From Dermatophagoides farinae (Eukaryota > Arthropoda > Arachnida > Sarcoptiformes > Pyroglyphidae), in contig NC_134677.1 in NCBI RefSeq assembly GCF_024713945.1, positions 6,699,001-6,763,000 on the forward strand: 64,000 nt of DNA, given 5' to 3'. Under the pieces are notes generated by a model that was not told the origin of the DNA, made no database searches, and saw nothing but the letters and a program-made list of their open reading frames with translations. The stretch's first letter is position 1; each line of letters starts with the position of its first letter. This document shows, piece by piece, positions 1 through 64,000 of this stretch. The position numbers and the translations under genes are program-made.

Positions 1-1370
1 GGAAACACATAACCTAGATGAGTGATAACCAACCAATCATTTGTATGTGAGAAGAAAGTTTTTTAGCTTTTTTTTCTGGTTTCAGGAACAAATTAATACC
101 GATGACGATGAAATGGGAAAAAAAATAGCTAAATCAAAAGAGAAAGCTTTGTTTAATTTTTTTTTTCTCTCTCTCTCTACTTTAACATCGATTTTTACTT
201 AAATTTTGTTGTTGAAATTTTTTTCCTGCTTTGTTCTTCTTATTTATTCAATCCAATTTTTTTTTGTAGTTGTTGTTGTTGTTGTCTCAATTCAACATTG
301 ATATTTTAACGTATTAAATAATTATCATTTAACATTCATTGACAATGGATGTTAAATCATGATGCATGTTTGTGTATCCATGTATTTTACTTTTGATTCT
401 GGTTAATTGTTTCTAAATCGAACACAAATAATGCATTAAATTTTTTTTTCTCCATTTTTTTATTTGAAAACACTATAATGTGTCGACTGAATAGGTACGT
501 AAAAATGATCGTTTTACTTTGAAATGATCGAAAAATGATGTAAAAGATAATAATAATAATAATAATAAACGATGAGGACAAATAATTTTGAAAAGCTTTG
601 AAAATGTTTTCATTCACTGTATTACTTTGTTTTTCGTTTATATTTCGCTTACTTCATAATAATATTTAATCTGAGTGGACATGTTCCATTTTTTCAGGGG
701 GAAAAAAACAGAAAAATTTGTTTCTCATTTTCCATTGATGTTCCAATCTGACTGCGAAGAAAAAAAAATACCAAAAAGGACACTGAAAATAAATGGTAGA
801 TCATTGTGCGTAATGCATAGATTGACTTATAGAATCAGTTATAGAACAATTTTTTTTTTCATTTTTGAAACAAACCAACCGGAATCAAGTTTACAAAATG
901 ACCAAATTCAAGTTTTATCTTTACGCTTATTTGATTAAATAATGTGGTTGGATACAAGACAAAAAATTCAAGTGTTTTTCATTGAATACGATGTATACGA
1001 TGTACACACGCACACAACACATAGAATATCAAAAAAAAAAAAAAAAATTCAATTGACCAACCGACTGACACACGTTACAGAACATTAGGATGATAAAGTC
1101 ATCATCAAATTATTTCTAAAATGATATAAACGTTTATTTCGAACATTTTTCTATATTCAATTTAAAAGGAAAAAATGAGATTGAAGCCAAAAAAAAAGAA
1201 ACCCGGTTTATTCCGGCCAAAATAAATGTTATGTTAAAGGGTTCATTATGATTTTTTTCCCCATTCAAAGTCCGTAGGATTCAAGTTGAATGATGAATAA
1301 AAACAACAACAACAACTATAATGAAAAAAAGAAGGATTGATTCAAAAACAATGATTATTATTATGTTGTC
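1..1370. other. 3' flank of LMO gene A; no gene seen
   Basis: AT-rich sequence with long A and T runs and a short TTG run near 270-285. On the minus strand AATAAA hexamers (TTTATT on the plus strand) occur at 1133-1138 and 1207-1212, within 240 bases of the stop codon of the LIM-only gene, so its 3' UTR probably ends here. The short open frames in this stretch are low-complexity and unconvincing. Confidence 0.5.
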
Positions 1371-1711
1371 TTAGAATCCATTTGGTCCATTATTTAGCAT
1401 CGTTGTTGATGAGCCAACCGTTGATGCTGATGGTAGAGGTTGTTGTGATGGTGGTGATGGTGTTAAATAATTTTTAATTTTCATCTTACAATCCGATAAA
1501 TCAAGAAGTGTAGATTGATTTAATATTGATGGATCATGTTGCATTGGCTGATGTTGACGATGATGATGATGATGTTGATGTTGATGATGATGAGCAGGAG
1601 ATTTTGATAAAATTGATGGAAATGATGATGGTGGTGGTTGTTGTTGTTGCAATGGTGGGTGTAATTCGGTTGCTGTTATATTCGTTAAGGTATGATAATA
1701 TGGATGTATTT

Positions 1712-1742
<31 letters not shown>

Positions 1743-2572
1743 ATGAATTTGATTCAATGCCATCTGCTCTTCATAATCATATTCACATAATATTTTATTA
1801 TCATGCAAATAGAATCGATCACCAACACAAAATCTCTATAGATATTGAAAATAAAAAAATAATATAACAAAAAAGAATTTTTGATTCGTTTTTTTTCAAT
1901 ATAAACCAAACAAATAGATCAATAATCTTTGGAAAATTGAATACATACATGATTACAGGCTTCACATTTGAAACATTCCAGATGATAAACATTACCTCTT
2001 GCTCGCATGACCATTTCGAATGCTGGAATTTGTTTATTACATAATGAACAGAATCCAGTGGCGCCAAACATTCTTTTTAAAAATAAATTATATTTAGATT
2101 CGATAAGATCATGATTATTTATGATAAGATTATCAGAAAAATGTTTGGAATTTTTTTTTATTCATTCAACTTACCTAAGATAATCTCGTTTACATAGAAT
2201 AAGATCAGCTTTAGTGAATAATGTTGAACCAATTTCTCCTAGACGACAATTACAACACGAACATTTAAGACAATCTTCATGCCATATTTGATCTAGAGCT
2301 TTGAGAAAATATCTATCCAATATTGGTTTATGACATCCATAACATTTTGGTGGTGATGATTTAGGTTGTTGTTGTTGTTGATGATTTGTAATAAATTTCG
2401 ATGATTTTGTTCCCGAATTGGTTGATATGTTTGATGATGAACTACTTGAAGTATTTGAACCATTCTGCTGTTGTGTTGATGATGATCTATTTCGTGATGA
2501 TGATGATGATGATGACGATGATCCACTGCCGGTAAAATGTTCATTTGATGTCATTTTTGGTATTTGTATCAT
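1371..2572 (-). CDS. Bx: LIM-only transcription cofactor A (LMO1/3, Beadex-type)
   Basis: Three-exon model, complement of 1371-1835, 1949-2072 and 2175-2572, giving 328 residues. The first intron splits an Arg codon (AG|A) and the second is phase 0 after CNH. Two complete LIM zinc fingers are visible. The first begins CYGC and contains [11 protein letters not shown] and CKRD. The second begins CSLC and contains [11 protein letters not shown] and CEYD. The order and wording match LMO1/LMO3 and Drosophila Beadex rather than LMO4. Family knowledge: LMO proteins do not bind DNA; they bridge LDB/Chip and other nuclear factors. The N-terminus (about 80 residues) is Ser-rich and the C-terminal tail is rich in Gln, His and Pro, much longer than in vertebrate LMOs. 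The start used is the upstream ATG; a second ATG six codons later (MTSNEHF) is possible. Extra 5' exons cannot be excluded. A close paralogue lies 3.6 kb upstream on the same strand. Confidence 0.88.
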
Positions 2573-5500
2573 AGATCGATTGTAATTATAGAAAAAAATT
2601 CATTAAAGAACGCAACAGACCGAAATGACCAAAATTATCGTAATGTGTGTGTGTGTGTGTTTGTGTGTATGGACCACACGTGGACCTTGTGCATACGAAT
2701 GAAATATAGAATTCAAAAATGTTGCCTTATTTATAGGCAACAAAAATCTAAAGGATACATTGAATTCTGGAATACAACAGATATAGTTCCGATGCGCCGG
2801 CGCTTCTCTAATACCGATGATTTTTTTTCACTGTCTCTCTCCCTCTCATTCTCTTTTGCTGGGTTCTGGTTGTCGCTGATATCTCAGTAGTATTAATAAT
2901 TGGAAAATTAAAATACCACTGTCATTCTATCAAAGGGGTGGTAGAGGGGTGGTGAATCTACATGGTTGTCGTTAGTTTTTCTTGATGTTGTTGTTGTTGT
3001 TCGGTGTCCATTGGTTGTAATGCAAAGTGAAAAAAAAACAGCAGCAGTATTAAATCAATTTTGCTAAAAGTATTTTTTGTATAATTAAAACCGAATGGCC
3101 AATGCTGATGCTGATGATGATGCTGCTGCTGGCCAAATGGGCTATTGGGCTAATTACTATGATGATGAAACTACACAGGATTTGACACTTTGTACAGAAA
3201 AGCAACGGCATTATGATGATGAAGAATAAAAAAAAATTGCACAAATGAACAAATGAAAAAAAACAATGAGTTAATGAGGCTAAAACTTGGAGATAAAGCT
3301 TTTTTTTTTGCTAGTTAAAAACTGATGAATAAATAAATGAATAGGACAAAAAAGAATGAACAAATAATAATTTTTTTTTGTGTTGTCGGTTGATGAGGGT
3401 ATACGACGGGGGTGTTAGAAAAAATCCAGTGAGTGAGCTTTATTTTTATATATTTGATTTCATAATTTTTCATTCAGTGCATTGTCAGATTATGAATTCA
3501 TTTTCAGTAATCATCATCATCATCATCGATGTGGGATAATTATTTATCTGCTTTGGTCCATTGATTTTTGTCTCTCTTTTTTTTTCGTTATTTGGTACAT
3601 TGTCCATTGCTTTGAAATCAACATATTGTGGAATTTATTAATATTTATGTCATTTATGATTCATATATATTCATTCTATGCTTTTAGATTCAAATCGATA
3701 AAAATGATGCATCGTTAAATGGACGATATTTAACAATTTTTAAAAACATTCTATATGCATTACTATTTTTTTTATCATTATTATCATCATCATATTAATT
3801 CAGAATATATGACAATGAATCGTTAGATGGATGAATGAATAAATGAATGAATGGTTCGAAAAAAAATGACGATAAGAATTAATACCGCTAGATGATGGCC
3901 AAATCAATAACTGTAATCATTATTATTCTAATAATTCTACTGTTACTGTTTTGTGTGTAGAATAAAAAAGAAAAAGAAAAATAAAAAGCAGAATCTCAAA
4001 GATTGAAAGCCACAAACCGATGCTGATGATGATGATGGGGTGAATAACAATGGACAGATCATATACCGATCGTTTATTATTCTTCAATATAATAATAATA
4101 ATCATAATGATGATGATGATGATGTGAATAAATGTGCAAGAAAAAAAATTGTCGCATAATTTTCCCATTACTTTAAATATTGTCACACGACATCCATTCA
4201 TCTATACACAGATGTGGTATGTGCTCTTATCAGCTCAATTTTTTTTTTATTCTCTTGTTTCTCTTCATTTTATTTGATCAAGAAAAAAAAAATTTATCAG
4301 TCATTTTTAAGGGAGAAAAAAAATTCTTTTTTGTTTTGTTTGTTAATGTGTGTGTGTAATACCATTAGTGAAAAAAATTCTGTCCATCCTTTAATGTGTA
4401 TGTGTGTGTATCATCATCATCATCGACATGTGAGTCTTTATCCCTCTCTTTTTCTCTCACACACACACTCATTTTTTTCAGTATCACCATAGAATCGAAT
4501 GAATCATGAAAAGAATATTGAAAATATCGATTTCGTTCGTTTTTTTTCATTCTCCTTCTCTTCCTTCATCATTCATCGGTTAACAATTCGAAATTAATTT
4601 ACAATCTATTATTAATCGAACCAAAAAGGCGATAATGATGATGATAATGACGATGACGTCTATTGATTGAATTAATGAATGAATAAATATAAAACCAAAA
4701 AATAGTGAAATTGAATTGAAAGAATCCTTTTTGCTACCCTCGATTATTAATTTTTCCATGTCCTACTATAGTTGATGTTTTTTTTCTTCCTGTCGGTTCG
4801 TTCGTTCATTTCATTCGTTTATTCGTGCGTCTGTGTGTGTGTGTGTGTGTTTTAATCAATAATCGTGCAAAAAATAACGGAAAAACGAAAAAAAAAACGG
4901 CCAACAACATTAACAAACAATATTTATGGCTGTGAAAAAAAACAAAAGTAAAAAAATTGGCTGTCATTCACCACATATAATGTGTGTGTGAGATAGTGTG
5001 AGAGCAAAAGACAAAGAACAAAATAAATTGATATTTAAAAAATAGTTAATTTAGATTTGGATTTAATTTTATGGCAAAAATTGGTTGAAACGGATGCACA
5101 TGAGGATGATGATGATGATGATGATGAGAATTGGAATAAAGCAAAAAACAGTGGGGGGAAAAAAACTTAATTAAAAATATTGTTAATTAAATTACATAAT
5201 AAACTTTTGTTAATTAAGTTTTGAACAGCATTTATCACTGAAGTGTGAGTTTGTAATGCTAACGACGAACGATACGAAAAAAAAAAAAAATAGAAAATAG
5301 GGATTGAATGAAGAAAAAGGGGCAAAAATTTTTTAATGTAAAAAATGCGAGAAATAGTTCATATGTGAAATTTTTCTTTCTTTTCGCCTAGTCCAATGTG
5401 AATTTTGGCGCACGTCCCTTTTGTTGTTGATGATGCTGAAACTAGATGATGATGGCCAAGACCAGAACAATCGACAAAAGGACATGATTAAAAATTGGAA

Positions 5501-6062
5501 AAAGCACACAGACACACAGACACACATACATTAAACACATTCACACAACACCCAAATAAAGGTGATTGGGTGTTTTTGTATGAATGTATCCTTTCTAACC
5601 CCGGTTTTTCATTACATTCGTGCCTTTTTTCCACTGTATGTTTGCTACTCATTTTAAAGTTTTATTTTAATTAGCAAAAGATTATTATTATTATTTTTTG
5701 TTTCATCAAGAGTCAGTTCATTGTAAATGAATCTGATGATCATCAAATGAATGAATGAATTCCATGAACATGAATGTGCCATTTTTTAGTTGTTTTTTCT
5801 CGTTTTTTTTCATTCATTTTGTATGTGATTAATTTGATTGGCGTGCAACGGTATTTTTGTGTGTGTGTTTCAATAATAAAGTAATAATAATAAAATTTAC
5901 CGAATTTAATTTTTGTTTGTGTTGTAGAATTTTATGTTTTTCAAAAATATCGTACCAATATTCTTAATAAATATTAGTAGATTCATTTTGTTTGAGGAAA
6001 ATGAAGCGCGCATTTTGGATAAAAAAAAATTTCAAATATAAGTTCTTTGTTTCCTGACAGAG

Positions 6063-6072
6063 AGATGGCGCT
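6063..6072 (+). promoter_or_regulatory. AGATGGCGCT motif, CTCF/YY1-like core
   Basis: Exact AGATGGCGCT just beyond the 3' end of LMO gene B. It resembles the core bound by insect CTCF and the GCCAT core of YY1/Pho, from general knowledge. Function here is inference; related sites occur at 17267, 20769, 39437 and 51036. Confidence 0.3.
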
Positions 6073-6188
6073 GATATATTTCAAAGAATAATTTTTTTCT
6101 ATTCATTATAGTTGAAATCAATTGCAGGATATTTTTTTTTCATAACATTCAACAGATAAAAGATCTATGGATAATTTCAATTTGGGTT

Positions 6189-6194
6189 TTTATT
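6189..6194 (-). terminator. polyadenylation signal of LMO gene B
   Basis: TTTATT on the plus strand is AATAAA on the minus strand, about 23 bases past the TGA/TAA end of LMO gene B. This implies a very short 3' UTR if used. Confidence 0.45.
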
Positions 6195-6216
6195 ATCAAA
6201 AGAAAAATTCATCCAT

Positions 6217-7444
6217 TCATCTTCCATCACTGAGTAAAGAATCAGGACTTCCATAACCACTGGAACCATCATCAGCATGATTTGAAGATGGATTAATCGC
6301 TTGTTGAGCTGCTACTTGTGCTGTTTGATTTGATTGTGTTGTCGATGTTCCGGCAATAGCTACTGGACCCGAAGTTGATACTACTGAACCTGCGGTTGAC
6401 GATGATGATGATGAAAATGATGCCAATGTTGATTCCGTTTGTTTAACCAATTTATCTATATGATTATTATTTATGGATATTTTATTGCTATTGCTAGTGG
6501 CCGTTGCATTGCCATTATTACCGCCACCAAACACTAGCATTTCTTCGAAATCATATTCACAAAGTATACGATTATCATAAAGATGAAAACGATCTCCAAT
6601 ACAGAATCTAGATGGATAATAATAATAATAATAATGATAATGGAAATTAGAATATATCCATAATATTATCAAAACAACAATTACCGATGATTGCATTGGC
6701 TACATTGAAAACATTCAACTGCAAATATATATATATGAATCAGAAAATGGAAACGATGATTAATGTTTGTGGATTGGATAGAGAAAGAAAATAGAAAAAT
6801 AATTTCATTTATTATTATACTAACGATGATAAACTCGATCACCATGGACTCTCATGACCATTTCGAATGCTGGTATAATTTTGTTACATGCTGAACACAT
6901 TCCTGTCGCTCCAAATAATCTAAAATTGAATGAAATGAATCATCATCGAATTAATGAATAAGCTTTTTTGCAAATGGACATAGAAAGCATATAATACCAC
7001 AATAGAAAATGGCAATTATGTTTACCTCAGGTAATCACGTTTGCACAATATTAGATTAGCTTTTGTGAATAATGTTGAACCAACTTCACCAAGACGACAA
7101 TCACAACAGGAACATTTGAGACAATCTTCATGCCATAATTGATCGAGTGCTTTGAGAAGGAAACGTTCACGTATTGGTTTATGGCATGCAGCACAATTGG
7201 ATCCCATCGGCATCAATAATTGGCAATTATTTGTCGTCGTCGAACCAATATTATTATTATTGGCGGCCACTACCGTATTGTTATGATTGTTGCTATTGTT
7301 CGTACTAATCAACGAATTCGTCATTATTCGATGATTCGATGAACGATGATTATGATTATGTTGTGAGTTGGAATTATTTTGATGATGATGATGATGGTGA
7401 TGATGATGAAAGCCCATGTTTGATGATGATTTTATTTCCATCAA
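6217..7444 (-). CDS. LIM-only transcription cofactor B (tandem LMO1/3 paralogue)
   Basis: Four-exon model, complement of 6217-6607, 6685-6718, 6825-6919 and 7026-7444, giving 312 residues. The third exon is only 34 nt. The first LIM domain starts CAAC and contains [11 protein letters not shown] and CKRD. The second starts CSAC and contains [11 protein letters not shown] and CEYD, so all zinc ligands are present. The LIM sequences are clearly LMO1/3-like and close to gene A. Differences from A: one extra residue before VYHLEC in LIM2 ([10 protein letters not shown] against MRARGNVYH), one extra intron inside that segment, and an intron near CNHR placed two bases later. The N-terminus carries a nine-His run and Asn-rich sequence; the C-terminus is Ser/Thr-rich, ending [15 protein letters not shown]. 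Likely a nuclear LDB-binding cofactor like gene A. Which copy is the direct Beadex orthologue cannot be decided here. Confidence 0.87.
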
Positions 7445-9598
7445 ATAATAAATCCAATGTGATGAAATTCTATTCTATTCATTTTAATTGGAATCAAATT
7501 CAATCATTCATTATTTTATTCATTCAAACGTTACACACAGACAATACTCACAAGTTAGTGAAGTAAACTATTTTTAATTAGATCCAATATAGAACAATAC
7601 GTAGTCAATTGTAGAATTGAACAAATTGGAAAAAATTGATGGGCACATATAGATAGACACGACAGAAGAAAAAATGGCAATTTCAAATCCAGCGACAAAT
7701 ACAAAACCAATCATCCTAAAGTAATTTGCACGTATTTTTTCGATACAATTTGATTTGAACGTCATCAGTTTCTTACTGTTACGAAAATAAATGAAAATGA
7801 ATGAATAAAGTGGATGACAATTCATTATTTTTTTTACTTAATTTACAAAATGTAATGAATGAAAATTGTCGTTGTCTTTGTCGAGGTATTGTAATGTTAC
7901 ACAGTGATGAAATGAAAAGAAAATCCGAGAAAATCTGCTGCTGTTATTGAACAAGAAAAAAAATACACATTCATTATTATTATTATGGCCATCTTACAAT
8001 ACAGGCAAAAAGAATATAATGAAATTGGAAGAGAAAAAAAAAGAGGCAAACAATAATCCGATACACACACACACACACATTGGCGATCCTGAAACGGTTC
8101 AATAGTAAGATCTTATTATTATTTTTTTTCAAACTTTTAGGCCTTACACCCCAAAACACATATTATTATTGATTAAATCAAAAATAAGTGTCGGTCTGGT
8201 CATAATATCAAAATTGAAAAACACGAATGAACGATAGAAAAAAATCAAATAAAATAATAGCAACATAATCGATATATATTGAAAAAGGCAGTGGCAAAAA
8301 AAAAAGAATTTTGGATCCAGAAAACGTGATTCAATCCAATCAAATCCGATACTATAATGATTATGATGATGGTGATGATGATAATGAAAGCAATCAAATT
8401 ACTTTTACAAAGGATGTTCCCACACACACAATATATAACAAGTCAATGATACTGTAAATGTGAAATTTTAGAATAAGTGAAAACAAAATCAAAAGTTATA
8501 TCATCATACCATTATTATATCATCACATACTACATATAACTTTTATGATCAATTCATTCATTTTAAGGGAAAAAAAAGAAAAGATTTGAAAAGATTTACA
8601 CTATATAATAATAATAGTAAAACATTAAATGAATCAACGCGTCATGTGGAAGCAAACAAATTTCAATACAATTTTCTTTTTCTTTTATTTTCACACTTAA
8701 TCGCATTTTAGGCGACCAAAAGAGCATCATTGGCCATGAATGGTTGAAAAGTTTTTTGTTCATCATGGTGAACAGGGAACAAAAAAAAATCTCATCATAC
8801 ACTAAAACCCATATAATAAATAAATAAAAAACGAAAGAAAAGAAGAGAATTTGTAATCAGATTAGGCATCATCATCATCTTCATCATTTAATAGCATCAT
8901 CATCATCATCACTATATGAATGAAGATCATATCATCGTATATATGAAAAAAAAAGATTGGCACAATCACTTTTGCTTTACTGACACATACACACAATATA
9001 TATAACAACATTCAATCTAATCTTTCTAATATTTTTTTTTCTAAATTAATTTTCATTCATTCATTCATTCATACATACATACATACATTTCATTTTTGAG
9101 CACAATTTCCCATCCCATGTTTCATTCATTTTCACTGTTTTAATATTATTTTAATAATACCCATATAGTCATTTTTAACGCCTTGAAAAAAAAAATATTC
9201 AATACGCATTCACCCCTAGTTTTTCTTTTTTTCTTCTCCTTCTTCTTTCCATTGATTCTAATATATACATTCTATTCTATTATTATTAAATTAATGTTCA
9301 AGTTTTTTTTTCATCTTGATTTACTTTTACTGTTATTTTTTCAATTTGTTTTCTTCAAATTATTGCGTGCTTTGATTTGATTTGAATTGTTTTTTCCAAA
9401 ACATTAAGTGTCAGAATTATGCAATTTTGAAAAAGAAAAAACACAAATGATTCCAAATGTGAATTATATATATAAAAGTTTCGTTCATTTTTTTTCTTGG
9501 AATAAAAGAATCGAGGACAGAAAAAAAAATTCACCAATCGATAGAAAATGACAGAATCGTGTGTGAGTGTGTGTGTTGCGTTTTTGTTCATGTCAATC

Positions 9599-9622
9599 AA
9601 AAAAAAAAAAAAAAAAAAAAAA
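9599..9622. repeat. A24 homopolymer
   Basis: Twenty-four consecutive A residues, the longest A run I saw in the window. No retroelement body or target-site duplication is recognisable upstream of it, so it is called a simple repeat. Confidence 0.8.
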
Positions 9623-12151
9623 CCGTTTCCAATGTTTCATCAGTACATGCACATTCATAAAACACAAACACCACGAGTAAAGAACATGAACAATAATAAT
9701 CCAATATTTTTTGTTTTGTTCAATATTATAAAAACAATATAAATTGTCTTTCATGACATTGGTGAATTTTGGTTATAATAATAATAATAATAATGGTTGA
9801 ATGATTCTGGACCGTATGTTTTTGGCATATCATTTATGGCCATTGTGATTGTTTTCTCTTATTCCGTATATATATTCTTTACTCACACTTCAACATATAT
9901 TATTTGATATTGATATTGATATTATTATTTTTTTTTCACAAATTACTATCCATCGTTGTCCAATTGCAGTAAGTAATAAGTTGTGTATCGTCAAGAATAA
10001 AACGGAAAAAAAACAAAATTAATTTCATCTATATATATATTATGGAGGGTAGAAGTGGAAAAAAAAGTTCACCAACGACAACAACCAACAACGACGATGA
10101 TGAGATTGAGTTTTTAAAATCGAATTAGGATGTCGTCGCTGTTGAAGAATTTTTTGAATTGAATCGAATTTTATTCTATTCGAGACAGCAGACAAACAAA
10201 CAAGAAATCGATTAAGAATTCATTCATCCATTCTTCATTCGTTTTTTTTCTCATTTTTCATTTCTTTGAACAAATTCGAGCATTTTGTTGGCCATAACAA
10301 CGGCAATAATAATAATACAATATAATCTAACAAAACATTTGAAAAATATATATCGAATGCCAAAAATTGAATGGTGAAAAAAAAAGAAACTAGACCAACA
10401 TGAATCTCTGATAAGAATGATTGAAGTGAATCTCTATGAGTTTACTATTACTACTATACATTCTTTATGTTATGTTTCGTTTCATATTGAAGTAACGATG
10501 ATTGTAAAGTGGTTGAGTCGAATATTATATTATTATATATATATGATGTTTCCAACACATTGATGGTCATGATGTTATGAATTCTAGTTTTTTTTTTTTT
10601 TGGTAAATATGGATGAAAAAAAAGTTGGCTGTCAAATGCACATCGTTAGAAAGATATTAAATTCTTTCGCACTATTTAATACTGTGTGTGTGTTTTTTTT
10701 TTGAAATAGATTGAAAAGTCGTCGTGTGTTTATTCAATGTGTGTGTGTGTATATGTGTGTATGAATTTTTAATACTTAATGTTTGGACGTTGTATGTTGT
10801 GTAGTTTTGTATAGTTCTGGTTGGTTAGATTCAAAAAAAAAAATATCATCTATCCAATATAGTATAGTAAATATATTGTCCGTGGAGAGAAATCAAAAAT
10901 GCCAGTTAAATTCATATAATATGCATAAATATAAAAAAATAAATGAAACAAATGAGCCATCTTTGTGCTTTCAGTTTGTCAGTATAAAACAAACATTTGA
11001 AGATGGACGGAAATGAAATTACATATAACTTTACTATGATTATAATGATGATGATGATGATGATGATTAGTGGAAAAAAAATTTATATTTAATGAAATGT
11101 GAAAAAAAATTAAAATAAAATTCAATAACTTTGATGATGATGATGTGGAAAAATGTAAAAAAAAGTCCATAACTTTCATTGCCATAGTATATGAAAGAAG
11201 AAAAACTGGCTCCGGTTCCTATGAGGCCAAATAAAAATGGAAGGCACTTTTCCATCATCATCATCATCATCATTGGTTATTGTGCCATGATGTTCACATC
11301 AAGAGACCAATTTCACTAATTTCACGCATCATTAAGTAGATTATAACAACAACAACAACAATCATCACCGCTGCCGCCATCATATTCGAACATGTGATGG
11401 AGCAAACAAAAAAAATCTATATATACGTTTATGTTATTCAGAAATATTTTTCATTATATTTTGAAAGTTATAATATAACAGTTGATTCATATCTGAAAGA
11501 ATATATATTATATAATGCCTGAATGAAATATTGTACAAAACATTTCACCAAAAGACATTAAACTCTAATATATAAGACCTATAAGTTTATGAGATGATGG
11601 CAATGTGTGATGTTCATCATGTTCGTCAATTGACCAATTCAAGTTTTTTTTTCAAATACAATCGGTCAATTTTATCTGTCATTCATTTAGAATTGATTTT
11701 TCTTTGGGTTAATTCATTTTTCAGTGGCTCAAATTACTTACCAAATTTTAGGGCTCGATATCGATTGAAAAATTATCACAAATTATAAACTATACACACA
11801 GTGTGTGTGTGTGTCATATGGGATAAATTTTTCTTATCAGAAGAGAAAAACTGATCATATCGGTCAATTTTTTTTCTGAAATGAAAAAAAAACACATACA
11901 CAGACTATGAGATCATTGAATGAGATGAATTGAAATTAATTGTTTCAAACAAAAAAAAAAAAGAAAATTCCAACTAGCTCGTTTTGGTTCTCAAATTTCA
12001 CTTATACATACACACAATGTTCTGTTATTATTCGACATTTTTTTTATATATAGCATTTTAATTGAAAAATAAGTCTGGAACAAACAAACACACACACATA
12101 ATGAAGAGGAAAATGGGAAAATCAAACAACCAAAAATGATCATATACCAAA

Positions 12152-12154
<3 letters not shown>

Positions 12155-12183
<29 letters not shown>
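12155..12183. repeat. (GT)n microsatellite
   Basis: Uninterrupted GT dinucleotide run of about 29 bases in the gene-poor region. Confidence 0.85.
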
Positions 12184-12184
<1 letters not shown>

Positions 12185-12340
12185 AAACAGGCTGGATCGA
12201 ATCCGATCACATTCGTTCGTTCGTTCATTCATTCATTCAATTTATTCAAGTTATAGCTTGCTCTATAGAATTGACATGCTAGATTAGCTTCGATTATCTC
12301 TCTCTCTTTCTCTTTCTCAATCACTTTATGATCAGCATTC

Positions 12341-12352
12341 GGGGGGGGGGGG
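12341..12352. repeat. G12 homopolymer
   Basis: Twelve consecutive G on the plus strand in otherwise AT-rich DNA, followed soon after by TTTTCGGGGA. It is the only long G run in the window; all other homopolymers are A or T. Confidence 0.85.
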
Positions 12353-12465
12353 ATTTTCGGGGACCAAACAAACAAACGAACGAAACAGAGAAAAAAAATT
12401 GCAATGAATCACTGGATGTATATATATAATATAAAAGGAAGGAAAAAAAAGTCATTCACATTCGT

Positions 12466-12487
12466 TTGGTTGGTTGGTTGGTTGGTT
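12466..12487. repeat. (TTGG)n microsatellite
   Basis: About five and a half copies of TTGG, about 115 bases after the G12 run. The regularly spaced GG pairs are noteworthy but may be an ordinary tetranucleotide repeat. Confidence 0.8.
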
Positions 12488-13474
12488 AATGTGATTATAA
12501 TTTTCGTTTTCAATAATTTTTTTTCCCAAAAAAAAACTCCTCCACACACACACACACAATGACAATATGAAAATGAAACATTAGACATGACATAAACATT
12601 AAAAAGAAATGAATGAATATTCATCTATGGTCTCTTTTTTTTCTCTCTTTCACAATGAACAGAATGATTAATCATATGTTTTATCAATTTTTTATCATGA
12701 TTTTTTTTCATTATTATTATTATTATTAATAGTTGAAATTTTGGCGAAACAAGAAATGTACGTTATTCAAATATAAATTCAAAACTGACTTATTGTACAA
12801 TAATGGCAATCGATGGATTAAAAACAGAATGACAGAATTTGAATTTTTTTTTGAGGGCTTATTTTAGATCCAATCCAATGATAATAGGAATTTTAAAAAT
12901 TCTTGTTTCCGTTTTCACCAAAGAAAAAAGAGAAATAATTGAAATAATACCCAAAATTGAATACACAAAATAAAATGTGTATATAATATATATGGGTTGT
13001 GTACACAAATTCGAATCGGTAATCGAACAGAATTGATCCAGAATATTTATTATTATCATACAAAAAAAAGGAAAAAGAAAATTTCAATGTTTCATATATA
13101 TAAAGATTATGCCTTAAATGTGTGTGTGCGTGTGTGTGTGTGTGCATAAAATTTTTTTCAATATTTATCCACTATTATTTGATCCATTTTGATTGTCAGA
13201 GAAATGTACCAAATTCAAATTTAGCACTGTTTTTATATGTTTTTTTTTATTCTTTTGCACAAACTGTCAATTTATCAAAACGAAACATGCACATGAATTT
13301 ATTTATATTTATATAAATATAAATACCGTATATATATATTTGAATCGAAAACAAAAGAAAAAAAAAACAAACCAATCAATTCAATTTTGTTTTTTCATGG
13401 CATTTATATTGATTCATTGTTGAATTTTTTATATTCATCATCATGTTCATATATTCGAATTGTTTGTAACTTTA

Positions 13475-13476
<2 letters not shown>

Positions 13477-13508
<32 letters not shown>
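13477..13508. repeat. (TG)n microsatellite
   Basis: About 16 uninterrupted TG units. Confidence 0.85.
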
Positions 13509-13510
<2 letters not shown>

Positions 13511-14307
13511 AGTATTGTAATCTGTATGTTAGAATTTCATAAAATTAAGAATGATGTACGAATCGAATTGAAATGCCAAAAAAAAATTTTTTTTTTTCAA
13601 GTAATAACCAAAAAAAATAATGGAACCATTCATTTACTATTATTATTCACAAGTGTCAATGTCATCTTTTTGTTTTTATTTTGCCCAAAGGTGTGTCATT
13701 TTTTTTTCATCTACTAATTTCATTTCAATTTCTGTCATCCAAAATGATATCTATGATCGAAAGTCCAATTTGTAATGTAATAGAATTTTTTTTTTTATTT
13801 TCTCTTTGTTTTCCACACACACACACACACACACAGCTACAAAGCTGAGAAACAACAACAACAACAAATATTTAACAAATACAAACATTGAAACGAAAAA
13901 AAAAATGAATGTGAATATAATATAACAAAGATAATAATAGTAACAGTAGTAATATAAATTAGCAGAGTTGTTGCCCACCATTGTCAACCGATAAATATAA
14001 ATGACGACAAATTGTGAATGTCCTAAACAGAACAGAAGAAAACAGGGAAAAAAAATCCAACTTTCTTCACAATTGTTATTTCTATTATAATATTATATTG
14101 TCGTACAAATGAATAGTGAATTTGATACGTACATTTTATATTCAATTATTAACATGAGGATGGTAGATATAATAATAATAGATTATTAAGTAAACACTCA
14201 CATAGAAACCGACGTAGAGACCAAGAAAGTTTCGTTTTTTTTCCTACTTTTGGATCAATAATTGGACAATTATGGATTCAATTAAGCTTCCAGATGTATT
14301 TGGTACA

Positions 14308-14332
14308 TGTGTGTGTGTGTGTGTGTGTGTGT
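14308..14332. repeat. (GT)n microsatellite
   Basis: About 12 uninterrupted GT units in the gene-poor region. Confidence 0.85.
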
Positions 14333-15417
14333 TAGAATGACGATGACAGCATCGACGTTGACGTTGACTTTCTTCCAGATCATATTATATATAATAAAGT
14401 GGCAATTAAATTTTCCTTATTCAATGGTAAGAGGAAAAAAAATATTATCATCATTCAAAAAGTGATTGAACAAGTTCATATCATGATCACTGTATCACTG
14501 TACTAGCCAAAAAAAAAATCATTATTATCATTAAAATGATGATGATCATATGAAACGAATAAATGAAAAGAATCAAAAAAAAAAGAGAAGTAAAGAACAA
14601 GTACAACCTTAATTAATTAGTGCGTTTTAGGGCTCATATAAAAAAATCGTAAACTTCAACATCATATCAGCAAAAAAACTTTTTCATAGTTTTTGAAAAA
14701 CAAGAATCGAAAACAAATGTGTGGTTCCATTTCTTTCATAATATTCAAGCTCAAGAAATAAGATGTTTCAACTTCAGTATATCACTCAACTTTTCCTTCT
14801 ATCTCCTCCACCTTCCCACCCCCAAAACAAAAACAAATGACGATGATGATGATTATTATTATGAACATAAAAGTAATTTTGCATGAATGAATCAATAATT
14901 CATTTGGTTCATAAATATACATTGATAACAGTTGTATAACGACAATTCAAAAAAAAAATGTCAATTAATTTGCCCAAAAATAACTACCACACACACACAC
15001 ATAGACAAAAGGAAAAAAAGTAGAAAAAAATGAAACTCGAAACATAATGATGATGATGATGGAAATCCATAATGAAATAGACGAAAATTTCATTCTGCAT
15101 AATCAAGACAATATGATTATAATGATGAATTTGCCTAAAATGAATGAAACATTTGGAATTTGGTGAATTAAGAAGAAAAAAAAATTATGTGACAAATTTA
15201 TTGATTGACAGTTAAGTAAGAAAAATAAAATGACAAAAAAAAGACATTCACGAATACAAATCGGTAATTGGATATATTAAATAGATTACTTTTGATATAT
15301 TATACAAAGATGATGAGTAAAATTTAATTCCATTATATGGCATTTTTTTTGTCACCATTCTTAGTTTTTCTTTTCTAGACGATATTATCCAATGCAATTT
15401 ATCAATGGTAGCCTGAT

Positions 15418-15455
15418 CAACAACAACAACAACAACGACGACGACGACGACGACG
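15418..15455. repeat. compound (CAA)n(CGA)n microsatellite
   Basis: A CAA run passes directly into a CGA run. The change of unit by one base suggests a point mutation that then spread by slippage. Confidence 0.85.
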
Positions 15456-17260
15456 GTGAAAACCAACATCGACATTGACATTTACTATCGAATAACGACA
15501 ATGACAATTATAATAACAAACAAACAACTACCGAAAATAATAACGAAAATATATATTATATTCAATTATGCAAATCAGCAAATAATTGCAATTTTTTTTC
15601 AATTACGACCAAAAGAAAAAAAAAACACTATCAAATCATATGAAGAAAAGTAATGAGAAAAAAAAATTTGCTTTGGTATGTTTTTGTGTGTGTGTGTGTA
15701 TGTGTGTGAATCTTAATTAACTTTTTTTTTCTTTTCCAACTTTACTGAAATGTTATGTATATTCGGATGACTGGCGTCATTCGGGTATTTTATATTACAC
15801 ACGCACATGAACAGATAAAAGATGTTCGGAAATACATAATAACGACGAAAATAAAGCTATGGAAAAGGAAAAAAAAATTCTATAGGTATTATCTATCCAT
15901 TTATCTAAATGTGTGTGTGTGTGTGTATTGTGTCATTTCAAATGAATTAGATGAGGTGTAAAAAATGGCAAACAATTGTCACTTTGATTAATTTCTATAT
16001 ATGTATGTACTAGCTGATTTTGACAAGAAATTATGATTAGTTTTTTTTTCATTAACAATACCTATTTGCAATTCATAATAATGAAAAAATTATTTCACAA
16101 ATTAATAATAATCATCATCATTATATGGGAAACAAACTTGTTTTTTACAAATTCAAAAAAAAGAAGGAAAAGGAAACTTTCTCCAAAACAATGACAATAA
16201 CAGAAAAAATTTGTCAAATAATGATGATGATGATCGATAATCATTGCATCGACCTTGGGTTCAATATTTCTCGAAAAAAAACTAGACATTTGTAATTTGT
16301 CAAACAAAAAAAAAAATAAAAAAAATTATTTAATCAATTTCCCGTTAACTATTTTCAAATTAATCAGCGTGCATTTTTCATTCAATGACGGAAATCGAAT
16401 AATTCATTTGTTTGTCTGTGTCTGTGTGTGTGTGTTAGTCAATTTGTTTGCAAAAAAATGGGATAAAAATTTTAATTAAAAAAAATTTCACTTGCCTATT
16501 TAATTCAAAATGATGATAATTCGATGGCAACAAAGAGAATATGATGATGATGATGATTATGTCAAGATTGTTGTCGTTGTCAAAATGAATATTTCTACAA
16601 TTATAATTTTGTTTTTTTTTATATAATAATGAAATTTCACCAGATTCTGGATCATAATCAGTAAACAAATGTTTCATTTTAGTAACATATATTGTAAAAA
16701 ATTTCAAGATGTCTTTGGCTGTTGTTGTTTTGTTCGTATGGTTGATGATCATTAAAATAATGATGATGATGACATACACAGACAGACTTCAATACAAACA
16801 CATAGCAACAATACATATAAGTATAAACCAGAGACATTGAATGATGTTCAAACCAATTAATCGGGATTGTTGTGTAAACACAAAATTTGTTTCATCAAAG
16901 TGCTTCATTCAAACTAATTAGATTCCGACCGAACAAATAATTTTCGTTACGTTAGTTGTGTTTGAAAACTTCGCCGTTACTTTTTCGGAAAAAAAACCGA
17001 TAAGAGAACGCATACACACACACACACATCTGATGAACCAAACACGACCATAGTCCAATCACGACTAACTATCCGATGAACAATACGTCTTCCTTTTTGT
17101 TCAATTAAATTTTTCCAATATATATCATTTGTACCATATACAATTGTGTAGTGAGAGAAAGTGAGAGAGCAACAGAGTCAGTCCAAAAAAAAAATCGAAA
17201 GATTGATAGTGATGAGAATAACAAAGCAGGAATTTTTCACCAATGAATAATGTATTTTTT

Positions 17261-17268
17261 TATCGATA
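17261..17268. promoter_or_regulatory. DRE (TATCGATA) at the MYBBP1A promoter
   Basis: A perfect palindromic TATCGATA, the DREF-binding element of insect housekeeping promoters (family knowledge). I noticed no other exact copy in the window. It is followed directly by AGATGGC, a YY1/CTCF-like core. Position suggests the core promoter of the MYBBP1A-family gene and a transcription start just downstream; this is inference. Confidence 0.5.
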
Positions 17269-17383
17269 GATGGCAACCATCCACGAATACGATAATATCG
17301 ATTGTATCCCAACACACGTGTGTGTGATATTTTCAAGAATTGGATTCGAAATATATAAATATTTTTTAAAATTTGTTATAATT

Positions 17384-20300
17384 ATGAAACTTGTCAAGAA
17401 AAAAAATGATTCAGATGGCCGAAAATCCAATGCCAATTGTAATCAGATTATTCTTGATCATTTTTGGCATCTATCCGGATCGTCCGAAGAACGTCGTTGT
17501 CGTAGCGTTCAAATAATTGTTCAGAATTTAACCAAACAAATTTCCAATAATCAATATAATGATTTATCATATTGTTTGGATCGTCTGATTCGTGGTCTTA
17601 CATCAAGCCGTGAATTTTCTCGACACGGATTCTGTATTTTATTAACAGAATTATTGCAACATTTTCCTGAACATACCGATGTAGCCGATGTTATCAAGAT
17701 TGCTGAAAAAGAATTTGGCCATTTCAAAAGTGATTTCGATTCTGAGCTAACAATAGCCTGGACTTTGTTCATTAGTTGTTTGTTGAAAAGCAAACGAATC
17801 ACTAATGACACAGATAAAGAAATAATTACGAAACTCTTTGAAAATTTATTCTTGATTGGCTGCAAGAAAGATTATGTCGAAATTATTGTTTGTTCATTGA
17901 TGAATAGCTTTTACGAAATATTTTCTGATGACAAGGAATTGTTTCAAGAAATCGTGGTTGATCGGCTCATGAAAATGGATGAACATGGCAATATGCTATT
18001 CAAAACCTATCTTATACTGTTATGTTTTCAAAGATTTAAATTGTCTAAAGAATATATAGTGAAAAACGTCTACAAATCCAATAGCAAAGATTTCACGAAC
18101 ATAATCAAATTGATTAAAGAAACGAGTAAATTTCAGCCAAATATTCATCCAATCATAGAATTATTTACTGTCTTAATCAAACAAATCGACGGCAACAATT
18201 TGGATGAATATTTTGCCAAATTGATTGAGGGAATTTTCAAAGTTGACATGGTAAAGACATCATTAGGATTTGACATTATTCCAATCATGCTGGACAATGT
18301 ATCACACCATTCTCAGGTAAGTGTTTGTTGAATTTGTTTCTTTTAAAAATTTATCATATTGAAAAAATTAAAATTACAGATCAAAACTATTCTATCGCCC
18401 ACCGTGATTCGACTTCTTATTCAAACGTTATCGAATAAACAACACCCATTGAACAAAGCTGCATTGGTTTTTTGTAATCGACTTGAAAATTATTCATTGA
18501 AAATCAAAGATCAAACTAGTTTGCAGATTGAATTTGCCCGATGTTTTATTGAAAAACCTGGATCGATAAATTTTGATGAATTATCGCGATCAAAATTATT
18601 GTTTAATATTCTGAAAAATTTTAGTAATGATTCGATCAAAGAATGGATATCGATTCTAATGGATTTGATGATCAAACAGGACAACGTTGTGGCCAGTGAT
18701 TTTTATCGTGTACGTTGTCTACAACAAATAACACACCTATTGAAATGTTATACGGGTGATGATGAATTTTTAATGAAAAATTGCAAAATTTTTCTTGTCT
18801 TTACATATTTTGAACGATTTTCGGAAGATTTAATATTGGACAATGATAGTGGAGAAAAATTGAAAAGATTCAAATATCCAATAAGTGAAAAACTTCGCCG
18901 ACAGTTTAAAAGTTCATTTCAAAATGTTATTGTTCATTTATATGCCATATCATCTACTGTGTCAACCAATTCTGGTTCCATTACTTTCAAAAACAAACTT
19001 GCAAACCAAATAGAAATGCTGACTCAACTAAAAGATTTTATAATGGTTTTGATTAAAGATAAAAAATTGGAATTAGTAAACAAACAAATTTCAATGAAAA
19101 AATTCCGAGAGGTATTATTGGAAATCAACGAAAAATTCGACTCCATCAAAACCGAAGAAAATAAATGCTACGTTTTTCGTTTATTTTATCTTCATTTCCT
19201 AATCGAATCATTTGAAAATTTATCCGATATACAAACCATTTTGCCTGATTTCAATGAATGCTTTAATCGAGCATTTTCCGACAAAAATCCAAAAGAAAAA
19301 TCAAGCGATCCTCTTTGGTCGGATGTACTTGTTGACCTTTTAATCTCTTTGATTACTAAATCAAAATCTACAAAAAATATTATCCTAATGACATTCAAAT
19401 ATCTGGTTCCATTCATAAGTCCAATTGGAATACAAAGTCTTAATGAAGCATTTGTAAATGATGGAACGATTGAGTTTGAAGATGAAGATATGGATGATGA
19501 GGAAGACGATGATGATGATGATGGTGATGGTGAAATGGAAACTACTGATCAGATTGTTGATACTGATGAGGATGACGATGAAGATGATGACGTATTGGAA
19601 GATGATACAGAGCCAGTTGATGATGAATTCAAAAAGAATGTCCTCAAAGCATTGGGTTCAGCGGCTGAACATGACGATGATGGAGATGATTCCGATGAAG
19701 TTTTGAGTGATAGTGAAATGTTCAAATTGGATGAATCTTTAGCTCAGGTTTTCAAGCAAAAATATGGCGAAAAAAAACGACAAGCGGAAAAAGCTTCAAT
19801 GATCAAATCATTCAAACTTCGTGTGTTAGATCTTATTAAAATATTAATCGACCATCATCCTAAACTTTCAGTTGAAATCGTATTCACAATTTTGACGAAT
19901 ATTTTCAATTTTCTCAAATCCAATCATTCATCGAAGAATTTGACTGCATTGAACAATAAATGTCAGCAATTGCTACAACAAATTTCTAAAACTAATCCAG
20001 TCTTCATTGAAAACGAAAAAATTGCAAAAGATGATTTTGAAAATTTACTAACAGTGTTACTAGAATTACAATGCAAATGTAAAAATATGGATCTGCAAAA
20101 ATCGTTTATCGCATTAACATCATGGCTCTTGTCTTTATCTCGAAACCATTTGTCCGAAAATGATCTGGAATTTTTCCATGAACACATAGAACGAAATTTA
20201 CTTAATTTCTTTAAGCGTGCCCATAATGAAATCAAGCCTGAAGTTTTTAAAACAATCATACCACAATTATACCGAGAAAACTTTTTTGACAGTTCATTTT

Positions 20301-20668
20301 TTGAAATTATTAATCAATTTTCTTCCGACGACAAAGTACGGCCATTCAAACGTTGTATTGCCTTAGATATACTTGAAGGAATTTTGAAACGTATTAGTGA
20401 TGATCAAAAAACAGAGTCACGATTAATTGAATTTGGTGAAAAATATCAACGTGAATTGTTGGAAACGTTGAAAAAATCTCAACAAAACGAAATCAAGATT
20501 ATTAATTTGTACATCCAAGTATTGATGGTCATCGATATATTTTCATTGAAAACATCGGAAAATATTAAAACCGATATTTTACAAGCCATCAATTCATTGC
20601 CGAAAAATTTTCGACGTCAAATCAATAAACAATTTGTAAACAAATTGAAAAGCATTGAATCCAATTGA
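17384..20668 (+). CDS. Mybbp1A: MYBBP1A / DNA polymerase phi-family nucleolar protein
   Basis: Two exons, 17384-18316 and 18380-20668, joined across a 63-nt GT-AG intron in phase 0, giving 1073 residues. The N-terminal third shows the family signature: ILDHFWHLSGSSEERRCRSV followed by YCLDRLIRGLTSSREFSRHG, matching the RLxRGLxSSREaaRxGF block of MYBBP1A and yeast Pol5. The rest is helical repeat-like sequence, interrupted by an Asp/Glu-rich stretch at about residues 678-727, typical of the family. Family knowledge: these are nucleolar proteins acting in rRNA transcription and ribosome assembly; the polymerase name is historical. The frame is open from an ATG at 17270, adding 38 residues, but that ATG has a T at -3, overlaps a promoter-like motif and adds a non-basic hydrophobic segment. 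I therefore prefer the ATG at 17384 (MKLVKKKNDSDGRK). AATAAA lies 27 bases past the stop. Confidence 0.87.
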
Positions 20669-20694
20669 TTCAATTTTAAAAAAAAAGAAAATTA

Positions 20695-20700
20695 AATAAA
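20695..20700 (+). terminator. polyadenylation signal of the MYBBP1A-family gene
   Basis: AATAAA, 27 bases downstream of the TGA stop, with a T-rich stretch following. Implies a 3' UTR of about 50 bases. Confidence 0.55.
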
Positions 20701-20768
20701 AATGATGATGATTTTAAAAAATTTTGTGCCAAAAGTTGTGAATTGTATTAATTTCAATCGAATTTCGA

Positions 20769-20779
20769 TAGATGTCGCG
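20769..20779 (+). promoter_or_regulatory. ATAGATGTCGC motif
   Basis: Eleven bases identical to the minus-strand site at 51036-51046. Lies between the MYBBP1A-family gene and the CRP gene. Function unknown; CTCF-like core by resemblance only. Confidence 0.3.
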
Positions 20780-21658
20780 AAAATATGGAATTTCGAAATT
20801 GCATTATAACAAGTGGTGTGTATTTGTTTTGGGTATAAACTCGCCCATCCACGCGACGACGAGTATCCAACGAATTCGCAATTTTTTTCAAGGTTTTTTT
20901 TTCACTCAAAAATTTCGATTTTGTCATTGGAGTTCCTGGTTTTTTCTTTGAGTGTGTGTTTGTGTGTTACTTCTACCTCTCATCTTCATCGTATATATAT
21001 TATTTTATCATCAACAAAAGTAGGTTTAAAATTATCAAAAATTTTGTAGATTAAATGATTCGACAAACCACCTGTTTGATATGATTTCTATTAATTGATA
21101 AATCCATTTTGACATTTTGTTTGTTACACTTATGATTTAAATGAATATAATTAGCCAGAAAAAAAATTGTTTTTATGCGGAAAGAAAAATATCATTAACG
21201 TGTAGGAATTGTCTGCCATTATTAATTGTTTTTGTTTGCATATATGCTATCTAGAGATAGTGATCAGTTGTGGCTTTTTTTTTACAGATTGGAATCATCA
21301 TCGTATATCCTCCTTATTTGGCTTTTTTTTTGACGGCTATACCCATCATCATTGTTAACGATCATCAAATATTGCCACGACGGTCTATTTCATTGTTTGA
21401 AGTCGTTTTCAATAGCTATCATATCGACAGTGATTTGTTAGTAACTTTGCGCTCATCTTTACTGATTTGTTATCAGAATTCACATTTTTCCAATATTTTC
21501 TATAGAAATCATTGTATATTTTCTGATTTGTCACCACACAAATATCATCATATATTTTTATTATTTATTAACCATATTAATTATTATATATTATTGCATT
21601 GTCATTTGATCGTGAATAGCTCAGGCCAATAACCAAATAAACATCAAAAATATACAAA
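20780..21658. other. 5' region of the CRP gene
   Basis: Spacer ahead of the two-LIM gene. A strong acceptor-like sequence, a T run ending in ACAG at 21287, suggests that a 5' UTR exon runs from about 21288 into the first coding exon, with the transcription start further upstream. A 120-codon open frame at 21270-21632 lies wholly in this segment but is hydrophobic and Ile/His-rich with no family features, so I do not call it a gene. Confidence 0.4.
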
Positions 21659-22578
21659 ATGGCGATCTGTGCCCGTTGTAGCAAGACTGTATATTTCAAC
21701 GAAGAGAAAAAAGCAATTGGAAAAAGTTTCCATAATTCTTGTTTCGTATGTGGTAAGCGGAAATATGAAACCCTATACCCCTCCTAACTCTGTTATTAAT
21801 GAATGTCTTTTTTTTAGCCAACAAAGAATGTAAAAGAAGATTGGACAGTGGAAGTTTGACTGAACATGATAGTGAAATATATTGTAAACAATGTTATGGC
21901 CGTTTGTTTGGACCCAAAGGATATGGGTATGGTTACTATATTTATTATTCTTTTACTACTATTTTTATTCCAAATCTAATTTTTAAAGGTACGGTCAAGG
22001 TTCTGGAACACTGTCAATGTTCACTGGAGAGAAATGTACTAATGAACCGCCAACATCAAACATTCCATCGACTGCTCAGGCATTCGTCGCTCCAAAAAAA
22101 GCAGCTCCAATTTCACAAAGTAATGGTGGTGGAAAAGTATTTAAATTCGGTGGTGCAGACATTTGTCCACGTTGTAACAAAGGTACTTATATTTAGGATT
22201 TGGTTACATTTAGAAAACTTTTTAAATGAAAAAAAAAATTCCATTCAAAAAATAGCCGTTTATATGGCCGAAAAAATGATGGGAGGTGGTTATGCATGGC
22301 ATAAAAGTACCTGTTTTACCTGTAAAGAATGCAATAAACGTTTGGATACAACCACTCTATGTGAACGTGAAAGTGATATCTATTGTAAAAGTTAGTTCAA
22401 TCAATTTATTTTTTCCTTTATATTAAAAAAAACATCCAATTCAATTACTAAATTTTCAATTTTCATTCCAGCTTGTTATGCCAAACTTTATGGTCCAAAA
22501 TATTATGGACATGGCCATATAACGGCACCGATAGAGGCAGCAGCAGCAGCTACAACCGATAGTCAACAAACGGTATAA
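21659..22578 (+). CDS. cysteine- and glycine-rich / muscle LIM protein, two LIM domains
   Basis: Five exons, 21659-21752, 21818-21926, 21989-22182, 22256-22390 and 22472-22578, giving 212 residues. LIM1 starts CARCSKTVYFNEEKKAIGKS and ends at the CKQC pair. It is followed by FGPKGYGYGQGSGTLSM, the Gly-rich CRP signature (usually KYGPKGYGYGQGAGTLS). LIM2 starts CPRC and contains WHKSTCFTC and CKTC, followed by LYGPKYYGHGH. Introns of 62-81 nt fall in phases 1, 2, 1 and 1. Family knowledge: CRP/MLP proteins bind alpha-actinin and actin at Z-discs and support muscle differentiation. The two-LIM layout is that of vertebrate CSRP1-3; Drosophila Mlp60A has one LIM and Mlp84B five. The protein ends with a short Ala/Thr tail. 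No further LIM-coding exon was found before the neighbouring kinase gene. Confidence 0.93.
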
Positions 22579-23816
22579 TGGAATTTCACCAATATTATAT
22601 AGATGGTTGAAAAATCCCCATATATGGATAAAGTAAATATATGATCAAAAAAAAAAAAAATTTTTTTTGCCAAATTTACATATTTTGCCATTGAAATGTT
22701 ATTAACGAGTTTACATAACTGAATTTGACCATTAATATTTTTGCCATAAAATTTTCAGAAAGAAAAATTTTTTTCATTTTATTATTATTATTATTATTAT
22801 ATTTTTGCACAAAATTTGAAAAAATACAATTTCCAGGTAAGTAGGTAGGTTGTACACAAAGAGAGAGAGAGACATTATAATTTCATTAATGATGACGAAA
22901 AAGTAGATTAGACGACGTGTGTGTAACAATGAATTAAGAAAAAAAAACAAAAAAAAAAATCGCTTTTTTCGCAATAAATCAGATGTTTGATTCTGAGTTT
23001 GCAAACTGTAAGTTGTTCCAAAGTTCATGATGATGATAATTTGACAAAATGTTGACACAGAATGATTTGACAAAATTTTTTTCTCCGTTATGTTTTCATC
23101 ATTCGGTCGGTCACTTTTATATATTATTACGATTAAGAATCAAATTATTATAAAGATAAAGATAACACACACACACACATATACTATGCTCATTCAAAAA
23201 AAATTGAATTGCAAATTTTTTTTTTTGATTTTAAAATCAGTTTGTGGTTTTTGTTCGGTTATGTGATGAATTTTTATCTTTGCAATGGAATGTAAATATT
23301 ACAATAGGTATCACTTTTTTTTCAAAATAATTCATGATAATATTCCATTTTCAACATTTAGTATTGGCAAGGCGGGGTATTGATTCTGAAATATGTGGTT
23401 TGAAATAGCTGATGATGATGATGATGATGGTCTTTTCGTTATTTTTTTTGCATTCTATTTATAATCATATTCAATCAAAATCGATGGACTAAATTAGAAA
23501 TTTCTTCTAGTTTGTTTTTGAATTTTGTGTGTGTGTTTGTGTGTGTAAATGTGTTTGTGTTTTCGTGTATGTATATATGTGAGAGGCATTTTTTTTTGTC
23601 TGGATTCAAAAGCACATGGTTGATTTATTTATTAGACATATATACGTTGTACGTAAATTGAAATCGATATATATATATAACAGACGAGAGATTCTTTTTT
23701 TTTCTTATATGAGAAAGAGAATGTGAATGAGTGAATGGAATGTATGAATTCAAAAAGAATTGGTCGATAAATTTTTCATTTCTCATCTATTACGGATCAT
23801 TGATTAGGCAGGCAAG
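22579..23816. other. convergent 3' spacer between the CRP and SAD kinase genes
   Basis: AT-rich 3' flanks of two converging genes. TTTATTTATT at 23624-23633 gives overlapping AATAAA signals for the minus-strand kinase. ATG and GT repeats are present near 23410-23430 and 23526-23546. No gene is seen. Confidence 0.5.
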
Positions 23817-37358
<13,542 letters not shown>

Positions 37359-38658
37359 TTTAGCTTTCGTTTGTTTGTTTGATTTTTTTTTTGTTTTGGC
37401 GAATATTCTCAATTTGAATTCGATTTGAGAGGAATAATGGGAGAGGAAAAATATTTCTTTTTTTTACAAAAAAAATAAAAATAATCACAACTGTGAGGGC
37501 ATTGCACACAAGCTCACTATATGCTGATCATTCGATTTTTTTTCTGTTGTTTTCAATATGAATTATTCGAGAGAAAAAAAACAAGAGCAAGCAAGATGTG
37601 AAGAATATTCAATTTTTTTCCTGTTTCTTATTGGTCAAAGATGTAATCAATATGAATCGATAAATTGAATAATGATGAGAAACGAAGAAATCATCACCAT
37701 GATGATGATGAATTAAATGATGTTGACATTCAATCGCTGTTGTTGTATTCATGTTTGAATTTCGAAAATATTTCCAATACATTCATTATTTATTTTGTCT
37801 ACAGATACAGTTTTTAATAATAAAAATAGAATTCTTTGGTGTCAATTACTTTTTCGTTTTGTTTTGTTTTGTTTTGTTTGTTTATTTGAGCATTATGTCA
37901 TAATATTCACACATTGAACATTTTAATCATCATCATCATCATTATTATTATCATCACAAATGACGGAAAATCATCGACCGAAGATGATTGAAATGACATA
38001 AAAAAATGTAGTTGACATGGATGATTGATCTGAGAAATTATTCCAAGAAATGAGAAATGAAAATGGGTGGCAAATCTTACAAATATTGATTTGAGATTTG
38101 ATGATGATGATGACGATGATTTGATCACACTATTTATTTCACGATTTAATGATGATGACAAACATTCGTATTGACCGTTTAGTCTTTGATTTTTGTTCTC
38201 ACATTTAATTTTATTATAAGACTTGAGCCTTTGTATGTGTACAGTTAGTTATCATGGTTTTCGCGTTTTCTTCAAATTTTTTTTCGGTCATCGAAAGAGC
38301 AAAGAAGAGAAGGTGTAGCATGTAATTTTTTTTCTTTATTTCTTGATTCTTCTTCCTCTATTTGTATTTGTTGTCTAGTGTAGATTGTCCACACGAATAC
38401 CGGACAAATAAAAAAAATATTAAAACTCATCATTGTGTCATTGTTGTTGTTGTTGTTGTTGTTGCTGTCGTCATCATCAGTGTCGCCGTGTTTAGAGGTA
38501 AAAAAGAACAATTCTTTTTTTCCGAATTGAAATCGAAAAAGAATCGAGAAGTAGAATAGAAAAATGTTATTCGGGTGTTCCAAAAAAAAACTATTCTTAA
38601 TGTAGTTGTGGCGGTAGCGGTGGTGATGATTGTGGTAGCAGTTTTGATAAGGATTCAA

Positions 38659-38662
<4 letters not shown>

Positions 38663-38689
<27 letters not shown>
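38663..38689. repeat. (GT)n microsatellite
   Basis: About 13 GT units in the gene-poor region. Confidence 0.85.
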
Positions 38690-38695
<6 letters not shown>

Positions 38696-39436
38696 AATAT
38701 TGATGCGTCCCGTATTCTGAATTTGGAATTTTTTCATCTTTTTCCAAATGTCATCCCTAATATTAGAATACACAGACATACAGAATAAGAACGTTTCAAA
38801 CGAATACAGATCGTTCATGATCATAGTATACTATAATTTTTTTCAATGTTTTTTTTTTGAGGTCGAAACCAACCAAATGAAAGCAATATTGTGAATGGAC
38901 AACATAAGTGGTAAAGCAAAACAAAAAAAAAAAAATCAATATCTTCCACGACCACTACCACATTCTGTATGATATTCTCGATTTACTTTCCCTTCCCGGT
39001 CCTTATTCTTTCTCTTCATGTGTGTTCCAATGAATATATTGGGCTACACGTCAAACATGTTTGAGTTCCAAAAAAAAAGAATTGTTACCGTTAAAACCAA
39101 GGCTGCATGACAAACACAAACACACACACATGATATATATAGCTTAAACTGATAGCAGTTGTTCATGGTCAACACTTTCATGGATCAGAATATTGAATGT
39201 CAGTTGATACTTAGTTGGCATATTATTCTATTTTGGAACCATCAAGAAAAAAAACAAGAATGAACACGCCCAAATTCCTAAATTCAAATTGAATGTGCAT
39301 AACAACAGCAACAACAACAACAACAAATATGATGACGATTGCGACCACCACAACTATAAGGAAGTGGTGGTGCCAATATGATGAAAATAATTTTTCAAAA
39401 TTCCAAATTCCATCAATTCTATCGTTGACAACATGT

Positions 39437-39447
39437 ACGCCATCTAT
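39437..39447 (-). promoter_or_regulatory. ATAGATGGCGT motif
   Basis: On the minus strand, within the divergent intergenic region; same family as the sites at 6063, 17267, 20769 and 51036. Resembles the arthropod CTCF core; function is inference. Confidence 0.3.
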
Positions 39448-42400
39448 CTTTGTGATTTGGAAAAAATTTCTATTATTTGATTAATAATGAAAAAAAAACT
39501 TGATTTTCCATTATACATCATCATTACCATTTTTTTTTTGATTAATATTTCGGAAATATTAGATTTGTACAAATTTGCAATCGGATGTTCTTGTTTTTTT
39601 TTAATAATAAAAGATGACCTGTTTGCATCTTTACTACTACTCTACTACTACTACTATTATTATTCCATCATATCATAATCATCAAATATCACATATCAAT
39701 CATTTTTCAAGATCTGAATGAAGAATTCCTGATGTAGAAAAAAACCAGTTCTTTGGCTATGGCGATTTAAGAATCAAAAATTGTATTTAATTATAATCGC
39801 GAGGGCGGGCGGGTGAGGCTTCTTATGAATGACCATTCGTTCGATTATTGTGTATAATAATGTCCTGACCTGTGTTGAACTTCTCAATCTTAAACAACAA
39901 CAAATCAACCATCAAATCATTTACACATACACAAATAATAATGAGACAGGAATAAGTGTAGGATAAAAAAAAGAAGCGACGATATCCTGCTGTTGTTGCT
40001 GACCTTTTTATTCAGTAAAAATCTTTTTATTCATAAATGAATGAATGAATGAATCTGTCTCGTAAGATTTTTTTTCTATTTCTTTTGATCCTTCCACATT
40101 CATTCATTAATTTATTCAACAAGAATTTGCTGTCATGCGCCATTAGATTTGATTGATACGAATGGAATATTGTTCAAAAGTTTGTTACTCATCAATGTAA
40201 TTTGTGGTCATCACCATGTCTAGTTTTTTTTCTTATTTATTTATTATTGAGTTTGGGATTTTTATTTTGTAAGGACAAAGAACCACTATGAACAAAATTT
40301 TGAAAAGAATCCGGAAAAAAATCCAAAATTAAAAAGGAAAAAAATGCGCAAGCCAACAAACAGAAAAGAAAATGAAATTCAATTCATTTCACGATTGAAA
40401 ATTAAATTGAAAAAAATAGAATCGAACAACGAAAATGAAATCGAATGTAAAAGCCAGATTTTTTTTTTACAAGACAGCATATAGATCAATAATGAGCAAA
40501 GGAGCAATGCAGTAAGAATCCTGAGAGTGAGCATCTTTTTTTTTGTTTCGTTTTTTTCTTGCTGTAAGAGGATGCGAGATGTGATATTTATTTATTTGTT
40601 ACCTAACACCAATGGAATTGCAACCATCACCCCTCTCTCATTCTTACCGTGCATCCTCCAACTACGTCCCACCCTCACTCATCTTATCATTCCCTCCATT
40701 TTGATGACGCGTGTCATGGCTCGTGTATTTAGTATATACTTTATTATCATCATCATTTCATTATTATTATTATGTATTTTTTGTGTCGACATGGTGAACA
40801 TAAAATTTCACCGTCGCGACAAAATGTGATATGATGATGATGTGAAAATATGATGCGTAATGTGTTTGTGTGTGTGTCTATAGAAAAAAAAACCAGAAAA
40901 TTGGTAGAAGGCGCAAAGAAAAAAAAAATATAATGATGAAAATGAAAAACAAAATCTTTTTTTTTCGCTCATTCACAAAAGCATAGCATCCATGTTCCAC
41001 TATACCACAGGATCTTTTATCTTTTATGTTTTGTGCTCTGTTGTTGTTGTTGTTGATGATGACAACGAAATTGCAATTGAGGTCCAATATTTATTTATAT
41101 TTATTATATATTGGGAATTTTTGTACACAAACATAAAGGAAAATTGAAAAGGAAGCTATCTGATTGTGGATGCTCATACAAAACACACACACATACACAA
41201 TTAGTAATTACATACTATGTGAATATTGCCGATTATTGTTGTTGACGCGGGCTCTCTCTCCTCTTTTTCACATTTCATTTCATTCGATATAAGTCATCCC
41301 TGTTGGTTGTCGTCTTGTTTCGACTTGAGCGAGTATCGCGAGTATCCACTCTCCCTCTCCAAAGTTTCGTATATTGATTCATATATTTTTCTCTTCCTCG
41401 ACGTACGAAAAAATGTTTTAGTCACATTGTAAAAAAATAATATTCCACGTTAAAAGGAAGACGTTCATATTTATGTTGAATGAATCATCATTGGTTTCCA
41501 TAATATTATCCATCAACTAGAATAATACATTGATCAACGTAATTGATTGTGACCGTAATAGAATTGATAATAAAATAGGGGAGGGCAATCACTGCCGAAT
41601 TCTCACTTTATACACACAGACATAAGGCAATTGTTGTTATCATCATCATCATCACATACACAGTGTTTATATATGCACCAATATATAATATAATTGGATG
41701 GTGAATTGGTCTTCGACATTGAATATTTTTATTACACTCGATATTTGTTGTTTATTATTATTGATTATGATGATTATTGATGATATGTTTTTTTTATTTG
41801 TAGTGTATCCAAAATATATCGAATATTTTATATAAGAAAAAAGGAAACAAAATCATTATCTTATCATTCGACCAATTTTGATTCTTGTTTTTCTGATTCA
41901 GAAAAAAAATAAATTAATTTTTTTTATATATCTTAAAATTCATTCATTCATTCAATTCGTCATTGTCAATTAAATTGTTTTTTTTCGTCCCCATACGGAC
42001 ATTGCATATCTTGAATGATTTGTTGATTTTTTTTTGCATCAACATGCATCTGCTAAATGTGTATGTGTGACAACGAATCGATATCATCAATTTTCCATTA
42101 TAATTCGTTTATATTTAAATCAATCAATTGATTTGTTATTTATCAATTATCAATTTTTATCATATATTTAAATCATCATCAGTAAGTTTAAAATTTATTT
42201 TATGAGATTAATTTATTGTTTTATATTTTTGCCTGTTGAACAGCTGACTATTGACAACAAGAATATATCGTTAACAACAGAGCAAACAACAACAATAATA
42301 ATAAGAATATAATAAACAAGATTTCACCAGAAATGAATGATTTGAAAACAAAGCCAAACAAAAACGATTTGGCAAAAAGATCATTATCATCATCATCATC

Positions 42401-42467
42401 ATCATAATAAATAATCACTTTGTTCCAATTTGATTGAAACATCCAATCAATCGGAACAATATCGATC

Positions 42468-45400
42468 ATGGATCCATCTAGATGGATGGATCCTTATAGT
42501 CATCTACGACAAGTGGCATCATCAACAACGACGGCGACAAGAAATCAACAATTGATGAATAATGCTGTTTGTCAATCACAACAGATGATGACTCAAAACA
42601 GAAATGGTCTGCATCATCACATGGCTGCTGCTGCCGTTGCCGCCGCCAGTGTTAATACGCTTCCATCAAATAATTGTCAACAGCAGCCGGCTAAAAATCT
42701 AAATATCTGTAATACGACCAAAACAAGCCAAAAACAACAACATCAAATGAATCAATATGGAACAAAAACAATGAATTCAGCAACCTGTGTTGATCATAAT
42801 CATCAATCATTTATAAATAGCCATCATTATAGATCTTCAAATTGTTCCCCATGGTTGTTTCCAAATTCAAGGCAGCAGCAGTACACAAATCATGTTGACA
42901 ATTCTTCATCATCATCTTCATATGATATAAATGGCCATACAGATAATGCAGCTTCGAATGTGCCATCATTCAATTCAAATCCATTTGTTTCTACAGGTCA
43001 TTTGCCACCCCCACATCATCATTCAGGAGTTTATGATCCCAATTTTGCCGCAGCAGCGGCCGCCGCTGCATCGTTTGCTGCCCATCAACAATCACAAACG
43101 TCAAAATCCACAGCAAATCAATATTTATCATCGATGGCTTCGGATTTGGGATTCATGGATCATACTGCTATGACAATGAATAACAAGTCAAATGTCGCTG
43201 ACAATTCGTCCAATTATAAAAGTGGTGTCAATGGATCAACGCCTGTCGAACAACTACAATCCACGAAAACAACGGCCAAAGGAATGAATAATATGCATGC
43301 AACATCCACTGATTCCTGTATGGATAGTGCACCTTCATTAAGAGATTATCATAATGGATTTTTCTGCCCACATTCATTACAACCGCCAACAAATGGATGG
43401 CACCATGCACAAAATTTTCCAAATAACAATGGACATGTGTTTGATCATCATCATCATCATCAACAACAACAACAACAACAACAGCAACAACATGGCCACA
43501 TGATGAATGGTGCAGTAACGCCAGACAATGTGATTGATACAAGTTCATCGCGCGTTTATTCAAAGAATCTAAACCCATCGTTATCCAACTGTATGACTCC
43601 ACATGGTTTGCCCACCTGTCCTTCAAATACGAATAAAGTCAATTTGTCAACAACATCTAATCAACATTTGTCATCGAACAAATCTCATCACAATAATAAT
43701 AATAAAAGTGCTAATAATCAGAATATGAATAATAGTACTACCAATTCACTAAATACAAATAATCATCAACAAACATACCAAAATGGTAATTCATCATCAA
43801 CGGCAGCATTATCACATTCGTTTCCTAATATTCACCCTCAAGCTCCTCTTCAATCAAAATATGATCTAATGCAAAATCTATCATCATCGATGAATTCTAC
43901 GCATCGTAATAGTCACAATTATCATCATAAACACCAGAATTCGCTTGTTGATCCATCTGATTTGGGCGCCAAGTTTGCTCAAGCAGCAGCTCAAGCTCAT
44001 GATCATTATACAGCAGCTTGTTTAGCGGCCGCTCAGGCTATCCACCATCATCATCAGCAGCAGAATACTGAATATGCAGCGTTCCAACAGCAACAACATC
44101 ACCATTATAATCATTCATCGCAACAGCAACAACAGCAGCTACATACAGCGAATAATGTGAATCATAAACCAGATTCAACCGCATCTCATGCTCATCATCA
44201 GCAATACATGTCTTCGACCGCGATGAACAATGCTTATGCAGCTGCCGCAGCAGCTGCACATAATCATCATCATCATAATGGTAGCAATTGTTATCATCAA
44301 TCTTCAGATTATCCAACACAAACTGCAACAAACTTCAAGCGGGGATCAACAAATCATCATCAACAGAGTTTTCTCAATTATCCGTCATCATATTTATTTC
44401 ATCGATGACACATCCTCATCATGCAGATGATTTTCCAATGAATTCTAATCCATTCAAAACGCATCATCATTCGAACTTATTCTTTAATGATGATGTCTAT
44501 TCTCCATGTATTTCTGAAACCAACAATGTTTATCCTAATCATCAGCAGCAACAGCCACAACCACAACATACATCATCATCCACATCGAGTAAATCATCAT
44601 CGAAAACACGAAAAAGTACATTATCGCAAAAAGTCAACAATAATAAATTAAACGATTTATATCAACCAGAATTTGTAGCCAGTTCGACAAATTCTTGCAC
44701 ACCAACGCCAGTGGCCAATATCAATGGAAATAATTGCTGTTTGGCTAGCCAAACAAATACCAATAGTAATAACAATACAATTTTATGCAATAATAATAAT
44801 GGCACATCACATTCACGTTGTTCATCGGTGGCCAGTACTCATAGTGGCCATGGTCAACAACAACAGCCATCGATCGTAACGAATGATACATACAATTATA
44901 ATTATCCAAGTCCAGTTACAACAAATCTTTCTGTACACTCACCTTTTCAACAAACCCGGTCGAGTACGTCCAATTCTAGTCATTCCAGCATTAATTCTTC
45001 ATGTGCTCTAAGTACAACAACAACAAATGGTTCACAAAATATTCAAAATAATGCTACTAATGGTGGTGGTACTGGTCCAGAATATTCAAATTATGGAACA
45101 CCAAATTCAGCACCGCCATTTCAGACAACGACAACGACGATGGGAAATGTTTCACAAACTCCTACACCGACACCTGGTTATCCAACGCCACCAAGTAGTG
45201 TTGGTCATTCGAATTCTCGTTGCAATTCGAATGAAGAATTATCACCATTTTCAAATAATTCCATGTCGAGTAATATGAGCCATCAATCGTATGGACGAAA
45301 TGATTACAATAAATCGACAAGTTCTTGTGGTTCACAAATATCACCTAAACAAGTTAACAATAATATTGATGGTACTAATAATATGTCGGACAGTTTACCG

Positions 45401-48400
45401 AATTTCAGTTCCTGCATGGTGGCCGCTGCAGCACAGCAAGCATCTCAACAGCAAACTAATTCAAGTCAACGACAACAACAAAGCTCTCCAAATTTGTATA
45501 CTTCAAATGTGTTGGATAATAATGCTTATAAATCTCCACAGTATTATTCCATAAATAATGGAACATCCGTAACATCGATGTCTTCTAATGATTCAGTTGA
45601 AACGACTAGTTATACGAATTATGTTGATTCCAATAAAGATTCGACGACAGTCGTTGGACAATTGGCATCAACAACCAATCAAACATCATCAACAATAAAG
45701 CTTCAGATGGATGATCAAACATCTACACTAACTTCTTATGATTTTACTAATTATTCAGAATCAAATTCTGAGAATTCATTTGGTCATAATTCATATCCGG
45801 AAACATCCAAAACGGAAATATCCTCTTGTTCAAAAGAACCGGATGTCCGACATCGACAATCATCGAATAATTCTCTTCTGATATGCCATGAAAATAATAA
45901 AAATAGGGAATATTTACAGCACCAAAATGATGATGATGGTGTTGTCGATGATGAAGACGATGATGATGACGAAGATGATGATGATGAGGATGATAGTGAA
46001 AAAGATAATTTCAATTTAAGCTTCGAATCTGTGATACAACCAATCGTCGATAATGTTGATCTATATGACGGTGAACTGCACCAACAGCGGCCATCGCCAC
46101 ATTCAAAGCAACAGCAACCATCAAATATTGTCCAAACTATGAACATGAATAATACTTTGGAACCAGAAGCTGTTTCATTCGAAACTACAATGGATGAATT
46201 GAATTTCATTCCAGCTACAACATCGACAACCCCGACAACATCAACATCAGCAGCAGTAGTTGTAATACAAAATGATAAAAGTAGTGATAACTATGGAAAT
46301 CAGCAGCAGCAGATTACTACCATGACCTATCAAGAATCTAGTCATGATACTATAACCGATAGCCGAGTAATTGACAATGAATCAGGATCAACAACTGTGG
46401 CACCTGCAACTAATGTTGTCATGAACTGTGGTAACTCAATCGAATCATTAATAGATTCATTACCAAAAACTGAATGTCATTTGCCGACAGTGGATAAATC
46501 TGGTGATACTGAAACGGAATTGATGCCACTTGAAGTTGTACAAACGACTGACAGAAATACAACGTTGACAAGCGATGATCATCACCATCATCAACATGGT
46601 AATAGTAATGCTGATAGCTTCCTATCCGATCTGGCACCTTTAATGAATGACAATTCGAAAATTGCCTTGATGGAATCTACATTTAAATCTTCGAATCAAT
46701 CGTTAGAAACGACCGTACAAGAACACGCTGATGTTGCTAATGGTACAACGTTCGATAAAATACAAAAGAGCCTTTTTGATGATCATTCATTGCCAACGGT
46801 TGAGTTTCATCATCAATCGAATAAATCTCCATCTTCACAACCATCAATGACTATTTCAGGCACGGATGAAGATCCTGACAATCAATTCAGAGATGTTGAT
46901 GAATTTCTCAAGAGTAACTTTAAAGAATCTCCAGTCAATCATCAGGCTGATGCTTCAATAAGTGCGGATTGTAAAAATGAATTTATTGAAGGAAAAGTCA
47001 TCTCTGCTGTTCCAGTCGCTCATTCTTCGAAACAAATCGATCAAGATTCATCTATTCAACAGGTACCAAAAGATCAACTTTCTACGTCAAAAGTTTTATC
47101 AGCATTGCCATCTTCGCTGAAAACGTCCACATCAAATTCACAATCTCGAAAATCATCATCCAAATCCTCTTCGACAAATACTCATTTAGATTCCACCACA
47201 AAAGGTTGCCCCGAAAATCAATCGAATGAGACAAAACAACGGCAAAAACCTAAAACTTTGACAAATAAACGTAAATTAGATGCAGAAAATAATAATCATA
47301 ATAATAAAGATGATGCAAACATTAAGAAAAAATCAAAAAAAGAAAATTTGCCCGACATCAATAATAAATCTAAATCTCGTAGCCACTTGAATGACCGAAA
47401 ATCGAAAAAAACGGAAAAAAATAAAAATAGTCCTGTTGAGTTAAATTCGAATGGTAATTGTCCACCATCGGCTACAGATAAAGATAAACAAGATAATATA
47501 GTGTTGAAATCGAAAAAAGCCAGAACAGTCAATACACAAAAAATATCCTCAACAAATTATGATGATAGCACCAAATCAATCATCAATCTCGCTAATGAAA
47601 ATCAATCGCTTGGTCTCATTCTCCCTGTGTTATCGTCAATAATGTCTACCACGAAAAATAGTCTTTCGAAGAATAAGAACGAAAAGAAAAAATTTACCAG
47701 CACTCAGAATGGCAACAATAAGAAAAAAGAATGCTCTAACTTTGAAGTTAATGACAAAAATTTGATTACGCTATCTAAAAATGAAGATAAAAAATCTGTT
47801 AAAAGTGGTAAAACTGATAAGAAACTGGCTAAAAATAATGTAAAGCCACTTCCATCGTTGGATAATAAACCAAAAATTTCATCATGTTCTGAAGTGAAAG
47901 AAAATTGTAACAAAAATATCCCAACAACAGCATCCACAACGATGACCGCATTAAAATCATTGCCTATATTATCTTCAGATTCTTTTTCCTCTTTATCATC
48001 AAAAACAATAAATGACAAATCAATTCCAATAGCTCCTAAAGACATATCGAATCAAATTATATCTAATATTCAAAACTCTTTAAAAATGACTAGTATTAAC
48101 ACTAAAAAACTTCCCATTTCACATCAGCAGCCACAATTGAAACCGAAAAATAATTGCAACAAAAAAGATTTGTCAAACAAAAAACTATTGAAAAATCAAT
48201 CATCAGAAAATAAACCGTTATTACCTTCACCGTCATCAACATCTGCAAATAAAATGGCGACAACACCTGTAGCTGCAAAAGTGAAGAATGATCTATCGAA
48301 CCTAGCGCAAGCTATTACAACTAAACCCAGAGTATCATTGGTCACAAACAATGCCAATCAGCAGCAAGCATTGCTATCGCCAAATCTTTTCAACGCTTCT

Positions 48401-50066
48401 CAATGTTTGAATGCAGCTAAACCTTCGGCTGTGAATCCCACGACATTGACAAATGTGGCTCCAACATTGATTGTCAATCAAGGTCATTCTGTTCAACCAT
48501 ATCAAGTGTCTCCTATGACCAACGCTGTTTTGATTTCGATACATCCAGCAAATCCTACTCCGATTCCATCATTAACAGCCCAGTCTTTCATAGCTTTGAA
48601 TACGCAAAGTGTTGCCAGTTCGACTACTAGTAACACGACAACTACAGCGACCGGTTGTAGCCCGAATTCATCCCGTCGAAGATCTCAAGATAAAAAGATT
48701 TCAACTATCCGCGAAGGTTTGATGCGAACAGGTGATTTTGTTGTCGCTGAAGAAGAATCACACTTGGAATTGCCCGTCATTTGGCGTATAGAAGGCAAAA
48801 GTCTTTTGCAAAGATTCGAACCATCAGAACAGAATGGAATCACCATCTATATTAATACTTCATCGGTAAAAATTAAATTAAATTTCTTATCTCTTATATT
48901 GAATTTAATTCTCATTTTTTTCAATTACCAAGTATTCTGCATGGAATCCTACAGTGAGACAAAAATATTTAGGCCTAGATGTGAGAATTATGGGATGTAA
49001 TCGAACAAGAATTGTGGTAGAAAAAATAGGTCTCACTAGAAACAAAAATGAAAGGTAATTGAAACAAGAAATTTAATTTCAAACAATAATAATTTTTAGT
49101 CATTCTCTTCACAGAGATGCTTCAAGTTTTAATGAAAAGGAGAACAATTCGTTGCCAACGGATTCATCACCATCGAACGTTACCACTTATGTGGAAAATT
49201 TTGAAGTTTTAATTCAGACATTGATCAGTCAGGCATTGGATCCGAATTTCATTGCCGAAATTGTCAAAGAAAATGGTAATGATTTCTGCTTGATTTTTAT
49301 TATTAATACCAATCTTATCTTCTTCATAAACAGATGAATATTTCCTATCACATATGCAGACAATCGAAGAAGTTTGTCATACACGAAGGTCACGTTTTAT
49401 CGCCAAAATCAAATGGGATAGTGTTATACTTAAGAATTTCGAAACATATTCCAACATACAGATCAATAAGCAGAATAATGTTGGAGACCTTCGATGTCGT
49501 GTATGTCATTTAGTTGTGATTAGTGTTTTTTATACAATATTGAATTTCTTTTATTTAAAAAACAGTCATGCCACGACAATTGGAGTACCAAAATACTGTA
49601 TTTTGATGGTGAACCATATAATCGTGATACTTTAGAAAAATTATCTCATGATACTATCGTTGCTGCAGCTGCCGATAATAAAAAAGTTAAAATTGCTGCA
49701 TGTGATAGTTGTACAGAGAAAATTTTCCTTTATTCCAAATTATATCATCATAGATTGAATTTTTTCCTGTTATGCAAAGCAAAAGTAAGCATTTTCCTAA
49801 ATTTACTTCATTATATTCACTTGTGATAATCTTGAAATTCAATAACAGGTTGAGGAAATTCAAAGCAAGGATGCCAATAAAGAATCACATATAATTCTAC
49901 ACGAATGCCTTCAAGATAATGTTTGGATGAAAAAAGTTTGTATTGATTTTTTTTTTGAACAAATTTAAAGAAATTTTTAATCTCTTTTTAAATATTCTTT
50001 CTATTGATAATTTAGATGTTTCAAGAGCTTGAAACTTTACTCTATACTTGTGACAGTCAATGTTGA
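42468..50066 (+). CDS. large Gln/Asn/Ser/His-rich nuclear protein with C-terminal DUF4211-like domain (QSER1/PRR12-like)
   Basis: Eight exons, 42468-44367, 44427-48865, 48933-49054, 49115-49275, 49334-49500, 49566-49784, 49849-49935 and 50016-50066, giving 2381 residues. Residues 1-2050 are low complexity: His, Ala, Gln, Asn and Ser runs, an acidic block (genomic about 45930-46005) and Lys-rich segments, consistent with a disordered nuclear regulator. The conserved part begins IREGLMRTGDFVVAEEESHL and PVIWRIEGKSLLQRFEP. It continues across exons 3-8 to a domain with C2262-x2-C2265, GEPYNRDTLE, C2309-x2-C2312 and LYHHRLNFFLLC. This C..C-GxPYxxxTL-C..C-LxH pattern is that of DUF4211, found in animals in QSER1 and PRR12 (a chromatin-linked pair). 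The first intron call (44368-44426, 59 nt) is the weakest: the two long frames differ, and a donor at 44281 would also fit the phase. Domain assignment is from memory of the family pattern. Confidence 0.78.
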
Positions 50067-51829
50067 ACGCTTGACCGCTTCTTCCCAAATTAAAGAACCT
50101 GGCAACATGTCACTTTAGGCTAGTTTGTTCAACTTTTATTGAGGTGACCCTTTTTATAGTCATATTCCAGCATATGCCTTATTCATTCAATTCAATTATC
50201 ACTGATATATACCAATTTGTTGTCATAAACTGGCTTCATAAGAAATCGATAATATCCGATCAATTGTTCTAAAACCAAAATTTCATCTCGAACACTCTTC
50301 ATTTACAGGTATACAATTTCTTACAACGACAACTTGTTTTTTTTCTATATTACATAAGAATACTTTTTCTATATGCAAAAAATATTCAAAGAATTAATTC
50401 TTGTAAATAGCTCTATAAAAAAACAGCCATATTTTGTGTATACCGATCATCATCATCATTTTATAGAGAGAATTATAACATTTATATATTAGAGCCAGGT
50501 GCATGTGCAAATCTCATCATCAATGTCAAATCTATATTTGAAATTCGATTTTATTAATAATTATTATGATTTTGTAATTAATTGATTTGATCACAAACAC
50601 ATACCCCACCCACACATACACACACACAATCATTCTATATAGAATTTTTTTTTGTATTTGTTTCGTATATAAATAGATTACATATTATATATCGTATATA
50701 CAACAATGATCACATATATAATCTATATGCTTTGTTACATATATACTTGTTGCTTTTGTTTCATCATTTTGATGATTTCATTAAAAAAAACTGAGCAAAC
50801 AATAAATTTTTTTTTCTTTGAAATTTCATTCATCATCATCATCATCATTATTGATGGAAATGCGATTACACTCATGACCATTAAAAATATGATTTAGGTA
50901 TGTTGTATTTGTGAGATAAAGGAAACGCCCACGAACTAAATATAGATTGATAAAAAAAATATGTTTCTATTTCAATCAATTCAAAATTCTAATATGTCGA
51001 ATTTATGAAAGTTTTTCAAAAAAAAATAAGTAGCGACATCTATTCACATCAATGGTAGCTATAAAACACGTTGCCTTTTTATATATCTCATCATCATCAT
51101 CATTCTAATAGAAATGGATGATGAAAAAAAAAATCATTTCATTTACTAGTGGCATTTATCAAAGTAAATACATGGATTTGTTCGAACAGTCTGATTATCA
51201 ATGAGTGAAAATGTATGCGTGTTTGTCTCTATGTCAGGTGTGTGTATTTGGTCTCCTATTTGGTTGTTAGTCTCGCCGATCACTATTATTATCATCATTT
51301 TCGTTGTCGTTTCATCGTCGTCGTCGTTGTCGTTTTTCATTTCACTAAAAAACACACCATTGAATCAACCAACACCTCAACAAAAGAATAGAAAGACTCA
51401 CATTTCTCATGTAGTTATCACTTTTTGTTCGTCATATTTCGTCATTTATCGTTTTATAAGATCGAAACAATAATCAATATTTATATAAATTCAAGTTCTA
51501 AATTAAAAATTTATTGAAAAACAAAATTGTTAAATCCATCCTTATAAAAAAATATCAATTCTAAACTTTTTTGTTCGTCTTTTGCTTCTGATTTTTTCTT
51601 GTTACATTTCATCATCATTACAATAAGCCCAATCTTTCGTTCATTCATCAAACAATTTGCTTTTGTAACAAAATAAAAATTCCACCACTTATTATTGATA
51701 ACAAAACAAAAGTTATTCTGTCAGTTTTATAGAGTACTGTACACTTTCATTTGGCAATTTTAACCGAAAAATTTGATTATCATTTTCTGAAAACAATTCA
51801 TATCGTAATCGTAATTATCACCCATAATA
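50067..51829. other. spacer between the DUF4211 gene and Caprin
   Basis: 3' flank of the DUF4211 gene and 5' flank of Caprin. AT-rich, with short CA and CAT runs and an ATAGATGTCGC site on the minus strand at 51036-51046. A minus-strand CGA/CAA-rich patch lies near 51300-51340. No gene is recognised. Confidence 0.45.
51036..51046 (-). promoter_or_regulatory. ATAGATGTCGC motif
   Basis: Eleven-base match, on the minus strand, to the site at 20769-20779, again between two genes. Function unknown. Confidence 0.3.
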
Positions 51830-53808
51830 ATGCCTGCCGCTGCCAAAGTTGAACGGATCAATGTTGGATCTGGTGGTGATCAACAACAACCACAGCAGAA
51901 CAGCAAGATTGTCGCAAACAATAGCAGCAACAATAATAATGTTAATGCTGCTCAAGATCCTACCAAAATTGCTAATACCATAATCGAGAAAAAGATTCGT
52001 AATCTGGAAAAACGAAAGGTGAACAATCACTATATTTGATTTTTTTCCTAATTTCTAATATTTTTCTTTTTTTTAATTTTCGAATAAAAGTCTCGTTTGC
52101 TCGAACTCAAAGTTTTGGCTGAAAAACAAGAAGAAAAAGAACTTTTACAAAAGGATCAAATTGAAGCCTTGAAAAAACTCGATTCCGTTGTCGAAATGAT
52201 TGACATGCTTAAAGAAATCAATAAAAACATTTCCGATAGTCTCAATGATGTAATGAATCATGACATTAAGAAAAATTTCATTTTATTCGTTTATTTACTA
52301 ATTTGATTTATTAATTTTTTTCATAGTATGCCAAACAACAAAAGAAACAGCAAAAAAAGGAACAACAGGACAAATTGATCGAAAGAAACCAAGCTGAATT
52401 GGAACGAATCAAGTTATTTCTTCGTATTCAGAAAATTTTGCCTTGTGTCACATATCTCAAACAACATAACAAACAAGAGGATTCATCATCGAGTAGCGGT
52501 GATAATGATAATGTCACCACTACTATGGTAAGATTTACTTTTGTTCATTTGTGTGTTTGATTTGTAATTTTTCATGATACAATTTAGCGGTTGGATGATA
52601 AACATGTTGATGCCTTAGAAAATTTGGCAAACGATTCGAATGCTGATCTTGACGAATATGCCGAAAAAGTTCATCTGATACTAGACGGTAGTAAGAAAGA
52701 ATTCTCGAATGGTATCACTCATTTGGAAATGAAGGAATTTTGTATCAAAATTATCGAGAATAAATATCTCGAAAACATTCAATCTACACCGAAACTGGAA
52801 ATATCAGACGAACCGACAGTTGATTCAAACAATGTTGATTGTTCTGATGTTAAGGTTGCTGATGTCTCTAATAACGAATCTCAATCAAAGGTAACTATTT
52901 TTCCAGATTAAAAAACGTTTCATTATTTCATTATGTATCATTTTTCTTGCAAGACCAACGACAAACTACAAGTAACAGATGTGAATGCCGAAAATCCGAT
53001 CCGATCATCATCCACCGGATCAGCTAAACCACAAGTTGAAACTGATTTGCAAAAAGATCCTGCTGTTATCGCATCCGGATTCGCTTATCCACCTTTTACG
53101 AATGGAAATTGTCCTGTTAATTTTCTCCCTGCAAACAATACAGCAATAGAATATTCACCTTTACTTATCCACCAAGCCGTTGGATCGATCCCTTCACAAA
53201 CATTTAGTAATCAGAACTACTTCATTTCTAACAAAGTTCCAATTTTCGATCAGGCTGTTCCTGTGGTTTCCAGTAACCAGGTTTCATTTACAGATATGAT
53301 GGCTTGTAATTCAGCTGAACAACATCCTCAAGATCATCAAGATTCCACTAATAAATTCAATGGTCCAATGAACGGAAAAATTGAGCAATCGGAAAATGTG
53401 GAAAAACCTGAAAATTTGAATGGTGGAGACACAACTAGTCAGCAAGATAATGATTCCATCAACAAAATGAACACGAATGTCGATTCATCTCAAATAATCA
53501 ACGGTCATGGCGGTTACCAGAAACGATCAAATTATCGCGGTCGAGGTGGTAGTGGCGGAAGAGGAGGTTCATCTTTCCGAGGTGGTCGTCCAAATAATCC
53601 TAAAAATTTCGGTGGCTATTTTAACGGTGGTGGCGGCGGTGGACATCAAGTTAATCCAGTGAATAATTACAATGGAACAAATCGACCATTAATTCGCCAA
53701 AATGGTGGTGGTCGTGGTTCATATCGTGGTTCAAACGACCGTGGAAATGGAATGAATCGTAATCATTACAATCCGAATATTAGCAATCAACAACAGCAAC
53801 AACCATAA
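51830..53808 (+). CDS. Capr: Caprin-family RNA-binding protein
   Basis: Five exons, 51830-52018, 52091-52249, 52327-52527, 52588-52890 and 52954-53808, all joined in phase 0, giving 568 residues. The N-terminal half carries the Caprin helical homology region: IEKKIRNLEKRKSRLLELKV, DQIEALKKLDSVVEMIDML, then DYAKQQKKQQKKEQQDKLIE, which matches the near-invariant Caprin block. The C-terminus from about residue 478 is an RGG/Gly-rich tail (YRGRGGSGGRGGSSFRGGR and FRGG/GRGSYRG-type repeats). Family knowledge: Caprin binds mRNA through RGG motifs and partners with G3BP/Rasputin and FMRP to repress translation and form RNA granules. At 568 residues it is shorter than Drosophila Caprin. I see no extra C-terminal globular domain. 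AATAAA hexamers begin at 53974, about 165 bases past the stop. Confidence 0.93.
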
Positions 53809-54128
53809 GGACCAAGTGCTACATTTGCTTTGAAATCATAATTTTACGATGAAAATGAAGTGTAATATATATCTACATCTAAAACAGAAAGTTGGTATTG
53901 CTCAAACCATAAAAATGATGATGATTGCGAATGATTCCCTTTGGTATTCATTTTTACGATTTTTTAAACAAAAAATAAATAAATAAAAATTCTGTTGTAA
54001 ATTCTAATACGTTTGTTTTGAATGGTTGTCTTTGATTTTAAGTTGTCTGTATGAATAATAAAACATATGATGATATGATGATTGAATATAATTATAAAAA
54101 TAATAGGAATAGTTGATAATTTTATTTC
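53809..54128. other. Caprin 3' UTR and CHCHD7 upstream region
   Basis: Compact 320-base spacer. Overlapping AATAAA signals at 53974-53987 probably end the Caprin transcript, leaving about 140 bases for the promoter of the CHCHD7-MIPEP pair. No TATA-like element is obvious. Confidence 0.5.
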
Positions 54129-54443
54129 ATGGAAACAATTAAGAAAAAAAACCGTGCTTCTCAACGACTTCGTGATCTAAATCCTTGCTATGACGAATCG
54201 CTCATTTCCCTAAAGTGTCAAGAATCCAAAGGTAAAGATCATTGCGAACAAGAAATTGCCAATTACAAAAGCTGTACTAATTTTTGGAATCAAGTATATG
54301 ACCTTCGTAAATTTTTTGGTATTTGCCCATATTCGCCCAAAGGGGAAGAACGACAACAAATTAAAGATTCATTAAAGAGAACAAAAAATCCTAAACAAAC
54401 TTTAGTAGAAATAGCTGAAATCTATCAAAAATCGAAGCAATGA
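54129..54443 (+). CDS. CHCHD7: CHCHD7 / COX23-like twin CX9C mitochondrial protein
   Basis: Single exon, 104 residues. It shows the twin CX9C motif exactly: C20-x9-C30 and C39-x9-C49, framed by SQRLRDLNPC and YKSCTNFWNQ. This order (QRLRD-NPC ... C-x9-C-xxFW) matches CHCHD7, whose yeast counterpart is Cox23. Family knowledge: such proteins are imported into the intermembrane space by the MIA40 disulfide relay and form a two-helix hairpin; Cox23 is linked to cytochrome oxidase assembly. The tail after FGICPYSPKGEERQQIKDSL is a little longer than in vertebrates. There is no intron. The TGA stop overlaps the ATG of the next gene (ATGA), so the two probably share one mRNA. Confidence 0.88.
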   Translation: METIKKKNRASQRLRDLNPCYDESLISLKCQESKGKDHCEQEIANYKSCTNFWNQVYDLRKFFGICPYSPKGEERQQIKDSLKRTKNPKQTLVEIAEIYQKSKQ

Positions 54444-56569
54444 TACGTTTGAATCGCTGGTCAAATTTCATAGTTAACAATCGTCATGTATCCAATTTCA
54501 CTTCATTAAGCAATCAACTTAATAATTTAACTCAACATTCAAAGGTTGTACCACAGATAAAATATCATAAAGGTCTTTTTGGCCATCAAGTTTTGGCCGA
54601 CTTTAATGGATTCTATATTTTCCGCCAAAATGCCATTACACGAGCCCAAAGTTTAGTGAATGAAGCCACTTCCGATAAACGAAACCGAAAAATGGTGCAT
54701 ATATTTGATGAATTATCTAATTCACTTTGTAAGGTTGCTGATCTTGCCGAGTTTATTCGAATTGCACATCCTGACCGTAACTATACCAATGCAGCTGAAC
54801 AAGCTAGCATCGAAATTAATGCTGAAGTTGAAAGATTGAATACGAATCGAATACTCTATAACTCGTTATCAAATGTTGTTCAAAATGGTGATATCGTACC
54901 GACAACGCCTACCGATGATTATGTGACTAAACTTTTTCTTTTTGACTTTGAACAATGTGGTATACATTTGGACGAAAATGTTCGTAATGAAGTTGTCCGT
55001 TTAAATGAACATATTCTTCACGTTGGAACATATTTCATGTACGGTACGACTAAACCACGAATCGTTTTCAAAAAAGAAATTCCAGAGCACTTGTGGAAAT
55101 ATTTTCCTATTGATAACAATAAGATAGTCATCTCAGGTCTGCAAAATGAATCGAATGACGCTCAACTTCGTGAAATTTCGTTCAAACAATTCCTTCAATA
55201 TGACGATCATCAAGAACAACTTTTAATGGAATTGATTTACTCTCGGCTTAAATTGGCTAAGATTTGTGGATTTAATTCATTCGCTCATAGAGCTATTAAT
55301 GGTAGCATTGCGGGAAGCCCGGAGATTGTCTGGAATCTAATTGATACTGTCAATACAATAATACGCCATAAATCCGAAGCTGATTTCAATTATATGCTTA
55401 AATTAAAGTCAGAAGAAACTGGTGATCCATCAGCTCAGTTGATGCAATGGGATGTGCCTTATTATACGCAAAATCATAAGATTAAAAAGTTTGGCCATGA
55501 TATCACTCAATCTAGTCCGTATTTTTCGATAGGCAGTTGCATGGAAGGTTTAGATTTGATTTTTCAATCAATATTCAATGTAGAATTAAAAATTAGTGAC
55601 ACTACTCAAGAAGATTTGTGGCATCCATCGGTGATCAAATTGGCAGTTAACGATCAAAAGACCAGCAAAACTTTGGGTCATATTTATTGTGATTTCTTCG
55701 TGCGACCCAATAAACCATATAACGATTGTCATTTTACTATTCAAGGTGGATGTGATCTGCCAAATGGTAAGCTTATCTAAAAAGTTTTGTCATAGATTAA
55801 TAATCCTTTAATTATTTCAGGAGAATATCAATTGCCGATAGTCGTAGTGTTTCTAAATTTTCCCAACGCTACCACATCATCGCCTACATTGTTATCACCA
55901 TCAATGGTCGATAATTTATTTCATGAAATGGGTCATGCCATGCATTCAATGTTGGCCAGGACACCATATCAACATATTACCGGAACAAGATGTTCAACAG
56001 ATTTAGCTGAAGTACCCTCAATATTAATGGAGCATTTCGCTAATGATCCACGTGTTGTATCTAAATTCGCCAAGCATTATCAAACCGGAAAATCTATTCC
56101 AGAGAATCTTTTACGCAGCTGGATCACTTCCAAACATTTGTTCAATTCAAGTGATTTACAATTGCAGGTTTTCTACTCGGCCTTAGATCAATTATATCAC
56201 AGTGAGAATCCAATAAAAGGCTGTAATAATACGACCGATGTTCTGAATATGATACAGAATCAATACTACGGCATACCAAACATATCGAACACATCATGGC
56301 AATTGCGATTTGGTCATTTGATTGGTTATGGAGCTAAATACTATTCCTATCTTGTATCGAAAGCTGTCGCAAATTCTATTTGGAACAAACTGTTTATAAA
56401 CGATCCATTTTCCTCTATTGCGGGTCAAACTTATCATGATCAAGTCCTTGCACATGGTGGCGGTAAACCCCCAAAAGAGATTGTTGAATCCATTTTAAAT
56501 GAAACGATAAGTGCAAATTACTTAGCTAAATCATTGATTAATAATATTGAATCGAATGAATTGTGTTAA
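54440..56569 (+). CDS. MIPEP: mitochondrial intermediate peptidase (M3 metallopeptidase)
   Basis: Two exons, 54440-55766 and 55821-56569, split by a 54-nt intron in phase 1, giving 691 residues. The N-terminus MIRLNRWSNFIVNNRHVSNF is basic and lacks acidic residues, as expected for a matrix-targeting presequence. The catalytic zinc motif is HEMGHAMHSM (H477, E478, H481), with the third ligand E506 in DLAEVPSILMEHF. The upstream segment KGLFGHQVLADFNGFYIFRQ and the block TLGHIYCDFFVRP also fit MIPEP. Family knowledge: MIP/Oct1 removes an octapeptide from proteins already cut by the matrix processing peptidase. Length is typical of the family. Its ATG lies inside the end of the CHCHD7 frame; the presequence supports this start. 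AATAAA at 56615. Confidence 0.95.
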
Positions 56570-57193
56570 ATTTATATAGTAGTAACAATAAGAACGATTA
56601 TTTCTTTTTTAAAAAATAAAACATTATCTGAATTTTATTATTTTACAATTATCATAATCAATGCTCGTAATTAAATAGATTTTTTTTCTCGCTTGAGTAT
56701 GTGATCAGGCTTGCATGTATTATCAACAAAGTCAATGAATGCAAAATTGAATAATTGATTGACAGGAAATAACAAATTTTAGAATATGTATGCATGTGTG
56801 TGTGTGTGTGTGTGCAAAATTAAAATTCAATAATTAAATACCGATAATGTTTTTTTCGCCTGTGTATTTATGTAAAATGAAATAACCCAGAATAACTAAT
56901 CGGTTTTAGATATAGATCTATCCAGAATTCTAGAACAGGAAAATAGTAATTATCATTATAGTATTTTGGCGATTCCATTTTTTTAGTGAATATTTTACAA
57001 AAATAGAGATTTTTTTTTGACTAAATCTCTGTGATATTTAAATGAATATAAATCGAATTATGAACAATTGTGAATGTGAATTAAATTAAATAATGAGAAA
57101 AAATTGAATACTCCCTTCTCATTATTTAGTTGGTAAAGTTACAATAAACCAGATGAAAGCCAATGATAAATCCAAGCTGAATTTTTGTCTTTT
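56570..57193. other. convergent spacer between MIPEP and Polycomb
   Basis: About 620 bases of AT-rich 3' flank shared by converging genes. It holds the MIPEP polyadenylation signal (AATAAA at 56615-56620) and a GT run at 56797-56813. No gene is seen. Confidence 0.55.
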
Positions 57194-58094
57194 TCAATGA
57201 ATATTTGCCGATTTTAGACTGGTTATCGAATCTGTTGTTGATACAGCGATGCTTTTCATTTCTGTTCTTTCTTTAAAAAATCCTTGAGGAGTTCTGCATT
57301 CACGAACGGTTATAGTACAATCATTTTCTGTTACATCGGTTACCATAATGTGATCAACGATCTTATTTTGCCGGCGCCAAAATTCCGGTGGCGGTCCAAT
57401 CGAAAAATTTGATTTGGGCACTTGTTGTTCTTTAACGTTATTGGTTTGGTTTGGACACTCTGGAGGTTCATCATCATTTTCTTTGATAATTTTTGTTGGT
57501 TGCTGTTTGCTGATTTCATTTTTATTGTTATTATCCTGTTTATCAAATGACGTTTCACCAGAATTTGACTATTATAAAACATTGAAATTGATTACTATTT
57601 TAAACATATTCAGGAATTGTAATTATACTTACATCATCATAATCGGCATCTGTAGAATCTACTTGATCACTATTGTCGATTGTTCGATCACTTTTCAATT
57701 TGGATACTTTTGCTTGTGTGGAAGACTTATCCGATAATGATTTTCTCTTATTATATGTCGTCTCTTTTGCTGTCGAGCTTTTGCGAGAGGATCCATCCTG
57801 GCTATTTTTATGGTTGGTCTCAGCGCTAGCCGATGAAGGATTCGTTTCATTTGCTGTCGATGTGGTGCTTGATGATTTACCACGACGATTGGCTTTGTTT
57901 GCCCGTCTTTTCTGTGCTTTATTGAATGAATCGATTAATCGATGATCTAATATATTTTCTGTTGGTTCCCATGTATTGTATTTTTGTGACCATCCTCGCC
58001 ATTTGACAAGATATTCAACCCTATTCTTTCTTGTTCGTTTTTTCAAGATACACTCCGCGGCGAAGACCCGTTCTCCCACCGCTGATAGTTCCAT
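57194..58094 (-). CDS. Pc: Polycomb / CBX chromodomain protein
   Basis: Two exons, complement of 57194-57568 and 57633-58094, split by a 64-nt phase-0 intron, giving 278 residues. The N-terminal chromodomain spans about residues 9-60: [20 protein letters not shown], then [20 protein letters not shown]. The aromatic cage residues F11, W32 and W35 are present. The middle is Ser/Thr/Lys-rich and disordered. The C-terminus has the Polycomb box, with [20 protein letters not shown] and TPQGFFKER, which separates Pc/CBX2/4/6/7/8 from HP1 (HP1 has a chromoshadow domain instead). Family knowledge: Pc reads H3K27me3 and is the CBX subunit of canonical PRC1, contacting RING1 through the C-terminal box. 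The protein is shorter than Drosophila Pc (390 residues). An E2F-like site lies about 1.1 kb upstream. Confidence 0.95.
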
Positions 58095-60305
58095 GAGTGC
58101 TTCAATTTCTGCGATCGCTTGGGGATTAATTTTGGACCGGTTTTAATAGTGACACACGGGTTAACAAAAAATTTAAACAAAAAAAAAATGAAGATATAAA
58201 GAATGGTGATGATGTGATTCAAGCTCGTTAGAAATCTTTTGCCACTACAATGGTAATTGTATTGATGATTGAAATTTATTATTATTATTGTTATCAGATG
58301 CAACTGAAAAAACTTTCAAATAATCGTTAAATAATAATAATGACCGATTCAACGAATTGATTTTTGTCACAAAATGGTTATATTTCAGTGACAACAATAA
58401 ATAAACATAAAAATACAAAATTAGAATCAAATTAAAGATGAAAATAGTCGATAACGGCGACAATACACATAAAAATATCAGAAAAATCAGCTTCGTGGTA
58501 CAACTATTATTCTTTGGTCTGGATAATGCTGACGCTGTTGTTCATTTGCTGATATTAGTACGTTTTCAATGGAAATTGTGCATGGAGGTGGTAATTGGTG
58601 GCGGTATACCGTAAAACGGTCGTATTTTTTTTTCGTTTTATTCAGTTCATTTGTGGTTGGTTGGGGTAGTTCGAGTTATTCATCATCATCATCATCTAAT
58701 TTATTTTCCTTTTAGTTTTGTATACATTACACACAGAGAAAAATAGCCTCCTCATTCGAGGGTGAGAAATGTACAGTGAAAGTGAGAATTTTATTTTCAA
58801 ACTAACATCAAATGCTTCCCCTTTAAAATTTGTGCTACTTACGCTTTACAAATTTTTTTCCTTTTTGTAATAATGCGAAATTGTGAATTGTTGTTGTGTT
58901 GTAGTAGTGGCATTAATGTTTATAAGAGTTAATGTTATAGTCACAATGAGAAAGATTTTATTAAAGCATACCACCTATATCATAAAAACATGATGAAAAC
59001 GATATGATTAAATTAACGTTTTGTTTATTGTGACTATAGAGATTTTTTTTTTAGTTGATTCTCATGATCACCACTACGATGAAGGCAACTCCACCTCTAT
59101 TTTTCAATCTTTGATGCAATTGTTTTTCATTCTTTGATAAAAAAAAAAAAATAAACGAATGCTGCAGCAGAAAAAACCGCGCTTGCTTATGCGCGCCAAA
59201 TCGTCGTTTCATTATTATTGTAACATCATCATTTTCTGGTTTTTCCATGCATGGCCTAGTCTGGTCTTGTCTGGTATTATGATTACCTGATCCAACAGGA
59301 AAAAAAAATGAAAATCCTATACTTGACAATCAGTCAGTTGCGATACTAAATTTTTTTTTCTTGCCATATACAATATAATTCAATTCACAAACAAAATACA
59401 AAGACACCACCACACACTTAGCAACAGCTGCATTTTCAATTTAATATAACCGAAAAGAAATGACGAATATATTGCATTGATTCAAATATTAAAAATGCAA
59501 TTTATACCACAATATATGTAATCATCACACACACACACACACTAATATAGATGGAAGATGACGTGTTCAATCTATGGCATCATCATCATAAGAGTATAAA
59601 GTGTCATGCAATCTTTTCACGATTAAAAATTCAATCATTCTCCCCTTTGAATACACATATGCAACAAAATATATGAACAAGTCAAACTACCTGTCAAAAA
59701 AATACATTGACCTTACAAGTGACCATCCATTCTAATTTACAATAGTGGTCGAAATCAATTATCATTGATTTTTACCTATCATTGAGATCGGTTGTTTTGC
59801 TCATTTAAAAAATAACAATAGCCTAGAAAATATGGTGGATGGATTAATTAATTAATTCATTTTGTTTTTTTTGACCATTCTAAAAATATATTTGCATACA
59901 AGCCAATAAATAGAGATATAAATCATTGGGTGACTAAAAATTTTTCTATTGTATGTTGATTATGGTCAAACTGATGATAATTATGATGACTATTATTATA
60001 TATTATTTGTGGTGTGTGTGTGTGTGGTGTACATCCATGATTTTGTTTTTTTTTTTTTTGAAATGAATTTCGAAAGTTTCAATTTCATTGTGATTGCCAC
60101 AATGATGATAATGAGAAACATATATAAATTATTATTATTGTGATTTTTTTTCTTGTACATTTTGCAATATAGAAATTTTTTTTTATATTTTTTTTTTTTT
60201 GCTGAAAATAATTGTATATATGAATATCAAGATAAAATATTGGAAATGAAAATAATTAATGAATGGTGATGATTTTGTTTTTCTCTTGAATTTATAGCAA
60301 ACAGA
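58095..60305. other. upstream region of Polycomb; 3' flank of the secreted protein gene
   Basis: AT-rich DNA with CA runs near 59528-59541 and ATC runs. A TTTGGCGCGC sequence (minus strand, 59191-59200) is a good match to the E2F consensus. No coding exon is recognised; the open frames found here are short and of low complexity. Confidence 0.45.
59191..59200 (-). promoter_or_regulatory. E2F-like site (TTTGGCGCGC)
   Basis: Minus-strand TTTGGCGCGC fits the TTTSGCGC E2F/DP consensus. It lies 1.1 kb upstream of the Polycomb start codon on the same strand. Use is inference; GC-rich decamers are rare in this AT-rich window. Confidence 0.3.
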
Positions 60306-62849
60306 TCAACCAGTTTTTTTACCAAGATAAAATTTATAATTTGGCAATGAAATTATATTGACAAGTCTATCGGCTATTTCGGTTGGTATCATAACCATCG
60401 GTACAGCCACAGTTCGTAATGATGGTGGCTCTGGTTTTGTTGTTGTTGGATTTATTCCCATTGTTGGTCGTGATTTGGATCGCTGTGAAATGGAACTATA
60501 TCTATATGTCGTTAGTGAACCTGTTGATTGCTGTTGTGTTGATTGTTGTTTGTTTAGAAATGGATTTTTTGGAACTAATGTTGTTGTCGATGGTCGATTC
60601 GTTTGCATTGTTGATATCGATGATCGATGTTGTAATGTGGTCGGATATGTTTTGACAAAATTATTACCAGATATATTATACTTGTAGTATTCATTCGTGG
60701 AACCGGAAACAGTTGGCGAATTGTAAATTGGATAATTTGTATTTTCATATGGAGCATAGTAATTGTTATTGAAATAATTATTGTAACGGCTTATATTCAG
60801 CTTTTGATAAGCTAAATTTCCATTTGAAATTTCTTTTGAATGTGATGCTGGAGCAACATGTGTCACTCTTTGGCTATGAAATTGAACTGTTTGTCCACGA
60901 GGAATAGGCGTTGATGGGAAAAATGTTTGTGCTTGAATTTTTCCTGTTACTAATTGTTGTTGTTGTTGTTGATTGTTTTGCAATTGATCATAATCTATCG
61001 GTAATGTTGTTGCTTTAATTTCATCATTAAATGTGGTGGGAATGGTTCGTGGAACATCCGTTGTAGCGAACCTAGATATTGGTTCTGGTTTCGTGACTGA
61101 TACAGATGGCTCCTGAATTCGATTCAGTTCTACGAATAAATCTTGATCCGTCACATTGGGCATTTCATCAGTTTCACTATATTCAACACCAGCTTGATAT
61201 CGGGGAGGAATCGGTGGAAATTGAAATGAGGATAAATTAAATGAAACAGTTGCGTGTCGAACCGGTTCGAATGATTTGTAATTATTTGAATTGGTTAAAT
61301 TGTAATTGTTATTCAATGTGAAATTGTTTGTAAAGCCATTATGTTGTTGAAGAGATGGCAAATTGTTAACATTCCGAACAAAAGTAAAATTTTCTCGATC
61401 AAAAGTGTAATTGCCATGATTAGGCTTAAAATTACGATTATAACCTTGATTTAAGGTATAATTGTTATTGAAGATGTCGTTGCTGCTGATGAATCCTTGT
61501 TGATTCACAGTTAAAGTATTATTGAGACTTCGATTGTTAATGTCCAAATTTCCAAGGCTATAATTTGTAAGTATTGGTGTTGTTGGTGGTTGGCGGAAGT
61601 CAACTTCTTGCAGCTGTGGTGGTGGTGGTGGTGATGGCAATTGTGTTTGAAACTGTGGTGCAGGTTGTGGTTGTAATTGTGTTGCCGGTTGTTGATTGAA
61701 TTGATAAGCAGGTTGAAGTGGTAATTGTGATGAAGGCTGTGTTTGGAACTGTGGTACAGGTTGTGGTTGTAATTGTGTTTCCGGTTGTGGATGGAATTGA
61801 GAAGCAGGTTGAAGTGGTAATTGTGGTGAAAGCTGTTTTTGGAACTGTGATTCAGGTTGTGGTTGTAATTGTGTTTCCGGTTGTGGATGGAATTGAGAAG
61901 CAGGTTGAAGTGGTAATTGTGGTGAAGGCTGCGTTTGAAACTGTGATTCAGGTTCGACTTGCCGTGGTTGATTGAATTCAATTGGTGGCTGTTGCTCTGG
62001 TTGTGTTCTATTTCCAAATATTATCGCTGGATCAAGTTGTTTTTGTGGATCACGTTCGGGAAGTTTGCCAAATAAAACCTCTTCGGGTGGCAACGATTGA
62101 AGAGTTAAATCACTGAATATATTTTGAATTAAACTTTCAATAACATCGTTAGAACTTCGATATGGGGCTGATGCAAATGGATTAGATATGGGATGTGAAT
62201 CATTGCCACTTGTACGACTTTCTTCGGTTAACAAAGAGAAATTACGATTCGAATTTAACTCTGTACCGGTAAAATTTTGCGATAAACTATTGTCCAAAGT
62301 TTCTAATTGATAGTTATGAGCTATTTTATCAGATACTATTTGTGGTGCGGCTGATTGATCACCGCCGGTTACACTTCGTCCTGTAATCTGCTCGTTTGGA
62401 ATCAAAAAATAGTAAGATTTTTTTCTTTCAATCGGTTGACCGATCCCCTCGAATAGAATATTATCATTTGAAGCTGATAATGGCACATTCGAGTCGTTTG
62501 TCGTATTATTTGCAGGAGCTATTAAAAATATTTTCGTTTGTTCACGATTTAGATTTAACGGAATAGCCTTTTGAAATAATGATTGAAAATATTCAATGGC
62601 ATTCGATTTTGACAATGGTTGTGATTCTGATATTGGTAATGTTGTTGGTAATTGAAACTGTGGTGAAGATGTTCGGTTGGAATTAAATGATGATGTGAAT
62701 GTTGGCGATGATAAAAGCGGTAAAGTTCGATTTGCATCAAATGCTGTAAATGATTGTGACAGTCCATTTTTGCATGATGACAATAATAACAAACAAAATA
62801 TCATTACGAATTTGTCATTATAATAAAATGGATGGTGAATGTTGGACAT
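60306..62849 (-). CDS. secreted Pro/Gln/Asn-rich repeat protein, function unknown
   Basis: One uninterrupted frame of 847 residues. The N-terminus has a hydrophobic stretch FVMIFCLLLLSS followed by CKNGLSQS, consistent with a signal peptide (ATG at 62849, or an internal Met at residue 16). The mature part is rich in Asn, Gln, Pro, Ser and Thr with many N-x-S/T sites, so a heavily glycosylated extracellular or cuticle/salivary-type product is plausible. Residues about 300-405 hold three copies of a 32-residue unit containing QLPLQPASQFHPQPETQLQP, encoded by an exact 96-bp period. Tyr/Asn-rich segments follow, and the C-terminus ends ADRLVNIISLPNYKFYLGKK. No family is recognised. Composition could suit a cuticular, silk-like or egg-coat protein, but nothing here decides. 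Additional exons are possible on either side. Confidence 0.72.
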   Translation of the reverse strand: MSNIHHPFYYNDKFVMIFCLLLLSSCKNGLSQSFTAFDANRTLPLLSSPTFTSSFNSNRTSSPQFQLPTTLPISESQPLSKSNAIEYFQSLFQKAIPLNLNREQTKIFLIAPANNTTNDSNVPLSASNDNILFEGIGQPIERKKSYYFLIPNEQITGRSVTGGDQSAAPQIVSDKIAHNYQLETLDNSLSQNFTGTELNSNRNFSLLTEESRTSGNDSHPISNPFASAPYRSSNDVIESLIQNIFSDLTLQSLPPEEVLFGKLPERDPQKQLDPAIIFGNRTQPEQQPPIEFNQPRQVEPESQFQTQPSPQLPLQPASQFHPQPETQLQPQPESQFQKQLSPQLPLQPASQFHPQPETQLQPQPVPQFQTQPSSQLPLQPAYQFNQQPATQLQPQPAPQFQTQLPSPPPPPQLQEVDFRQPPTTPILTNYSLGNLDINNRSLNNTLTVNQQGFISSNDIFNNNYTLNQGYNRNFKPNHGNYTFDRENFTFVRNVNNLPSLQQHNGFTNNFTLNNNYNLTNSNNYKSFEPVRHATVSFNLSSFQFPPIPPRYQAGVEYSETDEMPNVTDQDLFVELNRIQEPSVSVTKPEPISRFATTDVPRTIPTTFNDEIKATTLPIDYDQLQNNQQQQQQLVTGKIQAQTFFPSTPIPRGQTVQFHSQRVTHVAPASHSKEISNGNLAYQKLNISRYNNYFNNNYYAPYENTNYPIYNSPTVSGSTNEYYKYNISGNNFVKTYPTTLQHRSSISTMQTNRPSTTTLVPKNPFLNKQQSTQQQSTGSLTTYRYSSISQRSKSRPTMGINPTTTKPEPPSLRTVAVPMVMIPTEIADRLVNIISLPNYKFYLGKKTG
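61640..61955 (-). repeat. 96-bp coding tandem repeat (32 residues), about three copies
   Basis: The plus-strand landmark AAGCAGGTTGAAGTGGTAAT recurs at 61706, 61802 and 61898, exactly 96 bases apart, and the flanking sequence repeats with few changes. The period is a multiple of three, so the frame of the secreted protein is kept. Confidence 0.9.
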
Positions 62850-63307
62850 TTTGTTGGCAAATGATCAAAAAATATTTCATAGAAAAATAACAAATTGTAA
62901 TAATAAATAATCGATTCACTTTAGACTAGTCGATTAATTATTGAAATAATAGCAAAGTATGGCTGATAATTGTGCAGAAACAATCACAATCAATATAAAT
63001 TACATTGACATTGAACATTGATTGTTCACAAAGAATCGTTAATGTGAATATGAAAAAAAAATTATTTCATTAAATTTGATTCAATTTTGTCACAGAAAAA
63101 AAAACATTTCTTCATTGATCATAAACAAAAAAAAACGAATAATCCACTACACACGATGTAATTTGAATCGATTCAAGAGCAAGGTATTCGGTATGAAAAA
63201 TCACAAAATTTTTCTTCGTAAATTTTTCTTTCTTCCTTTCCCTCTCACTCTCACTCTCTCTCTCCTTGTTCTATGATCAATGGAAAGAGAGGATTATTTC
63301 ATCAATG

Positions 63308-63347
<40 letters not shown>

Positions 63348-64000
63348 TTTATGATTGTCGAATAAATTATTGAAAAACGATCGAACTGTTATTTTAAAAG
63401 ATCACCATCGTGAGAGGAAATGGATGAAAACAAAAATTCATAATAATTTATAATTTAATATAAACAGGACGAAAAAAAAATAAAATAAAATGATAGTGAT
63501 GTTTTTTCCTTTTTTGTTCATTACGATGACAAAAACGAAATAATTTTCATCTTGTTTGTTGTCTTGTTTCAAGATTATCTCTTTTCATTTATATTCAAGA
63601 TCTTTTTTTTCCCTCTGAATGATGGTCTTTAGCAACGAATAAAACGAACAAATCTTCACAAGTATGAATAATGATCACATTGAACACACACACACATAGA
63701 TCCAATAGAATGGCTACGAATTGTCGAATATAAAAGTTAGTTTCGAAATCGGAGAAAAAAAAATGAGAGCAAAACAAAATTTTTTTTTAATTTTGATTGA
63801 TTTTTCATTTGATGATAAAACAATATGGAATTCAGTGGTGTTGTGGGTGGGGGGAGAAGAAAATAAAAATTCGAAAAAAAAACAAAACTAAATCAATGTG
63901 AATATCATAACCACCATCACCATCACCATCGTTTAACAAACAAAACAAAACAAAAAAGACAGATGAATATTATGAGAGAGAGAAAAAAAAGTCCAAAAAA
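62850..64000. other. upstream flank of the secreted protein gene
   Basis: AT-rich, with a CA microsatellite at 63311-63345 and CT-rich stretches near 63230-63262. No gene is seen up to the window end. Confidence 0.5.
63311..63345. repeat. (CA)n microsatellite
   Basis: About 17 CA units with a single early interruption (CATA). Confidence 0.85.

Follow-up and report, generated by a model that had tools for sequence, protein, structure and literature searches.

A CHCHD7 gene and an M3 peptidase gene overlapping by ATGA in the mite Dermatophagoides farinae: a possible dicistronic pair

Dicistronic genes in Drosophila and related arrangements in other systems

The loci of Drosophila that have polycistronic transcripts only show gaps of −34 to +319 nt (PMC4528330). 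Eighteen fly pairs have coding sequences that overlap in different frames, and 26 of the 36 genes concerned are found on polycistronic transcripts; the overlapping pairs named in the available text of this source are all fly genes, with neither a mite pair nor a CHCHD7-MIPEP pair among them (PMC4528330). According to the same text, most Drosophila dicistronic pairs fail the requirements of scanning, and IRES may be common among them (PMC4528330). A preliminary description of the mite locus presented here had called its tight overlap of two genes unusual in animals, which was overstated, as FlyBase annotates 159 dicistronic pairs (PMC4528330).

Some of these systems can be compared with the mite pair one by one. 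In the stoned and snapin genes of Drosophila, in-frame AUGs of the first cistron attenuate the second one; as in the mite, two proteins are encoded by one strand and the first cistron lacks in-frame AUGs, an absence that is reported to govern translation of the second cistron in the fly genes (PMC3372440). However, the genes are different ones, and the dicistronic mRNA was demonstrated for stoned and snapin whereas it is inferred from the DNA for the mite pair. The original paper on the AUGs of the first cistron of stoned and snapin is reportedly that of Wall et al. 2005. The Drosophila lemming locus (lmgA/lmgB) also has a short conserved upstream ORF (85 aa) on a dicistronic mRNA, but it differs by a 92-base spacer, by three more in-frame AUGs in ORF1 and by a second ORF that is described as poorly translated and dispensable (PMC3372440). 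In green algae, the bicistrons expressed by leaky scanning are marked by short leaders, a weak context of ORF1 and a small number of AUGs (PMC11892635). They share with the mite pair the weak start context of ORF1, the scarcity of AUGs in ORF1 and the closeness of the two ORFs, but they have been tested experimentally, are widespread in these algae and belong to another kingdom (PMC11892635). Coupled reinitiation, which is mostly viral and takes place on AUGA or UAAUG, involves the same kind of stop/start overlap (PMC5972666), whereas the mite junction carries neither TURBS motif 1 nor a nearby structure.

Among the publications listed for mites and Acari, no title or beginning of an abstract reports nuclear dicistronic genes; polycistronic refers to transcripts of the mitochondrial genome in the two papers examined for this word (PMC9218549; PMC2797822), and operon occurs in another one only as a company name (PMC7738191). 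The one publication found for CHCHD7 together with MIPEP deals, in the portion available, with gene fusions in cancer. Given the counterparts listed above, the mite arrangement, if transcribed as supposed, would join a kind that is uncommon but already known from flies.

The CHCHD7 gene and the peptidase gene

The window, i.e., the whole stretch of 64,000 nucleotides of D. farinae DNA that was analysed (6,699,001–6,763,000 of contig C1), contains the two genes on its forward strand (Table 1). The size of the genome, its richness in AT and a short intron are in keeping with a mite.

Table 1. Features of the CHCHD7-peptidase locus (positions in the window)
Feature	Position	Strand	Remarks
Overlapping AATAAA signals	53974..53987	+	Probably 3' end of the upstream RGG-rich gene (stop 53808)
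Further AATAAA	54057..54062	+	If signal of the upstream gene, about 70 bases left before the CHCHD7 ATG
TATAAA, candidate TATA box	54093..54098	+	Start site would fall very near the CHCHD7 ATG
CHCHD7 (COX23-type twin CX9C protein)	54129..54443	+	Intronless ORF, 104 aa, TGA stop, no Met after the start
Out-of-frame ATG in CHCHD7, G at −3	54190..54213	+	Closed after 7 codons
Out-of-frame ATG in CHCHD7, T at −3	54298..54375	+	Closed after 25 codons
ATGA stop/start overlap	54440..54443	+	CHCHD7 TGA and peptidase ATG, different frames
M3 peptidase (probably MIPEP), exon 1	54440..55766	+	Presequence-like start, then N-terminal half of M3
Peptidase intron, 54 bases, GT-AG	55767..55820	+	Joins the frames to give 691 aa with one terminal stop
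M3 peptidase, exon 2, contains HEMGH	55821..56569	+	Pfam PF01432
AATAAA, likely shared polyadenylation signal	56615..56620	+	45 nt past the peptidase stop

The twin CX9C signature of CHCHD7, read by eye from the translation, consists of C20-x9-C30 and C39-x9-C49. The structure of the human protein (PDB 2LQT) matches residues 11–79 with an E value of 8.8e-11, the runner-up having only 0.042, and the C-terminus is about 17 residues longer than that of the human chain (residue 79 of 104 pairs with residue 77 of 85). The two CX9C motifs and the overall similarity place the protein in the CHCHD7 family, although neither Pfam nor NCBIfam has a model that detects it. The gene is found at a single place in the 62.4-Mb genome (22 contigs), the sole other match having an E value of 0.46. 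A scan of viral contigs returned 38 pattern matches, none of which was confirmed as a relative.

The downstream gene encodes an M3 peptidase, as it combines a Peptidase M3 domain with the HExxH zinc site, which reads HEMGH. Pfam PF01432 (Peptidase_M3) matches both the query covering exon 1 (54440–55780, E = 1.2e-34) and that covering exon 2 (55823–56566, E = 5.2e-70), and an alternative intron of 57 bases, ending at 55823, would lead to a protein of 690 aa. Residues 1–53 include no D/E, six R/K and four H; among 1,221 open stretches of 53 aa that begin with ATG, 46 lack acidic residues and contain five or more Arg/Lys. This composition is presequence-like, i.e., as would be expected for a real mitochondrial presequence. 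Without splicing, translation could begin only at 54440 if this N-terminal region is to be retained, since an in-frame TGA at 54416, 24 bases upstream of the ATG, closes the frame.

The 11 and 12 distinct PDB sequences that match the peptidase belong to neurolysin, thimet oligopeptidase, oligopeptidase A, Dcp and a K-26 dipeptidyl carboxypeptidase, and none is named MIPEP. MIPEP is the most likely identity of the enzyme, by elimination and on the basis of a presumed similarity to human MIPEP. Apart from a distant M3 paralogue, located on contig C8, the exon 1 query hits a single locus of the 62.4-Mb genome; a scan of a collection of genome contigs with the same query gave 22 pattern matches, of which none was confirmed as a relative. 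The paralogue (C8:55340–59395, minus strand) carries, as judged by eye, FGKFGFVLQH in place of HExxH. It looks catalytically dead because the zinc motif is lost, which would leave the window gene as the sole intact M3 peptidase found. COX23/CHCHD7 and Oct1/MIPEP, the latter involved in the processing of imported subunits, may be functionally linked through the biogenesis of complex IV.

The ATGA junction

The common use of ATGA by the CHCHD7 stop and the peptidase start at 54440–54443, reported in the preliminary description, is borne out by the sequence and by the ORFs. The same holds for its statement that both frames are well supported; in the present analysis, this support comes from the twin CX9C motifs and the match to 2LQT for the first one, and from PF01432 in both exons, HEMGH and the acid-free N-terminus for the second one. 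The frames and their overlap are thus direct observations. The codon-usage score (90-nt windows) is positive in the ORF1 frame for windows starting at 54129–54339, and in the peptidase frame from window 54429 onward; the training set of this score took in the peptidase ORF, which was long enough, and not CHCHD7. Two distinct, family-supported proteins are therefore encoded in separate frames.

The genome of D. pteronyssinus is reported to have about 12,500 genes separated by gaps of about 540 bases (PMC7738191). As a rough estimate from these values, the whole genome should contain a handful of gene pairs spaced by exactly −4, provided that this spacing is tolerated. The exact four-base register is therefore unremarkable where same-strand neighbours number in the thousands, as they do in a compact genome. 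The notable feature is the zero intergenic space between two complete, unrelated and family-supported genes.

Overlaps were surveyed in 264 kb, made up of the 64-kb window and of 200 kb from elsewhere (C1:6000001–6200000). This survey yielded 82 same-strand coding pairings with a spacing of −60 to +300, some of which are one junction with different ATGs, and many of the close pairings are probably exons split by short introns. Exact ATGA overlaps were found at two junctions, 54440–54443 and 44405–44408. The second one joins two low-complexity ORFs rich in Q/N/S/H (42468–44408, 646 aa, and 44405–49000, 1531 aa), neither of which has a Pfam match; the frame could be restored by 25 GT-AG pairs (donor in 44200–44408, acceptor up to 44700), none of them with a common donor type. 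These ORFs probably belong to a single regulatory gene, disordered and interrupted by a frame break, and, as this second ATGA probably lies inside a single gene, the motif by itself proves little. Five more same-strand junctions with a spacing of −59 to +2, uncurated as to families, lie near offsets 58523, 126649, 135871, 146786 and 166353 of C1:6000001–6200000; they may be exons, frame breaks or further overlapping genes.

Transcription signals around the pair

Downstream of the CHCHD7 stop, no AATAAA is encountered before 55709, at a distance of 1,265 nt and within the peptidase CDS. The next AATAAA (56212) also belongs to this CDS, and that at 56615 is the first outside coding sequence. An AATAAA is present at no more than 1,000 nt from the end in 36 of the 41 long coding ORFs of the 264 kb, some of these ends being exon ends. 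Since coding sequence contains 74 AATAAA in 56,697 nt, 1,265 nt without any would occur with a chance of about 0.19, and the missing AATAAA therefore does not point to selection. What it contributes is the lack of an evident 3' end belonging to CHCHD7 alone. The variants CATAAA, GATAAA and ATTAAA are present in the region; cleavage directed by the ATTAAA copies at 54360 and 54371 would fall ahead of the stop codon of CHCHD7.

No GTRAG donor was found in 53809–54440, and the only GT in 54085–54128 is GTTGAT. With neither an AATAAA for 1,265 nt, an absence seen directly in the DNA, nor such a donor, the locus is most simply interpreted as giving a shared mRNA, i.e., the CHCHD7 mRNA would run on through the peptidase gene. 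The start site of this mRNA might be set by the TATAAA at 54093, which may also be there by chance in AT-rich DNA. Such a start would exclude from the leader six ATGs located at 54022–54078, all of which are closed by 54116.

Upstream of the pair lies the RGG-rich gene (51830–53808), whose ORF 51830–52039 is presumably caprin-like and whose last ORF (52933–53808) has no Pfam match. On the other side, a chromodomain protein of 164 aa is encoded by the minus strand (57600–58094; Pfam Chromo, E = 1.9e-18) and is convergent to the peptidase gene. No tRNA was found by a scan of the 64-kb window. A search for sigma-70 promoters and terminators, which is irrelevant to an animal genome, gave seven promoter-like sites (4.6 ± 2.0 in shuffles) and no terminator.

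A model for the expression of the pair

The following model can be proposed, to which we give about an even chance of being correct. One promoter, located in the 320 bases that separate CHCHD7 from the upstream gene, would serve both genes, and a single dicistronic mRNA would end at the polyadenylation signal at 56615. CHCHD7 would be translated from the first AUG. The peptidase would be produced mainly by ribosomes scanning past this poorly placed first AUG and encountering few rival AUGs in ORF1, and a minor share of it would come from termination at UGA followed by restart on the overlapping AUG.

The AUG content of ORF1 is an observed feature: the gene has no in-frame internal ATG and two out-of-frame ones, both closed ahead of 54440. 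It was compared with 158 coding windows of 309 nt taken from 41 ORFs of the genome, which are not independent of each other. Two or fewer ATGs were found in five of the 158 windows, no in-frame ATG in 24 and the two features together in four; no unclosed ATG was found in 12. Synonymous resampling of ORF1 gives a mean of 4.5 ATGs and a probability of 0.038 for two or fewer. The scarcity is thus nominal (P about 0.03–0.04), for a short ORF and with several measures looked at. At position −3, the start codon of CHCHD7 has a T and that of the peptidase a G, and a purine was found at this position in 21 of the 30 ORF starts examined. ORF1 therefore combines a poor start context with a low number of AUGs, as leaky scanning would require, the context being poor at −3 only. 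Two features speak against this mechanism, a G at +4 of the CHCHD7 start and another one at −3 of the internal ATG at 54190.

TURBS motif 1 is a sequence of UGGGA type, complementary to 18S. No TGGGA occurs in 54129–54460, i.e., reinitiation of TURBS type finds no such motif there, and the RNA of the junction shows no structure beyond that of shuffled sequences, 168 of 200 of which fold at least as well (z = +1.0). As both TURBS motif 1 and a stable structure are absent, leaky scanning as the main route, with some reinitiation, is favoured. The features of ORF1 would fit leaky scanning at least as well as termination-reinitiation, although the scarcity of AUGs is also compatible with reinitiation (PMC11892635); taken together, the evidence is suggestive but not strong. 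The preliminary description had proposed a dicistronic mRNA with termination-reinitiation. Its shared mRNA is retained as the simplest reading, in view of the missing AATAAA and GTRAG and of the ATG-poor ORF1, whereas its mechanism is less favoured, in view of the missing TURBS motif 1 and stable structure.

Alternative explanations

The most serious competitor, which is possible but doubtful, assumes two mRNAs, a long one that would run through the peptidase gene but serve CHCHD7 alone and a shorter one, for the peptidase, that would start from a promoter inside the CHCHD7 coding sequence, as the preliminary description had also considered. TCATTT resembles the arthropod initiator (consensus TCAKTY), and one copy at 54202 could play this role. 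However, this is the single TCAKTY match in 54000–54445, which we estimate to be about the chance number in AT-rich DNA; no TATAAA lies within CHCHD7, and a leader beginning at 54202 would still include the ATG at 54298. A dicistronic mRNA from which the peptidase would be made mainly by coupled termination-reinitiation at AUGA, as in caliciviruses and influenza B, appears decidedly unlikely. Overlaps of the AUGA and UAAUG type belong to the arrangements listed for this process, but reinitiation after long cellular ORFs is termed presumably very rare in the text available (PMC5972666), and the lack of TGGGA in 54129–54460 and of structure at the junction (z = +1.0) also argues against it.

It is still less probable that the peptidase mRNA has its own 5' end, acquired from a distal promoter through a spliced leader or by spliced-leader trans-splicing. 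A splice-site model built from 42 automatically chosen introns, the percentiles of which are relative to this training set, gives, in about 53810–54700, 30 sites that reach at least the 10th percentile, 16 of them donor-like and 14 acceptor-like. They include an acceptor at 54414 (43rd percentile) and, inside CHCHD7, donors at 54232 (GTAAAG, 43rd) and 54274 (57th). This model is noisy and must be considered poor, as the own donor of the peptidase gene, GTAAGC, ranks at the 12th percentile. The lack of a GTRAG donor in 53809–54440, with just GTTGAT in 54085–54128, speaks against such a leader, and a search with the SL1 model of Rfam gave no match but detected none of 14 controls either. The earlier claim that there is no room for a separate promoter outside the CHCHD7 coding sequence thus ignored that a distal promoter could act through a spliced leader, a possibility that indeed finds little support in the sequence. 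Finally, an artefact, i.e., a single gene that is fused or frameshifted or a wrong start of the peptidase, is extremely improbable. Frame breaks can create such junctions, and the ATGA at 44405–44408 probably lies within one disordered gene; however, both proteins look complete and belong to different families, the first 53 residues of the peptidase have six Arg/Lys without any acidic residue, and a stop at 54416 closes the peptidase frame ahead of its start.

Significance

A more far-reaching proposal, which we regard as unlikely, is that the pair is one of a class present in compact mite genomes, with a nuclear dicistronic mRNA conserved in mites that would fix the ratio between a complex IV assembly factor and a presequence peptidase by leaky scanning together with AUGA reinitiation. 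If the shared mRNA is confirmed, the locus would offer a naturally compact example of one animal mRNA encoding two conserved mitochondrial proteins with zero spacer, and a good test bed for the access to second cistrons in animals, leaky scanning versus reinitiation. For annotators of compact mite genomes, the pair is a caution that overlapping same-strand genes should be neither dropped nor fused.
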